From Janthinobacterium sp. 344 (lineage in GTDB: Bacteria; Pseudomonadota; Gammaproteobacteria; Burkholderiales; Burkholderiaceae_D): 64,000 nucleotides of DNA. Position 1 is the stretch's first letter. Each line of letters starts with the position of its first letter. This document shows positions 1 to 64,000 of the stretch, one piece after another. The notes under the pieces are model-generated. The model was not told where the DNA came from. It made no database searches and worked only from the letters and a program-made list of their open reading frames with translations. A program made the position numbers and the translations under genes. The stretch spans positions 298,762-362,761 of the forward strand of contig NZ_FOKL01000001.1 of the NCBI RefSeq assembly GCF_900112025.1, written 5' to 3'.

Positions 1-2
1 AC

Positions 3-78
3 TGGAGCGGGAGAAGAGTCTCGAACTCTCGACCTCAACCTTGGCAAGGTTGCGCTCTACCAACTGAGCTACTCCCGC
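3..78 (-). tRNA. tRNA-Gly (anticodon GCC)
   Basis: Read on the minus strand this is a complete 76-nt cloverleaf. The acceptor stem GCGGGAG pairs with CTCCCGC, the CCA end is encoded (positions 3-5), the D arm AGCTCAGTTGGTAGAGC is canonical, the anticodon loop is TTGCCAA, and the T arm contains GTTCGAGAC. The anticodon GCC reads glycine codons GGC and GGU. A consensus promoter lies directly upstream, so this gene starts its transcript; further tRNAs could follow beyond the left edge of the window. Confidence 0.97.
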
Positions 79-98
79 GTCATCAACAACAGGCCAGC

Positions 99-126
99 AT
101 TATAGAGGGATTACAGGGGCTGTCAA
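99..126 (-). promoter_or_regulatory. sigma-70 promoter of tRNA-Gly
   Basis: On the minus strand a perfect TTGACA (126-121) and a perfect TATAAT (104-99) are separated by 16 nt. Transcription would begin a few bases before the mature tRNA 5' end at 78. This is the closest match to the housekeeping promoter consensus that I found in the window. Confidence 0.85.
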
Positions 127-156
127 CGGGCAATATCTGGTCTTTTGCAAAATATT

Positions 157-199
157 TGGGGTCAGACCCTTTGGGACTCGGCGTCCCCGTCTGACCCCA
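157..199. repeat. GGGGTCAGACCC inverted repeat, copy 1
   Basis: The arms TGGGGTCAGAC (157-167) and GTCTGACCCCA (189-199) are exact reverse complements around a 21-nt spacer. The element lies just 3' of pgsA. Similarity to the copy at 30049 continues past the right arm (both read CCCCAGC..TTG then GTTTGGG or GTTGGG and TAAA), so the repeat unit is longer than the palindrome. Confidence 0.8.
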
Positions 200-223
200 G
201 CTCTTGCGTTTGGGCTAAACACT

Positions 224-808
224 TCAATGCAAGTTGCCGGCCTTTTCCTTGATCAGGGGCCATGCCAGGCGCAAATAATAAAACATCGACCACACCGTCA
301 GCACGCAGGCGATCCACAGCAGCTTTTCGCCCCACACATGGGTATCGATCGCGCCGAAGATCACTTCGTGGTACAGCAGCAAGGGAATGGCCGTCATTTG
401 CGCGGCCGTCTTGATCTTGCCGATCGAGCTGACAGCCACCGATTTCGAGGCGCCGATCTGCGCCATCCATTCGCGCAAGGCGGAAATCGTGATTTCGCGG
501 CCGATGATGATGAAGGCCAGCACGGCATTGACACGATCCAGCTGCACCAGCACCAGCAAGGCGCCCGCCACCATCAACTTGTCGGCGACCGGGTCGAGGA
601 AGGCGCCGAAGGCCGACGTCTGGTTCCAGCGCCGCGCAAGAAAGCCATCGAACCAGTCGGTGACGGCGGCAACAATGAAGACCAGGGTGGCGACCAGGTT
701 CTGGTCGCCGTGCAGCAGCATCGATGGCGGCAGGTAAAACACGCCGACGACGAGCGGGATCAGGGCCACGCGCAGCCAGGTCAGGAGGATGGGAATATTA
801 AAAGGCAT
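224..808 (-). CDS. pgsA: CDP-diacylglycerol--glycerol-3-phosphate 3-phosphatidyltransferase
   Basis: This 194-residue inner-membrane enzyme transfers a phosphatidyl group from CDP-diacylglycerol to glycerol-3-phosphate, the committed step to phosphatidylglycerol and cardiolipin. The CDP-alcohol phosphotransferase motif is complete: DWFDGFLARR, then after a short gap GAFLDPVADK, giving the D-x2-D-G-x2-A-R...G-x3-D-x3-D pattern. Several hydrophobic segments surround it. I chose the ATG giving MPFNIPILL because family members begin at this point; a longer frame to 856 adds 16 residues that do not look like the family. It is followed on the same strand, beyond a repeat, by tRNA-Gly, and it is preceded by uvrC, a common neighbour. 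Confidence 0.95.
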   Translation of the reverse strand: MPFNIPILLTWLRVALIPLVVGVFYLPPSMLLHGDQNLVATLVFIVAAVTDWFDGFLARRWNQTSAFGAFLDPVADKLMVAGALLVLVQLDRVNAVLAFIIIGREITISALREWMAQIGASKSVAVSSIGKIKTAAQMTAIPLLLYHEVIFGAIDTHVWGEKLLWIACVLTVWSMFYYLRLAWPLIKEKAGNLH

Positions 809-924
809 AGGAAAGCAATCGGCCGACGGGTAAATTGAACATGAGGAAAGCGCCACTAGTCTACATGGCCCCAGGGTATTAGCCTAGTCCGGTTGCGGCA
901 GCGCCGGGCCAGGCCATTTATTCA

Positions 925-2805
925 TCAATGCAGCTGCTTGTAGATTTCTTCCGCCAGCTGCGTGGAAATCCCCTCCACCGACATCAGGTCCTCGACGCTG
1001 GCGTCGACCACGCCGCGCAAGCCGCCAAAGCGCGACAGCAGTTTCTGGCGGCGCTTGGCGCCGATGCCTTCAATCTCTTCCAGGCGCGAGGTCTGGCGCG
1101 TCTTGGCGCGCTTGGCGCGCATGCCGGTAATGGCAAAACGGTGCGCCTCGTCGCGGATCTGCGCGATCAGCATCAGGGCCGCCGATTCCTTGCCCAGTTC
1201 CTGCGGCGCGCGGCCATCGACGAACAGCAGGGTTTCCAGGCCCACCTTGCGCCCTTCCCCCTTGGCCACGCCGACGATCAGGCTGATATCGAGTCCCAGT
1301 TCGGCGAACACCTGGCGCGCCATTTCGATCTGTCCCTTGCCGCCGTCGATCAGCACCACGTCGGGCATCACGCCGTCGCCATTCGCCACCTTTTCGTAGC
1401 GGCGCATCAGGACCTGGCGCATGGCCGCGTAATCGTCGCCGGGCGTGATGTCGTTGATGTTGTAGCGCCGGTATTCGCCGTTCTGCATGGCGTGGTGGTG
1501 GAACACCACGCACGACGCCTGTGTCGCCTCGCCCTGCGTGTGGCTGATGTCGAAGCATTCCACGCGCAGGCTGTCGAGGTCTTCCGTTTCCAGGCGCAGG
1601 GCCTCGGCCAGCGCGCGCGTGCGCGACTGCTGCGAGCCCTGCTCGGACAGCAGGCGCGCCAGCGAAATCTCGGCGCCCTTCTGCGCCATCTCCAGCCACT
1701 GGCGGCGCTGCCCCTGCGGCTGGAAGATCAGGTTGATGCGGTGGCCGCACTGTTCCATCAGCGCCACCATCAGGGCCGGCTGGTCGAATTCGATATTCAG
1801 GATCAGGGTGCCGGGGATGAATTTTTCCGTGTAGTGCTGGGCCAGGAAGGCAGCCAGCACTTCCACCTCGATGGCTTCCTCGGCAATCGCCGCCGCATCG
1901 CTGAGCTGGCTGGGGAAATAGGCGCGGTCGCCCAGGTGGCGTCCGCCGCGCACCATGGCCAGGTTGACGCAGGCGCGCCCGCCCTGCACCAGCACGGCGA
2001 GGATGTCGACGTCGGCGTCGCCCGTCGTTTCCATGCTTTGCTGGTGCAGCACGCGCGACAGCGAGGCGATCTGGTTGCGCACCACCACGGCCTGCTCGAA
2101 TTTCAGCTCGGCGGCAAACGCGTGCATCTTCTTTTCCAGGTCGGCCAGCACTTCGCTCTGGCGCCCGCGCAGGAAGCGCGCCGCGTTCTCCACGTCGTTT
2201 TTATACTCTTCCTTGCTGATCAGGTCCACGCAGGGCGCGCTGCAGCGGCCGATCTGGTGCAGCAGGCACGGCCGCGTGCGGTTCGCGTAGACGCTGTCCT
2301 CGCAGGTGCGGATGAGAAAAACCTTTTGCAGGATCTGCATCGATTCCTTGACGGCCCAGGAACTGGGAAACGGTCCGAAATACTGGTTTTTCTTGTCCAC
2401 CGCGCCCCGGTAATACACCATGCGCGGCGCATCGCCGTTGGTGATTTTCAGATACGGATACGATTTATCATCGCGGAACAGGATGTTGTAGCGCGGCTGC
2501 AGCGCCTTGATCAGGTTGTTTTCCAGGATCAGCGCTTCCGCCTCGCTGTGCGTGACGGTCGTTTCCAGGCGCGCGATGCGCTCGACCATCATGGCGATGC
2601 GGGGACTGGCCAGGTTTTTCTGGAAATAGCTGGAGACGCGCTTTTTCAGGTCGCGCGCCTTGCCGACATACAAGACCTTGTCGGCGGCGTCGAAATAACG
2701 GTACACGCCGGGCAGGTTCGGCAGCTTGGCGACGGTGGCCAGCACCTGCGCGCGCGGGTCGGGTGGCGTTTCCGTGGAATTGAGGTCGGGTATTGCTTCG
2801 GTCAT
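925..2805 (-). CDS. uvrC: Excinuclease ABC subunit C
   Basis: UvrC is the dual-incision nuclease of nucleotide excision repair and acts with UvrA and UvrB. The 626-residue length is close to the usual 600-620. Order of domains: N-terminal GIY-YIG nuclease ([20 protein letters not shown], residues about 32-51, making the 3' cut), the UVR UvrB-binding segment near 215-250, the RNase H-like C-terminal nuclease ([11 protein letters not shown] and [10 protein letters not shown], making the 5' cut), and tandem helix-hairpin-helix motifs at the end ([13 protein letters not shown] and [12 protein letters not shown]). The start is the first ATG after the acpS stop, 9 nt away, so it is probably cotranscribed with acpS and the genes before it. 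Confidence 0.97.
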
Positions 2806-2814
2806 TGCTGGCTC

Positions 2815-3243
2815 TTAAATGGGGTCAGACCCGCCGGGTCTGACCCCGGCATCTGCCTGTTCCACGATCACGAACGCGACCGCATAGTCTTCTTCGTCGC
2901 TGATCGTCACTTGCGCGCTCAGGCGGTGCTGCGCCATGAATTCCGCCAGCACGCCGCTGCAGACGATCATCGGCTTGCCGCTGGGGTGGTTCAGCATCTG
3001 CGCGGCGGGCCACGTCATCGGCATGCGCAGGCCCAGGCCGATCGCCTTGGAAAACGCTTCCTTGGCGGCGAAGCGGGTGGCGAGAAAACGCACGCCGCGC
3101 ACGGCGTTCTTGGCGCTGCGGGCGCGGAACTTGTCCAGCTCCTGCGGCCCCAGTATTTTCCTGGCGAAACGCTCGCCATGACGGGCCAGCGCCGCCTCGA
3201 TGCGCGGGATCTTGCAGATATCGGTGCCGATGCCGTAGATCAT
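2815..3243 (-). CDS. acpS: Holo-[acyl-carrier-protein] synthase
   Basis: AcpS moves 4'-phosphopantetheine from CoA to the serine of acyl carrier protein; its substrate AcpP is encoded at 14.9-15.1 kb. The family signatures are present: [12 protein letters not shown] (Mg-binding Asp) and [13 protein letters not shown] (catalytic Glu-Lys). At 142 residues it is about 15 longer than typical. The extra C-terminus, ending [10 protein letters not shown], is encoded by an intergenic inverted repeat (2821-2847) that has run into the gene, and the stop codon lies just beyond it. The core ends near VAFVIVEQ, so activity should be unaffected. pdxJ lies 14 nt upstream. Confidence 0.95.
2821..2847. repeat. 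GGGGTCAGACCC inverted repeat, copy 2 (inside acpS 3' end)
   Basis: The arms GGGGTCAGACCC (2821-2832) and GGGTCTGACCCC (2836-2847) are exact complements with a 3-nt spacer. The whole palindrome is translated as the C-terminal residues of AcpS. It is the tightest copy of the family, and on the minus-strand transcript it would form a 12-bp hairpin just before the acpS stop codon. Confidence 0.85.
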
Positions 3244-3257
3244 GCTGCGCTCCCTTG

Positions 3258-4019
3258 TCAGGCGCGGTGGCCGATGCGTGTCGCCACCATGATGGCCTTC
3301 ATTTCGCGCACGGCGTTTTCCCAGCCGACAAACACGGCATGCGCGACGATGGCGTGGCCGATATTGAGTTCAGCGATATCGGGAATCGCGGCGATCGCCT
3401 GCACATTGGTGTAATGCAAGCCGTGGCCCGCGTTGACTTTCAAGCCGCGGCCCACGCCGAACAGCACGCCCGCCTTGATGCGCTCCAGTTCCGCCAATTG
3501 CTCGGCGCCTTCGGTATCCGCATAGCGGCCCGTGTGCAGCTCGATCACCGGTGCGCCCAGTTCGGCGGCGGCGGCGATCTGCTGCTCGTCGGCATCGATG
3601 AACAGGCTCACGCGGATGCCCTCGCCTTGCAATTGTTTGACGGCCGCCTGCACTTCCTTGAAGTAGCGCACCACGTCGAGGCCGCCTTCCGTCGTCACTT
3701 CCGTGCGTTTTTCCGGCACCAGGCAGACGTCCGCCGGCCGGATGCGGCAGGCGAAGTCGAGCATTTCCTGCGTCACGGCCGCTTCCAAATTCATGCGCGT
3801 GAGCAATTGCGGCGCGATGGCGATCACGTCCGCATCCTTGATGTGGCGGCGGTCTTCGCGCAAATGCAGGGTGATGGCGTCCGCGCCCGCCTGTTCGGCC
3901 AGCAGGGCCGCGCGGATCGGGTCAGGATAGGCGGTGCCGCGCGCATTGCGCAAGGTGGCCACGTGGTCGATGTTGACGCCCAGGTCGATGACGGGGCCGG
4001 AAGGCTGCAAAAAGCTCAT
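3258..4019 (-). CDS. pdxJ: Pyridoxine 5'-phosphate synthase
   Basis: PdxJ condenses 1-deoxy-D-xylulose 5-phosphate with 3-amino-2-oxopropyl phosphate to form pyridoxine 5'-phosphate, the last ring-forming step of DXP-dependent vitamin B6 synthesis. The protein is a single TIM barrel. Family landmarks: [17 protein letters not shown] at the N-terminus, [30 protein letters not shown] and GHGLHYTN. The start chosen (MSFLQPSG) gives 253 residues, the usual size, and has a GGA about 10 nt upstream; a GTG 30 nt earlier is possible but adds atypical sequence. It lies between recO and acpS in the conserved recO-pdxJ-acpS order. Confidence 0.96.
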
Positions 4020-4056
4020 AAAGTGGTATCCATAGTGTGCCGCAGTCACCCAACAA

Positions 4057-4908
4057 CTACAGCTGCATTAAATCGATCAGTATCTGGCGCGTATTCAAGG
4101 TGGCGCCGCCCAGCTGATGGGCCAGCAAAAAACGCATCAGCAGCTTGCTTTGCGCCTGCGTGGCCGCATCCGCATATTCTTCGCGCTCCATGTCGAGCAG
4201 GGTCTTGCCCGTGATCTTGGGCCAGACATCGGCGGCGCGGGCCGGGCGCGGCCCCCGCTCCGGGTCCACCACGTACACCTGCCCCGCCTCGACGGCCTGG
4301 CGCGTGCCCGTGCAGCGCGTCAGGTCCGCCGCCACGCCCGTTTCCTTGAGCAGGGCGCGCTCGAACTTGCGCAGCACGATGGGCGCCGGCTCATTGTGCG
4401 CCAGTTGATTCAAGGTGGCAACGTAGTGGTCGAACAGGACGGGGTGCGGATCGTCGCGCGCCAGCAGTTTCACCAGCAATTCGTTCAGATAAAAACCGCA
4501 CAGCAAGGCCGTCTTTTCCAGCGGCAGCATGCCGCCCACCCATTCGGCGCCCGTCAAAATGCGCAGCTCGGATTTACCCGTCCAACCCGCTTGCAGGGGC
4601 TGGAAGGTCTGCAGCACGCCGCGCAACTGCGAATGGGGCCGCTTGGCGCCCTTGGCGACGAGCGCGATGCGGCCGTACTCGCGCGTAAACACGTCAACGA
4701 TGAGGCTGGTTTCTTTATGCGGATAGCTGTGCAGCACGAAGGCTGGCTGGCCCGTGATGCGGCCGTCGCGCCCGGGCGGACGGCTGCGCCGTGGCGGCGC
4801 CGACGCGGGCGGTGCGGAAGGTGCGGCCGGCGGCGCGATGGCCGCCGGCGCGGGAACGACGACTGTGGCTGGCGCAGGATCGTGCAGCGCTGGCGTGGTG
4901 GTGCTCAT
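4057..4908 (-). CDS. recO: DNA repair protein RecO
   Basis: RecO loads RecA onto SSB-coated single-stranded DNA with RecR in the RecF pathway. The conserved N-terminal OB-fold begins near residue 55 ([20 protein letters not shown], then [13 protein letters not shown]), followed by the alpha-helical C-terminal half. At 283 residues it is about 40 longer than the E. coli protein. The extra length is an N-terminal leader of about 50 residues that is almost wholly Ala, Pro and Ser and ends in an Arg-rich patch ([13 protein letters not shown]). No cysteine zinc site is visible. It is transcribed with era upstream and pdxJ downstream. The first ATG is used, but translation could start later. Confidence 0.93.
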
Positions 4909-4936
4909 GCGTGTGGCGTCGCCCCCGGGTTGCGGA

Positions 4937-5839
4937 TTACTCGTAGCCGTAGGCGCGCAAGCCCGCCTCGTTGTCGGCCCAGCCCGATTTGACCTTGACC
5001 CAGATCTCCAGGTACACGGGGCCGCCGAACAGTTTTTCCATGTCCAGGCGGGCCTGGGTGGACACTTCCTTCAGGCGCGCGCCCTTGTTGCCGATAATCA
5101 TGGACTTGTGCGTGTCGCGCTCGACGAGGATGGCGGCAAACACGCGGCGCAGATCGCCTTCCTGCTCGAATTTCTCGATCAGCACGGTGCTCGTGTACGG
5201 CAGTTCGTCGCCCACAAAACGGAACAGTTTTTCGCGCACGATTTCCGAGGCGAGGAATTTTTCGCTGCGGTCCGTGATGTCGTCGGGGCCAAAGATGGGC
5301 TGGTTTTCAGGCAAGAAGCGCTTGATCTCGTTCTGCAAGCCTTCCAGCTGGAAATGCAGCTTGGCGGACACGGGCACGATGGCGGCGAAGTCGCGCATGG
5401 CGGCGATCTTTTGCGCGAACGGCAGCAGCACGGCCTTGTCCTTGACGCGGTCGGATTTATTGATGACGAGGATGCACGGCACTTCCTTCGGCAGCAAATC
5501 CATCACTTGCTGGTCGGCCGGGCCGAACGTGCCCGCCTCGATCACGTACAAAATCACGTCCGAGGAAATCAGGGTGTTCGTGACGGTCTTGTTCAGCGTC
5601 TTGTTCAGCGCGTTCGAATGGCGCGTCTGGAAGCCCGGCGTATCGACGTAGATGAATTGCGCGTCCGGCACCGTCTGGATGCCCGTGATGCGGTGGCGCG
5701 TGGTCTGCGCCTTGCGCGAAGTGATGCTGACCTTCGCGCCGATCAGCACGTTCATCAGGGTCGATTTGCCCACGTTGGGGCGGCCCACGATGGCGATATA
5801 GCCACAGCGGAAGTTGTCGGGCATTTTGGTGGCTGTCAT
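4937..5839 (-). CDS. era: GTPase Era
   Basis: Era is the small GTPase that binds the 3' end of 16S rRNA and helps mature the 30S subunit. Walker A is GRPNVGKST, the switch region and G3 are DTPGFQTR, and G4 is NKSD. The C-terminal KH domain carries [16 protein letters not shown]. Translation very probably starts at the ATG giving [10 protein letters not shown]: it lies one base after the rnc stop codon, which suggests translational coupling, and gives the standard length of 300 residues. Pairing with rnc is typical because both act on rRNA processing. Confidence 0.96.
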
Positions 5840-5840
5840 G

Positions 5841-6656
5841 CTAGTGTCGATTCTGTGTAGTGTGAGCGGCGATCGCCGGGCCAGCCGGGGCTGCCGCGTC
5901 GTCGCTCTGGATGGTGGCAATGCCGGCCAGCTTGAGCTGGGCGGCGCGCGGTTTGGGCTTGCGGCTGGCGGCAGGCGACTTCAACAGTGCCTGCTCGGCC
6001 ACGTCCAGCGCCAGTTTGGCGGCGGCTTGCTCACCGGCGCGGCGGCTTCCGCCACGGCCGTAAACCTGGATATTCAATTTCGGCACCAGGCATTCGATCT
6101 CGAATTCCTGGCTGTGGGCGGCGCCGTGGGTGGCCACCACGTTGTACTGTGGCAGCGAAATTTTCTTGCTTTGCAAAAACTCCTGCAGCAGGGTCTTGGC
6201 ATCCTTGCCCAGCGTCTGCGGGTCGACCGAGTCGAGGATGGGAATGTAGAAGGCGCGGATCACCGTGCTGGCGGCGTCGAAACCCGTGTCGAGGAAAATG
6301 GCGCCCAGCAAGGCTTCCAGGGTGTCGGCCAGGATCGATGGACGGCGGAAGCCGCCCGATTTCAATTCACCTTCGCCCAGGCGCAAAAATTGCGACAATT
6401 CCAGCTTTTGCGCGATTTCATACAGCGACTGCTGCTTCACCAGATTGGCGCGCAGGCGCGACAGGTCGCCCTCGTCGATGGCCTTGAAGCGTTCGTACAG
6501 GATGGAAGCGACCACGCAGTTCAGGATGGAGTCGCCGAGAAATTCCAGCCGCTCATTATGCAAACTGCTGTGGCTACGATGCGTCAAGGCTTGCTGCAAC
6601 AGGCCAGCATCCTGGAACGTATAGCCTAAACGGGTTTGCAATAGCTGAAGATTCAT
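5841..6656 (-). CDS. rnc: Ribonuclease III
   Basis: RNase III cuts double-stranded RNA, processing the rRNA precursor and many mRNAs. The signature [13 protein letters not shown] (about residues 34-46) holds the catalytic acidic residues, and the second acidic site is in [14 protein letters not shown] double-stranded RNA-binding domain follows (about 158-226, with a [18 protein letters not shown] end). The roughly 45-residue tail beyond it is rich in Ala, Pro and Lys and is probably disordered. Only 100 nt separate it from lepB; the small DUF4845 membrane-protein gene often found there in related bacteria is absent. Confidence 0.96.
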
Positions 6657-6756
6657 TGTTGTTTCTGTATCATCTGAGTAATTCGGCTGGCCGCCGCGCG
6701 GGGAATCGGCGCGGCAACCATGGGCTGGCCTTGTAAGGACCAGGCCGGCTTGTTGC

Positions 6757-7674
6757 TTAGTGTATGCCGCCCACGCGCTTCGGATTGCTGAAGTTCATCC
6801 ACACCAGGAAGGCCTTGCCGACGATGTTTTCGTTCGGCACGAAGCCCCAGTAGCGGCTGTCCGCGCTATTGTCGCGGTTATCACCCATCATGAAATAGTT
6901 ACCTGGCGGCACCACGCACGTAAAACCGTCTTCGTTATAGTTGCAGGCGTCCTTGTGGGGGAAATCCTTCACTTCACGCAAGTTCAAGGTCGGAGCAGGT
7001 TCGTCGTTGAGGATGCGGTGGCTCACGCCCGTCAGGTTTTCTTCCAGCTGCTTGTGGTAGACGGTGCTTTCATCGTCCAGGTAATCGTCCAGCGGCGTGT
7101 ACTGCACTTCCTTGCCGTTGACCGTCAAGCGCTTGTTTTCATAGGTGATTTTATCACCGGGCACGCCGATCACGCGCTTGATATAATCTTGCGACATATC
7201 CTTCGGGTACTTGAACACCATCACGTCGCCGCGCTGCGGGTCGTTCACTTCGATGATGCGCTTGTTGAGGATCGGCAGGCGGATGCCATACGTGAACTTG
7301 TTCACCAGGATCAGATCGCCCACCAGCAAGGTCGGCACCATCGAGCTCGACGGGATCTTGAATGGCTCGTACAGGAACGAGCGCAGGCAGAACACGAGGG
7401 CGATGACGGGGAAGAAGCTGCCCGAATACTCGACCCAGGTCGGCTGGCGCAACAGGGCCGCCTCGATGGCGGCACGGCTGCCGCCCGCATCGGACTTGAT
7501 GCCTTCGGCCGACAGCTTGGCCTGGCGCGCGTCAAATTCCGCCAGGGCGCGGTCGGCCGCCTTGCGGCGCTGCTTGGACAGGTAAAACACGTCCAGGCAC
7601 CAGACCAGGCCCGTCAGCACCATCAGCACGAACAGGATTAAAGCGAAATTTCCTAAGATCACTTGCAGGTTCAT
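6757..7674 (-). CDS. lepB: Signal peptidase I
   Basis: LepB cleaves signal peptides from exported proteins at the outer face of the inner membrane. Two N-terminal transmembrane helices (about 5-31 and 85-101) frame a charged cytoplasmic loop. Box B is [15 protein letters not shown] with nucleophile Ser111; box D is [11 protein letters not shown] with general base Lys166; box E is [17 protein letters not shown]. The length of 305 is normal for betaproteobacteria. The start codon overlaps the lepA stop as ATGA, so translation is coupled to lepA, a conserved arrangement. Confidence 0.97.
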
Positions 7675-9464
7675 TTATCGTCCACTTGTAAAATTGCCAG
7701 GAATGCTTCTTGCGGGATCTCCACGGAACCCACTTGCTTCATGCGCTTCTTACCCGCTTTTTGTTTTTCCAGCAATTTTTTCTTGCGGCTGATATCGCCG
7801 CCATAGCACTTCGCCAGCACGTTCTTGCGCAGGGCTTTCACGTTTTCGCGCGAGATGATGTTGGCGCCGATGGTGGCCTGGATGGCCACGTCGAACATCT
7901 GGCGCGGGATCAGTTCGCGCATCTTGGCGGCCACCTGGCGGCCACGGTACTGGCTGTTCGAGCGGTGGACGATGATGGCCAGCGCATCGACTTTTTCGCT
8001 GTTGATCAGCATGTCGACCTTGACCACGTCGGCCGCGCGGTATTCCTTGAACTCGTAGTCCATCGAGGCATAGCCGCGCGACGTCGATTTCAGGCGGTCG
8101 AAGAAGTCCAGCACGATCTCGGCCATCGGCATTTCATAGACCAGCTTGACCTGGCGGCCGTGGTAGCTCATGTCCATCTGGATGCCGCGCTTGGCGATGC
8201 ACAGCGTGATCACGGAGCCCACGTATTCCTGCGGCATGTACAGGTTGACGGTGACGATCGGCTCGCGCACTTCCTCGATGCGCGACGGGTCCGGCATCTT
8301 CGACGGATTGTCGACGTTGATCAGGGTGCCATCGCGCTGGATCACTTCGTACACCACGGTCGGCGCCGTCGTGATCAGGTCCATGTCGAATTCGCGCTCC
8401 AGGCGCTCCTGCACGATTTCCATGTGCAGCAAGCCCAGGAAGCCGCAGCGGAAGCCGAAGCCCAGCGCCTGCGACACTTCCGGCTCGTACATCAGGGCCG
8501 CGTCATTGAGTTTCAGTTTTTCCAGCGAGTCGCGCAGCGCATCGTACTGGTTCGCTTCCACCGGGAACAGGCCGGCGAACACCTGCGGCTGCACTTCCTT
8601 GAAGCCTGGCAATGGCTCGGCGGCAGGACGATTGGCCAGGGTCACGGTATCGCCCACTTTCGCGGCCTTCAATTCCTTGATGCCGGCGATGATGAAGCCC
8701 ACCTGGCCCGCGGACAGTTGCGGCAGGGATTGCGAACGGGGCGAGAACACGCCGATGTCTTCCACCAGTTGCACCGAATCGGTGGCCATCAGGCGAATCT
8801 TGTCCTTCGGCTTCAGGGTGCCGTTGACCACGCGCACCAGCATCACCACGCCCACGTAGGAGTCGTACCACGAGTCGACGATCAGCGCTTGCAGCGGCGC
8901 ATCCGGGTCGCCCTTCGGCGGCGGCACCTTGGCGATCAAGGACTCCAGCACATCCTGCACGCCCAGTCCCGTCTTGGCCGAGCAATGCACGGCGTCGGTC
9001 GCGTCGATGCCGATCACGTCTTCGATTTCGGCAATGGCGTTCGGCGGATCGGCGTTCGGCAAGTCGATCTTGTTCAGCACGGGCACCACTTCCACGCCCA
9101 GGTCCAGCGCCGTGTAGCAGTTGGCGACCGTTTGCGCTTCCACGCCTTGCGAGGCGTCGACCACCAGCAGCGCGCCTTCGCAGGCGGACAGCGAGCGCGA
9201 CACTTCATAGCTGAAGTCGACGTGGCCCGGCGTATCGATCAGGTTCAGATTGTAGATCTGGCCATCGCGCGCCTTGTAGTGCAGGGCCGCCGTTTGCGCC
9301 TTGATGGTAATGCCGCGCTCGCGCTCCAGATCCATCGAATCGAGCACCTGCGCCTCCATCTCGCGGTCGGACAAGCCGCCGCACAATTGAATGATGCGGT
9401 CAGCCAGGGTCGATTTACCGTGGTCAATATGGGCGATGATGGAGAAGTTGCGTATGTTATTCAT
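7671..9464 (-). CDS. lepA: Elongation factor 4 (LepA)
   Basis: LepA is a ribosome-bound translational GTPase implicated in 30S assembly and back-translocation. The GTPase motifs are intact: AHIDHGKST (G1), DTPGHVDF (G3), NKIDLP (G4) and CSAKTG (G5). The EF-G-like domains follow and the unique C-terminal domain ends in [18 protein letters not shown]. At 597 residues it is standard. It is the first gene of the lepA-lepB-rnc-era-recO-pdxJ-acpS-uvrC run; a terminator at 9564-9611 isolates it from the mucD group upstream. I see no convincing promoter, although one must lie in 9465-9563. Confidence 0.97.
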
Positions 9465-9563
9465 TAACTAATATATGTGCGAGTGACAACACTGCTTTAA
9501 CAGGAATCAAGGGGATCATGTCCGGGCCAAACAGGGCCAGAACCGGGCGCCCCACTCATGATG

Positions 9564-9611
9564 AAAAAAGCGCTCCGAGCAGGACATCTGCATGCCCAGG
9601 CGAGCGCTTTT
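9564..9611 (-). terminator. Intrinsic terminator downstream of the glutaredoxin-like gene
   Basis: Exact 10-bp arms AAAAGCGCTC (9611-9602) and GAGCGCTTTT (9575-9566) on the minus strand flank a 26-nt loop and are followed by a run of T. It ends the mucD-glutaredoxin transcript before lepA. Apart from this, the 315-bp gap 9465-9779 shows only the presumed lepA promoter region and no credible gene. Confidence 0.75.
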
Positions 9612-9779
9612 GAAGCGACAGAAGCTGCTGCCTCGGACAGTAGCTTTTTCGACCTCCCCATTTTACCGGATTTCAGAGTAGAAAGCCCGTCTTATGAGGC
9701 CGGCGCCGGGGCAAGGCGACAATTTTGCCTGTTTTCAGCACCAGAATGGTGCAATGCAGTGTCAATATTGGCGGTTATG

Positions 9780-10025
9780 CTACACCAGGCAGTGCCGCAC
9801 GGCCGCCTCATCGAGAAAATAATGGCATAGCTCCGGTTGCGCCAGGTCGCCGAACAGCACCGGCACCAGCTCGTCGAAACGCGCCAGCAGCGAGGCGTCG
9901 GGCGAGGCATCGATATCGATGACGTCCACCGTAAACGGTTTTCCGGGCGGCTGCAGCAGGAGCAAGGCGTCCAGCATGTCCTGGCATAAATGGCAATAAC
10001 TGCGGGAATAGAGGGTAAAGTGCAT
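9780..10025 (-). CDS. Glutaredoxin-family protein (DUF836 type)
   Basis: An 81-residue thioredoxin-fold protein with an N-terminal redox motif YCHLCQDM (Cys11-x2-Cys14). This matches the short glutaredoxin-like DUF836 family often found between the mucD and lepA genes of betaproteobacteria. It has no signal peptide, so it should be cytoplasmic. A cis-Pro typical of the fold is plausible at ELVPVLF. It follows mucD after 54 nt and precedes an intrinsic terminator, so it is the last gene of that transcript. Its substrate is unknown; thiol-disulfide exchange is inferred only from the CxxC. Confidence 0.85.
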   Translation of the reverse strand: MHFTLYSRSYCHLCQDMLDALLLLQPPGKPFTVDVIDIDASPDASLLARFDELVPVLFGDLAQPELCHYFLDEAAVRHCLV

Positions 10026-10079
10026 GGCGGGCAGGATACCGCATCCCGGCTGTGGCCGGAATGCGGGAGGATCACATGG

Positions 10080-11582
10080 TTACTTCGCCGACGGACGCAG
10101 GGCCACGAATTGCGCCACGTCACCACGGCGCACCAGTACGGCCGATGGCTTCTTCGGATCGAGCTTGGCCACCAGCGCGTTGAATTGCTTGGCATCTTTC
10201 ACGGCAACATTGTTCAGTTGCAAGATCACGTCGCCAGGCTGCAAGCCGGCCAGGGCCGCCACGCCATCGGCGTCGTCCACTTGCACGCCCGCATCGATCT
10301 TCAGCTCCTGCTTCTTGGCTGCCGGCACGTCGCTCACTTTCAGGCCCAGCGCGTTGACGGCTTGCGCTTCCGGCTCCTTGGCGCCCTTCTTGGCCGTCTT
10401 GTCGCCTTCCAGCTCGACGACGGTGACAGGAATATCCTGCTGCGCACCCTTGCGCCACACGGTGACGGTGGACTTGCCGTTGACGGCGGCGCCACCGACC
10501 AGGCGCGGCAGGTCGGACGAGCGCTCGATGGGCGTGCCGTTGAATTTCAGGATGATATCGCCCGGCTTGATGCCCGCCTTGTCGGCAGGACCATCGGGCT
10601 CCACCATCGACACTTGGGCGCCCTTGGCGTTCGGCAAGCCCAGCGATTGCGCCACTTCCTTGCTGACTTCGCCAATCTGCACGCCGATACGTCCGCGCAC
10701 CACTTTACCCGTCTTCTTCAGCTGCTCGCCCACGCGCATGGCTTCATCGATGGGCACGGCAAACGAAATGCCGTTATAGGCGCCGGACAAGGTGGCGATC
10801 TGCGAGTTGATGCCGATCACTTCGCCGCGCATATTGATCAGCGGACCACCGGAGTTGCCAGGATTGACAGCCACATCGCTCTGGATCAGCGGCAGGTAGT
10901 CGCCCGTATCGCGCGACTTGGCGGAAATAATGCCGGCCGTCACCGTATTTTCCAGGTTGAACGGCGAGCCGATGGCGATCACCCACTCGCCCACGCGGAT
11001 CTTGTTCGAGTCGCCGATGGTCAGGCGCGGCAGGTTGCCGCCTTCGATTTTCAGCAGGGCCACGTCGGTGCGCGCATCGGCGCCGATCACCTTGGCCTTG
11101 AATTCGCGCTTGTCCGTCAGGGTCACGTACACCTCATCGGCGCCATCGACCACGTGCGCATTGCTCAGCACGTAGCCATCGGCCGAAATGATGAAGCCGG
11201 AACCGACGCCGCGCTGCACTTCCTGTTCCTGCGGCACGGCACGGCGGCCACCGCGCGGCGCCTGCTGGCGTGGCGTCGGCATGGCGCCACCAAAGAAGCG
11301 GCGCAGGAATTCCTGCATTTCCTGCTCGTCCTGGCCACCCATGCCGACCCCGGGGCCGCCCATTTTCAGGCGCTCGGTGGTGCGGATGTTCACGACGGCG
11401 GGGCCGACGGCGTCGACCAGGTCCGAGAAGTCAGGCAGTTTCACGGCAGGCACGGCCGCATGCGCTTGCGGCGCCAGGCCCAGCATGGTCGGGGCGAAAA
11501 AGACGCCAGCCGTACCGAACAATAAGGCGGAAAGCGTCTTCACTGAAAACGTCTTGCTGGCGACACACATGTTTTTTTTCAT
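10080..11582 (-). CDS. mucD: DegP/MucD-type periplasmic serine protease
   Basis: A periplasmic HtrA protease that degrades misfolded envelope proteins and in relatives damps the sigma-E response. A signal peptide ends around AQAHAA (residues 38-43). The trypsin-like domain carries the triad His143 (SNAHVV), Asp173 (ARTDVALLK) and Ser244 (GNSGGPL). Two PDZ domains follow (about 295-385 and 405-495). A Gly/Gln-rich loop near 75-120 is typical of the family. The length of 500 is usual. It lies downstream of rpoE-rseA, matching the algU-mucA-mucB-mucD order except that the mucB/rseB gene is missing. A 239-nt gap separates it from rseA, so it probably has its own promoter; two TTGACA boxes occur there without a clear -10. 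Confidence 0.95.
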   Translation of the reverse strand: MKKNMCVASKTFSVKTLSALLFGTAGVFFAPTMLGLAPQAHAAVPAVKLPDFSDLVDAVGPAVVNIRTTERLKMGGPGVGMGGQDEQEMQEFLRRFFGGAMPTPRQQAPRGGRRAVPQEQEVQRGVGSGFIISADGYVLSNAHVVDGADEVYVTLTDKREFKAKVIGADARTDVALLKIEGGNLPRLTIGDSNKIRVGEWVIAIGSPFNLENTVTAGIISAKSRDTGDYLPLIQSDVAVNPGNSGGPLINMRGEVIGINSQIATLSGAYNGISFAVPIDEAMRVGEQLKKTGKVVRGRIGVQIGEVSKEVAQSLGLPNAKGAQVSMVEPDGPADKAGIKPGDIILKFNGTPIERSSDLPRLVGGAAVNGKSTVTVWRKGAQQDIPVTVVELEGDKTAKKGAKEPEAQAVNALGLKVSDVPAAKKQELKIDAGVQVDDADGVAALAGLQPGDVILQLNNVAVKDAKQFNALVAKLDPKKPSAVLVRRGDVAQFVALRPSAK

Positions 11583-11821
11583 GGAAAGGATCTTTTCGAA
11601 TATATAAACGGATCAAAACGCGGATCAGGCGAGTGCTTGCGTGCATGCTTCGCCGTCATCACGACCATCCCGGGGCGGACACACCTGGGCGCACGCATGG
11701 CAAACCATGCAACAATATATCGCAAAAGCAAGATATTGCCTGCATCTAGTGTCAATCGTGCAGAAGGCCGGTGTCAAGAGCGGAAGGGGAAGGTTAAGCC
11801 TCGCGTAAGGCAGGAAAACGC

Positions 11822-12148
11822 TCAGCGGCGCTGCGCCAGCGGCCCCGCCTCCAGCGGCTCGGGCAAGCCCGGCGGGACGATACTGCCGGAAACGGCCGCC
11901 AGCGCGCCATCGGCCGGCGGTATCGGGACATCGGCCAGGCGGCTGGCCAGCCTCGCGTCAAAGGTGGCGCTCAGTTCATGGCCGCACTGCTCCGACCGCA
12001 AGGCGTCGCCGATGCGCCGGTAGGCTTCCCAGGCTTGCCGTCCCGTCTCCGTGTCGAGGGCTGCAAACGCCAGTTCGAGCTCACTGGCCGCCAGCTCGCC
12101 ATCGGCCAGGGCGGAAATAATCTCGTGCAATCGTGTGTGCGTGTCCAT
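11822..12148 (-). CDS. rseA: Short RseA-like anti-sigma factor, no membrane segment
   Basis: The N-terminal anti-sigma domain is recognisable: LHEIISALADGELAASELE, then WEAYRRIGDALRSE, the pattern by which RseA/MucA proteins bind sigma-E. With the start at MDTHTRLHE the product is only 108 residues. Family members usually continue into a transmembrane helix and a periplasmic domain that is cut by DegS/AlgW and bound by RseB. Here the sequence ends in a Pro/Ala-rich tail with no hydrophobic helix, and no other frame of the 239 nt downstream encodes one. rseB is also absent. The 30-codon extension to 12238 overlaps rpoE and is unlikely to be used. The protein is probably a soluble anti-sigma factor. 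Confidence 0.8.
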   Translation of the reverse strand: MDTHTRLHEIISALADGELAASELELAFAALDTETGRQAWEAYRRIGDALRSEQCGHELSATFDARLASRLADVPIPPADGALAAVSGSIVPPGLPEPLEAGPLAQRR

Positions 12149-12221
12149 GATAGGCCCTGCCATGTCAAGAGGATCGGTGCGGAAACCGGGCGCAGCCATG
12201 CCAAACCCCATACTCATCAGA

Positions 12222-12845
12222 TTACCAGCGCTTGTCAATCGGCATGTCCAGCAAGGGCTTCAATTTCTCCGCGATCACTTCGCGCGCGCGAAAAATGCGG
12301 CTGCGCACGGTGCCGATGGGACATGCCATGATCTCCGATATTTCTTCGTAGCTCAGGCCCTCGATCTCGCGCAGCACGATGGCCGTCCGCAACTCGATGG
12401 GCAGCACATCCATGGCCGCATTGACGGTCGCCGCAATCTGCTTGCTGGCCAACACCGATTCGGGCGTATTGTTGTCGCGCAACTTGTTGCCATCGTCGAA
12501 GGACTCCGCCTGTTCGGCATCGGCATCGCTGGACGTGGCGGCACGCCGCCCCTGGGTGACGAGATAATTCTTGGCCGTATTGATGCCGATGCGGTACAAC
12601 CAGGTATAGAAGGCGGCCTCGCCGCGAAAATGGCGCAATGCCCGGTACGCCTTGATAAAGGTTTCTTGCACCACATCCTCGGCCTCCGCCGGGTCATGCA
12701 CCAGGCGCGACACCAGGCGCATCAAGCGACGCTGGTATTTCGATACCAGGACGTCAAATGCCCGCTTGTCGCCCGCCTGCACCCGCTCGACCAGCAACTG
12801 GTCATACTCGCGCTCTGTCCTCACGCCCGATGTCCCTGTAGTCAT
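12222..12845 (-). CDS. rpoE: RNA polymerase sigma factor RpoE/AlgU
   Basis: An ECF sigma factor for envelope stress. Region 2 is ALVSKYQRR-like (FDVLVSKYQRRLMRL, then EAEDVVQETFIKAYRAL, FYTWLYRIGINTAKNYL), and region 4 has the helix-turn-helix LSYEEISEIMACPIGTVRSR that reads the -35 element. The length of 207 is typical. It is directly preceded by a GAACTT-N16-TCTAT promoter, the class this sigma factor itself recognises, so autoregulation is likely. rseA, its presumed inhibitor, follows on the same transcript. Confidence 0.96.
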   Translation of the reverse strand: MTTGTSGVRTEREYDQLLVERVQAGDKRAFDVLVSKYQRRLMRLVSRLVHDPAEAEDVVQETFIKAYRALRHFRGEAAFYTWLYRIGINTAKNYLVTQGRRAATSSDADAEQAESFDDGNKLRDNNTPESVLASKQIAATVNAAMDVLPIELRTAIVLREIEGLSYEEISEIMACPIGTVRSRIFRAREVIAEKLKPLLDMPIDKRW

Positions 12846-12868
12846 GCAGCGTGGGCGCCTGTATGGAT

Positions 12869-12895
12869 ATAGAGTTGGCCCGCTGCAAGAAGTTC
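12869..12895 (-). promoter_or_regulatory. Sigma-E type promoter of rpoE
   Basis: On the minus strand GAACTT (12895-12890) and TCTAT (12873-12869) are 16 nt apart. This fits the GAACTT-N16/17-TCTGA pattern of RpoE/AlgU promoters with a minor change at the -10. The start would be about 12862, leaving a leader of about 17 nt before the rpoE ATG. Confidence 0.7.
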
Positions 12896-12911
12896 AGTGT
12901 TCGTCCCACTT

Positions 12912-13478
12912 TTATTCTTCCTCTCCCCGCGCCGCGATGGCCCGGCACGCCACGGCCAGCGGACGGAAGCCGGCACAGCCACGCCCCCGCTGCGCCAGCA
13001 CGGCCACCCGCCGTCCATCACCGTTCGCCAGGCACAGCACCAGCAGCGATGGCCACAAAGTGGAGCCTGGCAGCAAGCGCAAGTCGGGCGGCACTGGCGG
13101 CGCTGGCGGCGCCGGCGGCGCTGGCGGCGCCGGCGGCGCCCGCCCGGCCTGCCCCGCAACGGCGGCGGCAAGGTCGTCGGGCACCGCGCCACGCTCCAGA
13201 TATACCGCCAGCCGCAACTGGCCAACAGGCGAAATATCAAGCGCCTGCGGCTTTCTGCGCGAGCGCAGCAAAAGCAGCAACAGCACGCCGCCAGCCGCAC
13301 TCAGCGCTGCACCGGGACAGCCCAGCGCATAAGCGCCGACCAGCTGGCCGGGAGCAGGCGCACTGCGCCACAGCCCGCACAAGGGCCAGGCGGCCAGCAC
13401 GGCACACAGGCCCAGCGCCGCTTGCAAACAGCGCAAACAGACAGGCGTGCGAATGACCACCGAGACAGCGATTGACAT
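12912..13478 (-). CDS. YgfX-like small membrane protein
   Basis: Two hydrophobic segments near the N-terminus (ALGLCAVLAAWPLCGLW and a Leu-rich stretch LLLLLLRSRRK) precede a cytoplasmic portion with the pattern LDISPVGQLRL...GSTLWPSLLVLCLANGDGRRVAVLAQR...FRPLAVACRAI. That layout resembles YgfX/CptA-type proteins, which I infer from pattern only. Between the two halves of the soluble part is a run of PPA/APP repeats encoded by a 9-bp tandem repeat. Start chosen: MSIAVSVV (188 residues); an ATG 42 nt earlier is possible. It sits between fabF and rpoE on the same strand. Function unproven. Confidence 0.6.
   Translation of the reverse strand: MSIAVSVVIRTPVCLRCLQAALGLCAVLAAWPLCGLWRSAPAPGQLVGAYALGCPGAALSAAGGVLLLLLLRSRRKPQALDISPVGQLRLAVYLERGAVPDDLAAAVAGQAGRAPPAPPAPPAPPAPPVPPDLRLLPGSTLWPSLLVLCLANGDGRRVAVLAQRGRGCAGFRPLAVACRAIAARGEEE
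13095..13139. repeat. 9-bp tandem repeat inside the YgfX-like gene
   Basis: Five consecutive units of (T/C)GGCGGCGC, with partial units on both sides. On the coding (minus) strand each unit encodes a three-residue Pro-Pro-Ala/Ala-Pro-Pro step, so copy-number change would stay in frame and alter linker length by three residues. Confidence 0.85.
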
Positions 13479-13552
13479 ACAACATGGGGAAAAAAGGCGC
13501 GCCGGCAACATGCCGGGCAAATTCAGGCACCAACGAACGTTGGCGCCGAATC

Positions 13553-13585
13553 AGCGCTCACTACGGTTTGACCGCAGCGAGCGCT
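13553..13585 (-). terminator. Hairpin downstream of fabF
   Basis: After the fabF stop, AGCGCTC (13585-13579) pairs exactly with GAGCGCT (13559-13553), and the inner bases CTGCGGT/ACCGTAG extend the stem to about 14 bp with two mismatches. No T-run follows, so it may be a weak terminator or an mRNA 3'-stabilising hairpin. Confidence 0.5.
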
Positions 13586-13598
13586 TGAAAGTTCCTGC

Positions 13599-14849
13599 TT
13601 ATTTCGCTTTACCGAAAATCAGCGTGCCATTCGTTCCGCCGAAGCCGAACGAATTCTTCACTGCATAATCGATCTTCATTTCACGCGCCGTATTGGCACA
13701 GAAATCGAGATCGCAAGCCGGATCCTGGTTGAAGATGTTGATGGTCGGTGGCGACACCTGATGGTGTACTGCCAGGACCGTAAACACCGCTTCCAGACCG
13801 CCCGCGCCGCCCAGCAAATGGCCTGTCATCGACTTGGTCGAGTTGACAACCAGATTCTTGGCATGCTCGCCGAAGGTGCGTTTGATGCCCATCACTTCCG
13901 CCACGTCGCCTTGCGGGGTCGACGTGCCGTGCGCGTTCAGGTACTGAATCTGATCCGGGTTCAAGCCTGCGTTGTTGAGGGCCGCGATCACCGATTTGCT
14001 GCCGCCGCTACCATCTTCCAGCGGCGAGGTCATGTGATAAGCATCTGCGCTCATCCCGAAACCATGCACTTCGGCATAGATCTTGGCACCACGGGCCACC
14101 GCGTGCTCGTACTCTTCCAGCACCATGACGCCAGCGCCCTCGCCCAGCACGAAGCCGTCGCGGTCGGTATCCCACGGACGCGATGCCGTTGCCGGATCGT
14201 CGTTGCGGGTCGACAAGGCGCGTGCCGAGGCGAAACCGCCCAGGCCCAGCGGCGACACGGTCGATTCAGCACCACCGGCGATCATGACGTCGGCATCGCC
14301 GTATTCGATCATGCGCGCTGCGGCACCGATGCTGTGCAAACCGGTGGTACACGCCGTAACGATGGCCAGGTTCGGGCCCTTCAGACCATATTTGATCGAA
14401 AGGTTGCCAGAGATCATGTTAATGATCGAGGCAGGCACGAAAAATGGCGAGATACGGCGCGGACCGCGCTTTTCGTACTCGGACTTGGTTTCCTCGATCA
14501 GCGGCAAGCCACCGATACCGGAACCGATGATGACGCCGATACGCTCGGCGTTCTCTTCGGTGACTTCCAGACCGGAGTCCTGGATCGCCTGGATGCCCGC
14601 AGCCATGCCGTAATGGATAAAGGTATCCATGTGGCGGGCTTCCTTACCGGAGATGTAATCTTCGATATTGAAACCTTTGACTTCACCGGCAAAATGCGTG
14701 GTGAATGGCTGTGCATCAAACTTGGTAATCGTGGCAATGCCGGATTTACCTTCAATGATTGCGCCCCACGCCTCGGCAATAGTATTGCCGACAGGTGAAA
14801 CGCAGCCCAGGCCGGTGACAACAACACGACGGTTTTTAGAACGGCTCAA
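13599..14849 (-). CDS. fabF: 3-oxoacyl-ACP synthase II
   Basis: FabF condenses malonyl-ACP with growing acyl-ACP chains. The thiolase-fold active site is complete: nucleophile Cys167 in VTACTTG, His in LNAHGTST and His in [12 protein letters not shown], with a C-terminal [10 protein letters not shown] loop. At 416 residues it has the standard size. It follows acpP by 29 nt, so the two are cotranscribed from the acpP promoter, the usual fab arrangement. Confidence 0.97.
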
Positions 14850-14878
14850 GCGATTCTCCTGAAGTCGGTCAAACAGGC

Positions 14879-15118
14879 TTAGGCCTTGACGTGTGCGGTG
14901 GCGTAGTCGATCGCCTGTTGCACGGTGGTGATTTTTTCAGCTTGCTCGTCAGGGATTTCCATTTCGAATTCGTCTTCCAGGGCCATGACCAGTTCCACGG
15001 TGTCCAGGGAATCGGCGCCCAGGTCGTCGACGAAGGAGGATTCGATTTTGATGTCTGCTTCTGCAACGCCCAGTTGCTCAGCGACGATTTTCTTAACGCG
15101 TTGTTCGATATCCGACAT
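14879..15118 (-). CDS. acpP: Acyl carrier protein
   Basis: The small acidic carrier of fatty-acid intermediates, 79 residues. The phosphopantetheine attachment site is Ser37 in [13 protein letters not shown]; the four-helix pattern and acidic helix 2 ([13 protein letters not shown]) are typical. Holo conversion is by AcpS (2.8-3.2 kb). It has its own strong -10 within the end of the fabG terminator, consistent with the very high expression expected, and a leader of about 110 nt. Confidence 0.98.
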
Positions 15119-15235
15119 GTTATGGCTCCAAAGTGTGTGTTACGGAAAGTGCGCGCATTTTATCAGGTTTGCGCGTCCGAATACTAATTTCGGCGTCTGC
15201 TGCTAATTCGGCCGAAGCTGCTGCTAAAAGATGCG

Positions 15236-15264
15236 ATTATAGACAAAAACGGCCTGTGAATCAT
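15236..15264 (-). promoter_or_regulatory. Promoter of acpP-fabF
   Basis: A perfect TATAAT (15241-15236) lies 17 nt downstream of a weak -35, ATGATT (15264-15259), on the minus strand. It overlaps the fabG terminator, so the end of one transcript and the beginning of the next share sequence. Confidence 0.65.
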
Positions 15265-15277
15265 GCCACAAACGGCC
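15245..15277 (-). terminator. Intrinsic terminator after fabG
   Basis: On the minus strand GGCC-GTT-TGTG pairs with CACA-GGCC around a short loop and is followed by GTTTTTG. It ends the rpmF-plsX-fabHDG transcript 20 nt after the fabG stop. Confidence 0.6.
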
Positions 15278-15296
15278 GCCCCGTCTACCTCTCACA

Positions 15297-16040
15297 TCAA
15301 TTCATGTACATTCCGCCATTCACGTGCAGGGTCGTGCCCGTGATATAGGCCGCTTGCGGCGAGGCCAAAAAGGCCACGGCGGCCGCCACATCTTCCGGCT
15401 TGCCCAGACGCGACAGGGGAATTTGCGTCAACAGCGCCGCGTGCTGCTCTTCGCTGAGCGCCTTGGTCATGTCGGTATCGATGAAGCCTGGCGCGATGCA
15501 GTTCACGGTAATGTTGCGGCTGCCGATTTCACGCGCCAGCGCGCGGCTCATGCCTTCCACGCCGGCCTTGGCCGCCGCGTAATTCATCTGCCCCGGATTG
15601 CCCGATGAGGCAACCACCGACGTGATATTAATGATACGCCCAGTTTTGGCTTTCATCATGCCGCGCAGTACGGCGCGCGACAGGCGCCCGACGGCCGACA
15701 GGTTCGTCGAGATGACGCTATCCCACTCTTCATCCTTCATGCGCATGGCCAGCTGGTCTTGCGTGATGCCCGCATTGTTGACCAGGATCGACAGGCTGCC
15801 ATAGGTTTTCTGCACTTCGTCGACGACTTGCGCGCAGCGCGCCGCATCGGTCACGTTCAATACCACGCCCTTGCCCGTCACGCCTTCGGCGGCCAGGTAA
15901 TCGCTGATGGCTTGCGCGCCGCTTTCCGAGGTGGCGGTGCCGACCACGGTGGCACCCTGCTTGCCCAGTTCGGTGGCGATGGCGCGGCCGATGCCGCGCG
16001 AGGCGCCCGTCACCAGCACGACTTGATTTGCTAAATTCAT
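15297..16040 (-). CDS. fabG: 3-oxoacyl-ACP reductase
   Basis: FabG is the NADPH-dependent short-chain dehydrogenase that reduces 3-oxoacyl-ACP. The Rossmann motif TGASRGIG is near residue 12, NNAG is present, and the catalytic Ser-Tyr-Lys set is in VVASSGNPGQMNYAAAKAG. The start MNLANQVVL follows AAGGA at a good distance and gives 247 residues; the same frame is open much further upstream through fabD but without family similarity. It follows fabD by 53 nt. Confidence 0.97.
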   Translation of the reverse strand: MNLANQVVLVTGASRGIGRAIATELGKQGATVVGTATSESGAQAISDYLAAEGVTGKGVVLNVTDAARCAQVVDEVQKTYGSLSILVNNAGITQDQLAMRMKDEEWDSVISTNLSAVGRLSRAVLRGMMKAKTGRIINITSVVASSGNPGQMNYAAAKAGVEGMSRALAREIGSRNITVNCIAPGFIDTDMTKALSEEQHAALLTQIPLSRLGKPEDVAAAVAFLASPQAAYITGTTLHVNGGMYMN

Positions 16041-16093
16041 GAGTATCCTTAAAGATGGCTGGCGGCAGGCAGCGCTGCCCTGCCGCTTGCTGT

Positions 16094-17035
16094 TTACTTG
16101 AGCTGCGTCAAAATGCGTTCCAGCGATGCCTGGTCGACGATGGCGTCGCCCACCAGCACCGGATCGATGCGCTTGGCCAGGCCCATCAGGACCTTGCCCG
16201 GGCCGCATTCGATCACTTGCGTGATGCCGTCGGCGGCCACTTTCTGCATGGTTTCCACCCAGCGCACGGGGCTGGCCGCCTGGCGCACCAGCGCATCCTT
16301 GATGCCGGCCACATCGTTGACGATGGCCACGTCGACGTTGTTGATCAGGGCGATCTGCGGTGCCGAGAAATTCAGGCCGGCCATGTAGTCGCGCAGGCGG
16401 TCCGACGCGGGCTTGAGCAGCGACGAGTGGAATGGCGCGGAAACGGGCAATTTCATGGCGCGCTTGGCGCCCTTGGCCTTGGCCAGTTCGCAGGCGCGCT
16501 CGACCGCGGCCGTGTGGCCGGCGATAACCACTTGCGCAGGCGCATTGAAGTTGACGGGCTCGACCACCAGGGCCGGGTTTTCCGCCGCCGCGTCGGCGCA
16601 CGCGGCGCGCACGTCGTCATCCGACAGGCCCAGCACGACAGCCATCGTGCCCTGCCCGACGGGCACGGCTTCCTGCATCGCTTGCGCGCGGAAACGCACC
16701 AGCGGCACGGCATCCTTGAAGTCGATGACGCCGGCGGCCACCAGCGCCGAGTATTCACCCAGGCTGTGGCCGGCAACGACGCTCGGCACAGGGCCGCCCG
16801 CCGCCAGCCAGGCGCGGTAGAACGCCACGGCCGCCGTCAGCATCACGGGCTGGGTATTCGTGGTCAGGTCCAGCTCTTCCTTCGGGCCTGCGGCGATCAG
16901 CTTGCCCAGGTCGAATTGCAGGGCGTCCGACGCTTCGGCCACGGTCTGGGCCACCACCGGGTTGCCGGCGAAGCCGTCGAGCATCGCAATCGCTTGCGAG
17001 CCTTGGCCTGGGAAAACAAATGCAAATTGTGTCAT
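16094..17035 (-). CDS. fabD: Malonyl-CoA:ACP transacylase
   Basis: FabD loads malonyl groups from CoA onto ACP. FVFPGQGSQ opens the protein, nucleophile Ser91 lies in GHSLGEYSA, the substrate Arg in VRFRAQAM, and the catalytic His in SAPFHSSLL. The length is the usual 313. It lies 32 nt after fabH in the conserved plsX-fabH-fabD-fabG order. Confidence 0.97.
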   Translation of the reverse strand: MTQFAFVFPGQGSQAIAMLDGFAGNPVVAQTVAEASDALQFDLGKLIAAGPKEELDLTTNTQPVMLTAAVAFYRAWLAAGGPVPSVVAGHSLGEYSALVAAGVIDFKDAVPLVRFRAQAMQEAVPVGQGTMAVVLGLSDDDVRAACADAAAENPALVVEPVNFNAPAQVVIAGHTAAVERACELAKAKGAKRAMKLPVSAPFHSSLLKPASDRLRDYMAGLNFSAPQIALINNVDVAIVNDVAGIKDALVRQAASPVRWVETMQKVAADGITQVIECGPGKVLMGLAKRIDPVLVGDAIVDQASLERILTQLK

Positions 17036-17067
17036 GGTGACTCCGTTTTTTTAATAGTATTGCGGGA

Positions 17068-18066
17068 TTACATGCGCGCCAGCACGGCGCCCCAGGTAAA
17101 GCCGCCGCCCACGCCTTCCATCATGACGTTGTCGCCCTTCTTGACCCGGCCATCGCGCACGGCGATGTCGAGCGCCAGCGGGATCGAGGCGGCCGAGGTG
17201 TTGCCATGCTGGTCCACCGTGACGACCATCTTCTCCAGCGGCAAGCCGAGTTTCTTGGCCGTGCTGTTCATGATGCGGATGTTCGCCTGGTGCGGGATCA
17301 GCCAGTCGATCTGGTCCGAGGTCATGTTGGCGTGCGCCAGCGCTTCGTGCGCCACTTTTTCCAGCACGGACACGGCCAGCTTGAACACGGCCGGGCCATC
17401 CATGTACAGGAAGGCGCTGCCAGCCAGCGCGCCGCCGGCCAGGCTGCCCGGCACGCTGAGGATGTCCGAGTGGCGGCCGTCCGCGTGCAGCTTGGTGGCC
17501 AGGATGCCGGGATCTTTCGACGCCGTCATGACGATGGCGCCGGCGCCGTCGCCGAACAGCACGCAGGTGCCGCGGTCGTCGAAATTGAGGATGCGCGAAA
17601 ACACCTCGGCGCCGATCACCAGCACGTTTTTATGCATGCCCGACTGGATGAAGCTGTCGGCCGTGGCCACCGCATACACGAAGCCGCTGCAGACGGCTTG
17701 CACGTCGACGGCGGCGCAGTTATTCGTGATGCCCAGCTTGTTTTGCACGATGCAGGCGGTGCTGGGAAAGCTGCCGAAGAAATCGGGGGTCGAGCTAGCG
17801 ACGATGATCAGGTCCAGGTCGTTGCCGTTCAGGCCGGCCATTTCCAGGGCCTTCTTGGCCGCTTCCACGCCCAGGTCCGAGGAATTTTGCGACGGCGCCG
17901 CGTAATGGCGCGCCGAGATGCCGCTGCGCGAGACGATCCATTCATCCGACGTCTCGATGCCCTTGGCGGCGAGCTGTTCTGTCAAATCCTGGTTGGTGAC
18001 GCGCTTCTCCGGCAAGTAACTGCCGGTACCGATAATTTTGCTGTAGATTTTGCTAAAAACAGTCAT
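17068..18066 (-). CDS. fabH: 3-oxoacyl-ACP synthase III
   Basis: FabH starts fatty-acid synthesis by condensing acetyl-CoA with malonyl-ACP. The Cys-His-Asn triad is visible: Cys126 in VQAVCSGF, His in [12 protein letters not shown] and Asn in [12 protein letters not shown]. The glycine-rich end [12 protein letters not shown] is typical. It is 332 residues, about 15 more than E. coli, with the extra at the N-terminus ([10 protein letters not shown]). It lies 15 nt after plsX. Confidence 0.96.
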
Positions 18067-18081
18067 GCAATTACCCGTCCA

Positions 18082-19149
18082 CTAAATGGTAGAGCTTGTT
18101 GATGTAGGTTCGTCCGGTACTGGCGTGCGCGGCATCAGCTCGGCGATCAGGCTGGCCAGGTGCGCTTGCACGTCGTTTTTTGCCGCATCAAAGGCGCGGC
18201 GCAAGGCCCATTCGAAGGAATAGGCATCGGCGCTGCCATGGCTCTTGAAGACGAGACCACGCAAGCCCAGCAGGCTGGCGCCGTTATAACGCGAAGGATT
18301 CAAGCGGTTGCCGATGGCTTTCAGGGCCCCGCGGGCGATCAGCGCGCCCAGCATGGTAATCGGATTGCGCTTGAATTCGGAAGTGAGCACGTCTTTCATG
18401 AAGCGCGCCAGGCCCTCGATGGCCTTCAGGGTCACATTGCCGACAAAGCCGTCGCACACGACGATATCGGTGGTGCCCTTGAAGATATCGTTGCCTTCCA
18501 CGTTGCCGTAGAAGCTCAGCGCGCCGCGCTCGTGATCGGCCTGCAGCAGCTTCGAGGTGAGCTTCACCACTTCATTGCCCTTGATGTCTTCCGTGCCCAC
18601 GTTCAGCAAGCCGATCGTGGGACGTTCGATGCCTTCCATGGCGGACACGAGCACGGAACCCATGATGGCGAACTGGTGCAGGTGGTGCGGTTCGCAATCG
18701 ACGTTGGCACCCAGGTCCAGCATGTAGGTCGGGCCGTTCTTTTGATTCGGCAAGATGCTGCAGATGGCCGGGCGGTCGACGCCGGACATGGTTTTCAATA
18801 CATAGCGCGACACGGCCATCAGGGCTGCCGTATTACCGGCGGAGACGGAGGCTTGCGCCACGCCGCTCTTGACCTGTTCGATGGCCACGCGCATGGACGA
18901 ATCCTTCTTGCGGCGCAGGGCCACTTCCAGGGGGTCGTCCATGGTAACTTGTTCGGAGGCATGCAGTACCGACAGGCGCGGATGCGTGTCGGCTTTATGT
19001 TTTTTCAGTTCGGCACGGATCACGTCTTCCAATCCAACAAGGATCAGTTCGGCTTCAGGCTCATGTTTTACGAAGGAAATTGCTGCGGGGATAGTGACTG
19101 AGGGACCATGATCTCCGCCCATGCAGTCGATAGAAATTTTGATTGTCAT
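18082..19149 (-). CDS. plsX: Phosphate acyltransferase PlsX
   Basis: PlsX makes acyl-phosphate from acyl-ACP, feeding the PlsY route to phosphatidic acid. [11 protein letters not shown] at the N-terminus, [20 protein letters not shown] and the C-terminal [15 protein letters not shown] segment are family landmarks. The start MTIKISIDC gives 355 residues; an upstream extension of 27 codons lacks similarity. It follows rpmF by 207 nt, a gap in which I see no strong terminator, so the two are probably cotranscribed. Confidence 0.96.
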
Positions 19150-19356
19150 TTGGTTTGATTCAGTACCGCTGCGGGCTTGCGGCAAGATGTGAATCGGACT
19201 GGAGCATACCAAGGCGGCATAGGTCACCACAGCTCTGGCAAGCTTGATTCAAAATGACGGTGTGCAAGATGAATTGCAGCCGATAAAAAAGAAGAAGCGG
19301 CGCCACGCCGAATAACCACGTAACACCGCTTTCATCTTACCCAACAAAAACGTCGA

Positions 19357-19539
19357 TTACTCGTCGTTTTTGGTCTTCAGCACTTTACGGCCACGATAGA
19401 AGCCGTTAGGGCTGATATGGTGACGCAGGTGGGTTTCGCCGGTAACTGGCTCGACGCTCAATTGCGGCGCGACCAGGAAGTCGTGCGAACGGTGCATGCC
19501 GCGCTTGGAAGGGGTTTTCTTGTTCTGTTGAACTGCCAT
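19357..19539 (-). CDS. rpmF: 50S ribosomal protein L32
   Basis: The 60-residue L32 protein: [19 protein letters not shown] at the start, followed by [11 protein letters not shown] near the end. This version lacks the cysteine zinc site of some L32 paralogues. AGGAG precedes the ATG at ideal spacing. yceD and rpmF are usually close neighbours; here 319 bp, including a 117-bp repeat (19721-19837), lie between them, so rpmF may depend on a promoter in 19540-19720. Confidence 0.97.
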
Positions 19540-19720
19540 GATGACTCCTAATACATAAGTTCTAAAATTTTAGCACATTCGATTAGCAAATACATGCGAA
19601 TCGAGTATCCCAGCGGCAAAGACTACCCGAAAATAGCCCGGACCGACATCGTTTATTACAATTACATTTCACTACACTTGCCATACTCGATTACTACACG
19701 CGTTTGACACGTTCTTTACT

Positions 19721-19837
19721 GGAAGCATCAACAACCTGCTGCGCGTCCCGCTATCGCCCCGGCGGCGCTCCGTACTTTCGTACGCTTGCGCTACTCAAGA
19801 CGATATCGGGCCGCTCGCTACGGTTTTTGAGACCCCC
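19721..19837 (-). repeat. Structured intergenic repeat, copy A
   Basis: Read on the minus strand it has an imperfect terminal stem (GGGGGTCTCAAAAACC against GGAAGCATCAACAACC, 11 of 16), then the left box AACCGTAGCGAGCGG, a central hairpin CGTACGAAAGTACG next to GAGTAGCGCAA, and the right box GACGCGCAGCAGGTT. The boxes match copies B, C and D. It fills most of the yceD-rpmF gap. Confidence 0.8.
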
Positions 19838-19858
19838 TACAAACTACCACTACTTAAC

Positions 19859-20356
19859 TTATTCTGGCTTCAAGTCTTTCAGTGCCGCGAACGGCGACTT
19901 CTTTTCAGTCTTGAGAGCATCGAGCTGCGCCGTATCGGGGCAGACGTCGTGTTTGGGTACCTGCGGCAGGGCCAGCAAGGCTTCATCTTCGATCAGGGCC
20001 GCGGCATCCATGCTGCGGCTGCCGACGATCACGTCGATCGTTTCATCGTTGATGATTTCTTCGATCTCGTCCGCATGCTCGTCATCCTTGCCCAGCATCA
20101 AAACAGTCGAAGAATCAATCGCGTAAGCATACGGAGTCAGGCAGCGCTGGCAAACCAGCTGAACGGTGCCGTTGACCGACAAGGTCAGTTGTGGGTAGCC
20201 CAGCTTGCTGGTGCCGCCGACGACCTTCCAGGCGATGTCGCCGGAAGCATCTGCACAATCCTTGGTCAACCGGGTCATTTCAGCGACAGGAGTTACACCC
20301 TCGCGGCTCCCGCTGATACGACAAAAATCAAAGGCGTCGATCACAAAAGCATTCAT
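19859..20356 (-). CDS. yceD: YceD/DUF177 family protein
   Basis: A 165-residue DUF177 protein, the family that precedes rpmF in most proteobacteria and is linked to 23S rRNA or ribosome accumulation. The signature CQRCLTPY lies mid-protein and VCPDTAQLDAL near the C-terminus; the C-terminal tail is Lys-rich. The start MNAFVIDAFDFCR matches the family; 17 further codons upstream do not. It diverges from the yceF-like gene at 20580. Confidence 0.9.
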   Translation of the reverse strand: MNAFVIDAFDFCRISGSREGVTPVAEMTRLTKDCADASGDIAWKVVGGTSKLGYPQLTLSVNGTVQLVCQRCLTPYAYAIDSSTVLMLGKDDEHADEIEEIINDETIDVIVGSRSMDAAALIEDEALLALPQVPKHDVCPDTAQLDALKTEKKSPFAALKDLKPE

Positions 20357-20579
20357 TGGTAGAAAATTTCCCCGGAAAACCTGCGATAATAACAGGGTTT
20401 TTAGCACCGAGTCAAAGGCTAAGCATCTTTTTTGACGCCATTATTGCCCTATTCGTGACACATTCATCAACATCGCCATGCCGCATGGAGCCTCATGGCA
20501 CAGGCCCGGTGCCCTGGAACCACGTGACATTCCGCCGATATCGACCAACGCGGCCATGCCGGCCGCCATCCACTACCGA

Positions 20580-21188
20580 ATGATACCAACTTCCGCCCCA
20601 TTGCGCTTGATTCTTGCATCAAGCTCCAGCTATCGCAAGGAACTGCTGCAACGCCTGCGCCTGCCTTTCGAGGTGGCCGTGCCCAACCTCGACGAAAGCC
20701 CCCTGCCCGGCGAAAGCCCCAGCGCCACGGCCCTGCGCCTGGCGCAAGCGAAGGCGCAAGCCGTACTCGACCGCTTCCCTGGCAGCCTTGTCATCGGCTC
20801 CGACCAGGTCGCCACGCTGGACGGCGCGCAGATCGGCAAGCCGGGCACCCATGAGAACGCGCTGCGCCAGCTGCAGACCATGCGCGGCCGCCAGACCGTG
20901 TTCCACACGACCCTGTGCCTGCTCGATGGGCGCCAGACGCCCGCCGTGGCGCAGGTGGAAGACGTGCAAACCCGCGTCACCGTGCGCGACTTGCCCGATG
21001 CCGAACTGGACGCCTACCTGCGCATCGAGCAGCCGTACGACTGCGCCGGCAGCGCCAAGAACGAAGGCCTGGGCATCGCCCTGCTCGAATGCATCGCCAC
21101 CACCGACCCCACCGCCCTCACGGGCTTGCCGCTGATTGCCCTCACCGGCATGCTGCGCAAGGCGGGCGTGGCGTTTTTTAAAATTTAA
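20580..21188 (+). CDS. yceF: Maf-family nucleotide pyrophosphatase, YceF type
   Basis: A 203-residue Maf protein, predicted to hydrolyse modified nucleotides such as 7-methyl-GTP. The Maf motif LILASSSSYRKELLQRL is at the N-terminus and the catalytic Asp lies in IGSDQVATLDG. YceF-specific features are the LDESPLPGESP loop, the DCAGSAKNEGLGIAL segment and the GLPLIALTGMLRKAG end. The start was chosen at the ATG giving MIPTSAPLRLILASS; the ribosome-binding site is poor. Confidence 0.92.
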   Translation: MIPTSAPLRLILASSSSYRKELLQRLRLPFEVAVPNLDESPLPGESPSATALRLAQAKAQAVLDRFPGSLVIGSDQVATLDGAQIGKPGTHENALRQLQTMRGRQTVFHTTLCLLDGRQTPAVAQVEDVQTRVTVRDLPDAELDAYLRIEQPYDCAGSAKNEGLGIALLECIATTDPTALTGLPLIALTGMLRKAGVAFFKI

Positions 21189-21210
21189 CATACCCCTGAC
21201 GGCAACATCT

Positions 21211-21237
21211 GGGGTCAGACCCGAAGGGGCTGACCCC
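21211..21237. repeat. GGGGTCAGACCC inverted repeat, copy 3
   Basis: GGGGTCAGACCC (21211-21222) and GGGGCTGACCCC (21226-21237) are complementary with one mismatch and a 3-nt spacer. The following sequence contains GACGTTGGGGTA, related to the right flanks of copies 1 and 4. It lies between the yceF-like gene and the RsmI-like gene. Confidence 0.8.
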
Positions 21238-21279
21238 GGCAGTTTGACGTTGGGGTACTAACATGACTGACTAAAACCC

Positions 21280-22029
21280 ATGACCGGCACCCTGTACCTG
21301 ATCCCCAACCACCTCGGCCTGTCCGACGGCGCCATCGACCCGCTGGCCCGCATCATTCCCGAACAGGTGCGCCACCTGACGTCGCAGCTCGATTATTTCG
21401 TCGCGGAAAACGCCAAGACGGCGCGCGCCTTCCTGAAATTGATCGGCAACCAGCATCCGCTGGCCAGGCCGCTGCAGGAAATCACCATTTCCGAACTCAA
21501 TGTGAATACCCCGGCGCAGGCGCTGGCCGGCTTGCTGGCACCGCTGCTGGCGGGACGCGACGCGGGCCTGGTGTCGGAAGCGGGCGTGCCCGCCGTGGCC
21601 GACCCCGGCGCCGACCTCGTGCGCCTGGCGCACCAGCACGGCATTAAAGTGCGCCCGCTGGTGGGGCCGTCGTCGATCCTGCTGGCCGTCATGGCCAGCG
21701 GCTTGAACGGCCAGAGCTTCGCCTTCAACGGCTACCTGCCCACGGACGCGGCCCTGCGCGCCAAGCGCCTCAAGGAACTGGAAAGCCGTTCGCGCAATGA
21801 AAAGCAAACCCAGCTGTTCATCGAAACGCCCTACCGCAACGCCGCCATGCTCGAAGCGCTGGTGGCGCAATGCGCGCCATCGACCCTGATCTGCGTGGCC
21901 ACCGACCTGAGCCTGGACACGGAAAGCGTGCAGACGTGGAATGGCGGGCAGTGGAAGAAACAATTGGCCGCCGGCAAGGCGCCGGACTTCCACAAGAAAC
22001 CGACCGTGTTCTTGCTGTTGGGACAGTAA
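21280..22029 (+). CDS. SAM-dependent methyltransferase, RsmI-like
   Basis: A 249-residue tetrapyrrole-methylase-fold protein. TLYLIPNHLG starts the fold, GLVSEAGVPAVADPGADLV is the conserved loop of the RsmI group (16S rRNA 2'-O-methylation at C1402), and VGPSSILLAVMASGLNG lines the SAM site. It is shorter than true RsmI (about 285), and the N-terminal motif reads IPNHLG where RsmI has a TPIGN-type loop, so it may be the second, less studied RsmI-like paralogue of betaproteobacteria. A terminator follows. Confidence 0.8.
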   Translation: MTGTLYLIPNHLGLSDGAIDPLARIIPEQVRHLTSQLDYFVAENAKTARAFLKLIGNQHPLARPLQEITISELNVNTPAQALAGLLAPLLAGRDAGLVSEAGVPAVADPGADLVRLAHQHGIKVRPLVGPSSILLAVMASGLNGQSFAFNGYLPTDAALRAKRLKELESRSRNEKQTQLFIETPYRNAAMLEALVAQCAPSTLICVATDLSLDTESVQTWNGGQWKKQLAAGKAPDFHKKPTVFLLLGQ

Positions 22030-22034
22030 ACGAC

Positions 22035-22064
22035 AAACGCCACGAACATACTGCCGTGGCGTTT
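22035..22064 (+). terminator. Terminator after the RsmI-like gene
   Basis: Exact 10-bp stem AAACGCCACG (22035-22044) and CGTGGCGTTT (22055-22064) with a 10-nt loop and T-containing sequence after it, starting 5 nt past the stop codon. It can also fold on the minus strand and so face the end of rlmJ. Confidence 0.7.
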
Positions 22065-22087
22065 ACTTTGCTCAACTACGATAATTA

Positions 22088-22222
22088 CGACACCTGACAA
22101 AACCGTAGCGAGCGGAAGGGAGAGGTGGCTAAGAAGCGCAACCGTACTCAGTACGGGGGCGCCGAGCCGGTGAGCATCGCAGGCCGCCTATACCGACGCG
22201 CAGCAGGTTTGGTCAGGTGTCG
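22088..22222 (+). repeat. Structured intergenic repeat, copy B
   Basis: The 17-bp terminal inverted repeat CGACACCTGACAAAACC (22088-22104) and GGTTTGGTCAGGTGTCG (22206-22222) has one mismatch. Inside are the left box AACCGTAGCGAGCGG, AAGAAGCGCAA, a CCGTACTCAGTACGG hairpin, GGCGCCGAGCC, GCATCGCAGGCC and the right box GACGCGCAGCAGGTT. It lies between convergent genes and abuts the rlmJ stop codon. Confidence 0.85.
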
Positions 22223-23140
22223 TCAGACTCGCCGTGTTCCGGTATTCTTCTGTCCGCCCTTGCCGGTTTCCAATACAAACTTCGCGCCATCGTCGCGGCC
22301 CAGCACCTTCACCAGGTAGGGCGTGACTTCGCGCAGCATCGGCTCCAGCGTGTACGGCGGGTTCAAAATGAACATGCCGCTGCTGTGCAAACCGAAGCCG
22401 TCCGGCGACGGGGTATTCACCGTCAACGTCACGTGCAGCCAGTCCGAGCTGGGCAGTTGCTTCAGCTTGTCGGCGAACTGGCGCGATTCCATGCGCTGCA
22501 GCACCGGATACCAGACGGCGTACATGCCCGACGGGAAGCGCACGAGGGCGTCGGCCAGGGTGTCCTTGACCTTGCGGTAATCCATCTTGTCTTCGTACGG
22601 CGGGTCGATCAGCACCAGCGCGCGGCGCGATGGCGGCGGCAGCAGGGCTTTCAGGCTCTGGAAGCCGTCCGCCTTGGTGATGATGACGCGCTTGCCGCGC
22701 ACGGTCGGACGCTCGCCCTGGGCCAGCGCATGCGCCTCGACCTTGCGGAAGTTGTCGGCCAGGATTTTCGCGTCGGCCGGATGCAGCTCGAACAGGCGCA
22801 AACGGTCTTGCTCGCGGCTCACCTTGTCGGCGCAGTACGGCGAACCGGGGTAGTAGCGCATCTTGCCGCTCGGATTCATTTCCTTGATCAGCTTCATGTA
22901 CTCGGCCAGCGAGGCCGGCAAGTCCGTGCGGTCCCACAGGGGCGCGATGCCCGTTTCGTACTCGGCATTTTTCGAGGCATAACCGCCGTCGAGCGCATAC
23001 ACGCCCGCGCCGGAATGGGTATCGATATAACTATAGGCGGTATCTTTTTGATTCAGGTACTGCAACAACTGAATCTGCACATAATGCTTCAACACATCGG
23101 CGTGATTACCCGCGTGAAAAGCGTGGCGGTAACTCAACAT
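22223..23140 (-). CDS. rlmJ: 23S rRNA (adenine(2030)-N6)-methyltransferase
   Basis: RlmJ methylates A2030 of 23S rRNA. The start MLSYRHAFHAGNHADVLKH is the diagnostic N-terminus; IDTHSGAGVY binds SAM and the catalytic motif is LIDPPYEDK. It has 305 residues against 280 in E. coli; the extra is at the C-terminus (after VLGRDDGAKFVLE, rich in Gly, Lys and Thr). The stop codon touches repeat copy B. Upstream, 276 nt separate it from the divergent thioredoxin-like gene. Confidence 0.95.
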   Translation of the reverse strand: MLSYRHAFHAGNHADVLKHYVQIQLLQYLNQKDTAYSYIDTHSGAGVYALDGGYASKNAEYETGIAPLWDRTDLPASLAEYMKLIKEMNPSGKMRYYPGSPYCADKVSREQDRLRLFELHPADAKILADNFRKVEAHALAQGERPTVRGKRVIITKADGFQSLKALLPPPSRRALVLIDPPYEDKMDYRKVKDTLADALVRFPSGMYAVWYPVLQRMESRQFADKLKQLPSSDWLHVTLTVNTPSPDGFGLHSSGMFILNPPYTLEPMLREVTPYLVKVLGRDDGAKFVLETGKGGQKNTGTRRV

Positions 23141-23416
23141 AAGCTGGCTAATTCCATAATAAAAATAAACAAAGGCGGGAGCGCTGACACCGGGCAGGGC
23201 TTGAAAACAGACGGGAGAAGTCAGGCTGCGGGGCCAGGAAACAGCATGGACCAGCGTAATCAGCGCGCAATTACCAGCATTATCCACCAGAAAGGTGTAT
23301 TACATCAAAAAACACGGATAAACGAGCTCATGCATTCTCGGGACTCGGGCGGCCGGGCGCGGTAGAATACGCGCATCGGGCGCCTGGCGCCCACCAGCCC
23401 TACTAATGTATACGAC

Positions 23417-23848
23417 ATGCACAGCCTGACCCTCACGACCGATAACCGCGCCGACGTCGCGGCAGCCCTGGCCGGCCCGCGCTGGACCGTGGCCTGCCTG
23501 TGCGCGCTGTGGTGCGGCACTTGCGGCACCTACCGCGCCACGTTCGAGGAACTGGCCGCGCGCCACCCGGACACCGTCTTCGTCTGGATCGACATCGAAG
23601 ACCAGGCCGACGTGGTGGGCGAGCTCGACATCGAAAACTTCCCCACCCTGCTGATCCAGCACGAGGACAACGTCGCCTTCTTCGGCACCGTGCTGCCCGA
23701 TGGCGGCCTGGCGCACCGCATGGTGCAGGCGCAGCAGGCGCTCGGCGCCGAGGAGCTGGCGCGGCTGTCGACCAGCACGCAGGAACGCCGCGACTGGCAG
23801 CGCGACTGCAACCTGCGCAATATGCTCGCTGCCACGCTGGCGCAGTAA
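23417..23848 (+). CDS. Thioredoxin-family protein
   Basis: A 143-residue thioredoxin-fold protein with a CGTC active site (Cys33 and Cys36) in ALWCGTCGTYR, followed by VWIDIEDQADVVGELDIENFPTLL-type sequence in which the cis-Pro (NFPTLL) is in place. There is no signal peptide, so it should act in the cytoplasm. The C-terminal 40 residues are helical and charged. Its partner is unknown. The gene stops 3 nt before the convergent oxidoreductase gene ends. Confidence 0.85.
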   Translation: MHSLTLTTDNRADVAAALAGPRWTVACLCALWCGTCGTYRATFEELAARHPDTVFVWIDIEDQADVVGELDIENFPTLLIQHEDNVAFFGTVLPDGGLAHRMVQAQQALGAEELARLSTSTQERRDWQRDCNLRNMLAATLAQ

Positions 23849-23851
23849 TTC

Positions 23852-26125
23852 TCAGGCCAGGCGCAGCGGCAGGCTGCGCAGCCGTTTCCCCGTCAGCTTG
23901 AACACGGCGCTGGCCACGGCCGGCGCGATCGGCGGCGTGCCAGGTTCGCCCACGCCTTCCGGATGTGCGGCGCTGGCGATGATGATGGTGTCCACTTCGG
24001 GCGTTTGCCCCATGCGCAGCACGGGATAGTCGTGGAAGTTGCTCTGCTCGACTTTGCCCTCCTTGAAGGTGATCTCGCCGCCCAGCGCCGCCGACAGGCC
24101 GAACAGCACGGCCGACTCCATCTGCTGGGCGATGATGTTCGGATTGACAGCGATGCCGCAATCGATGGCGCACACCACGCGCTGCACGCGGATCTCGCCG
24201 TTTTCCACCGACACCTGCGCCACTTGCGCAACGATGCTGCCAAACGACTGGTGCAGGGCCACGCCGTGCGCATGGCCCGGCGGCGCAGTGCCCGCCTTCG
24301 CCACCGCCGCATCGAGCACGGCCAGGTGGCGCGGATGGTTGACCAGCATGGCGCGGCGGAAGGCCACGCCGTCCTGCCCCGCCGCGTGGGCCAGTTCGTC
24401 GATGAAGCCCTCCTTGAAAAACGCGTTGTGCGAATGCCCCACGGAGCGCCAGTAGCCGATGGGAACAACGCTGTCGGCGATCACGTGGGCGATGCGCTGG
24501 TTGGCGATTTCATACGGCATGTCGAATTCGCCTTCGGCCGTGGTCTTGTCCGGCCCCGCGCCGGGCAAGCCGAAATTGCGCTGTAAAAACTGGTGCGTGA
24601 TGGAGCCGCTGACGGATTGATTGTCCCAGGAAGCGATGCGGCCGTGCTCATCGAGGCGGGCCGTAAAGCGCGCCAGCGCGGCGGGACGGTACATATCGTG
24701 CTGCGTGTCCTGCTCGCGCGTCCACACCAGCTGCACCGGCGCGCCGTCGCACTGCAGCGCGATGGCCACGGCTTGCGCGACCATGTCCACTTCCAGGCGG
24801 CGGCCAAAACCGCCACCGAGCAGCAGCACCTCGATCGCCACGTCCTGCGCATCGACGCCGGCCACCTTTGCCGCCACGTCGACGGCGATGCCGGGCGCCT
24901 GCGTCGACACCCACAGCCTCACCTTGCCGTTTTTCACCTGCGCGGTGCAGTTGACGGGTTCCATGGCGGCGTGCGCGAGGAAGGGCGCGCGGTACTCGGC
25001 GCTGACCTGGCGCAAGCCCTGCACCGCCTTGCCTTCCACCTCGCCGCGGCGGTAATACACATGACCCGCTTCGCCATCGAGCAGGCGGGCAAACTCCGCA
25101 TAGACGTCGGCGCTGGACAAGCCCGCTTGCGGGCCGGCCCGCCATTGCGTCGGCAGGGCGGCGGCCGCCTGTTTCGCGCGCCAGTACGTGTCGGCCACGA
25201 CGGCCACACAGGAAACACCGCGCCGGCCCAGCGCCGGCGTCAGGTCCGCCACCTTTTTCACGCCGGGCATGGCCAGCACGGGCGCCGCCTCGAACGAGGC
25301 CAGCGTATCGCCGAGGCGCGGCGGCAGGTGCAGGGCCGCGTACAGCATGCCGGGCGGGCGCGCATCGATGCCGAAACGCGCGCTGCCATTGACTTTGGCC
25401 GGCGTGTCGCGGCGCGGCGCGGGCTGGCCGATCAGTTTGAAGTCCTTGGGGGATTTGAGCACGGGCGTGCCCGGATCGATGCCGGCGGCGCGCCGCGCCA
25501 GGCTGGCGTAGCTGGCGCGCCGGCCGTCCGGGTGGAGCACGGCGCCGTTTTCCGTGCGGCATTGCGCGGCCGGCACCTGCCACTGCGCGGCGGCCGCTTG
25601 CAGCAGCATGGCGCGCGCGGACGCTCCCGCCTCGCGCATGGGGCCCCAGCCATCCTTCACGCTCGACGAGCCGCCCGTGACGACCACGCCCAGTTCGCGC
25701 GCCGCCTTGGCCACCGTCCATTGCGCCAGCGCTTTTAAGCGGCCCTGGTCATCGGGGTGGAAAGGCAGGCTGTCCTTGAGCATGGCGACATTGCCGAAGA
25801 TCTTGTCCATCGGCGCCTGGATCAGCCGGACGCTGGCCAGCGGCACGTCGAGCTCCTCGGCCACCAGCATCGGCAGGGCCGTCTGCACGCCCTGCCCCAT
25901 TTCGCTGCGCGGCATGGCCAGCAGCACCGTGCCGTCGGCCCGGATGGCCAGCCAGCCGTTCAGGGCCACGGCGCCATCGGCCAGTGGCAGCGGCGCGCTG
26001 CCGTGCAGGCGCTGGCGCGGCGGCAGCACGCCCCAGCCCAGCACCAGGGCGCCCACGCCGGCCACGCCCAGACCCAGGCCGCCGAGCAGGAAACGGCGGC
26101 GCGATGTGGTTTTTTCTACGGCCAT
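23852..26125 (-). CDS. Molybdopterin-dependent oxidoreductase large subunit (isoquinoline/aldehyde oxidase type)
   Basis: A 757-residue exported enzyme of the xanthine oxidase family. A twin-arginine signal (SRRRFLLGG, residues 8-16, then a hydrophobic stretch) marks Tat export with the cofactor bound. The molybdopterin-binding pattern appears as RSEMGQGVQTALPMLVAEEL, LLLGGGFGRRLE, GYWRSVGHSHN and, near the end, the catalytic Glu in GVGEPGTPPIAPAV. These match the IorB/CoxL-like subunit. No small [2Fe-2S] subunit gene (IorA type) lies next to it. Start: the ATG giving MAVEKTTSRRRF; an upstream TTG adds 6 residues. It follows the GGDEF-EAL gene by 18 nt and is probably cotranscribed. Confidence 0.88.
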   Translation of the reverse strand: MAVEKTTSRRRFLLGGLGLGVAGVGALVLGWGVLPPRQRLHGSAPLPLADGAVALNGWLAIRADGTVLLAMPRSEMGQGVQTALPMLVAEELDVPLASVRLIQAPMDKIFGNVAMLKDSLPFHPDDQGRLKALAQWTVAKAARELGVVVTGGSSSVKDGWGPMREAGASARAMLLQAAAAQWQVPAAQCRTENGAVLHPDGRRASYASLARRAAGIDPGTPVLKSPKDFKLIGQPAPRRDTPAKVNGSARFGIDARPPGMLYAALHLPPRLGDTLASFEAAPVLAMPGVKKVADLTPALGRRGVSCVAVVADTYWRAKQAAAALPTQWRAGPQAGLSSADVYAEFARLLDGEAGHVYYRRGEVEGKAVQGLRQVSAEYRAPFLAHAAMEPVNCTAQVKNGKVRLWVSTQAPGIAVDVAAKVAGVDAQDVAIEVLLLGGGFGRRLEVDMVAQAVAIALQCDGAPVQLVWTREQDTQHDMYRPAALARFTARLDEHGRIASWDNQSVSGSITHQFLQRNFGLPGAGPDKTTAEGEFDMPYEIANQRIAHVIADSVVPIGYWRSVGHSHNAFFKEGFIDELAHAAGQDGVAFRRAMLVNHPRHLAVLDAAVAKAGTAPPGHAHGVALHQSFGSIVAQVAQVSVENGEIRVQRVVCAIDCGIAVNPNIIAQQMESAVLFGLSAALGGEITFKEGKVEQSNFHDYPVLRMGQTPEVDTIIIASAAHPEGVGEPGTPPIAPAVASAVFKLTGKRLRSLPLRLA

Positions 26126-26143
26126 GGGAACTCCCTTAGTCAA

Positions 26144-29100
26144 TCAGTCATCGATCCAGCGCTCCAGCATATCCTGCGCCAGCACCGGACGGCTATAAAA
26201 ATAACCCTGCGCCAGCTTGCAGCCGTGGCGCAGCAGGAACGCCGCCTGCTCTTCCGTCTCCACGCCCTCGGCGATCACCGACAATTGCATGCTCTTGCCC
26301 AGCTGGATGATGGCGATCGCGATGGCTTCGTCGTTGACGTCCGTCGAGATATCCTTGATGAAGGAGCGGTCGATCTTCAAGGTTTGCACGGGCAGCTGCT
26401 TCAGGTAGGCGAGCGAGGAATAGCCGGTGCCGAAATCGTCGATGGCCAGGCCCACGCCGATGGCGTGCAAGTCGTTGATGAAGCCCAGCGCGTCGCCCGT
26501 GTTCATGATCACCGATTCCGTCACCTCCAGCTGCAGCCGCTGCGGTTCGAGTCCCGTTTCCTTCAGGATATCGGCCACCATGCCGGCGATGCTGCCCCGT
26601 TCGAACTGCTTCACGGACAAGTTCACGGCCATCTTCGGCACCCGCAGGCCCTGCGCCTGCCAGCGCATCATCTGGCGGCACGCTTCGTCGAGCACCCATT
26701 TGCCCAGCTGGTTGATGAAGCCGCTGTCCTCGGCCAGCGGAATGAAGCGCGCCGGCGGCACCAGGCCCAGTTCCGGGTGGTTCCAGCGCACCAGCGCCTC
26801 GACGCCGACCAGGCGGCCCGTGTCGATTTCCACCTGCGGCTGGTAAGTGAGGAAGATCTCGTTCTTCTCGATCGAGCGGCGCAAAAAGGTTTCCAGGCGC
26901 AGGCGCTCGACGCCCTCGCCCGTCATCGACGGCGCATAGAAGCGGTAGCCATTGCGCCCGCGCGCCTTGGCCTGGTACATGGCCACGTCGGCGTTACGGA
27001 TCAACATGTTCAAGTCCAGCGCATCGTCCGGATACAGGCTGATGCCCACGCTGCAGGTGACGAACAGCTCGTGGCCGGCCACCGTGAACGGCTGCTCGAA
27101 CATCGTCACCAGCTTTTCCGCCACCTGCGTCGCGCCATACTCGCCATCGATGCGCTCGAGCAGCACGATGAATTCATCGCCGCCCAGGCGCGCCAGGGTA
27201 TCGCCCTCGCGCAGGCGCGCCGTCAGCTGGCCCGCCACCTTTTGCAGCAATTCGTCGCCCACGTGGTGGCCCAGGGTATCGTTGACGTTCTTGAAGCGGT
27301 CCAGGTCGATGAACAGGATGGCCAGCTGCTCCTGGTCGCGCCCGGCGCGCAGCAAGGCGTGCTGCAGGCGGTCGTGGAACAGCAGCCGGTTCGGCAGCGC
27401 CGTCAGCGGATCGTGGTGCGCCATGTGGTCGAGCTTTTCCTGCGACTCCTTGATCAGCGTGATGTCGCTGAACACGCCCACGTAATGGGTGCTGCCGGCG
27501 CGCGTGTCGCGCACGGCGCTGATGGTCAGCCACTCCAGGTAGACTTCGCCGTTCTTGCGCTGGTTCCAGATCTCGCCGCGCCAGAAGCCCGATGCCGCCA
27601 GTTCATCCCACAGGGCCTGGTAGAACGCCGCGTCGTGGCGCGCCGAGCGCGTCAGCGACGCGTGCCGGCCCAGCGCCTCCGCTTCGCTGTAGCCCGTGAT
27701 CTGGGTGAAGGCGGGATTGATGGTGACGATGATGCCGTCCGCGTCGACCACCATCACGCCGTCGGCGATGTGTTCCAGCACGGTGGCCGACAGGCGCAGC
27801 TTTTCCTCGGCCTCCTTGCGCGCCGTGATGTCGGCGTACACCCAGATGCTGCCCTCGTTGGGCCGCTGCGGATCGAGCGCGCAGCCGCTGACGAGCGCCC
27901 AGAACAGGCTGCCGTCGCGGCGCTTGTACTGGCGCTCCTCGCTGAAGTCGCCGCCCGTGGCCAGCGCCGGGTACTGGCGTTCGCCCGCTTCCTCGAAATC
28001 GTAGGGATTGGTAAACACGATGGCCGTCGACTTGCCCATCATGTCGCCGGGGCCGTAGCCGAACAGGTCTTCGCAGCGGCGGTTGACGGAAATGATGCGG
28101 CGGTGGCGCACGAACATCACGCCGAACATGACGTTGTCGAGAATCGCGCTTTGCTCGGTGAGCAGCGCCTCGATGCGCATTTCGTGGTGCTTGCGCTGGC
28201 TGATGTCGGCGATGATGCCGTCGACCCAGGTCACGCCGTGCTCGCCCGCCTGCGGCTGGCCATTCTCGGCCACCCAGCGCTCGGTGCCGAAGGCGTCGAC
28301 GATGCGGTATTCCAGCGCGTACGGCTGCACGTCGCGCACGGCCTGCTTGACGGCGCGGCGGTGTTCGCGGCGGTCTTCCGGGCAGATCAGGTCGGCCCAG
28401 GCGTGCGTGGTGCCGCGCATGAACTGGCGCGCCGAATAGCCGGCGATCTCCTCGATGGCATCGCTGACGAAGTCGATGGGACCGTCGGGCCGGTAGCGGA
28501 AGACGGCGCCAGGCACTTGCGTGACGATGGTGCGGAAGCGCTCCTCGCGCTGGCCCACGTCCTCGAACAGCTGGCGGATGGCGGCGCGCATCTGTTCGAG
28601 CTGGGCGGCCAGGCGTCCCAGTTCGTCGTTGCTGCCCGAGACCAGGCGCGTGTCGAAATCGCCGTGCGACAGGCGGTCGGAAAAACGCATCAGGCGGCGC
28701 AGCGGCTTGAGCAGGCGACGGTTCAGGAACAGCACGATCAGCGCCATCGACACGGCCAGCTGCGCGCCCAGCACGAAAATATACGACACCTGCTTTTCCC
28801 GCAGCTCCTGCTGGCTGCGCGCATCGTCCATCTCGACCACCACGTGGCCGATGCGTTCGCCGCGCACGAGGATGTCGCGCTCGGCCCGGTACAGATTGCC
28901 CACGGGGCGCTGCGGCGCCTGCAGGCTGATGAATTCCGTGTCGCCCTGCCCCACCACTTTTACCAGCAGCACGGCGCGGTCGCGCATCACCGATTCGACC
29001 AGCGAGTGGGCCGATTCCGCGTTCATGTTCCACAACGACTCCTGCATGCCCAGCGCCAGGATGTCGGCATTGCGCTGCAGCGCCTCGTTCAGGCTGGTGC

Positions 29101-29260
29101 GCGCCGACTGGCGTTCGTGCACGCCGACGAGCAGATAGCTGCCAATGATGGCAGGAATGACCAGGCCGCCAAACACCACCAGCAGCAGGGCGCCATAGAT
29201 CGACGAGCCATACAGGGCGCTCAGGCCGGCACGCAGGCGTTGGTAGGGTGAGTTAGACAT
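26144..29260 (-). CDS. Membrane PAS-GGDEF-EAL cyclic-di-GMP protein
   Basis: A 1038-residue sensor. Order: N-terminal transmembrane helix (about 20-45), periplasmic region of about 125 residues, second helix (about 165-185), HAMP linker, three PAS/PAC units (about 240-590), GGDEF domain with the intact motif LARLGGDEF, and EAL domain with intact VGVEALVRWNHP plus the downstream DDFGTGYSSL and IAEGVET loops. Both catalytic signatures are complete, so it could make and break c-di-GMP. The start is MSNSPYQRL. The oxidoreductase gene follows almost without gap. The periplasmic ligand is unknown. Confidence 0.93.
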   Translation of the reverse strand: MSNSPYQRLRAGLSALYGSSIYGALLLVVFGGLVIPAIIGSYLLVGVHERQSARTSLNEALQRNADILALGMQESLWNMNAESAHSLVESVMRDRAVLLVKVVGQGDTEFISLQAPQRPVGNLYRAERDILVRGERIGHVVVEMDDARSQQELREKQVSYIFVLGAQLAVSMALIVLFLNRRLLKPLRRLMRFSDRLSHGDFDTRLVSGSNDELGRLAAQLEQMRAAIRQLFEDVGQREERFRTIVTQVPGAVFRYRPDGPIDFVSDAIEEIAGYSARQFMRGTTHAWADLICPEDRREHRRAVKQAVRDVQPYALEYRIVDAFGTERWVAENGQPQAGEHGVTWVDGIIADISQRKHHEMRIEALLTEQSAILDNVMFGVMFVRHRRIISVNRRCEDLFGYGPGDMMGKSTAIVFTNPYDFEEAGERQYPALATGGDFSEERQYKRRDGSLFWALVSGCALDPQRPNEGSIWVYADITARKEAEEKLRLSATVLEHIADGVMVVDADGIIVTINPAFTQITGYSEAEALGRHASLTRSARHDAAFYQALWDELAASGFWRGEIWNQRKNGEVYLEWLTISAVRDTRAGSTHYVGVFSDITLIKESQEKLDHMAHHDPLTALPNRLLFHDRLQHALLRAGRDQEQLAILFIDLDRFKNVNDTLGHHVGDELLQKVAGQLTARLREGDTLARLGGDEFIVLLERIDGEYGATQVAEKLVTMFEQPFTVAGHELFVTCSVGISLYPDDALDLNMLIRNADVAMYQAKARGRNGYRFYAPSMTGEGVERLRLETFLRRSIEKNEIFLTYQPQVEIDTGRLVGVEALVRWNHPELGLVPPARFIPLAEDSGFINQLGKWVLDEACRQMMRWQAQGLRVPKMAVNLSVKQFERGSIAGMVADILKETGLEPQRLQLEVTESVIMNTGDALGFINDLHAIGVGLAIDDFGTGYSSLAYLKQLPVQTLKIDRSFIKDISTDVNDEAIAIAIIQLGKSMQLSVIAEGVETEEQAAFLLRHGCKLAQGYFYSRPVLAQDMLERWIDD

Positions 29261-29521
29261 GCGGCAACAGGGCAACAGGGATCAGGCGAGCGATCATCGA
29301 GCTTTACGGGGGAATCTGGTGGACGGGGCGGGAAGAAACTTTTTCAAGAGCAATTATGCATGGAAGAAGCGGGAAAAGTCACCAATAAACACGCGCGGAC
29401 AGTGACGTTGTGTCATATCGACAGGGCTGAAAAACCACACGCCGGACGGCATGCGGCGCGGGCGCCAGCAGAAAAGCGCGCGGCTTGCTATCATCGCGCC
29501 ACTTCACCTAGAGGAACTACC

Positions 29522-30028
29522 ATGACCTTCTCCATCTATTCCGCATCGATCCCCGTCTTCAAACAGATCCTGGGCAGCCTGACCGCCATCCTGGACAAGG
29601 CCGAAGCGCACGCGCAAGACAAGAAAATCGACCCGAACGCCCTGCTGCAATTCCGTTTGTTCCCGGACATGCTGCCGTTCGTGCGCCAGATCCAGATCGC
29701 CACCGACTTCGCCAAGGGCTGCGGCGCGCGCCTGGCCGGCGTGGCCGTGCCCCCGTACGAGGATAGCGAACAGAGCTTTGCGGAACTGAAAGCGCGCATC
29801 GTGAAGACCATCGCCTTCCTGGAAAGCCTGCCGCAGGCGGACATCGAGGGCAGCGAAACGCGCGCCATCACCACCGGCAGCGGCGAAAAGACCAAGCACT
29901 TCACGGGCCAGACCTACCTGTTCCACTACGCGCTGCCGCACTTCTTCTTCCACGCGACGACGGCGTACGACATCCTGCGCCACAACGGCATCGAAGTGGG
30001 CAAGAAGGATTTTATCGGCAGCTATTAA
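29522..30028 (+). CDS. DUF1993 family protein
   Basis: A 168-residue soluble protein matching DUF1993: SIYSASIPVFKQILGSLTAI at the start, FPDMLPFVRQIQIATDFAKG in the middle and the His-containing end HYALPHFFFHATTAYDILRHNG. The fold is thought to be a DinB-like four-helix bundle; the role is unknown. The start follows a strong GAGGA. A GGGGTCAGACCC repeat lies 20 nt after the stop. The 261 nt before it, back to the GGDEF gene, hold only presumed divergent promoters. Confidence 0.88.
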   Translation: MTFSIYSASIPVFKQILGSLTAILDKAEAHAQDKKIDPNALLQFRLFPDMLPFVRQIQIATDFAKGCGARLAGVAVPPYEDSEQSFAELKARIVKTIAFLESLPQADIEGSETRAITTGSGEKTKHFTGQTYLFHYALPHFFFHATTAYDILRHNGIEVGKKDFIGSY

Positions 30029-30048
30029 TAGTTGACGCCAATGGCACC

Positions 30049-30112
30049 GGGGTCAGACCCTCGCGGCCGCCAACGCTGAGCTCTGCGTTAGCGTCCTTGG
30101 GGGTCTGACCCC
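30049..30112. repeat. GGGGTCAGACCC inverted repeat, copy 4
   Basis: Outer arms GGGGTCAGACCC (30049-30060) and GGGTCTGACCCC (30101-30112) are exact complements. The 40-nt interior holds a second imperfect palindrome, AACGCTGAGCTCTGCGTT (30072-30089). The right flank reads CAGCCTTTGCCGTTGGGTTAAA-like sequence, as in copy 1. It sits between convergent genes. Confidence 0.8.
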
Positions 30113-30133
30113 AGCCTTTGCCGTTGGGTTAAA

Positions 30134-30328
30134 TCAGGTATTCCGGCGCGGATACCCTTGCGAAAGAATCCGCACCCACACCACTTCCTTCTCTTCATCC
30201 GTCATCGACACCCAGTGGGCCACTTCCACCACCGTACGGCCACAGCCGCGGCAGATTTCATCGAAGGTGGTCGAGCAGACGGCCACGCAGGGCGTGTCAG
30301 GCCGCAGCGGCAATTCCTTGTCGGCCAT
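30134..30328 (-). CDS. DUF1289 family protein
   Basis: A 64-residue protein with the DUF1289 cysteine signature: PCVAVCSTTFDEICRGCGRT, a four-cysteine cluster that may bind a metal, followed by the conserved EVAHWVSMTDEEK segment. The start overlaps the stop of the DUF1415 gene by one base (TGATG), so the two are translationally coupled. Function is unknown. Confidence 0.9.
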   Translation of the reverse strand: MADKELPLRPDTPCVAVCSTTFDEICRGCGRTVVEVAHWVSMTDEEKEVVWVRILSQGYPRRNT

Positions 30329-30900
30329 CAGGCCACCTTCGGCAAGCCGAGCTGTTCCCAGCCTTCGATGCCCAGCTTTTCCAGCGTGGCGATATTCTTG
30401 TCAAAGATCTCGGACGCTTCCGGGAAGGCCTCGACGGCGCGCTCGATGCTGTCTTCGCGCAGCAGGTGCAGGGTCGGGTACGGCGAACGGTTGGTGTAGT
30501 TGCTGATGTCGTCCTCGAACGTTTCGGCAAACTGGTAATGCGGGTGGAAACTGGCGACCTGCAATTCGCCGGCCAGATGCATGTCTTCCACGGCCGCGTC
30601 GGCCACGTCGAGGAACTCGTTGTAGTCGAGGAAATCATTGAGGGTGTACGGGTGGATCAGCAGCGTCGTGTCGATCTGCTCGGGGTCCGTGTCGGCGAGG
30701 ATTTGCAGCTCGTCCATCAGCAGCGCCGATAAATCTTCCGGATTGCTCGATTCGCACACCACGTAACGGATCTGCTTCTTGACGTGCACGGCCTTGGCGA
30801 ACGGGCACAGGTTCAGGCCGATCACGGCCTTTTCCAGCCAGGCAACGGTATTGGCGATGATGACGGCGTTGTCGTCGTCGTGGCGCGGCGGGGTGTTCAT
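30328..30900 (-). CDS. DUF1415 family protein
   Basis: A 190-residue protein matching DUF1415: TVAWLEKAVIGLNLCPFAKA near the N-terminus, TTLLIHPYTLNDFLDYNEFL in the middle and FHPHYQFAE, PYPTLHLLRE toward the C-terminus. Conserved Cys and His residues suggest an enzyme, but none is established. It forms a two-gene unit with the DUF1289 gene downstream. The start is the ATG at 30900. Confidence 0.9.
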   Translation of the reverse strand: MNTPPRHDDDNAVIIANTVAWLEKAVIGLNLCPFAKAVHVKKQIRYVVCESSNPEDLSALLMDELQILADTDPEQIDTTLLIHPYTLNDFLDYNEFLDVADAAVEDMHLAGELQVASFHPHYQFAETFEDDISNYTNRSPYPTLHLLREDSIERAVEAFPEASEIFDKNIATLEKLGIEGWEQLGLPKVA

Positions 30901-31146
30901 ATGCGTGCTCTCTATCTATCGGTAACGTGGCCGGCGCCTGAATGGCCGGCCCACCCCAAATTGTACGCACTCTTTGCGCAGTCTCATACCCGGCGTCCGC
31001 CAGCCTTGCGCCAGCATCGTCGCCATGTATGCTATAACAGCGGCCGAATCACGCAAAGGGCAAATTAAATTTGCAATAATTGCACTATTATCGAATGGAA
31101 ACTTAGCTATTTCCGCCTATGTGCTGTCATCATGCTGACATAATTC

Positions 31147-31176
31147 TTGACTCCAGCATGTGGATATACGTACACT
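31147..31176 (+). promoter_or_regulatory. Probable promoter of mltD
   Basis: TTGACT (31147-31152) and TACACT (31171-31176) are 18 nt apart; the start would be near 31183, about 50 nt before the ATG. The 331-bp divergent gap 30901-31231 has otherwise an AT-rich stretch (31060-31140) and no gene. Confidence 0.45.
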
Positions 31177-31231
31177 CGCTGCTGAATCATGGGTCTGTCC
31201 GATGTTTCTCCGACGACAACAATGGAACACT

Positions 31232-32644
31232 ATGCACGAAAACTCCTTTAAATCTACCGTCCTGGCGGCGTTGGCCCTGGCGCTTGCGCCCGCCCTCAGC
31301 CAGGCGTACGAAGCCGGTGTTGAGAGCGATAACGCGCCAGTCGCCGCCACCACGCCCGCCCTGATCCCGATGACTCCCCAAGTCACGGCGAAACCCCCCA
31401 CCCTCGACAACCGCCTGCAAAAGACCGACCGTCTGCTGAAAAATCTCAGCGACAATTCCGATCCGCTGCGCGAAGCCGACGTCTGGGGCCGCATCCGCAG
31501 CGGCTATGCGATTCCTGACATCAACAACCAGCTGGTGGCCAACCACGTCAACTGGTACGCCACCCGCCCCGACTACATCGCCCGCACCACGGCGCGCGCC
31601 TCGCGCTACATCTTCCACGTGGTGCAGGAACTGGAAAAGCGCGGCATGCCGACAGAACTGGCCTTGCTGCCGTTCATCGAGTCCGCCTTTAATCCACAAG
31701 CGTTCTCCAGCGCCAATGCGGCCGGCATGTGGCAATTCGTGCCCGCCACCGGACGCGACTTCAACCTCAAGCAAAACATGTTCAAGGACGAACGCCGCGG
31801 CGTGCTGGCCTCGACCGATGCGGCCCTGACGTACCTGCAGCGCCTGTATGACATGTTTGGCGACTGGCAACTGGCCCTGGCCGCCTACAACTGGGGCGAA
31901 GGCTCGGTGCAGCGCGCCATCAAGAAAAACCAGGCGCTGGGCAAGCCCACCGATTTCGAAAGCCTGGCCGACCTGATGCCGGCCGAAACGCGCAATTACG
32001 TGCCGAAGCTGCAAGCGGTGAAAAACATCATCGCCAATCCGGCCCAGTACGGCCTGACCCTGCCCGTCGTCGACAACCAGCCCTACTTCACGGCCATCGA
32101 CAAGACCAGCGACATCGACATCACCGTCGCCGCCCAGCTGGCAGAACTGTCGATGGATGAATTCAAGGCCTTGAATCCGCAATTTAACCGCCCCGTCATC
32201 ATCGGCGGCGAAAAGACCAAGATTCTGCTGCCGCAGGAAAACGCCGCCAAGTTCACCACCAACCTGGCGCAATGGGGCCATGCCTTGTCCAGCTGGACGA
32301 CGCACAAGATCACCAACGCGCGTGAACGCATCGAGACGCTGGCGTCGAAATTCGGCACCACGGCCGACGTGCTGCGCCAGGCCAACAACATTCCCCAGCG
32401 CACCCGCCTGCGTGCCGGCTCCACCATCCTCGTGCCGAAAACCTCGGCCACGATGAACAAGGACATCACCCAGGAAATCGCCGACAGCGCCACCATGCTG
32501 CTGGAAGCGGACCGCCCTGAGCGGGCCGCGAAGGCCGTGCGCCATGCCGCCAAGGGCGGCAAGGTGCAGGCCGCGCCAATTTCCCTGGTGAAACCACGCA
32601 TCCAGCGCGGCGGCGGCAACAGCCGTGCCAAGGCCCGCCATTGA
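31232..32644 (+). CDS. mltD: Membrane-bound lytic murein transglycosylase D
   Basis: A 470-residue peptidoglycan-cleaving enzyme. A signal peptide ends at ALSQA. The SLT/GH23 domain contains the catalytic Glu in LLPFIESAFNPQAFSS, then AAGMWQFVPATGR and the AYNWGEGSVQRAI motif. The C-terminal half holds LysM-type peptidoglycan-binding sequence (about 320-415). No lipobox is seen, unlike E. coli MltD, so membrane anchoring is not assured. The start MHENSFKST has a GGAAC box. A repeat element (copy D) begins 3 nt after the stop. Confidence 0.93.
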   Translation: MHENSFKSTVLAALALALAPALSQAYEAGVESDNAPVAATTPALIPMTPQVTAKPPTLDNRLQKTDRLLKNLSDNSDPLREADVWGRIRSGYAIPDINNQLVANHVNWYATRPDYIARTTARASRYIFHVVQELEKRGMPTELALLPFIESAFNPQAFSSANAAGMWQFVPATGRDFNLKQNMFKDERRGVLASTDAALTYLQRLYDMFGDWQLALAAYNWGEGSVQRAIKKNQALGKPTDFESLADLMPAETRNYVPKLQAVKNIIANPAQYGLTLPVVDNQPYFTAIDKTSDIDITVAAQLAELSMDEFKALNPQFNRPVIIGGEKTKILLPQENAAKFTTNLAQWGHALSSWTTHKITNARERIETLASKFGTTADVLRQANNIPQRTRLRAGSTILVPKTSATMNKDITQEIADSATMLLEADRPERAAKAVRHAAKGGKVQAAPISLVKPRIQRGGGNSRAKARH

Positions 32645-32647
32645 GTA

Positions 32648-32777
32648 CATCTGTCATGCGCTGCCGCGCGTCGTAATGTGCAGCCTGCGATGCCCACCGT
32701 ACTGGAAGTACGGTGGCGCATCGCAGGCCAACGGCGGCGCCGAGCCTTGCTTGCGCGCGCTACGCTTCTGTCAGATG
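32648..32777 (-). repeat. Structured intergenic repeat, copy D
   Basis: Terminal arms CATCTGTCA (32648-32656) and TGTCAGATG (32769-32777) pair with one mismatch. Read on the minus strand it shows the left box CGTAGCGCGCG, GGCGCCG, and the right box CGACGCGCGGCAG. The centre is a 21-bp stem with one bulge (32683-32703 against 32707-32728) that contains CCGTACT/AGTACGG, as in copy B. It fills most of the 242-bp mltD-fabI gap. Confidence 0.8.
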
Positions 32778-32886
32778 CCGCCAGGTCTGGCGCGTTACCA
32801 GCCTCGGACGTCCATCGGCCGCCACAGCTTTGCTGTCGCGGCCGCTTGCACATCCGCCCGACCCACCACCCCAGACAGGAGTCGTC

Positions 32887-33675
32887 ATGGCTTTCTTGCA
32901 AGGCAAAAAAATCCTCATCACGGGCTTGCTGTCGAACCGCTCCATCGCCTATGGCATCGCCAAGGCCTGCCACCGCGAAGGCGCAAGCCTGGCGTTTACC
33001 TATGTGGGCGAACGCTTCCAGGAGCGCATCACGGAATTCGCGGCCGAATTCGGCAGCGAATTGGTGTTCGACTGCGATGTGTCCAGCGATGAACAGATCA
33101 GCGCCGTCTTCCGCGACCTGGCGCACCACTGGGAACACCTCGATGGCCTGGTGCACGCCATCGGCTTCGCCCCGCGCGAAGCCATCGCCGGCGACTTCCT
33201 CGACGGCTTGTCGCGCGACAGCTTCCGCATCGCGCACGATATTTCCGCCTACAGCTTCCCCGCCATGGCCAAGGCCGCCCTGCCCCTGCTGCATCCGGGC
33301 GCATCGGTGCTGACCCTGACGTATCTGGGCGCCGTGCGGGCCGTGCCTTACTACAACACCATGGGCCTGGCCAAGGCATCGCTGGAAGCGTCCGTGCGCT
33401 ACCTGGCCGAATCGCTGGGTCCGCGCGGCATCCGCGCCAATGGCATCTCCGCCGGCCCCATCAAGACCCTCGCCGCTTCCGGCATCAAGGATTTCAGCAA
33501 GCTGCTGGGTTTTGTGGCCGAGCACGCCCCGCTGCGGCGCAACGTCACCATCGAGGAAGTGGGCAACACGGCCGCCTTCCTGCTGTCTGACCTGGCGTCC
33601 GGCATCACGGGCGAGATCACCTACGTCGATGGCGGCTTTTCGCACGTGATGGCGGTGAATCCCGAAGTAGAGTGA
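32887..33675 (+). CDS. fabI: Enoyl-ACP reductase [NADH]
   Basis: FabI performs the last reduction of each fatty-acid elongation cycle. [17 protein letters not shown] binds NADH, and catalytic residues align with E. coli numbering: Tyr146 (LTYLG), Tyr156 and Lys163 (YYNTMGLAK). The length of 262 is standard. AGGAG lies 8 nt before the ATG. The gene stands apart from the fab block at 13.6-19.1 kb. A longer open frame upstream runs through the repeat and is not coding. Confidence 0.97.
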
Positions 33676-33893
33676 GACGGCGGCCGCGCGTGGATCATCC
33701 GCTGGCACCGGCGACGCGGCAAGGCGGCCATGCCCTGGCAGCGGCGCCGGCAACGCCGATGCTGGCCCACATCGCGGTCGAGCTCGACGCCTGGCGACAC
33801 GCATGAACGTGCGGAAAACTACGTATCTTTACTGATTTCACATAGGAAACACGTGAAAAACGTGGTAGAACTTTCGTTTCCTCCCATTTAGGC

Positions 33894-33923
33894 AGTGCAA
33901 AATGGCGGCAAATACGGTATAGT
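33894..33923 (+). promoter_or_regulatory. Probable promoter of the DEAD-box helicase
   Basis: TATAGT (33918-33923) is a good -10; TGCAAA 16 nt upstream is a weak -35. Transcription near 33930 would give a leader of about 260 nt. The surrounding AT-rich sequence contrasts with the GC-rich 33676-33800 just after fabI, in which I see no supported gene. Confidence 0.45.
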
Positions 33924-33929
33924 GTCGTT

Positions 33930-34189
33930 GTGCGCTGCAATATGTTCCCTTGAAGCGATGGCAACACCGCAGTTATATGCACTACAAACTTAGCAGCTTC
34001 GCAAGCCTTAGCACATCCACAGGATGTCGCTTATAAAGCCCTCCCGCCTTGTGTGTCGCACCTGACACCGTCCCGGCGCAAAGCTTTTGTGCCGAAATTT
34101 CTTTCTAGTTGAGTCATTTCGTTTTGGTTGGCGTTGCTATTTTGCGTTCTGCTTTTTGCAAGAACGCTGATTTTCACGAAAGAAAAAGA
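33930..34189 (+). promoter_or_regulatory. Long 5' leader of the DEAD-box helicase mRNA
   Basis: About 260 nt of AT-rich, non-coding sequence precede the helicase ATG; the total gap after fabI is 514 bp. Short inverted pieces (GCGTTCT...AGAACGC at 34144-34150 and 34161-34167) can fold close to the start codon. Long leaders like this are known for cold-inducible helicase and csp mRNAs of other bacteria; that this one is temperature-controlled is an inference. Confidence 0.4.
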
Positions 34190-35596
34190 ATGACATTTGA
34201 ATCCTTAGGCCTGCATCCGTCCATCCTCGCCGCTCTGACCGAATCGGGCTACACCGCGCCAACCGCGGTACAGTCGCAAGCGATTCCCGCCGCGATCGAA
34301 GGCCGCGACCTGCTGGTCTCGTCGCAGACCGGTTCGGGCAAGACCGCGGCATTCATGCTGCCGTCGCTGCACAAACTGGCCAGCGCCGAACAAAGCGCCG
34401 CCGGCAAGACGCCGAACCAGGAAATGCAAGCATCGCGCGCCCGCGGCGAGCGTCCACGCTTCAAGGCTGCCCAGCCAAAAATGCTGGTGCTGACGCCAAC
34501 GCGTGAACTGGCCCTGCAAGTGACCACGAATACCGACAAGTACAGCACCGGCATCCGCCGCATCAAGGCTGTGTCGATCCTGGGCGGCATGCCTTACCCG
34601 AAACAGATGCAATTGCTGGCCAAGAATCCTGAGATTCTGGTCGCGACCCCTGGCCGTCTGATCGACCACATGGATTCGGGCAAGATCGACTTCTCGCAAC
34701 TGGAAATCCTGGTGCTGGACGAAGCCGACCGCATGCTGGACATGGGTTTCATCGATGATATCGAAAAGATCGTCGAAGCGACACCGGAAGGCCGTCAAAC
34801 CATGCTGTTCTCGGCAACCTTGGACGGCGTGGTCGGCAACATGGCCCGTCGCATCACGAAGAACCCGCTGGTCATCCAGGTGGCAAGCTCGAGCAACAAG
34901 CACGAAAACATCACCCAGCGCGTCCACTTCGTCGACGATCTGTCGCACAAGAATCGCCTGCTGGATCACCTGCTGCGCGACGAAACGCTGGACCAGGCTG
35001 TTGTGTTCACCGCCACCAAGCGTGACGCCGACACCATCGCCGACCGTCTGAACATCGCCGGTTTCTCGGCTGCCGCCTTGCACGGCGACATGCACCAGGG
35101 CGCGCGTAACCGCACCCTGGACGGCATGCGCCGCGGCCAGGTCAAGGTACTGGTCGCCACCGACGTTGCCGCCCGCGGTATCGACGTGCCAACGATCACC
35201 CACGTGTTCAACTACGATCTGCCGAAGTTCCCGGAAGACTACGTCCACCGCATCGGCCGTACCGGCCGCGCTGGCCGCAATGGCCTGGCCATCTCGCTGG
35301 TGAACCACGCTGAAGGCATGAACGTCAAGCGTATCGAACGCTTCACCAAGCAATTGATCCCGGTCAATGTCATCGAAGGTTTCGAGCCAAAGAAAACGGC
35401 ATCGGCACCACGTTCGAGCGCCCGTCCAGGCGGCTGGAAACCAGGTGACAACCGCGGCGGCGCAAAACCAGGCCAACGCACGTTCAGCAAGCCGGGCGCA
35501 CCACGCAAAGATGGCGCACCGAGCACCGGCGGCGGCTACAAGGGTTCCAACCCGCGCAGCACCGACGGCGCACGCCGCAGCTACGGCGACCGTTAA
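34190..35596 (+). CDS. DEAD-box RNA helicase (RhlE/DeaD type)
   Basis: A 468-residue ATP-dependent RNA helicase. Motifs in order: Q-motif region (PTAVQSQAIPAA), I (SSQTGSGKT), Ia (PTRELALQV), Ib (TPGRLIDH), II (VLDEADRMLDMGF), III (SAT), IV-V (ATDVAARGIDVP) and VI (HRIGRTGRAGRNG). The C-terminal tail (about 400-468) is basic and rich in Gly, Pro, Ser and Arg, typical of RNA-binding extensions. Start: MTFESLGLHPS, as in the family; an earlier in-frame TTG is unlikely. It lies behind a long leader and ends at a strong terminator. Confidence 0.93.
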   Translation: MTFESLGLHPSILAALTESGYTAPTAVQSQAIPAAIEGRDLLVSSQTGSGKTAAFMLPSLHKLASAEQSAAGKTPNQEMQASRARGERPRFKAAQPKMLVLTPTRELALQVTTNTDKYSTGIRRIKAVSILGGMPYPKQMQLLAKNPEILVATPGRLIDHMDSGKIDFSQLEILVLDEADRMLDMGFIDDIEKIVEATPEGRQTMLFSATLDGVVGNMARRITKNPLVIQVASSSNKHENITQRVHFVDDLSHKNRLLDHLLRDETLDQAVVFTATKRDADTIADRLNIAGFSAAALHGDMHQGARNRTLDGMRRGQVKVLVATDVAARGIDVPTITHVFNYDLPKFPEDYVHRIGRTGRAGRNGLAISLVNHAEGMNVKRIERFTKQLIPVNVIEGFEPKKTASAPRSSARPGGWKPGDNRGGAKPGQRTFSKPGAPRKDGAPSTGGGYKGSNPRSTDGARRSYGDR

Positions 35597-35631
35597 TCAC
35601 GGCGCCATGCCGCCAGCAGGCGGCAGGCAAT

Positions 35632-35670
35632 AAAAAACGGCCACCAGATCGCTCTGGTGGCCGTTTTTTT
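35632..35670 (+). terminator. Strong bidirectional terminator of the helicase gene
   Basis: ACGGCCACCAGA (35637-35648) pairs exactly with TCTGGTGGCCGT (35653-35664), with A6 before and T7 after, so it works on both strands. The IS1595-type element is inserted directly after its T-tract and has duplicated that tract. Confidence 0.92.
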
Positions 35671-35671
35671 A

Positions 35672-36735
35672 GGCTATGTCACCGTCAAGTGTGGGAATTC
35701 TCCCAGCGTTGCTTTCAGTAATGCTTCCGGCGAACGGATGCGCCGCGCATCGAGTATCCAGCGCCACCCCAGGTAGTTCGGCAGATAGTGGCTGGCGACA
35801 CCATGAAAGCGCTGCAGCCAGCCGCGCAATCGGCTGTGGTAGGCATTCACATGCTGGACGTGGACAGCGCCGCGCACGCGGATGCCGGCGCGCACGGTGA
35901 CGGCCTGGTGGCTGATGCCCGCCTCCCTGGCAAAGGGCGGATAGGCGGCATGGCCATGCGTCACCAGCAACACATCCTGATCCATCACGGGCCGCAAACA
36001 ACGGTGCAGCTGCGCTTTCGTCAATTGCCCTCGGCCCGTGACGAACGCGAGCGTCTGCCCCGTGCGGTCGCGCGCCACCAGGACGCACTCGTGCTCACCG
36101 CAAATGCCGCGCAAGCGCGCGTGGCCGCCCCGGCGGCGCGCCGGACGCGTCAGGTGGCGCGCGCCCTTCTGCGACGCCAGCACATACAGTTCATCGGCCT
36201 CGGCAATGCCATGCAGGCAATGCGGCCGGTCCGTTGTGGCCAGGCTGAGAAAGCGGTGGCGCCAGCGAAATGTGGTGTTGCGGTGCACGCCCAGCTGGCT
36301 GGCCGCCTTGCGCACCGAGCAGGAGTCCAGCAGGCAATCGGCATAGTCCAGCCACATGGCTTTGTGGCGCAAATGCGCCAGCGGCGTGCCCGTCAGGGCA
36401 TTGAAGGTGCGGCCGCAGGGTACGCAACGGTAGCGCTGCAAGCCGTGCGCGTGGCCATGCCGGTGCAGGTGCGCCGAATGACAGGCGGGACAGTGCAAGC
36501 GCTGCCGCGCCACGTTTTCCAGCAATGCCACCACCGCCGCTTCCTGCGGCGCGATGCCGCGCAGCAAGGCCATGCCAGCGCGGCGCTGGCGCACGCTCAA
36601 TAGCGCGAATTGGGTCACGAAGGTTTTCCACTGCGCGGTTTGCATGCTGGGCTCCCTGTCTGCCTGGTGTACAGAGTCAGACAAGAGCGGCGGCATCAGA
36701 TTCCCGGTGTTCCCCTATTTATCGATGACATAGCC
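35672..36735. mobile_element. IS1595-family insertion sequence, complete, with 8-bp target duplication
   Basis: The ends are GGCTATGTCACCGTCAAGTG (35672 inward) and, on the opposite strand, GGCTATGTCATCGATAAATA (36735 inward); the first ten bases are identical and 18 of the first 24 match. Both sides are flanked by the same 8-bp direct repeat, TTTTTTTA (35664-35671 and 36736-36743); 8 bp is the usual duplication for this family. The 1064-bp element holds one transposase gene whose stop codon is inside the left terminal repeat. Removing it and one repeat restores a plain junction from the helicase terminator to the end of the thioesterase gene. Confidence 0.93.
35674..36645 (-). CDS. IS1595-family transposase
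   Basis: A 323-residue DDE-type transposase. An N-terminal zinc ribbon (Cys52, Cys55, Cys74, Cys77: CPACHS...CVPCGRTFNALTGTPL) and a helix-turn-helix (VRKAASQLGVHRNTTFRW) precede the catalytic domain. First acid: Asp151 in EADELYVLASQKG. The second catalytic position, normally Asp in a TDG-like motif, reads THGHAAY with His230. The third is Asn267 in HVNAYHSRL, as expected for the DDNK subgroup. The protein ends PHLTVT inside the terminal repeat and is not truncated. The start is MQTAQWKTF. The His could make it inactive, yet the element looks recently inserted. Confidence 0.9.
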   Translation of the reverse strand: MQTAQWKTFVTQFALLSVRQRRAGMALLRGIAPQEAAVVALLENVARQRLHCPACHSAHLHRHGHAHGLQRYRCVPCGRTFNALTGTPLAHLRHKAMWLDYADCLLDSCSVRKAASQLGVHRNTTFRWRHRFLSLATTDRPHCLHGIAEADELYVLASQKGARHLTRPARRRGGHARLRGICGEHECVLVARDRTGQTLAFVTGRGQLTKAQLHRCLRPVMDQDVLLVTHGHAAYPPFAREAGISHQAVTVRAGIRVRGAVHVQHVNAYHSRLRGWLQRFHGVASHYLPNYLGWRWILDARRIRSPEALLKATLGEFPHLTVT

Positions 36736-36755
36736 TTTTTTTATGCCGATTGCGT

Positions 36756-37238
36756 TTACTTCTTCGACACCTTCTGGCGCGACAGCTTGCGCAGCTTGGC
36801 CTGCTCGAAGCGCGCATGCTGCTCCGGCGTCTCGAGCACCAGCGGCGGCACGGCCACGGGCTTGCGGTTGGCATCCACGGCCACCATCGTGAAATAGCAG
36901 CTGTTGGCGTGGCGCACCAGGCGCTGCTGGATATTTTCCGTCACCACGCGGATCCCCACTTCCATCGAGGTCGTGCCCGTGTAATTGATCGATGCCAGGA
37001 ACGTCACCAGTTCGCCCACGTGGATAGGCTGCAGGAACATCACCTGGTCCACCGACAGGGTCACCACGTAGCTGCCCGAATAGCGGCTGGCGCAGGCATA
37101 GGCGACGCTGTCGAGGTATTTCAGGATGGTGCCGCCGTGCACGTTGCCGGAAAAGTTGGCCATATCGGGCGTCATCAGGACCGTCATCGTCAGTTCGTGG
37201 GCCGACCAGTTCATCGCGCTGTCCAAAGTGTTCTCCAA
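36756..37238 (-). CDS. Acyl-CoA thioesterase (YciA-like hotdog fold)
   Basis: A 160-residue hotdog-fold thioesterase. TPDMANFSGNVHGGTILKYLD carries the catalytic Asn/His-Gly-Gly region with the helix over the active site; VTLSVDQVMFLQPIHVGELV is the second family motif, and SCYFTMVAVDANRKPVAVP the third. The C-terminus is lysine-rich. It should hydrolyse medium- or long-chain acyl-CoA in the cytoplasm. It converged on the helicase gene before the insertion sequence entered between them. Confidence 0.9.
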   Translation of the reverse strand: MENTLDSAMNWSAHELTMTVLMTPDMANFSGNVHGGTILKYLDSVAYACASRYSGSYVVTLSVDQVMFLQPIHVGELVTFLASINYTGTTSMEVGIRVVTENIQQRLVRHANSCYFTMVAVDANRKPVAVPPLVLETPEQHARFEQAKLRKLSRQKVSKK

Positions 37239-37265
37239 GGGGGAAATATAAAAAGGGTGGGGATG

Positions 37266-37290
37266 TGAAAACCGGCCCCAGGGGCCGGTT
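37266..37290 (-). terminator. Terminator after the 122-residue hypothetical gene
   Basis: On the minus strand AACCGGCCCC (37290-37281) pairs with GGGGCCGGTT (37279-37270) and a short T-run follows (37270-37267). It lies 14 nt past the stop codon at 37305. Confidence 0.7.
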
Positions 37291-37304
37291 GCAGGGACAG
37301 GCTG

Positions 37305-37673
37305 CTACAGTCCCAGGGTATCGATATCGGCCAGCGAGTCGCGGCCCTTGTCGGAAATATCGTAGCCCTCGCCTTCGGCGCGCGCCACGATGTGGGCTTT
37401 CTTGCCCAGGAAATAGGCCACGTCCGTGTCCAGCTTGGTCAGCGGATCGGCAGCCACGGCGCGCAAGCCCATGATGCAGCGGCGCAGGAACAGCAGCTGC
37501 TGTGCCTTCTCGGTGATGGACAGACGGCCATCGCGGGCGTAGCTGAGCAGCTTCAGCCCGGACAGGCGCTTGGCATTGCGGGCAACGCAAGCGCTGGGGC
37601 GCTCGGTCTTGATGCCGCGTGCAACTTGCTCCAGCGCGTCATATTCATCGGTTGTTAATTTCTCGTTCTTCAT
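37305..37673 (-). CDS. Hypothetical protein, 122 residues
   Basis: I do not recognise this protein. From the start MKNEKLTTDEYDALEQ it is soluble and mostly helical, with one hydrophobic helix-like stretch (QLLFLRRCIMGLRAVA) and alternating charged segments; KLLSYARDGRLSITEKA resembles a small winged-helix core. GGAAAAG precedes the ATG and an intrinsic terminator follows, so it is a monocistronic unit with normal codon use. Two cysteines are present but no metal motif. Confidence 0.7.
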   Translation of the reverse strand: MKNEKLTTDEYDALEQVARGIKTERPSACVARNAKRLSGLKLLSYARDGRLSITEKAQQLLFLRRCIMGLRAVAADPLTKLDTDVAYFLGKKAHIVARAEGEGYDISDKGRDSLADIDTLGL

Positions 37674-37802
37674 TACTTTTCCATAAAAGGCCAGGTGTTC
37701 GGCCCCCATGGTACGCGCCCCGCTGCGCATCGGCAACAGGCAACGCAAATCTGCCGCCGCCCGCCCCATGGACGGGACGACGGAAATGCGCCAGGCTGGC
37801 GT

Positions 37803-37940
37803 TTATTTATAGCTGCGCAGCAGCAGCCAGGCCAGGCCGCAACCGGCCACGGCGCCTGCCAGCGCCAGCGCCGCCAGGTTTTTGCTGGTGATCACAGGGC
37901 GACGGCCCAGGTAAATTTTGTTATGCAAGGAATTGCCCAT
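37803..37940 (-). CDS. Small single-span membrane protein, 45 residues
   Basis: A short frame starting MGNSLHNKIYLGRRPV and continuing into one hydrophobic helix (LAALALAGAVAGCGLAWLLL, about residues 22-41) with a basic end RSYK. It is supported by an excellent ribosome-binding site, CAGGAGACC, 8 nt before the ATG, and by codon usage like its neighbours. The positive charges before the helix suggest that the N-terminus faces the cytoplasm. The function is unknown. Confidence 0.7.
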   Translation of the reverse strand: MGNSLHNKIYLGRRPVITSKNLAALALAGAVAGCGLAWLLLRSYK

Positions 37941-38185
37941 GATGGTCTCCTGTACAAGAATTTTTATGATGTCTCATTATAAGAACAGAATCGTGACAGC
38001 CGCATGACACACAGCAGTTAGCCTTTGATTTGTATCCAAGCGGCAACATTTATTGGTGTTTTTGTTGTTTAAATGGCGTGACCGGCGAACGGCACGCGCA
38101 TTCCATTTCCACCTAGAAATAAAGCGTGCGCGCGGCAGCGGCGCGGCCCATGGGCGCCGCACACGCGCTCATGCAGCGCCGACAC

Positions 38186-38359
38186 TCACGCCATTTTCAC
38201 GGGCGGTGACGGTGGCGTCGGCTCCTCGACCGGCACGGGATCGATGTGCGGCGGCTGTTCCGACGGCGGCGTCAACGGATCGCCTTCCGGTGGCGGCGGA
38301 ATATCGGGTTCGGGCGTGCTGTGTGCGCGCAACAGGGTATGACGGGACTGGATTGGCAT
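38186..38359 (-). CDS. Small proline-rich protein, 57 residues
   Basis: Begins MPIQSRHTLLRAHSTPEPD and continues as a low-complexity chain of Pro, Glu, Asp and Ser (for example PPPPEGDPLTPPSEQPP) ending PPSPPVKMA. AAGGAGGTCACC directly before the ATG is a near-perfect ribosome-binding site, which is why I accept it as a gene. No signal peptide or membrane helix is visible; it should be disordered and acidic. I do not know its role. Confidence 0.65.
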   Translation of the reverse strand: MPIQSRHTLLRAHSTPEPDIPPPPEGDPLTPPSEQPPHIDPVPVEEPTPPSPPVKMA

Positions 38360-38511
38360 GGTGACCTCCTTTGCCCCACTGTAGCCGATGCGGGGAAATC
38401 CTGGCGCCCGCCAGTGGCGCGATGCCGCGGGAACTAAACCGGCGGATGCCACTCCAACCTCGCAGCTACCCAATCAGGCAGGAGCACAGGCACTCCCTCA
38501 TCCGTGGACCA

Positions 38512-39744
38512 ATGGCGCGCAAAAAAATTCTATTCGTGGCCGAGGCCGTAACCCTGGCCCATGTCGGTCGCCCCCTGAGTCTGGCGCAAGGCCTGGACGA
38601 GGACACGTACGACGTGCATTTTGCCTGCGCCGATGGCTATGACTTCTGTTTCAAGCAGGCGCGCTTCCGGCGCTGGCGCATCGACAGCATATCCTCCCAA
38701 CAATTCCTGCAAGCCTTGGCAGGCGGCAAACCTGTGTACACGGAAAGTACCCTGCAGGGCTACGTGGAAGACGACCTGCACCTGCTCAAGCGCGTCCGGC
38801 CCGATGTCGTGATCGGCGACTTCCGCCTGTCGCTGTCCGTCAGCGCCCGCCTGCAGCACATCCCCTACATCACCATCAGCAACGCCTACTGGAGTCCGTA
38901 CGTGCGCCAGCATTACACGGTGCCCCGCCTGCCGCTGACGGAGGTGCTGCCCATCTGGCTGGCCAATGGCCTGTTCCGCCTGATCCGTCCGCTGGCTTTC
39001 GCCTCGCATGCCGTGCCCCTGAACCGCGTGCGCCGCCGGCGTGGCTTGCCATCGCTGGGAAGCGACCTGCGCCGCACTTATACGGATGCCGACCGCACCT
39101 TGTATGCCGACATTCCGCACCTGTTTCCACCACATGCCATGCCCGCCACGCACGACTACCTGGGCGCCGTCATCTGGGCGCCGCCGCTCGACTTGCCGGA
39201 CTGGTGGCAGCGCCCTGAGCTGAGCAGTGGACGGCCCATCGTGTATGTCACCCTGGGCAGTTCCGGCCAGGGCCAGCTGCTGCCGCGTGTGCTGCGCGCG
39301 CTGGCGCCGCTGCCCGTGACCGTACTGGCCGCCACGGCCGGCACCGTCCGCGTCGACGCCGTGCCGCCAAACGCCTTTGTCGCCCCCTTCCTGCCCGGCG
39401 ACGCGGCGGCGCGGCGCGCCAGCCTGGTCATTTGCAACGGCGGCAGCCCCACCAGCCAGCAGGCGCTGACGGCGGGCGTGCCCGTGATCGGCATCGCCGG
39501 CAACCTCGACCAGTTCCTCAACATGCACGGCATCGTGGGCGCCGGTGCCGGCCTGCTGCTGCGCGCCGACCGTTTCCAGGAAACCGCCCTGCGCCACGCC
39601 GCCACGCGCATGCTCGACGATGGACAGGCCCGGCTGGCGGCACGGCAACTGGCCGCCGCCTTTCGCGATTACCTTCCCGTGCCACGCTTGCTTGCGCATG
39701 TCAACGCCTTGCTGGGTCCGGCACCACACGGCGGCCAGGCTTGA
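38512..39744 (+). CDS. Glycosyltransferase, GT1/UGT-like
   Basis: A 410-residue GT-B glycosyltransferase. The N-terminal half starts KKILFVAEAVTLAHVGRPLSLA; the C-terminal half has PIVYVTLGSSGQG, FVAPFLPGDAAARRASLVIC and NGGSPTSQQALTAGVPVIGI, the donor-binding region of the UDP-glycosyltransferase/MGT group. The His usually expected in NGG-preceding motifs (HGG) is replaced by Asn. The acceptor is unknown. It lies just upstream of the PEP-CTERM genes on the same strand, but a sigma-54-type promoter between them argues against a single operon. Confidence 0.85.
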   Translation: MARKKILFVAEAVTLAHVGRPLSLAQGLDEDTYDVHFACADGYDFCFKQARFRRWRIDSISSQQFLQALAGGKPVYTESTLQGYVEDDLHLLKRVRPDVVIGDFRLSLSVSARLQHIPYITISNAYWSPYVRQHYTVPRLPLTEVLPIWLANGLFRLIRPLAFASHAVPLNRVRRRRGLPSLGSDLRRTYTDADRTLYADIPHLFPPHAMPATHDYLGAVIWAPPLDLPDWWQRPELSSGRPIVYVTLGSSGQGQLLPRVLRALAPLPVTVLAATAGTVRVDAVPPNAFVAPFLPGDAAARRASLVICNGGSPTSQQALTAGVPVIGIAGNLDQFLNMHGIVGAGAGLLLRADRFQETALRHAATRMLDDGQARLAARQLAAAFRDYLPVPRLLAHVNALLGPAPHGGQA

Positions 39745-39753
39745 GCAGTCGGC

Positions 39754-39774
39754 GTCGGCTTTTCTTACAGCGCG
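39754..39774 (+). promoter_or_regulatory. Shared upstream motif GTCGG-N6-TTACAGCGCG (first copy)
   Basis: GTCGG, six pyrimidine-rich bases, then TTACAGCGCG. The same 21-nt arrangement precedes the second PEP-CTERM gene (40978-40998). Here it is about 70 nt upstream of the -24/-12 promoter, a plausible position for an activator site. Confidence 0.5.
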
Positions 39775-39841
39775 CCACGCAAGACCTGCATTACGTCAAC
39801 AAAAGCACGCCAAGTCATTGATTTCAAACGCACCTCCTGCG

Positions 39842-39858
39842 TTGGCATGGAAGTCGCT
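39842..39858 (+). promoter_or_regulatory. Sigma-54 (-24/-12) promoter of the first PEP-CTERM gene
   Basis: TTGGCATGGAAGTCGCT has the invariant GG (39844-39845) and GC (39856-39857) at the required 10-nt spacing and differs from TTGGCACG-N4-TTGCT at two positions. The start would be near 39869, 64 nt before the ATG. Sigma-54 control of PEP-CTERM genes through PrsK/PrsR regulators is known in other species. Confidence 0.6.
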
Positions 39859-39932
39859 TAGTACTGGCCATGAGCACCTGCCCACAGGACTCAGGCAAGA
39901 CTTCCTGTCCCACTCACCACGAGGTAAGCAAA

Positions 39933-40913
39933 ATGAAACTGTCTCATTTAAAACTGATCCCGGCGGCCGCGGCATTGGCCATGCTGTGCGCGGCCGGTAG
40001 CGCCCAGGCGGGCGCCTACGGCTACTCCTACAACAACATCTTTGGCCTGGTCATCGCCGTACCGACGGGCCAGATCACGGTAGCCAACAGCACCACCATC
40101 TCGCGCAGCACGGCGACGCTGAACGGCGTGAGCGTCATCAACGGCGGCGCCGGTTCGCTGGACGCACCGCGCGCCAACGTCGGCGCCGTCACCAAGGGCG
40201 AGAACGACTTCACGCAGCAAGGCCCGTCAGGCAACTATTCGCGCGGCGACGCGCAGATCGTCAGCACGCAGTTCCCTTCGTTCCCGCCCGGTTCCACCTC
40301 CACGCAAGCCGTGAACGTGGCCGAAGCCCATCTCGACGGCCCCGCCGGCACGGCCGACGCCTCCGGGCGCAACGGTTCGACCACGGGCTTCTCCGTCGAT
40401 TTCGTCGTCGGTTCGCCCACTGCCACGCTGAGCTTTGACTTCCTGGCTTCGCCGTTCATGCAGGTCTTCCTGCAAAGCACGGTGGGCCAGCTGTCCACGG
40501 CGACGGCCAACCTGGTGGTCACCTTCACCATCACCGACGCGGCCGGCCTGACGGTGTTCAACTGGACGCCCGATGGCGTGGTCGGCTCGGGTATCTTCGG
40601 CGGCACGGAAAACACCGATGGCGCCAACCTGAACACCAGCCTGGCGACCAATTTCCTGACGCGCGGCAACCTGTTCACCTACGATCCTTCCGGTTGCGGC
40701 ACGCCCACGGGCACGGGTGTCGGCACGGGTTGCGGCAGCAACTTCAGCTCCGTCAGCAATGCTTTAGCGGCCGGCAACTACACCTTGACCTTGAATGCGG
40801 TGGAAAGCGTGGATCTCGTGAAACAGGCGGTGCCGGAACCAGGCACGCTGGCCCTGCTGGGTCTGGGCCTGGCGGGTCTCGGCTACGCCCGCCGCCGCAA
40901 GGCCGCCGTCTGA
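39933..40913 (+). CDS. PEP-CTERM sorting-domain protein 1
   Basis: A 326-residue exported protein. Signal peptide: MKLSHLKLIPAAAALAMLCA, cleaved near GSAQA. The mature part is Gly/Ser/Thr/Asn-rich beta-type sequence with few charged residues. The C-terminus is a textbook PEP-CTERM signal: VPEPGTLALLGLGLAGLG followed by YARRRKAAV, that is, a Pro-Glu-Pro motif, a hydrophobic helix and a basic end. An exosortase (not in this window) would cleave and anchor or release it, usually with exopolysaccharide. GAGGT precedes the ATG. Its closest relative is the next gene. Confidence 0.92.
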   Translation: MKLSHLKLIPAAAALAMLCAAGSAQAGAYGYSYNNIFGLVIAVPTGQITVANSTTISRSTATLNGVSVINGGAGSLDAPRANVGAVTKGENDFTQQGPSGNYSRGDAQIVSTQFPSFPPGSTSTQAVNVAEAHLDGPAGTADASGRNGSTTGFSVDFVVGSPTATLSFDFLASPFMQVFLQSTVGQLSTATANLVVTFTITDAAGLTVFNWTPDGVVGSGIFGGTENTDGANLNTSLATNFLTRGNLFTYDPSGCGTPTGTGVGTGCGSNFSSVSNALAAGNYTLTLNAVESVDLVKQAVPEPGTLALLGLGLAGLGYARRRKAAV

Positions 40914-40937
40914 ACCAGGCAACAGGGGGGTATTTTC

Positions 40938-40964
40938 AGGCGAGGGAGTCTCCTCGCCTTTTTT
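40938..40964 (+). terminator. Terminator between the two PEP-CTERM genes
   Basis: AGGCGAGG (40938-40945) pairs with CCTCGCCT (40952-40959) and is followed by a T6 run, 25 nt after the first stop codon. The second gene must therefore have its own promoter or rely on read-through. Confidence 0.85.
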
Positions 40965-40977
40965 ATGCTGCAATCCT

Positions 40978-40998
40978 GTCGGTTTTCCTTACAGCGCG
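40978..40998 (+). promoter_or_regulatory. Shared upstream motif GTCGG-N6-TTACAGCGCG (second copy)
   Basis: Identical in fixed bases and spacing to 39754-39774, but only 48 nt before the ATG of the second PEP-CTERM gene. No convincing -24/-12 element lies between it and the gene. Confidence 0.5.
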
Positions 40999-41045
40999 GC
41001 CGGCACCGTGCCAGGTGCCGCGACCCGGCAGGAGAAAGGAGTTTC

Positions 41046-42032
41046 ATGACGCATTTTTCTTGCACCGGACTGGCAAAGGTCTTGCTGCCCATGTTGCTGC
41101 TGGCCAGCAGCGGCGCTGCCAGCGCCACCGCGTATGGTTATGCCTACACGAGCGTCTTTGGCCTGGTCATCAGCAACCCCACGGGGTCCACCTCATTGCT
41201 GAGCAACATCGATCTGTCGCGCACCACCGCCACCCTGAACGGTAGCAGCGTCATCCGTGGCGGCAGCAACGAGATCGACGCGCCGCAGGCGACGCGCGGC
41301 GCCGTCGGCAAGGGACAAAATGATTTTACGCAGCAAGGCTTCGGCAATGCCTCGTACGCACGCGGCGACGCGCAGATCGTCACCTCGCAGATTCCCCCGT
41401 TCCCGCCAGGTTCGACCAGCACGCACACGGTGAATGTGGCGGAAACCTTCCTGGCCGGCAATGGCAGCGCCGATGCCTCGGGACGCAATGGTTCCAGCAC
41501 GGCCATGTCCGTCAATTTCGTCGTCGGCGAACCGGGCGCGACGCTGGCCTTCCAGTTCCAGGCCCTGCCCTACATGCAACTGTACCTGGACGCCCTGGCC
41601 GGCACGGGATCGGCGGCGACGACGAATATCGCCCTGACCTTTACCATCATCGATGAGAATGGCCAGATCGTCTTCAACTGGGCGCCCGACGGCAGCCTCG
41701 GCTCGGGCATCCTGGGCGGCACCGAACAGGCGGATGACGCCAACCTGAATACGGGCTACGCCCAGTCGCCATTGACGAGCGGCAGCGTGTTCACTTACGA
41801 CCCCAGCGGCTGCGGCTCGCCCACCGGCACGGGGATCGGCACCACATGCGGCGGGCAGTACAGCGCCGTTACCGACAACCTGCTGGCTGGCAGCTACACC
41901 CTGGTGTTGAACATGCTCAACAGTTCCGAACTGGCGTATGTTCCCACGGCCACACCGATGCCGCTACCGGGCACCCTGCCCCTGCTGGCGCTGGGCCTGG
42001 CCATGCTGGCGGGGCTGACGCGGCGCCGCTGA
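41046..42032 (+). CDS. PEP-CTERM-like protein 2 (paralogue)
   Basis: A 328-residue exported protein clearly homologous to the preceding one along its length: both share the start of the mature part (AYGYxYxxxFGLVI), NDFTQQG, RGDAQIV, FPPGSTST, DASGRNGS and VFNWxPDG. The signal peptide ends near GAASA. The C-terminal signal is altered: PLPGTLPLLALGLAMLAG then LTRRR, with Leu in place of the Glu of PEP. GGAGAAAGGAG precedes the ATG. The pair looks like a tandem duplication. Whether the variant signal is still recognised by exosortase is open. Confidence 0.88.
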   Translation: MTHFSCTGLAKVLLPMLLLASSGAASATAYGYAYTSVFGLVISNPTGSTSLLSNIDLSRTTATLNGSSVIRGGSNEIDAPQATRGAVGKGQNDFTQQGFGNASYARGDAQIVTSQIPPFPPGSTSTHTVNVAETFLAGNGSADASGRNGSSTAMSVNFVVGEPGATLAFQFQALPYMQLYLDALAGTGSAATTNIALTFTIIDENGQIVFNWAPDGSLGSGILGGTEQADDANLNTGYAQSPLTSGSVFTYDPSGCGSPTGTGIGTTCGGQYSAVTDNLLAGSYTLVLNMLNSSELAYVPTATPMPLPGTLPLLALGLAMLAGLTRRR

Positions 42033-42044
42033 AGCCACGCAGCC

Positions 42045-43154
42045 TCACTCGCCCGCCGTTGGCACGACCAGCAAGTCCGCCAGCGGACGGCGCAGCGAAC
42101 GGGCCTGCGCCGCCGGCCCCGCGCCTATGCGGCCGAGAAACACGGCCCGATCAAACGCCGCGGCCCCCAGCACGGCCTGGCATTGCACGGCCAGCTCCTG
42201 CGCCAGCTCCTGCATGCCGTCCGTACGCGAAAACGCGCGCCGCTCGCGCACATAGCGGGAAAAAATCAGCGGCGTCAGTTCCGGCTGCATTTGCAGGCCC
42301 AGCTGCGTGGCCGTCAGCCAGAAGCGCTGCATGGCGCGTCCGGCCGCCACGTAGTCATCGGTGTGGCGCGGCGGCGCATCGGCCAGCAAGACGAAATGCG
42401 CGGCGCAAGACAGGCCCGGCAGCAAGTCCATCTGCAGCCGGGGTGCCACGGTACCGGCCAGCCAGGTATTGAAAAAATCCACGCGGCGCCAGCTTTGCAT
42501 GACCCAGCGCATCAGCCGCGCCGTCATCGGGTCCACGCCCAGCGCCTGCTCCGGGATGCGGTCGGCGCTGTAGCGGGCGCCCCATTCGATCACGTCGCGG
42601 TGCACCTTGTGCGCTTCGGGCATGGTCAGGCGCAGCCGGGCATTGTCGAACATCAAACGCGCGCAGGCCAGACGCGCGCGCCAGCCTTCGAACCACTGCA
42701 CCTGGTAGCCCGGCGGCAGGCAGTCCGCCAGCGCGGCCTTTTCGCTGGCGCGCAACTGGCGCGTGCTGAGCCGGCGCCGCTGCACGCTGCGGCGCGGCAG
42801 GAAGGTCGCCAGCGCGTCGGGCAGCATGCCGGGACTGTCGACAAAATACACATCAAACGTGGGCAAGGTATCGGGCATGGCCGTGCGCCGCCGCGCCTCC
42901 ATGCGCAAGCCATGGCTGCTGGCCGCCAGCGCCATGCTTTCCAGCAAGGCGCCGAGCGACAGCTGGCTGGGATGGCCGTCGAGGTCGTACACGCAATGGC
43001 TGCGCGTATCGAAGCCATGTACCACGACATGGCGCGGATCGGCGATTTCAAAGCGCCACGGCTGCGTATTGTCACCGCTGGGGGCCCAGCGCGCCTGTTC
43101 GAGGATGTTTTCCAGCACAGAATCGATCTGCGCGATCTGCGGTGCTTGCGCCAT
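42045..43154 (-). CDS. Nitroreductase-fold protein (Acg-like)
   Basis: A 369-residue protein with nitroreductase-type FMN-binding features: LEQARWAPSGDNTQPWRFEI at the N-terminus (the Arg/Ser/Asn-Gln-Pro-Trp loop contacting FMN), LGALLESMALAASSHGL, and the late motif GRAMQRFWLTATQLGLQMQP; it ends LRRPLADLLVVP. The size and divergence fit the long Acg-like group rather than classical 200-residue nitroreductases. It begins immediately after the stop of the ThiF-like gene (TAA-ATG), so the two are translationally linked and probably act together. The substrate is unknown. Confidence 0.78.
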   Translation of the reverse strand: MAQAPQIAQIDSVLENILEQARWAPSGDNTQPWRFEIADPRHVVVHGFDTRSHCVYDLDGHPSQLSLGALLESMALAASSHGLRMEARRRTAMPDTLPTFDVYFVDSPGMLPDALATFLPRRSVQRRRLSTRQLRASEKAALADCLPPGYQVQWFEGWRARLACARLMFDNARLRLTMPEAHKVHRDVIEWGARYSADRIPEQALGVDPMTARLMRWVMQSWRRVDFFNTWLAGTVAPRLQMDLLPGLSCAAHFVLLADAPPRHTDDYVAAGRAMQRFWLTATQLGLQMQPELTPLIFSRYVRERRAFSRTDGMQELAQELAVQCQAVLGAAAFDRAVFLGRIGAGPAAQARSLRRPLADLLVVPTAGE

Positions 43155-44024
43155 TTATGCCCCCTGTGCGGCGCGGCGCCGCTTGATGATGGCCATCGCC
43201 AGCCGTTGCAGCGGATGGCGGTTGCCGCCTGGACGCCAGGTATGCACGAGCTTGTTGCGGTAGGCATCGAAATGCATGCCGTGCGGCGCCGCCATCACCT
43301 TGCCGCGTTTTAATAAAATCTTCAGCGCTTCGGTCGCGGCCGCACCCGCGCACAGCTGGCATCCCATGATGGTCGATGGGCCGCGCCGTTCCTTCAGGTT
43401 GATGGCGGACGGGTCGACGAGGTAGGGACCGTGCAAGCCGGCCGGCGCCAGACCGACGAGGAAGCGCAGGGCTTTTTCTTCTTCGGGCAAGTCGCCCCAA
43501 CCAAAGTAGTCCTCGAACGTCATGCCGCCCGGCATGAAGTTAAGCACGGCCGTGCCCATGCCCAGCGGCGCGGCCGTGATGGCGGGAATGCCCAGGCGTG
43601 CGCAGCGGGCGAAGGTGGCCTGACGCGCGGGAAAGGCGAAGAAATCCAGACCGTCCACGTACAGGTCGACGCCGTCGAAAAATTCCGCCAGGTTGCTGTC
43701 ATGGACGCCGTCGGGAAATAGCTTGATGTCCAGTTCGGGATTGATGTCCATCGCCATCTGCGCCAGCACGGCCGCCTTGGGCTGGCCCAGGGTGGACACC
43801 ATGGCGCCCGCCTGGCGGTTGAAATTGGCGATATCGAAGGTATCGAAATCGGCGATGTGAAATGCGCCGATGCCCAGCCGGGCCAGGGTCAGCAAATGCA
43901 CGCCGCCCACCCCGCCCATGCCGGCGATGGCCACGCGCTTGCCGCGCAAGCTGTCCTGCTCCGCTTGCGTGACCCAGCCCAGGTTGCGGGCAAATGCCGC
44001 GTGATAGGAAAAACCGTCCGTCAT
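43155..44024 (-). CDS. ThiF/MoeB/HesA-family E1-like adenylyltransferase
   Basis: A 289-residue E1-like enzyme. The nucleotide-binding loop is VAIAGMGGVGGVHLLTLARLG, followed by the conserved ADFDTFDIANFNRQ segment (Asp, Asn, Arg, Gln contacting ATP) and LGQPKAAVLAQMAMDINPEL. Such proteins adenylate the C-terminus of a ubiquitin-like partner or another carboxylate. Only one CxxC-like pair (GCQLCAGA) is present, so the usual four-Cys zinc site is incomplete. GAGG lies at proper spacing before MTDGFSYHA; a GTG two codons upstream is possible. No ThiS/MoaD-like partner is adjacent; the linked gene is a nitroreductase-fold protein. Confidence 0.88.
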   Translation of the reverse strand: MTDGFSYHAAFARNLGWVTQAEQDSLRGKRVAIAGMGGVGGVHLLTLARLGIGAFHIADFDTFDIANFNRQAGAMVSTLGQPKAAVLAQMAMDINPELDIKLFPDGVHDSNLAEFFDGVDLYVDGLDFFAFPARQATFARCARLGIPAITAAPLGMGTAVLNFMPGGMTFEDYFGWGDLPEEEKALRFLVGLAPAGLHGPYLVDPSAINLKERRGPSTIMGCQLCAGAAATEALKILLKRGKVMAAPHGMHFDAYRNKLVHTWRPGGNRHPLQRLAMAIIKRRRAAQGA

Positions 44025-44101
44025 GCTCACCTCTTCTGTGCGTCCCTTGCGGACGAAGAAGGTTGGACAGGCGAGCTAGCAGTAAGTTCCCGCCGTGACA
44101 G

Positions 44102-44131
44102 AAAAAAATATCAGCGCGCCAGGCGCCGCGC
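44102..44131 (-). terminator. Terminator at the end of the chemoreceptor gene
   Basis: The last codons can form a GC-rich stem (CGCGC at 44127-44131 with GCGCG at 44114-44118), followed on the minus strand by a T7 run just past the stop. Confidence 0.5.
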
Positions 44132-45670
44132 GGCCGGCGCCGATGCCAGCGTGCCGACCTTGAACACGCTGACGATCTGCGCCAGCCCGGCCGCCTGCTC
44201 GTTCATCGCCTGCGCCGCCGCCGACGCCTGTTCCACCAGCGCCGAGTTTTGCTGCGTCATGTTGTCCATCTCGACGATGGCCTGGTTGATCTGCTCGATG
44301 CCCGCGCTCTGCTCGGCGCTGGCCGAGGAAATCTCGGCCACGATATCAGTCACGTGCTGCACGCTGGAGACCACCTTGTCCATCGTCTCGCCCGCCAGCG
44401 CGACGAGTTTTTCACCGGCGCCCACCTGTTCGGCGGAACTGTCGATCAATTGCTTGATCTCCTTGGCGGCCGCCGCCGAGCGTTGCGCCAGGTTGCGCAC
44501 CTCGGTGGCCACCACCGCGAAGCCACGGCCCTGCTCGCCAGCGCGCGCCGCTTCCACGGCCGCGTTCAAGGCCAAGATATTTGTCTGGAAGGCGATGCCA
44601 TCGATGACGGCGATGATGTCGCCGATCTTCTTCGACGAGGCATTGATGGCGCCCATGGTCTCGACCACCTGGCCCACCACGCCGCCCGCCTGGCTCGCCA
44701 CTTGCGAGGCCGAAATGGCCAGCTGGTTGGCCTGGCGCGCATTCTCCGCATTCTGGCGCACGGTCGAGGTCATCTCTTCCATGGTCGATGCCGTTTCCTC
44801 CAGCGAGCCCGCCTGTTGTTCCGTGCGCGCCGACAGGTCGTGATTGCCGGAAGCGATCTCGCCCGATGCCGTGGAAATCGATTCCGCATCGGTGCGCACC
44901 TGGCTCACCAGATGCGCGAGGTTGTCGCGCATGGCCTTGATGGCCACCAGCAGGCTGGAGGTATCGCCGGGGTGCGTGTCGATGTGCGTCGTCAGGTCGC
45001 CCTGGGCGATCTGCGCGACGATGGCGGCCGCGTAATCGGGCTCGCCGCCGAGCTGGCCCAGGATGCGGCGCAGCATCAGGGCCGCCAAGGCGCCCACCAC
45101 CAGCATCAGCGCTCCGCCGATGGCCAGCAGCACGCCCGCCTGGGCCCAGAACTTGTGGTTGATGTCATCGATATACGTGCCCGTGCCGATCAGCCAGTCC
45201 CACGGCGCAAATTTCACCACCGCATACATCTTCGCCACAGGCTCGGCCACGCCGGGACGCGTGCCGTCGGCCTGCACCAGGCCGATGCGGCTGTCGGCCA
45301 GCGCCGCGCGGTAGCGGTCGCCCGACTGCTTCATGTTCTTTTGCGGCACCCCTATGCGCGCCGCGTTCGGATGCACGTACAGCAAGTCCGTGCTGAAATC
45401 GCGCACGAAATAATACATCTCGTCCTTGACGAAGCTGCCGATGGCCAGCTTGGCTTGCTGCTGCGCCTGCTCACGCGTGAGCTTGCCGGACTGTTCCAGC
45501 GCATACGCTTTTTCCACCGAGGCATGGGCCAGCTCCACCAGCACCGTCAATTGCTCGACCCGCTCGGCCATCATGGTCTGGCGCAAGGAATACAGGGAGA
45601 AGGAAGCGATGAGGACGATACCCAGCAAGGTACTGAAACACAATAACAAAATGCGCGAACGGAGAGTCAT
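44111..45670 (-). CDS. Methyl-accepting chemotaxis protein with sCache sensor
   Basis: A 519-residue receptor. A first transmembrane helix (about 7-28), a periplasmic single-Cache-2 type domain of about 150 residues ([19 protein letters not shown], then [17 protein letters not shown]), a second helix (about 185-208), a HAMP domain and the cytoplasmic signalling hairpin. The hairpin tip, which contacts CheA/CheW, reads [20 protein letters not shown]. Methylation-type Glu/Gln sites flank it. It lacks a C-terminal NWETF-type CheR tether. The ligand is unknown. It lies upstream of the ThiF gene on the same strand with its own terminator between. Confidence 0.95.
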
Positions 45671-45730
45671 GGGAACCTGAGTGGAGTAAAAATGGAATGA
45701 GTTGCCCGATAGAAATATTTTCAGAAAAGC

Positions 45731-45774
45731 AAAACGGGCGGCGCTACCGGGCTGTGCCCGGCAGGCACCGCCCG
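45731..45774 (-). terminator. Terminator after the 65-residue acidic protein gene
   Basis: CGGGCGG (45774-45768) pairs with CCGCCCG (45741-45735), an inner stem CCGGGC/GCCCGG adds to it, and TTTT follows on the minus strand. It lies 20 nt after the stop at 45795. Confidence 0.75.
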
Positions 45775-45794
45775 CTGTGAGTCTTGCTGGAGGA

Positions 45795-45992
45795 TCAGGC
45801 CAAGGCTTCCTTGGCCGCCTCTTCCGGCGTCAAGCCGTCATAGAACTGATCGGTGAACCACTCGACCTGTTCCTCGATATGATCTTGCGCCTGCGCCACG
45901 GTGGCGCCGCCGGCGACGAGGAAGCCCTCGACCTCGATACACCAGTTGATCAGTTCCAGGGTTTCCGGATCGAGTTCTTCTTTCTTAGCCAT
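45795..45992 (-). CDS. Small acidic hypothetical protein, 65 residues
   Basis: [20 protein letters not shown] opens a strongly acidic, helical protein ending [15 protein letters not shown]. No membrane segment and no metal motif; there is a single Cys. An upstream AGA-rich box and a downstream terminator support a real monocistronic gene. I cannot assign a function. Confidence 0.7.
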
Positions 45993-46086
45993 CGTGCATC
46001 TTTCTGATTAATTTGCGGTATCACATCAACAACCGACAGTTTAACAGCTTCGCCATCCTGCCGGTCATTCCGCACCGCCCATCCGA

Positions 46087-48930
46087 TTACTTGACAGCCA
46101 CATTCTTGCGTTCCGGATACAGCACCACCTGCACATAGTTATCCATGTTCAGGTAGCGCTGCGCCGCCTGCTTGATGGCTTGCGGCGTGATGGCGCGCAC
46201 GCGCTGCTCGAAGCGCAGGATGTGCGCGGGGTCGCGGCCCTGCGTCACGGAACCCATCAGCTGGCTCATCCAGTAGTTGTTTTCGCGCAGCGACTTTTGC
46301 TGGCGCGTGATCCAGTTCAGCTTGACCTTTTCCAGGTCGGCCGCCGCTGGCCCGTCCGACTTCATCTTGTTGATTTCGGCAAACGCGGCGGCGATCACCT
46401 TGTCCACGTTTTCCGGTCCCGTGGGCAAGTTCAACGCCACCGAATAATGGCCGTACGGATGCTGGCCCATGGCCGTCTCGAAACCGCCGCCATAGATCAT
46501 GCTCATCTTTTCGCGCAGCACTTCGATGACTTTCAGGTTCAGCACCTCGCCCAGCGCCTGCAGGGTCAGCTTCTGCTCATCCGAGTACGCCGCGTTCCCA
46601 TTGAAGGTGATGGAAATCGTGCTCTTCGGCTCGCTGCCCATGTAGACGTCTTTCTTGACGACGCCCGCCACGGGGCGCATGCCCACGTCGCGGTAGGCGT
46701 GCGCCACCTCGCCCACGGGCAAGGTGCCCAGGTAGCTGGCGATCAGCGGCTTGATCTTGTCGAGCTCGAAGCTGCCCGTGAAGATGAAGGTCATGTCGCG
46801 CGCGCTGGAAAAGCGCTGGTGGAAAATGTCGAGCGCCCTGTCCAGGTTCACCTTGTCGAAATCGGCCGCGCGCGGCACGCCATCGACGCGCGGATTATCG
46901 CCGAACGTGGCGTGCTGGACGGCATCGTAAAACACGGCTTCCGGCTGCGCCATGCTGTTTTTTGCCAGGTCCTGCTGCTTGCCGATGAAGGATTGGTACA
47001 GGCCCGCATCCTTGCGCAGGTTGTTGAAATACAAGCTCACCAGTTGCAGCATGGATTCCACGTCGGCGCTGCTCGACGAGCCGCCAAAGCCTTCGCTCAG
47101 CTCGCCCAGCGAGGCGCCCACGTTGACCGTTTTGCCGGCCAAGACTTTTTGCAAGTCCAGCGGCGCCAGGTCCTTCAAGCCCATGCTGCCGACGATGGCG
47201 CTGGCATAGCGGGCGTTATAGATGTCCGCGTCGCCGAACAGCGACTGGCCGCCGAAGCGTGTCGAGCCCATCAGCACCTGGTCATTCTTGAAGTCCGTCG
47301 GCTTGAGCAGCACGCGCACGCCGTTGCCCAGGGTCAGTTCCGTCACGCCGATGGCGCTATTCAACTTTTCCGAGACGATGCCGCCGCCCGCCGGCGGGCC
47401 ATCCATCAGCTTGCTCGCAAAGACTTTTTCCACGCGCGGCGCGACCGTCTGCTGCTCGGCCCTGGCCACCGCATCGAGCAATTGCTGCTGCGTCGGCACC
47501 GTCGAGCTGGCATCCCCCGCCTTCGCTTCGGCGCCCATGAAGACGACAAGTTTCTTTTGCTGGTCGGGGATGACCTTGGCCACCGTCTCGTTGATCTCCT
47601 GCAAGGTGACTTGCGGCAAGAGTTCCTGCGCATACAGCAATTCATTGGCGATGCCGGGGATGGCTTCCTGCTCCAGGAAGTTGCGCGAATACTCGGCCAC
47701 GAAACCGGCCGAATCGGACTTGTCGCGCTCGCTGTACGCGCGCTCGTAATTGCGCAGCATGTTCTTGCGCGCGCGGTCCAGCTCATCCTGGCTGAAACCG
47801 AAGCGCCGCGCCCGCTCGTCTTCCTGCACCAGCGCATCGACGGCCGGCTGCACCCCGCCCTTGCCCAGCAAGGCGTACGCACTGAACGATTCATAGCCGC
47901 GCACCAGCTTGCCCATGCTGCTGCCGCCCTGGATGAATGGCGGATCGGCCTGCTGCGACAATTCCTGCATGCGCGCGCTGAGCATCTGGCCATACAGGTT
48001 GTCGATCATCTGGCGGCGGTAGTCGGCGATGGTGACGGGCTCCTGCGCCGGGCGGATGGGGTAGCGGATGAACACGCTATCATCGGGCGCTTCCTTGTCC
48101 GTGATCACCAGCGCTTCCGTCTGCGCACGCTGCGGCACTTCCGCATACAGGCGCGGGCGCGGCTTCGCGGGATTTTTCAGCTTGCCGAAATGCTGGCGGA
48201 TCATCGCTTCGGCCTGCTTCGGCTCCACATCGCCCACCACCATCACGGCCATCAGGTCGGGACGGTACCAATCCTTGTAGAAGCGCTTGATGGTGTCCGG
48301 CTTGAAGGTTTTCAAGATCGCTTCCTTGCCGATCGGCATGCGTTCCGCATAGCGCGAACCGTTCAGCAGCTTCGGATACAGCACCTTGTTCATGCGGTCG
48401 CTGGCGCCCTTGCCCAGGCGCGCCTCTTCCAGCACGATGCCGCGCTCGCTGTCGATGTCGGCCGGATTGAATTTCAAGCCATGCGCCCAGTCTTCGAGCA
48501 CGAGGAAACCTTTTTCCAGGTTGCCCTTCTTGTTCGTCGGAATTGGCAGCACGTAGACGGTTTCATCGAAACTCGTGTAGGCGTTCAGGTCGGCGCCGAA
48601 TTTCACGCCGATCGATTGCAGGTACGAAATCAGCTCATTGCGCTTGAAATGCGTGGAGCCATTGAAGGCCATGTGTTCCGTGAAATGCGCCAGGCCTTGC
48701 TGGTCGTCATCTTCGAGGATGGAACCGGCTTTGACCACCAGGCGCAATTCGACTTTCTGCGCCGGGCGGGCATTTTTCTTGATGTAATAGGTCAAGCCGT
48801 TCGGCAATTTTCCGACGGTAACTTCTGGTGCCAACGGCAGGGGGTCGCTCAAACGGATTTCCGCCTGGGCCATGCAGGCGCACGCCAGCAGGACGGCGCC
48901 CGACATCAGGCGTAATTTACTCAGCTTCAT
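46087..48930 (-). CDS. M16-family zinc metalloprotease (PqqL-like)
   Basis: A 947-residue exported protease. A signal peptide ends near CMAQA (residues 18-23). The inverted zinc motif HFTEH (His82, Glu85, His86) lies in QGLAHFTEHMAFNGS, and the third ligand Glu is in ERGIVLEEARLG about 75 residues later. The duplicated M16 halves follow, the second (about 510-940) lacking the zinc motif, as is normal for two-domain pitrilysin/PqqL proteins. Such enzymes degrade peptides in the periplasm. It is transcribed away from the FMN riboswitch; 190 bp lie between them. Confidence 0.93.
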   Translation of the reverse strand: MKLSKLRLMSGAVLLACACMAQAEIRLSDPLPLAPEVTVGKLPNGLTYYIKKNARPAQKVELRLVVKAGSILEDDDQQGLAHFTEHMAFNGSTHFKRNELISYLQSIGVKFGADLNAYTSFDETVYVLPIPTNKKGNLEKGFLVLEDWAHGLKFNPADIDSERGIVLEEARLGKGASDRMNKVLYPKLLNGSRYAERMPIGKEAILKTFKPDTIKRFYKDWYRPDLMAVMVVGDVEPKQAEAMIRQHFGKLKNPAKPRPRLYAEVPQRAQTEALVITDKEAPDDSVFIRYPIRPAQEPVTIADYRRQMIDNLYGQMLSARMQELSQQADPPFIQGGSSMGKLVRGYESFSAYALLGKGGVQPAVDALVQEDERARRFGFSQDELDRARKNMLRNYERAYSERDKSDSAGFVAEYSRNFLEQEAIPGIANELLYAQELLPQVTLQEINETVAKVIPDQQKKLVVFMGAEAKAGDASSTVPTQQQLLDAVARAEQQTVAPRVEKVFASKLMDGPPAGGGIVSEKLNSAIGVTELTLGNGVRVLLKPTDFKNDQVLMGSTRFGGQSLFGDADIYNARYASAIVGSMGLKDLAPLDLQKVLAGKTVNVGASLGELSEGFGGSSSSADVESMLQLVSLYFNNLRKDAGLYQSFIGKQQDLAKNSMAQPEAVFYDAVQHATFGDNPRVDGVPRAADFDKVNLDRALDIFHQRFSSARDMTFIFTGSFELDKIKPLIASYLGTLPVGEVAHAYRDVGMRPVAGVVKKDVYMGSEPKSTISITFNGNAAYSDEQKLTLQALGEVLNLKVIEVLREKMSMIYGGGFETAMGQHPYGHYSVALNLPTGPENVDKVIAAAFAEINKMKSDGPAAADLEKVKLNWITRQQKSLRENNYWMSQLMGSVTQGRDPAHILRFEQRVRAITPQAIKQAAQRYLNMDNYVQVVLYPERKNVAVK

Positions 48931-49120
48931 GTATTCTCAACGGTAAGATTCAGTAAGCGTACCTTACACCGAAATCCTGTTTCCGCAATTAAAAATAGCT
49001 TAGGGAAACTGGCGCTTCCCGGGCCAAATGCCGGAATAGCGTACTCGGCTGTGCCCTGCCGTCTTTTTTCATTTGTGCTAAAGTATTGCCGCCGGTCATG
49101 TGATCGGCACAACAATACGT

Positions 49121-49378
49121 CTTCGGGGCGGGGTGCGATTCCCCACCGGCGGTAAGACCGGCAACGGTCAAGCCCGCGAGCGCTTTCCGACAAGGATAGC
49201 CATTAGTAACCGTCGCGAGCAAGCTCACTATCGGCTTGAGTAGCGCAACTGTACGAAGGTGCAGTGAGCAACGCAAAGTCGAGAGTGGGTTGCGCAGCAG
49301 GTTAATAAGGCTATCCCAGGAAAGGTCAGCAGATCCGGTGTGACTCCGGGGCCGACGGTATAGTCCGGATGAAAGAAG
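49121..49378 (+). promoter_or_regulatory. FMN riboswitch (RFN element) with an enlarged variable stem
   Basis: The conserved aptamer segments are all present and in order: GGGGCGGGGTG, TTCCCCACCGGCGGTAA, AGCCCGCGAGCG, GGTCAGCAGATCCGGTG, CTCCGGGGCCGACGGTATAG and TCCGGATG. Binding of FMN should repress ribB downstream. The variable stem between GAGCG and GGTCAGCAG is normally short; here it spans about 135 nt because a structured repeat (49194-49316) sits at its tip, closed by CTTTCC (49083+100 region: 49183-49188) pairing with GGAAAG (49319-49324). The total length is about 258 nt. About 100 nt lie between the aptamer and the ATG. Confidence 0.95.
49194..49316 (+). repeat. Structured intergenic repeat, copy C, inside the FMN riboswitch
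   Basis: Terminal stem GGATAGCC (49194-49201) with GGCTATCC (49309-49316), extended by ATTAGTAACC against GGTTAATAA. Inside are the left box AACCGTCGCGAGC, CTTGAGTAGCGCAA, a GTACGAAGGTGC loop region and the right box TTGCGCAGCAGGTT. The boxes match copies A and B. It lies in the variable stem of the aptamer in the same orientation as transcription. Confidence 0.85.
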
Positions 49379-49478
49379 ATGTGCAGTAGTGTGATGTCCC
49401 ATCGCCACGGCGATGCGGCCAGTTGCGTCTATTCGCTTGCCCTGTCGCGTTTTTCGCTGATGCGAGGAGCGTTTCACC

Positions 49479-50126
49479 ATGTTAGTCAACAGCTATACCC
49501 TGCTTTCCAACGACCTTGAAGGTCGCGTCCAATCCGCCCTGGCCGCCATGCGCGCCGGCGTGCCCGTCATCCTGCTCGACGATTTCGACCGCGAAAACGA
49601 AGCCGACCTGATCCTGTCTGCCGAGAAACTCAGCAACGAAACCATGGCCCTCCTGATCCGCGAATGCAGCGGCATCGTCTGCCTGTGCCTGCCGACGGAG
49701 GTGGTCAGCGCGCTGGAATTGCCGCCCATGTCGCCCGACAACGGCAGCCGCTACGGCACGCCGTTCACCGTCTCCATCGAAGCGCGCGACGGCGTCACGA
49801 CGGGCGTGTCGGCCGCCGACCGCGTCACCACCATCCGCGCCGCCATCGCGCCGAATGCCAAGCCGGCGGACCTGGTGCGCCCCGGCCACGTCTTCCCCCT
49901 GCGCGCCGCGCCCGGCGGCGTGCTGGAGCGCCGTGGCCACACGGAAGGCTCCGTCGACCTGTCGCGCCTGGCGGGCCTGAACCCGGCCGCCGTGCTGTGC
50001 GAGCTGATGAATCCGGACGGCACCATGATGCGCGGCGACGATATCGAGCGCTTCGCCGAACTGCATGGCATGCCCATTTTGACCATCGAAGAACTGGTGG
50101 AATGGCGCAGCAAGCACGGGCGATAA
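49479..50126 (+). CDS. ribB: 3,4-dihydroxy-2-butanone 4-phosphate synthase
   Basis: RibB converts ribulose 5-phosphate to 3,4-dihydroxy-2-butanone 4-phosphate and formate, a branch of riboflavin synthesis. The acidic metal-binding loop is [12 protein letters not shown]; other landmarks are [42 protein letters not shown] and [16 protein letters not shown]. It has 215 residues, the stand-alone form without a fused GTP cyclohydrolase II domain. GAGGAGCG precedes the ATG. Control is by the FMN riboswitch immediately upstream. The convergent MFS gene ends 4 nt away. Confidence 0.96.
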
Positions 50127-50130
50127 GGCA

Positions 50131-51501
50131 TCAGGCGGCCACGGCCTTCGGCAGATGCACGTGGCGGTAGACGAGGCCTGCCGCCAGGCCGTACGCGGAG
50201 GCGATCGTCGCGTAGGCCAGCGGCAGGCGCAGCGACCAGTCGGGCAGCATGTGCAGGATGCTGCCGATCAGGGCCACGCCCACCAGCGCGCCGATTTGCC
50301 GGTTGGCGTTCAGGGCGGCCGCCGCGCTGTTCGCATGCCGCTTGCCGGCCACCCGCATCACGGTGGCCGTCATGGCGGGAATGGCGATGCCGATGGCGAC
50401 ATTCATCACGGCCGTGCCCAAGGCCAGCAAGACGTACGGCGTGGCGGGCCGCAAGGCCGTCAGCAGCAAGGCCATCACGGCGCCCACCAGCAAGCCGGCC
50501 AGCATCGGCCAGCGCGTGCCATAGCGCGCCGCGATATTGCCCGCCATGAAATTTCCCACCGTATATGCCGCCATCATGGGCAGCAGGCGCAAACCCGACT
50601 GCAAGGCATCGGCGCCGCCCGACTGCTGCAGGAACAGGCTCAATAAGAACAGCTGGCCAAACACGCAGAAATTGATCAGGAAACCCACGCCATTGGCCGC
50701 GCCGAAGCTGCTGCTGTGAAACAGGGCGCGCGGCAGCAGCGGATGACTGCCGCTGCGCTCGCGCCGCAGCAGCTGCACAGCGGACAGGACCGCCAGCGCC
50801 CCCGCCGCCAGCACGCCGGGCGACAGCCAGCCCAGCGCGGGACCTTCGATCAGCACGAAACTCAGGCCCGCCAACGCCAGCACGCCCAACGCATGGCTGA
50901 ACAGCGACAGCTCGCGCGGCTGGCGCGCCGGCGCCACCAGCAGCAGCTGGGCCATGACGATGGCCAGCACGCCGATGGGCACGTTCACCCAGAAGACGCT
51001 GCGCCAGCCGAACTGGTGCACGAGGATGCCGCCGATCAGCGGACCGGACGCGCCCGCCACGCCCACCAGCGCCGACCAGGCGCCCAGCATGCGCGTGCGC
51101 ACTTTTTCATCGTCAAAGCTGTGCGTCAGCAAGCTCAGGGAACTGGGCATGAACAGGGCCGCGCCCGCGCCCTGCAGCAGGCGCGCGGCCGTCAAACAAT
51201 GTCCGTCGGGCGCGGCGCCGCACAGGATCGAAGCGAGCAGAAAGATGCCGAGGCCGCCCTGGTACACGGCTTTCGGGCCAAAGCGGTCGGCCAGCGCGCC
51301 GCCGGCCAGCAGCAGCGCGGCAAACGTCAGGGTGTAGCCGTCGACCACCCAGACCAGGCCCGTGAGGGGGATGGCCAGGTCGAGCGCGATATCGGACAGG
51401 GCCACGTTGACGGCCGTGACGTCGAGCATGGCCATGACGAAGCCGAACGCCAGGGTCAGCAGGATCAGGCCATTGGCGCGGCGCGAGGGAGTGACAGACA
51501 T
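50131..51501 (-). CDS. MFS drug-efflux transporter, DHA2 type
   Basis: A 456-residue multi-span transporter with about 14 hydrophobic segments. Motif A after TM2 reads GGALADRFGPKAVY; motif D1-like LDVTAVNVALSDIALDL in TM1 and motif C-like GASGPLIGGIL in TM5 mark the proton-driven drug antiporters. The start MSVTPSRRANGL follows GGAAACC; a longer frame upstream covers the promoter region. A promoter TTTACT-N17-TACAAT and a divergent LysR gene suggest that the pump is controlled by that regulator. Confidence 0.9.
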   Translation of the reverse strand: MSVTPSRRANGLILLTLAFGFVMAMLDVTAVNVALSDIALDLAIPLTGLVWVVDGYTLTFAALLLAGGALADRFGPKAVYQGGLGIFLLASILCGAAPDGHCLTAARLLQGAGAALFMPSSLSLLTHSFDDEKVRTRMLGAWSALVGVAGASGPLIGGILVHQFGWRSVFWVNVPIGVLAIVMAQLLLVAPARQPRELSLFSHALGVLALAGLSFVLIEGPALGWLSPGVLAAGALAVLSAVQLLRRERSGSHPLLPRALFHSSSFGAANGVGFLINFCVFGQLFLLSLFLQQSGGADALQSGLRLLPMMAAYTVGNFMAGNIAARYGTRWPMLAGLLVGAVMALLLTALRPATPYVLLALGTAVMNVAIGIAIPAMTATVMRVAGKRHANSAAAALNANRQIGALVGVALIGSILHMLPDWSLRLPLAYATIASAYGLAAGLVYRHVHLPKAVAA

Positions 51502-51534
51502 GATGGTTTCCTTGCAAAGGCAGCGGGGGCAGCC

Positions 51535-51563
51535 ATTGTAGGAGCCTTGAATAATGCAGTAAA
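51535..51563 (-). promoter_or_regulatory. Promoter of the MFS gene
   Basis: On the minus strand TTTACT (51563-51558) and TACAAT (51540-51535) are exactly 17 nt apart, giving a start about 30 nt before the ATG. Confidence 0.65.
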
Positions 51564-51584
51564 CAGGCATAAACTCGGCGCACT

Positions 51585-51600
51585 GATGCAAAAATGCATC
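51585..51600. promoter_or_regulatory. Palindromic operator candidate for the LysR regulator
   Basis: GATGCA-AAAA-TGCATC is a perfect palindrome of 6-bp arms in the 122-bp divergent gap, 23 nt before the LysR start and upstream of the MFS -35. This is the position expected for an autoregulatory LysR binding site. Confidence 0.55.
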
Positions 51601-51623
51601 GCTGATCAGCATGGAGCGACAGG

Positions 51624-52499
51624 ATGGACTGGGATAACGCGCGCATTTTTCTGGCCATCGGCCGGGCCGGCACCTTGCGCGGCGCGGCCGCCCTGCTGTG
51701 CATCGACCAGGCCACCTGCGGGCGCCGCCTGGCCGCGCTGGAAAGCTCGCTGGGCGCCACCCTGTTCCTGCGCACGCCGTCGGGCTACGTGCCCACGCCG
51801 GCCGGCGAACTGGCGCTCACCGCCGCCGAAGCCATGGAGCGGGCCGCCGACAAATTGCAGCGCGAGATGCAGGGCGTCGACAACCGCCTGTCCGGCCTGG
51901 TGCGCGTGGCCACCACCGACACCATGGCCAGCCATTTCGTCATCCGCGCCATGCAGCGGCTGCACGCGGCGCACCCGGACATCCGCATCGTGCTCAACGT
52001 GGCGCCCGCGCTGGCCAGCCTGACCCGGCGCGAAGCGGACCTGGCCGTGCGCGGCGTGCGCCCCACCGACCCGGACCTGATCTCGCGCCACCTCGTCAAG
52101 CGCAGCCTGGGCCTGTACGCCTCGCACGCCTACCTGGCCGAACGGGGCGAACCCGTGCGCGGCACGGCGCTGGCCGGGCACGACATCGTCATCTACCACC
52201 AGTCCGTGACGCCGCGCCATGCGGACAAGATCGCCGGCGAAGCCGTCGCCAATGCCCGGGTGGCCATGGAAGTGAATTCGGCCATGATGCTGCAGGAAGC
52301 CACGCGCGCGGGCCTGGGCGTGGCCGAGCTGGCCACGCACCTGGGCGATATCGACCCGCAGCTGGTGCGCATCTGGCCCGAGCGGGCGGAGCCGTACGAC
52401 GTGTGGCTGGTCATGCACGCGGACCTGAACCGCTCGGCGCGGGTGCGCGCGGCGGCCGACGCCATCATCGACAGCGTGGGCAGCGCCAGCGCCGCCTGA
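51624..52499 (+). CDS. LysR-family transcriptional regulator
   Basis: A 291-residue regulator. The N-terminal winged helix-turn-helix covers about residues 1-60 (FLAIGRAGTLRGAAALLCIDQATCGRRLAALESSLG, interrupted here only by normal family variation, then LFLRTPSGYVPTPAG), and a substrate-binding domain of two lobes follows (from about 90). It is divergent from the MFS pump gene, with a palindrome between them, the classic LysR arrangement. The effector is unknown. Confidence 0.93.
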   Translation: MDWDNARIFLAIGRAGTLRGAAALLCIDQATCGRRLAALESSLGATLFLRTPSGYVPTPAGELALTAAEAMERAADKLQREMQGVDNRLSGLVRVATTDTMASHFVIRAMQRLHAAHPDIRIVLNVAPALASLTRREADLAVRGVRPTDPDLISRHLVKRSLGLYASHAYLAERGEPVRGTALAGHDIVIYHQSVTPRHADKIAGEAVANARVAMEVNSAMMLQEATRAGLGVAELATHLGDIDPQLVRIWPERAEPYDVWLVMHADLNRSARVRAAADAIIDSVGSASAA

Positions 52500-52624
52500 C
52501 AGGCCGCGCACAATAGTGTCGAAAAGAAACTTTCTTTTTGATAAGTCTGAAAAAACCCGCAACCCCGCCGCGCGCAGCCGCCGCCACCCGCCGCGGGATC
52601 CCTCAATCCCCCTGGAGAATTCTT

Positions 52625-52948
52625 ATGCTTATCTGGCAAGGCTTCGGCATACTCGCCCCCCTCATCTGTTTGATCGTTGTCATGGCCGCACAGGCGCTGT
52701 TTGGCGTCACCCTGGGCGAGGCGTACACGAAGAGCCACGCCTGGCCCCTGGCGCTGGCCTTCCTGCTGGCAGCGGCCGCCAGCTGGTATGCGGGCGTGCG
52801 CCTGAACAGCGCGCCAGGACGCGAACTGATCGACCCGGCCACGCAGGAACGAGTGATCCTGCGCAAGCGCCACACCCTGTTCTGGATCCCGATGCAATAC
52901 ATCGCCGTGCTGATGGTCGTCATGGCCGGCTTCGCCCTGTTCGAATAA
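52625..52948 (+). CDS. Small membrane protein, 107 residues
   Basis: Three hydrophobic segments: GFGILAPLICLIVVMAAQAL (about 6-25), LALAFLLAAAASWYAGV (about 42-58) and IAVLMVVMAGFALF (about 93-106), with a polar loop (ERVILRKRHTLF) between the second and third. GGAGAATTC precedes the ATG. I do not recognise the family. It lies 61 nt before the MlaE-type gene and may be cotranscribed, but that is not evidence of shared function. Confidence 0.7.
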   Translation: MLIWQGFGILAPLICLIVVMAAQALFGVTLGEAYTKSHAWPLALAFLLAAAASWYAGVRLNSAPGRELIDPATQERVILRKRHTLFWIPMQYIAVLMVVMAGFALFE

Positions 52949-53009
52949 GCAGGCCTGCTCAGGCGCGCACGCCTGACGTGCCCGGCGGGCGGGCTGATGT
53001 TAAGATGCC

Positions 53010-53828
53010 ATGATGACCCTTTCCGTCTCCCTCATCATCGGCATGCGCCGCCTGCACCGGGCCACCATGGCCTGGCTGGGCAGCTGGTGGCGCCTCGTGC
53101 ATTTCGCCATCCTGGTGTTTTCGCTGGCCCTGTCGCCATCGAGCTATAACCGCGACAACCGCCCCATCCTCGCGCACCGGCTGGTGTCGAACACGGCGCC
53201 CAACCTCGTGTGGTTCAGCGTCGCCTGCGCGCTCGTCAGCCTGGTGCTGATACGCATCGTCGTCGTCAGCGCGCAAAGCTATGGCCTGTCGCGCTATGCG
53301 CTGGAAATGGTGGTGCGCGTGCTGGTGCTGGAACTGATACCGCTGACGGCCGCCCTGTTCGTGGCCCTGCGCCTGACCCTGCCCGACGGCATTGCGTTTG
53401 CGCAAATGCGCTCGTCCGGCGTGCTCGATACCATGCAGCGCCAGGGCGTCGACCTGCTGCGCCGCGAATATTTCCCGCGCGTGATGTCCGGCATCTTCGC
53501 CGTGTGGATGCTGGCCATCGTCAGCTGCGTCACCTCGCTGGTCCTCGCCTATCTCACCATCTACGGTTTCACGCCATGGGCCCTGCAAGGCTATACGCGC
53601 GTGGTGGGACAGATCTTCAATCCCGCCGTGGCGCTGATCCTGGTGCTCAAGGTGGTGTTCTTCAGCTTTGCCGTGGCGCTGATTCCGCTCGCCTCCTCGT
53701 ACTACCCGGAAGAACTGAGCAAGCGCCGCGGACGCATCTGGGCCGCGCACGGCCTGTCCGAAATGCTGCGCCTGTTTTCCGTCATCCTGCTGATCGAAGT
53801 GGCCTCGCTGATGGGGAATTACTACTGA
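53010..53828 (+). CDS. MlaE-family ABC transporter permease
   Basis: A 272-residue permease of the MlaE/YrbE type, with five or so membrane segments. The MlaE pattern is visible in YFPRVMSGIFAVWMLAIVSCVTS (the coupling-helix region) and in the preceding segment where LRLTLPDGIAFAQMRSSG replaces the usual regulatory Glu motif. The N-terminal 40 residues (RLHRATMAWLGSWW) form the elbow helix. With the MCE protein and lipoprotein that follow it would move lipids between the membranes. No ATPase (MlaF) gene is adjacent, so that subunit must come from elsewhere. Confidence 0.85.
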   Translation: MMTLSVSLIIGMRRLHRATMAWLGSWWRLVHFAILVFSLALSPSSYNRDNRPILAHRLVSNTAPNLVWFSVACALVSLVLIRIVVVSAQSYGLSRYALEMVVRVLVLELIPLTAALFVALRLTLPDGIAFAQMRSSGVLDTMQRQGVDLLRREYFPRVMSGIFAVWMLAIVSCVTSLVLAYLTIYGFTPWALQGYTRVVGQIFNPAVALILVLKVVFFSFAVALIPLASSYYPEELSKRRGRIWAAHGLSEMLRLFSVILLIEVASLMGNYY

Positions 53829-53880
53829 TGCCCGCCCGCCGCCAGCGATCCCGATTCCACCCATACCAGAGCCAGAAGCC

Positions 53881-54912
53881 ATGAGCCAGAACCAGCCCCC
53901 CACTCCCGACCAGGTCGACGTCACGGCGCCCGCCGGTCTCGCGCCGGACGCCGTCCTGCCCGCGCCGCCGCCCGTGCGCCACGCCGAACTGAAGGCGGCC
54001 ATCCTGCTCGTCTTCATGTTCGTGCTGGTGGTCGGCTCCGTCGTCTACCTGATGTATGCGCGCGGCGCCTTCGAGGCCACGCAGACCCTGGTGCTGACGA
54101 CCGACGATTCCGACGGCGTCGGCGTGGGCGCCGACCTGACGTTTTCCGGCTTTCCCATCGGCCGCGTGCAGCGCATCGAACTGGCGCCCGACGGCAAGGC
54201 CCGCGTCATCGTCGACGTGCCGAGAAAAGACGCGCACTGGCTGCGCACCAGCTCCATCTTCACGCTGGAACGGGGCATCGTCGGCGGCGCCAAGCTGCGC
54301 GCCTACAGCGGCATCCTGACCGATCCGCCGCTGCCCGACGACGCCACGCGCGACCTGCTGGTGGGCGACATGGCGGCGGAAATCCCGCGCCTGCTGTCGG
54401 CGGCGAAGGATTTGCTCAACAACGTGGCCAGCCTGACGGGCACGGATTCGGCGCTCGATGGCACCCTGCGCAATGTGCAGGCCGTGACGGGCAAGCTGAG
54501 CGGCCCTGGCGGCGCCATGGGTCTGCTGACGGGCGACGACAAGCAATCGCGCCTGCTGGTCGAACGCGCCAACGTCCTGCTGCATACGGCCGACCAGCTG
54601 GCGCGCCGCACCGACAGCCTGGTCGCCAACGCGGACACCCGCGTGTTCGGCGAGCAGGGCGTCATGACGGATGCGCAGGCCACCATCGTGCAGCTGAACG
54701 CGCTGCTGGCCGACACGCGCGCCAGCCTGAAAAAAGTCGACGCCGTGCTGGTCGAGGCGCAAGCCGTGGGCGCCAACGCCAGGGCCGCCACCGCCGACCT
54801 GGGGCCGCTGCGCGCCGACGTGGAAAGCAATCTGCGCAAGGTCGAGCAACTGGTCAATGAAATCAACCGCAAATGGCCGTTCAAGCGCAATCCGGAGATC
54901 AAGCTGCCATGA
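53881..54912 (+). CDS. MlaD/MCE-domain lipid-transport protein
   Basis: A 343-residue protein anchored by one N-terminal helix (about 38-60). The MCE domain follows (about 70-150): DGVGVGADLTFSGFPIGRV and IELAPDGKARVIVDV, then a long helical region (about 180-330) rich in Ala and Leu and likely coiled coil (LLNNVASLTGTDSALDG and similar), as in MCE proteins that form tunnels or needles. It lies 52 nt after the permease gene, and its stop overlaps the next start (ATGA). Confidence 0.92.
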   Translation: MSQNQPPTPDQVDVTAPAGLAPDAVLPAPPPVRHAELKAAILLVFMFVLVVGSVVYLMYARGAFEATQTLVLTTDDSDGVGVGADLTFSGFPIGRVQRIELAPDGKARVIVDVPRKDAHWLRTSSIFTLERGIVGGAKLRAYSGILTDPPLPDDATRDLLVGDMAAEIPRLLSAAKDLLNNVASLTGTDSALDGTLRNVQAVTGKLSGPGGAMGLLTGDDKQSRLLVERANVLLHTADQLARRTDSLVANADTRVFGEQGVMTDAQATIVQLNALLADTRASLKKVDAVLVEAQAVGANARAATADLGPLRADVESNLRKVEQLVNEINRKWPFKRNPEIKLP

Positions 54913-55589
54913 GAAAAATCAATCTCGCCCTGAATGCCTTGGCCATGGCCGCGCTGGCCGCCTGTTCCAGCGGCCCGCCCGTGCCGGACTGGAAAATGAA
55001 TGCGCAAAGTTCGATCGAACGGTTCGAGGCGGCCTACCTGAATGGCAGCGTCCTGGTCGAGCAGACGGAGTTCCAGCGCGCGCGCGACCAGGTGGGCGCC
55101 ACCGGCAAGATCGACCTGATCGCCCGCGTGGAACTGCTGCGCTGCGCCACGCGCGTGGCCAGCCTGGTCTTCGAGCAATGCGCGGGATTTGACGCGCTGC
55201 GCGCCGACGCCACGCCCGCCGACCGCGCCTATGCGAACTACCTGGCCGGCAAGGTGCAGGCTGCGGACATCGCCCTGCTGCCCGAGGCGCAGCGCGCCGT
55301 GGCGGGCGCCGGCGCGGACACGGCAGCCGCCAGTGCCGTGGCCGCCATCACCGATCCGCTGTCGCAGCTGGTGGCGGCCGGCGTGCTGCTGCGCTCGGGC
55401 CGCGCCACCCCGGCCCTGCTGGAGACGGCCGTGGCCACGGCCTCGGACCAGGGCTGGCGCCGGCCGCTGCTGGCCTGGCTGGGCGTGCAGCGCCTGCGCG
55501 CCGAACAGGCGGGCGACGCGCCGGAAGCCGAACGCCTCAGGCGGCGCATGGATATCGTCGAGAAAAGCGGCAAGCCGCTCTCGTCCTGA
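54909..55589 (+). CDS. Lipoprotein of the MCE cluster
   Basis: A 226-residue lipoprotein: MRKINLALNALAMAALAAC gives a clear lipobox (LAAC) with the acylated Cys at residue 19; the next residues SSG suggest outer-membrane sorting. The rest is helical, with repeated Ala/Arg/Glu-rich helices that resemble TPR-like packing, although I cannot assign a repeat family. The ATG overlaps the MCE gene stop by 4 nt, so it is translationally coupled and is probably the outer-membrane partner of the transporter. Confidence 0.85.
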   Translation: MRKINLALNALAMAALAACSSGPPVPDWKMNAQSSIERFEAAYLNGSVLVEQTEFQRARDQVGATGKIDLIARVELLRCATRVASLVFEQCAGFDALRADATPADRAYANYLAGKVQAADIALLPEAQRAVAGAGADTAAASAVAAITDPLSQLVAAGVLLRSGRATPALLETAVATASDQGWRRPLLAWLGVQRLRAEQAGDAPEAERLRRRMDIVEKSGKPLSS

Positions 55590-55674
55590 CAGCACGCGGC
55601 AAGCCGGCCGCCCCGGCTTGAGGCATAATCAAGGCAGGCCGACAGCCGGGCCGCGCAGGCAGCGAGGTGTGACG

Positions 55675-56985
55675 ATGCAATTTGAGGACTTCGACTTCTT
55701 TTCTTCCGATGCCAGGACGGTGGACGGCGGCACGCCCGCCGCCACGGCCGGGCGCCTGCAATACCTGCTCGACAACACCCCTTCCATCATCTATTGCACC
55801 GTGCCCAGCGGCGACTTCAAGATGACGTTTGTCAGCAACAATGCCTTGAACGTGCTGGGCTACCATCCGGACGAGATGGTGGCCGACCCGAACTTCTGGT
55901 TCGACCATATCCACCCCGACGACGCGCCCGGCATTTTTTCCAGCCTGGCGCAGATCTTCGTCGAAGGCGCGCGCGCCTACGAATACCGTTTCCGCGTGCG
56001 CGACGGCAGCTATCTGTGGATGCACGACAGCTTGCGCCTGGTGCGCGACGAGCATGGCGTGCCGTTCGAGGTGATCGGCTCGCTGACGGATATTACCGAG
56101 CGCAAGCGCATGGAGGCGATGCTGCAGGCGCGCGGCGAGGAGCAGCAACTCTTGATCAGCAAGCTGCAGGAGGCGCACGACCAGTTGCTGCAATCGGAAA
56201 AGATGGCCTCCATCGGCCAGCTGGCGGCCGGCATCGCGCATGAGATCAACAACCCGATCGGCTTCGTCAACTCCAACATGAGTTCGCTGCAAGGCTATGT
56301 CGGCACCCTGTTCGACGTGATCGCCCAGTATGAAGCGGCGATGCGCGAGGCGCCCGACGGCCCTGCCCTGGCCGCGCGCGTGACCCAGGTGCGCGGCCAG
56401 GCCGACCTGGCCTTCCTGCAGGACGACATGGTCGACCTGGTGCGCGAATCGATGGATGGCCTCAAGCGCGTGCGCGACATCGTGCAGGCGCTGAAGGATT
56501 TCTCGCACGTGGGCGAGACGGACTGGCAAGTGGCCAGCCTGCATGCGGGCCTGGACAGCACCCTGAACATCGTCAGCAACGAACTGAAATACAAGGCCCG
56601 CATCGAGAAACACTATGGCGAGCTGCCGCCGATACTGTGCCTGGCCTCGCAACTGAACCAGGTCTTCATGAACCTGCTCGTCAACGCGGGCCAGGCCATC
56701 AGCAGCGAAGGCGTGATCAGCATCCGCACGGGCCACGCGGGCGACTGGGTGTGGGTGGAAATCGGCGACACGGGCGCCGGCATCGCGCCCGAGCACCTGA
56801 ACCGCATCTTCGAACCCTTCTTCACCACCAAGGCCGTCGGCAGCGGCACGGGCCTGGGCCTGTCCCTGTCGTACGGCATCGTCAACAAGCACGGCGGGCG
56901 CATCGAGGTGGCGTCCGCAGTGGGCCAGGGCACGCGCTTTACCGTGCACCTGCCGCTGCAGCCGCCCGCCGCCGCGAACGCCTAA
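55675..56985 (+). CDS. PAS-sensor histidine kinase (first of two paralogues)
   Basis: A 436-residue cytoplasmic kinase: one PAS/PAC domain (about 25-143, ending SLTDITERKRME), a short coiled coil, the dimerisation/phosphoacceptor helix with His189 in GQLAAGIAHEINNPIGF, and an HATPase domain with N box (NQVFMNLLVNAGQAI), G1 (IGDTGAGI), F box (FEPFFTTK) and G2 (GTGLGLSL). There is no receiver domain and no membrane segment. The kinase core is closely similar to that at 58316-59764. It converges on the signalling operon, the stops overlapping by 3 nt. GAGGT precedes the ATG. Confidence 0.93.
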   Translation: MQFEDFDFFSSDARTVDGGTPAATAGRLQYLLDNTPSIIYCTVPSGDFKMTFVSNNALNVLGYHPDEMVADPNFWFDHIHPDDAPGIFSSLAQIFVEGARAYEYRFRVRDGSYLWMHDSLRLVRDEHGVPFEVIGSLTDITERKRMEAMLQARGEEQQLLISKLQEAHDQLLQSEKMASIGQLAAGIAHEINNPIGFVNSNMSSLQGYVGTLFDVIAQYEAAMREAPDGPALAARVTQVRGQADLAFLQDDMVDLVRESMDGLKRVRDIVQALKDFSHVGETDWQVASLHAGLDSTLNIVSNELKYKARIEKHYGELPPILCLASQLNQVFMNLLVNAGQAISSEGVISIRTGHAGDWVWVEIGDTGAGIAPEHLNRIFEPFFTTKAVGSGTGLGLSLSYGIVNKHGGRIEVASAVGQGTRFTVHLPLQPPAAANA

Positions 56986-58319
56986 GCGTCCTTCACGGGC
57001 GCATACACGCGGATGCCCAGGCGTCCGCCATTCTTGCCTTCGAAATCGAGCAGCTGGGCGATCACGCGGGCCGTCAGCACGTGTTCGGCCGCCAGCAGCA
57101 TCAGGCCGTCGCGGCTGATCAGGTCGCGCGACAGCACCATGCCCGGCTCCAGCTGGCCCGACAGCACGGTCAGGTCGCGCGCCGGCGGCTCCGTCTCGTC
57201 CATGATGCTGCGGAAGGCCGCCACCACGGCCGGGTCGTAGCGCTTGCCGACGCTGTCGTAGATCAGCGTGCGGGCTTCCTCGGCGCGCAGGCTGCGCTGC
57301 ACCATCGCGCCGATCTGCAAGCCGTCGTAGTCGGACGCCAGCGCCAGGATGCGCGCGCCCAAGGGGATGGCCAGGCCCACCAGGCCATCGGGAAAGCCGC
57401 CGCCATCGAAGCGCTCCAGCTGCGAGCGCAGGATGATGGACACGGCGCGCAACTCGTCGAGCGCCATCAGCAGCTGTTCCGCGCGCAGCGGATGCTTGCG
57501 GAAGGCGGCCAGCTGCTCGCCCGTCCAGGCGCTGGCCGGCAGTTCCAGCACGTCGTCGCTCAGGCTGAGCTTGCCGATATCCTTGAGCAAGGCCGCGATG
57601 AAGACGTCGCGCGCCTCCTGCCCTTCCAGGCCCAGCGCCTGGGCCAGCTTGCGCGACAGGTCCGCCACCCGGCGCGCGTGGCCGGCCAGCTTGCCGCCGC
57701 GCATTTCGATCAGGTTGGAAAACACCTTGATCGTCGTCACGAACGTGGCCTTCAGGCGCTCGTTGGCCGCCTGCACCTCGTCGTGCGACTGTTTCAGCTG
57801 CCGCGTGCGCTGCGCCACCTTTTCTTCCAGGCCGGCGTTGAGCGCCTTCAGCTGCGCGTTCTGGCTGGCCGTGAGCGCTTCCAGGCGCAGCTTCTCCTGC
57901 TCCAGCGCGCGCCGTTCCAGTGCATGCCGCACCACCAGCACGATGTCGTTCTCGTCCCACGGCTTGGTCACGTAGCGGTAGATTTCGCCCTGGTTGATGG
58001 CGTCGAGGATGGACTGAATGTCCGCGTAGCCCGTCAGCAGCAAACGCATGGTGGCGGGCCAGCGCTGGCGCACTTGGGCGAGGAATTGCGCGCCATCCAT
58101 GTGCGGCATGCGCATGTCGGAAATGACCAGGTCCACCGCCTCGCTTTCCAGCAGCGCCAGCCCGGCCGCGCCGCCCTCGGCCGTCAGCACGCGATAGCCG
58201 TGCGGGCGGAACAGGCGCCGCAGCGAGGACAGGATATTCGGCTCGTCATCCACGCACAGGATGGTCGGCGGCGCTGCGGTGGTGCTGGTGCTCATGCTGT
58301 CCTGTTCATTGAAAGTCAT
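56982..58319 (-). CDS. Response regulator with degenerate HD-GYP domain
   Basis: A 445-residue protein. REC domain (about 18-135) with phosphoacceptor Asp68 in LVISDMRMPHMDG and switch Lys in YVTKPW; a coiled coil (about 138-190); an HD-GYP-type domain (about 195-380); and a C-terminal module (about 387-440: LEPGMVLSRDLISRDGLMLL). The HD-GYP catalytic residues are altered: HD is Lys246-Asp247 (LLKDIGKL), the usual HHE is Gln300-Leu301-Glu302, and GYP is GFP. It is therefore unlikely to hydrolyse c-di-GMP and may be a binding or scaffold protein. The start overlaps the kinase stop as ATGA. Confidence 0.9.
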   Translation of the reverse strand: MTFNEQDSMSTSTTAAPPTILCVDDEPNILSSLRRLFRPHGYRVLTAEGGAAGLALLESEAVDLVISDMRMPHMDGAQFLAQVRQRWPATMRLLLTGYADIQSILDAINQGEIYRYVTKPWDENDIVLVVRHALERRALEQEKLRLEALTASQNAQLKALNAGLEEKVAQRTRQLKQSHDEVQAANERLKATFVTTIKVFSNLIEMRGGKLAGHARRVADLSRKLAQALGLEGQEARDVFIAALLKDIGKLSLSDDVLELPASAWTGEQLAAFRKHPLRAEQLLMALDELRAVSIILRSQLERFDGGGFPDGLVGLAIPLGARILALASDYDGLQIGAMVQRSLRAEEARTLIYDSVGKRYDPAVVAAFRSIMDETEPPARDLTVLSGQLEPGMVLSRDLISRDGLMLLAAEHVLTARVIAQLLDFEGKNGGRLGIRVYAPVKDA

Positions 58320-59764
58320 GGGACGACGGCCTGCGCCTGGCGCACGGGCAAGGTGATGCGGAAGGTGGTGCCGCTGCCGGGTACGCTGCGCACATCGATG
58401 CGGCCATGGTGCTTCTGCACCGTGCTGTAGGCCAGCGACAGTCCCAGCCCCGTACCCTTGCCGACGGCCTTGGTGGTAAAAAACGGATCGAAAATGCGCG
58501 ACAGGTGTTCGGGGGCGATGCCGGCGCCATTGTCCTCGACCTCGATCCAGACTTCCGCCGCGCTGTCGCTGCCCGTGCGCAGCACGATGCGGCCGCGCGC
58601 TTCGCCCATGGCATGGGCCGCATTGACGACCAGGTTCATGACCACCTGGTTCAGCTCGGAAGGCTGGCATTCGATATCGGGAATGTCGGCATACTGGCGC
58701 ACCACGTCGGCCTTGTACTTGACCTCGTTGTTGACGATGTTCAGGGTGGTGTCGATGCCCTGGCGCAAGTCGGCCCAGACCCAGTCCTGGTGCGCGTCCG
58801 TGCGCGAAAAATCCTTCAAGTCCTGCACGATGCGGCGCACGCGCACGATGCCCTCCTTCGACTCGCCCATCAGCAGGGGAATGTCGGTGCGCAGGAAAGC
58901 CAGGTCGATCTGCTCGCGCAAGGCGCGCAGGCGCGCCGCCACCGCGGCGTCGGCGACGGCCGGCTCGGCGGCTTCGTAGGCGTCAAGCATGGCAAACAGG
59001 TCGTCCAGGTAGCCTTCCAGGGTGCCGACGTTGGAAAACACATAGCCAATCGGATTGTTGATCTCGTGCGCCACGCCGGCCGCCAGCTGGCCGATGGAGG
59101 CGAGTTTCTCCGACTGCAGCAGCTTTTGCTGCGCCAGCGACAGCTTGTTGTTCAATTCGGTCAAGGCCAGGTTGCGTTCACGCAGCTCCGTATCGGCGAT
59201 TTCGCGCTGGCGGATATCGTCGGCCAGGCGCTCGTTCATCTCGGCCAGCTGGGCCGTGCGCCTGGCCACCAGGTGTTCCAGGTTGGCATGCGCCTTGCGC
59301 AGGGCGCTCTCGGCATGATGCCGTTCCGTCACGTCGCGCAAGGTTTCGATGGCGCCCACCAGCCGGCCATGCCCATCGCGCAGCGGCGCGGCCGTGAAAT
59401 GCAGCCAGTGGCCGTCCAGGCCGATGTTGGCGAAGAAATCCTCCGCCTCATAGGCGCCCGGGATCACGGCGGACGCCTGCAGCTTGCCCTGGTACAGCTC
59501 GTTTTCGCCCAGCGCCATGTCGTCGGCCACCAGCAGGTCGGCCAGGCAGGCGCGCGGCTGGCGGTAAAACGCCTTCCAGTGGTTGCGCGTGCCCACCATG
59601 TCGGCGGCGGAATAGCCCAGCAGCTGCTCGCAAGCGCTGTTCCAGTGCGTCACCACATGATCCATGTCGATGGCAAAGGTGGCGACGGGATGGCCGTTGA
59701 AAAATGCCGACAGGGCGACCGCGTCGGATGGCGGGGGGACGTCCGGATGCGTGACCTTGCTCAT
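58316..59764 (-). CDS. PAS-sensor histidine kinase (second paralogue)
   Basis: A 482-residue cytoplasmic kinase: PAS/PAC domain (about 18-152, starting FFNGHPVATFAIDMDHVVTH and ending TLRDVTERHH), coiled coil (about 155-215), phosphoacceptor His in GQLAAGVAHEINNPIGY, and an HATPase domain with NQVVMNLVVNAAHAM, VEDNGAGI, FDPFFTTK and GTGLGLSL. All catalytic boxes are intact. It follows the HDOD gene and precedes the degenerate HD-GYP regulator, each by a 4-nt ATGA overlap, so the regulator is the likely phosphotransfer partner. Confidence 0.93.
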   Translation of the reverse strand: MSKVTHPDVPPPSDAVALSAFFNGHPVATFAIDMDHVVTHWNSACEQLLGYSAADMVGTRNHWKAFYRQPRACLADLLVADDMALGENELYQGKLQASAVIPGAYEAEDFFANIGLDGHWLHFTAAPLRDGHGRLVGAIETLRDVTERHHAESALRKAHANLEHLVARRTAQLAEMNERLADDIRQREIADTELRERNLALTELNNKLSLAQQKLLQSEKLASIGQLAAGVAHEINNPIGYVFSNVGTLEGYLDDLFAMLDAYEAAEPAVADAAVAARLRALREQIDLAFLRTDIPLLMGESKEGIVRVRRIVQDLKDFSRTDAHQDWVWADLRQGIDTTLNIVNNEVKYKADVVRQYADIPDIECQPSELNQVVMNLVVNAAHAMGEARGRIVLRTGSDSAAEVWIEVEDNGAGIAPEHLSRIFDPFFTTKAVGKGTGLGLSLAYSTVQKHHGRIDVRSVPGSGTTFRITLPVRQAQAVVP

Positions 59765-60600
59765 GCCAGCATGATCCGCGACATTTCATCGAAGGTGCGC
59801 TCGGTCTGGCCGATCAGGGCAAACCAGGCGGCATCGCCGAGCGCAAACCGCTCCCAGCCCGTGGCCGACAAGGGCGGCACGAGCGCGTCTTCCAGGCCGG
59901 ACAAATCGAGCCCATGGGCAATGGCATTGGCCATGTGCACCACCAGCGGCAAGCCGCCCCCGTCCAGCCGCTCGATAGCGTGATGGTCGGCAACGGCCTG
60001 CTGTATGGCGGCGGGAAATTTCCAGTAGGCGGCCAGGGCGCTGCCCACCTGCGCATGGTCGATGCCCATGACGGCCAGCTCGGCGTCCGCCATCTGGCAG
60101 TCATGCGCCTGGCGGTAGCCGCGGATCAGCGCATGCTCGGCGGGAAAGCGCGTCGCCAGCACCAGGGTGCCCAGGTCGTGCAGCAAGCCGGCCGTGAACG
60201 CCGTCTCCGGATTGACTTGCAGGTGCGGCGCCAGCAGGCGCGCCGCCACCGCCGTCGCCAGCGAATGGCGCCAGAAGGCGGAAAAATCGAAGCCGCCGCC
60301 GACCGGCGCGAAGCTGCCCGTCAGCGCGCATGCCGTGACCAGGGTGCGGATGCTGTGGAAACCCAGCACGGAAACGGCTTGCGGAATGCTGGTGACTTTC
60401 GACTGCATGCCGTAGAACGAGGAATTGGCGATGCGCAAGGTCTTCGCCGCCAGCGCCTGGTCCAGCTCGATCTTTTGCGCCAGCACGTGGACGTCCGTAT
60501 CCTCCTGGTCTATGCTCGACAGCAGTTCCAGCACCACGGCCGGCAGCGCCGGCAGCTCCTGTATCTGCCGCACCAGTTGCTCATAGCTTGGCCCCGTCAT
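59761..60600 (-). CDS. HDOD-domain signalling protein
   Basis: A 279-residue HDOD protein. LVRQIQELPALPAVVLELL begins the domain; LRIANSSFYGM, AVSVLGFHSIRTLVTACAL and AFTAGLLHDLGTLVLA are characteristic, and the helix bundle ends by about residue 215. HDOD proteins resemble HD phosphohydrolases but generally lack a working metal site and act in signal relay. It lies inside the five-gene signalling operon with 4-nt ATGA overlaps at both ends. Confidence 0.9.
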   Translation of the reverse strand: MTGPSYEQLVRQIQELPALPAVVLELLSSIDQEDTDVHVLAQKIELDQALAAKTLRIANSSFYGMQSKVTSIPQAVSVLGFHSIRTLVTACALTGSFAPVGGGFDFSAFWRHSLATAVAARLLAPHLQVNPETAFTAGLLHDLGTLVLATRFPAEHALIRGYRQAHDCQMADAELAVMGIDHAQVGSALAAYWKFPAAIQQAVADHHAIERLDGGGLPLVVHMANAIAHGLDLSGLEDALVPPLSATGWERFALGDAAWFALIGQTERTFDEMSRIMLA

Positions 60601-60935
60601 GCGCCGCCTCCCTGCCGGTAGCGCTGCAGCAGGGCCAGCAACTGCGCGCCGGGGCCGTCGGGCGGCGTGGCGCGGAACAGCCACTGCAGGCGCGCGAGCT
60701 GGCGCGCGCGTTCGCGCTCGGCATTCTCCAGCGCGGCCGGGTCCGCCTCTGCCTCATCCTCGGCGACGACCGAACAACGCTCCACGCCGCGCCGCCGCAG
60801 GGCCGCCAGGTTGGCCGCCGTCAGGGTGGCGCCCTGCGCCAGCAGCACGGCGCCACCGGCGTCGCTGAGCGCCTGCGCCAGCAACATGCCTTCCTGCGCC
60901 TGTTCCAGCGCGATCTCGCGGCTGCCGCTATTCAT
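60597..60935 (-). CDS. Small regulatory module protein, 112 residues
   Basis: I do not recognise a named family. Residues about 10-52 (LEQAQEGMLLAQALSDAGGA, then LLAQGATLTAANLAALRRRG) match in pattern the module found at the end of HD-GYP and related regulators, including the C-terminus of the regulator encoded at 56982-58319. The rest is a charged helix. There is no catalytic motif. It lies between the REC-PAS gene and the HDOD gene, overlapping both by 4 nt. Confidence 0.75.
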   Translation of the reverse strand: MNSGSREIALEQAQEGMLLAQALSDAGGAVLLAQGATLTAANLAALRRRGVERCSVVAEDEAEADPAALENAERERARQLARLQWLFRATPPDGPGAQLLALLQRYRQGGGA

Positions 60936-61804
60936 GTCGGCGCTCCATGCCGCGTCAGCGTCAGCAGGCTGCCGCGCGACTGCGAATGGGTGCCCATCGA
61001 ATGCATCGCCACGGCATACGGCTGACCGTTGATGGGGAGCAGGTGCTGGCCGCCCGCCTGGGCCGGCCCGGACGCGCCATCGAACAGCTGCGGCAGGACC
61101 AGCGCCGCCTCGTTGCCCAGCAGGGCCGCGCCCCGCTCGAACAGGTCCGCCGCCGCGGCATTGATGAAGGCGATCATGCCATCCTCGTCGAGTCCGATCA
61201 CGGGCAGCGGCAGGAATTGCAGCACTTCGCGCGCAATGCCCAGGCTGACTTCATCCCGGCTGATCTGATGCTGCTGCTGGCGCACCAGTACCTGCATCGA
61301 GGCATTTGCCGCCGCCAGGGCCAGGTTGGCCTCGCGCAGCTGGGCATTGAGACGCGCATTGTCGTCGTCGATGCCCTTCAGGCGGAAGGCTTCGGCGATA
61401 TGCTCGCGCAGCAGATGGTCTTCCCACGGCTTGGTGAGAAACTTGAAGATGGCGCCCTCGTTGACGGCATCCGTGACGGCCTGCAGCTCCGTGTAGCCCG
61501 ACAGCATGATGCGTATGGTTTGCGGATACAGCAGCTTGGCCTTGCGCAGGAAATCGGCGCCCAGCATGCCGGGCATGCGCTGGTCCGAGACGATCACGTC
61601 GACGGCATGGCTGGCCAGCACCTCCAGGCCTTCCTGGCCGCTGCCGGCAGTCAAGATATGGTATTGGTCGCGCCGCAGCAGGCGCTTGAGCGAAGCAAGG
61701 ATATTCTGTTCGTCATCGACCAGCAGCAGGGTGCGTGCGGGCGCGGGGGCACTGGCGGACATGGCGCCAGCGGTTGGCAGCGTGCGCTCATCGTGCAAAT
61801 CCAT
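60932..61804 (-). CDS. Response regulator with REC and PAS-like domain
   Basis: A 290-residue regulator. The REC domain (about 22-140) has the acidic pair DDEQNILASL, phosphoacceptor Asp in VIVSDQRMPGMLG and the switch Lys in FLTKPW. A coiled coil (about 148-190) leads into a PAS-like domain (about 205-290: PLPVIGLDEDGMIAFINAAA). There is no DNA-binding or enzymatic output. The start MDLHDERTL follows AGGATGG. It is the first gene of the operon and lies behind a TATAAT box with direct repeats. Confidence 0.9.
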   Translation of the reverse strand: MDLHDERTLPTAGAMSASAPAPARTLLLVDDEQNILASLKRLLRRDQYHILTAGSGQEGLEVLASHAVDVIVSDQRMPGMLGADFLRKAKLLYPQTIRIMLSGYTELQAVTDAVNEGAIFKFLTKPWEDHLLREHIAEAFRLKGIDDDNARLNAQLREANLALAAANASMQVLVRQQQHQISRDEVSLGIAREVLQFLPLPVIGLDEDGMIAFINAAAADLFERGAALLGNEAALVLPQLFDGASGPAQAGGQHLLPINGQPYAVAMHSMGTHSQSRGSLLTLTRHGAPT

Positions 61805-61907
61805 CGGACCATCCTGTCGTCGCCGTGGCGACATCGGAGCATGCCTGGAAGGGAACACCGCACGCACCAGCCCGCGCGGCAACCTGCTTGCCTGAAACCT
61901 ATTTAGC

Positions 61908-61947
61908 TACAACTCATTTACTTACAACTCACTTACCTAAAATTATA
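61908..61947 (-). promoter_or_regulatory. Promoter and direct repeats before the signalling operon
   Basis: A perfect TATAAT (61947-61942, minus strand) has no clear -35. Immediately downstream are two adjacent 15-bp repeats, TACAACTCATTTACT (61908-61922) and TACAACTCACTTACC (61923-61937, as read on the plus strand), identical at 13 of 15 positions, with a partial third copy beyond. A -10 with repeats near the start site suggests a regulator-dependent promoter. Confidence 0.55.
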
Positions 61948-61996
61948 CGACTAAATATTCCCTCGCGGCACCAATCTATGACAATGGCGCCGGCCT

Positions 61997-62458
61997 TCAC
62001 GCGCCAGCCGGACACGGCATGTCGCGGTAGAACAGGAAGCCGCCCAGGCCGATCGCATCCGTATCGGCCTTGACGCCATACACCAGGGTGTTTCGCGCGC
62101 CATCGATGCGCAGCAGGTTCTTGTGCAGGACAATTTGCGCGTGCGACAGGGCCAAAGATGGCGTGGGCGCCAGCTGCAAGCGCAATTCGGACGTGGCGGG
62201 ATCGTATGTCCAGCGGCCCGGATTGAAGAAGGCGAAGCCGCCATCGAAACGCAGGCTGCCATCCTTGAACTGGGTCAGGCAAATGCCGGGAAATTCACTG
62301 GGCGGGTTGTACCAGGTGGCGGCCACGGCAGGATTGGCCGGCGTCTTGCCCGGCATCTGCATGCCGGTCTTGTCCGCTTTGCCGCCCATGCCGGCGCAGC
62401 CGGCCAGCGCCAGCGCGCACGCCACGATGCTGGCGCGTGTGATGATCTTGATGTGCAT
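61997..62458 (-). CDS. Predicted lipoprotein of unknown function, 153 residues
   Basis: A lipoprotein: MHIKIITRASIVACALALAG then Cys21 in a LAGC lipobox. The mature part is a single beta-rich domain (FKDGSLRFDGGFAFFNPGRW, LRLQLAPTPSLALSHAQIVL) with two further cysteines (GICLTQ and MPCPAG) that could form a disulfide. No family is recognised. It stands alone between the RhlE-like gene and the signalling operon on the same strand. Confidence 0.75.
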   Translation of the reverse strand: MHIKIITRASIVACALALAGCAGMGGKADKTGMQMPGKTPANPAVAATWYNPPSEFPGICLTQFKDGSLRFDGGFAFFNPGRWTYDPATSELRLQLAPTPSLALSHAQIVLHKNLLRIDGARNTLVYGVKADTDAIGLGGFLFYRDMPCPAGA

Positions 62459-62539
62459 TGCCGTCCCCTTGCTTTATAGAAACACAATCTTAAGGCGGGA
62501 TGGCCGGCCGGACAAGCGGCCAGCGCACATAAGGCGAAT

Positions 62540-63808
62540 TTAGTTCCCGTCAGCCGCGTCGGCCGCCGCCGCCCTGGCCGCCGCTTCGCGCAACTTGTCC
62601 TTCTTGCTCTTGCGCGCGCCCTTCACGCCACCGTTCACCGTATCCGTCACGGTGCTGACAGGCGTGGGCAGTGCCGTCGGTTCGAAGCCGGCCACCACTT
62701 CGCGCACGATGCGCAAATCGTTGCGGTTTTCGATCAGGCGGAAATGCGCTTCCGTATCGGCCGTGACGAAACTGATGGCCGTGCCGCTCTCGCCCGCGCG
62801 GCCCGTGCGGCCGATGCGGTGCGTGTAGTCGACGGCCGAGCGGGGCAAGTCGTAATTGACGACGGCCGGCAGGCCGGCGATGTCGATGCCGCGCGCGGCC
62901 ACGTCGGTGGCCACCAGCACCTGCAGGCGGCAGGCCTTGAAGTCGGCCAGCAGCTGGCTGCGCGTGCCCTGGCTGAATTCGCCGTGGAAGGCGCCCACGT
63001 GCAGGCCCGCGCGCTGCAGCTTGTCGGCCACGTGTTCGGCCGCGTACTTGGTGGCGACGAACACCAGCACCCGCTCCCACTGGTGCTGCAGGATCAGGTA
63101 GCGCAACAGCTGCGTGCGGCGCGGCACGTCGACCGTGATGGCGCGCTGCACGATGTCGGGCTTGTCCTGCGGTTCGGACGCCACCTCGATGCGCACGGGC
63201 TCCGTCAGCAGGCTGTCGGCCAGCGCCTGCACGCTGTCGGGGAAGGTGGCGGAGAAAAACAGGTTTTGCCGCTGCTTGGGCAGCAGCGCGAGGATGGCGT
63301 TGATTTCCTCGCTGAAGCCCATGTCCAGCAAACGGTCCGCCTCGTCGAGCACGCACAGCTGCACGCCGCCCAGCTTGACGGCATTTTGCCGCACCAGGTC
63401 CAGCAGGCGGCCCGGCGTGGCGACGACGATATCGGCGCCGCCGCGCAGGTCCATCATCTGCGGATTGATCGAGACGCCGCCGAACAGCACGGAAATCTTC
63501 AGCTTGACGGGCAGTGGCTTGGCCAGCGCGTGCACGGTCTGTCCCACCTGCGCGGCCAGCTCGCGCGTGGGCACGAGGATCAGCGCGCGCACCTGGCGCG
63601 GACCAGACGCGGGCGCCATCAGCGCCTGCAGCAGCGGCAGCGCGTAGGCGGCCGTCTTGCCGGAACCCGTCTGCGCCGCGCCCAGCACGTCGCTGCCGCG
63701 CAGGATGGCGGGAATGGCGGCCGCCTGGATGGCCGTCGGCGCGGCATAGCCGGCCTTGTCGACGGCACGGACCAGGGCGGGAATCAGACCCAGTGAGGAA
63801 AATGGCAT
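62540..63808 (-). CDS. rhlE: DEAD-box RNA helicase RhlE
   Basis: A 422-residue helicase with all motifs: Q (APTAIQAAAIPAI), I (AAQTGSGKTAAY), Ia (PTRELAAQV), Ib (TPGRLLDLV), II (VLDEADRLLDMGF), III (SATF), V (ATDVAARGIDIAG) and VI (HRIGRTGRAGESG). The short tail after VAGFEPTALP is basic and Ala-rich. FSSLGLIPALVRAV at the start is typical of RhlE. It differs from the longer helicase at 34190, which has a long leader and a Gly-rich tail. The start is the ATG at 63808. Confidence 0.93.
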   Translation of the reverse strand: MPFSSLGLIPALVRAVDKAGYAAPTAIQAAAIPAILRGSDVLGAAQTGSGKTAAYALPLLQALMAPASGPRQVRALILVPTRELAAQVGQTVHALAKPLPVKLKISVLFGGVSINPQMMDLRGGADIVVATPGRLLDLVRQNAVKLGGVQLCVLDEADRLLDMGFSEEINAILALLPKQRQNLFFSATFPDSVQALADSLLTEPVRIEVASEPQDKPDIVQRAITVDVPRRTQLLRYLILQHQWERVLVFVATKYAAEHVADKLQRAGLHVGAFHGEFSQGTRSQLLADFKACRLQVLVATDVAARGIDIAGLPAVVNYDLPRSAVDYTHRIGRTGRAGESGTAISFVTADTEAHFRLIENRNDLRIVREVVAGFEPTALPTPVSTVTDTVNGGVKGARKSKKDKLREAAARAAAADAADGN

Positions 63809-63840
63809 AGCGGCCTTCTTGTTATTGGTGCGTAAAGTGA

Positions 63841-63865
63841 GACCGGCCGCAATGTGCGGCCGGTC
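63841..63865 (-). terminator. Hairpin between the right-edge gene and rhlE
   Basis: A perfect 10-bp stem GACCGGCCGC/GCGGCCGGTC with a 5-nt loop, 28 nt past the stop of the partial gene on the same strand. TCACTTT follows on the minus strand, so it is a probable but not strong intrinsic terminator. Confidence 0.6.
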
Positions 63866-63892
63866 GGAATAGCGACAGTATAAAGCAGCCGG

Positions 63893-64000
63893 CTATTGCC
63901 TGGGCATTTGCAGCTTCGGGTAGCCGGCTTCATCGTAGCCCGGCATGCCGCGGCGAATCGCGTGCGAAAAGTCGGGGTCCTCGTTCGCCGCCCGCGCGCG
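63893..64000 (-). CDS. C-terminal end of an unidentified protein (partial)
   Basis: An open frame enters from the right edge and ends at a TAG after 35 codons. Visible residues include EDPDFSHAIRRGMPGYDEAG and end KLQMPRQ. Codon use is normal for the region and a hairpin follows the stop, supporting a real gene. The fragment is too short for me to name a family. Confidence 0.6.
   Translation of the reverse strand, partial: RARAANEDPDFSHAIRRGMPGYDEAGYPKLQMPRQ

Follow-up and report, generated by a model that had tools for sequence, protein, structure and literature searches.

A predicted FMN riboswitch upstream of ribB in Janthinobacterium sp. 344 whose variable stem holds a mobile hairpin repeat

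The leader of ribB in Janthinobacterium sp. 344 raises the question of how a riboswitch can come to hold a second hairpin between the two halves of its aptamer, and whether that hairpin belongs to the riboswitch or was brought in from elsewhere. We analysed the window, by which we mean the whole 64,000-nt stretch of DNA, together with the rest of the genome (G000), a sample of 40 genomes of the genus and samples of the taxonomic family. A match to the full RF00050 model sits upstream of the riboflavin gene ribB, with the conserved RFN segments present on both sides of the insert as the original prediction had it, and the leader divides into the following parts.

49115..49384 (+): FMN riboswitch aptamer (RFN element) with insert; RF00050, 105.9 bits, model positions 1-138 of 138, gathering score 66.2
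49183..49188 (+): retained base of the variable stem, 5′ side, CTTTCC; paired with 49319-49324 in folds, where relatives have their short variable stem
49193..49318 (+): interspersed hairpin element, ribB copy (49194-49316 in the original prediction); alignment A1 and covariance model R1, 115.4 bits, a score that is not independent, the ribB copy being one of the 14 model sequences
49194..49201 (+): closing stem, 5′ arm, GGATAGCC (GGATTGGC in the congener G005); sequence comparison
49208..49211 (+): AACC, conserved block in the terminal stem, partner 49300-49303; alignment A1 and pair analysis
49300..49303 (+): GGTT, pairing with 49208-49211; alignment A1 and pair analysis
49309..49316 (+): closing stem, 3′ arm, GGCTATCC (GCCAATCC in G005); sequence comparison
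49319..49324 (+): retained base of the variable stem, 3′ side, GGAAAG; predicted folds
49385..49478 (+): remaining ribB leader, containing a hairpin and a GAGGAG that by eye resembles an RBS; 36-leader alignment
49479..50126 (+): ribB, 3,4-dihydroxy-2-butanone 4-phosphate synthase; PF00926, 265.7 bits

The insert hairpin (GGATAGCC/GGCTATCC) stands on the kept base CTTTCC/GGAAAG, between the aptamer halves. A 123-nt element with these closing arms had been predicted, correct in both coordinates and arms, and it had been said to enter where the aptamer tolerates changes of length, which agrees with its position on the retained base of the variable stem. On sequence grounds, the ribB leader is a predicted FMN riboswitch variant that matches the whole RF00050 model and differs from that family in the mobile repeat held by its variable stem, 270 nt in all. 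We consider it probable that the variable stem of an ordinary predicted FMN riboswitch gained at its tip a copy of a palindromic, non-autonomous interspersed element ~125 nt long. The element is most likely a MITE-like palindromic repeat, for which we found no earlier description, its ribB copy being tolerated or domesticated within the aptamer. An Rfam scan of the window at gathering scores returned the FMN match and one tRNA, with no family for the element, and Rfam returned one tRNA only, away from the element, in 40 further element-bearing loci. A repeat search restricted to 49100-49400 found nothing, because the other copies lie elsewhere and the arms are mismatched.

The element recurs in the window and far beyond it. 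Covariance model R1, made from 14 copies (alignment A1; 13 from this genome and the one from G005), detects four copies in the 64-kb window at E < 1e-5, the ribB copy included, and the three others stand at the three places where members of the repeat family had been predicted.

19718..19839 (−): element copy in the gap between yceD (YceD, PF02620) and a gene read from the sequence that we take to be rpmF, in mRNA sense; R1, 102.0 bits
22087..22224 (+): element copy adjoining the stop codon of an rlmJ-like gene at 22223-23287 (−; PF04378); R1, 101.0 bits
32643..32781 (−): element copy, degenerate, adjoining the stop codon of an SLT-domain gene at 31160-32644 (+; PF01464); R1, 38.0 bits, E 7.5e-7

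Three more window matches to R1, at E 0.58-0.74, were taken as chance. Plain blastn with the ribB copy matched 19718-19839 well (E 1e-11, 75% identity, 96 columns) and recovered the copy at 22087-22224 as fragments only. The other copies thus align with R1 in the window, and genome-wide the model gives at least 109 matches at E <= 0.01 (best 150 of 6981 first-look candidates scored), on average one per ~59 kb, with a few pairs less than 3 kb apart and without arrays. Short (~125 nt), dispersed and mostly outside genes (92 of 99 copies called intergenic), the element is MITE-like in these respects, and its family is much larger, and its placement behind stop codons in one orientation more unusual, than the first reading of the window could reveal.

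Within the genus, the element is found in 37 of 40 genomes (E <= 1e-6; at most the best 88 candidates scored per genome), at loads from 0 to at least 88 copies per genome. Three genomes have none (G011, G023 and G037, the last two being 82-83% complete) and three have a single copy each (G003, G022 and G032). The sample of the taxonomic family covered 145 genomes in 44 genera, of which 80 and 32, respectively, carry the element (at most the best 24 candidates scored per genome), under filters that, as in the family survey of riboswitches, were stricter and lost weak matches. A blastn search (E 1e-5) of phages and plasmids, a set from which near relatives of the window may be absent, gave no element match, and a pattern scan of the contigs of named genomes, to which the same proviso applies, gave one, in what seems to be coding sequence in a myxobacterial MAG, which we attribute to chance.

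Each copy is a single long imperfect hairpin of ~125 nt with 41 pairs, in which a terminal stem is followed inward by AACC/GGTT, two internal loops, a 12-pair middle stem, a 7-pair apical stem and a small loop. In many copies the terminal stem is AACGCCTGACAAAACC with GGTTTTGTCAGGCGTT, or near forms, giving terminal inverted repeats, and this stem (helix 1) covaries; the closing stem of the ribB copy is unlike the closing stems of the other copies listed. The outer internal loop has GC-GA-GC opposite GC-GCA-GC and the inner one GC-GCA-AC opposite GU-GA-GC, and by eye the two look like the same motif in inverted form. Across the 14 model rows, many positions in or next to the loops never vary while the stems vary pairwise, with two-sided (compensatory) changes in 26 of the 41 pairs. 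Paired cells make up 93.2%, against 76.4% in shuffled alignments and at most 41.2% with partners slid, and the covariation score is 0.507, against 0.209 and at most 0.114, respectively; further pair types exceed the shuffles by little (51 against 45.2; 19 of 500 shuffles do as well). Longer copies of 136-152 nt (22087-22224, 32643-32781, L010, L011 and L013) have, by eye, an extra GGGCGCCGAGCC-type arm on one or both sides of the apical stem and look like a nested variant of the element.

Context was tabulated for 99 of the 109 matches, ten weak or unretrieved ones being omitted; the 12 of 111 aligned rows that lie outside this table are nine opposite-strand echoes, a weak neighbour (L071), a cut-off fragment repeating another copy (L084) and the G005 copy. 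The ribB-sense strand folds more stably in 90 of the 99 copies. On this strand, the predicted pairs of 101 aligned rows (the 99, L084 and the G005 copy) comprise 3415 Watson-Crick, 326 G-U and 65 A-C pairs, with inherited pairs counted many times. The better folding and these pair counts therefore point to one strand as the one with structure, whether in RNA or in single-stranded DNA.

Genes around the copies were called with a home-made program using the codon usage of 34 window ORFs, and single rows may be wrong; beside the ribB copy it erred, calling a minus-strand ORF where ribB lies. By these calls, the sense-3′ end lies at −17..+5 nt of the stop codon of an opposite-strand gene in 72 of the 92 intergenic copies, in one orientation, and at −6..+3 nt in 60 of them; the opposite end is equally close to a facing stop codon in 9 of 92 (Fisher p 2e-15, copies not being independent). 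A downstream gene in the same direction was called for 14 copies, or 15 counting the ribB copy. In the window, the rlmJ-like and SLT-domain copies (22087-22224 and 32643-32781) stand at stop codons, and the ribB and yceD-rpmF (19718-19839) copies, both in mRNA sense, are the exceptions.

Some low-copy genomes of other genera have copies at orthologous spacers within a genus, going by gene names read from the sequence. Three such genera have orthologous copies in several species, in a pstB-like/phoU-like spacer (L215-L218, L231), in a fadB-like/thiolase spacer (L225, L226, L228-L230) and behind a groEL-like gene (L214, L222). Slots behind the same stop codons in relatives hold what appear to be other hairpin repeats, e.g. 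CGTAGGTCGGATTAG... with its inverse (L170, L164, L180 and L183, orthologous sites in G034, G013, G013 and G001, respectively), as if these spots attracted several repeat families.

The element moves, as seen from filled and empty orthologous sites. Among 16 element sites of this genome, each compared in up to four congeners (60 stretches), L058 is empty in four of four relatives and L100 and L107 each in three of four; other sites are widely shared, e.g. L004, which is present in three of four. At L058 and L100, the empty allele also lacks ~14 to 17 nt next to the element, and with the left boundary thus inexact no target-site duplication was seen by eye at the empty sites.

Relatives show how unusual the ribB site is. 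Riboswitch matches were obtained in 37 of the 40 genus genomes: the match is 270 nt long in this genome and G005 only, the ribB riboswitch measures 142-155 nt in 34 others, and G032 has only part of a riboswitch, 105 nt at the end of a contig, scoring below the cut-off. In the relatives compared, the variable stem spans ~20-35 nt, without the element (34 of 38 loci fitting the search pattern). The family sample gave 44 matches in 43 of 116 genomes, 140-197 nt long apart from the 270 nt of this genome. The insert is seen in two of 74 genomes with a riboswitch match, namely 37 in the genus (one partial), which include six of the 43 from the family sample, and 37 outside it, compared by the length of the match. 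Relatives lacking the 123 nt, which the original prediction had suggested looking for, are thus at hand in the 34 other genus genomes, and the lengths of 140-197 nt in other genera agree. Since the insert is one copy of a repeat and the 270-nt form is seen in these two genomes only, it is a captured repeat and not a family-wide extension; the capture of a mobile element, as originally proposed, draws support from the repeat copies, from the filled and empty sites and from this narrow distribution. A second riboswitch of 161-162 nt occurs elsewhere in nine genomes (G008, G013, G026-G028, G031, G033, G038 and G039); two of the stretches concerned, L052 and L053, are without a ribB match.

This genome and G005 have the same insertion point, and 156 of 164 aligned positions are identical. 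Four of the eight differences form two compensatory pairs, one turns a G-U into an A-U pair, two break pairs of the fold predicted for this genome (49228 and 49290) and one is unpaired. Both compensatory pairs lie in the closing stem, where two of eight pairs changed on both sides with pairing kept: A-T to T-A at 49198 with 49312, and C-G to G-C at 49200 with 49310. The best fold of the G005 copy pairs the middle of the element differently, and from this and the two pair-breaking changes we infer that the middle is not strictly held. Identity between the two genomes is 94.3% in the insert with its stem and 92.4% in ribB. The 5′ half of the aptamer is 98.8% identical, the stretch running from its 3′ half up to the start codon 87.7%, and the 450 bases upstream 91.1%. 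Because insert and ribB diverged alike and the closing stem acquired two compensatory changes, the comparison favours a capture that is not very recent and goes back roughly as far as the split between these ribB alleles.

The idea of a recent insertion also sits badly with the sharing of the insert by two congeners that the tree of this locus keeps apart. In the ribB locus tree, which is poorly resolved and covers 26 of 36 genomes (ten distant ones left out), this genome and G005 are not grouped (AU p 0.000115), and in the alignment of 36 leaders theirs are of different types downstream of the aptamer. Repeated loss of the insert in other lineages, or else exchange of the aptamer segment by recombination, must therefore be added to the best explanation.

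Folding the leader with and without the insert, a comparison that the original prediction had proposed, left the RFN pairs unchanged: their mean predicted probability is 0.502 with the element and 0.501 without it, and the minimum-energy structure in the absence of ligand contains 14 of 28 RFN pairs in either case. The insert is thus predicted to fold independently of the aptamer; with half of the RFN pairs formed in both versions, the fold speaks for independence, not for a working aptamer. In the mechanism that we propose, the element would move through a folded single strand recognised by some enzyme, and at ribB it would have landed in, or been copied into, the one length-tolerant helix of the aptamer. 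There, a closed hairpin on the retained stem would leave the FMN-binding core free to fold, which may be why the insert was kept. The outer stem of the element would have taken over the job of the variable stem and would be held by selection for pairing.

A regulatory role for the insert itself is possible. A stronger version, in which the insert is a putative second RNA module, a hairpin that serves as a protein-binding site or an RNase substrate and gives ribB control a second input, is unlikely. At ribB the better-folding strand is the transcribed one (−59.7 against −43.7 kcal/mol), the closing stem was kept paired across several percent divergence, and the orthologous-spacer copies of other genera would suit an RNA role. 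However, the ribB insert is seen in two species only, and for 65 of the 72 copies beside a stop codon, transcription of the abutting gene yields the strand that folds less well, so that a role common to the family as RNA is not obvious.

Mobilisation of REP/BIME-like elements by a RAYT (Y1_Tnp, HUH) transposase is quite unlikely as the origin of the family. A folded single strand is a fitting substrate for an HUH enzyme. GTAG REPs are described as often supplying the stop codon to flanking ORFs (PMC3733652), and the element has GTAG or GTCG near one end in most listed copies. REPs of the GTAG/CGTC superfamilies share with the element, through the GTAG REPs, contact with stop codons, but a REP unit has 20-40 bp, whereas the element has ~125 nt and 41 pairs. 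Moreover, the ~1.5-kb flanks of the three Y1_Tnp genes of this genome contain no element (no R1 match up to E 10), Y1_Tnp and element counts over the 40 genomes are uncorrelated (Spearman 0.03, p 0.84; at most the best 88 candidates scored per genome), and G011, without an element copy, has four Y1_Tnp matches. With neither flanking elements nor a correlation of counts, RAYT mobilisation is not supported.

It is very improbable that the family consists of integron attC sites or their derivatives. An attC site is a hairpin behind a stop codon, in fixed orientation, with a recombinogenic bottom strand, one strand folding; the element resembles it in stop-codon position, single orientation and strand-specific fold, and the Vibrio repeats (VCR) are of similar length. 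However, the core sites are near chance, with GTTRRRY near one end in 5 of 99 copies and RYYYAAC close to the opposite end in 2 of 99 (2.4 and 1.7 expected from shuffled ends), the copies are dispersed at about one per 59 kb and do not form arrays, and the integron integrase model TIGR02249 scores above its cut-off in none of the 40 genomes; its weaker matches in all 40 and in all 14 controls are presumably other tyrosine recombinases. Canonical attC sites are rejected on the core sites and the lack of an integrase over the cut-off, and the searches for Y1_Tnp and integron integrases together revealed no mobilising enzyme or parent transposase. Scarcely credible, finally, is a lineage-specific extension of the riboswitch grown in place, its likeness to other copies being secondary, which could appeal to a closing stem that is unlike those of the other listed copies and covaries like a riboswitch stem, but which is refuted, unless the other copies derive from ribB, by the blocks that the insert core shares with about 100 other loci, and is also at odds with the lack of intermediate lengths, 197-270 nt, among the genus and family matches.

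Enterobacterial and Yersinia repeats offer the closest descriptions with which to compare the preferred reading, a MITE-like element captured in the variable stem. ERIC (IRU, RU-1) is described as a dispersed, palindromic, intergenic and cotranscribed repeat of 127 bp in enterobacteria whose effect depends on its orientation (PMC2229807); compared by description, it resembles the element in size, palindrome, dispersal and intergenic, cotranscribed setting. It differs in its TA ends and target duplication (PMC2229807); the element shows no duplication by eye, and its usual site is a stop codon. YPAL (RU-2) is likewise described there as a palindromic repeat of Yersinia, 168 bp long and without TA ends, recently mobile as judged from empty and filled sites, which targets positions at or beside dyad symmetry and makes target duplications of 3-26 bp (PMC2229807). 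By description it resembles the element in palindrome, lack of TA ends, mobility and targets with dyad symmetry, and differs in its length, its duplications and its hosts.

An open-access literature search with few terms, which is weak evidence of absence, gave no account of the element family or of a repeat inside a riboswitch. The broadest picture that we would draw is speculative and, as a whole, rather unlikely: a strand-specific hairpin family, widespread in one bacterial family, would insert, by way of a folded single strand and some enzyme, behind stop codons with a fixed orientation, and one copy, with its strong strand transcribed, would have been domesticated as a second structured module of an FMN riboswitch and kept by compensatory evolution. 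The layout of the element resembles attC yet lacks core sites and integrase, which points to a mobilising enzyme not yet known, and the loads of none or one copy against at least 88 among congeners form a natural contrast for finding its gene. With related species that have and lack the insert, the effect of the capture is directly testable. The usual picture of peripheral riboswitch stems is one of slow growth; in this case, a mobile repeat appears to have replaced the tip of one.
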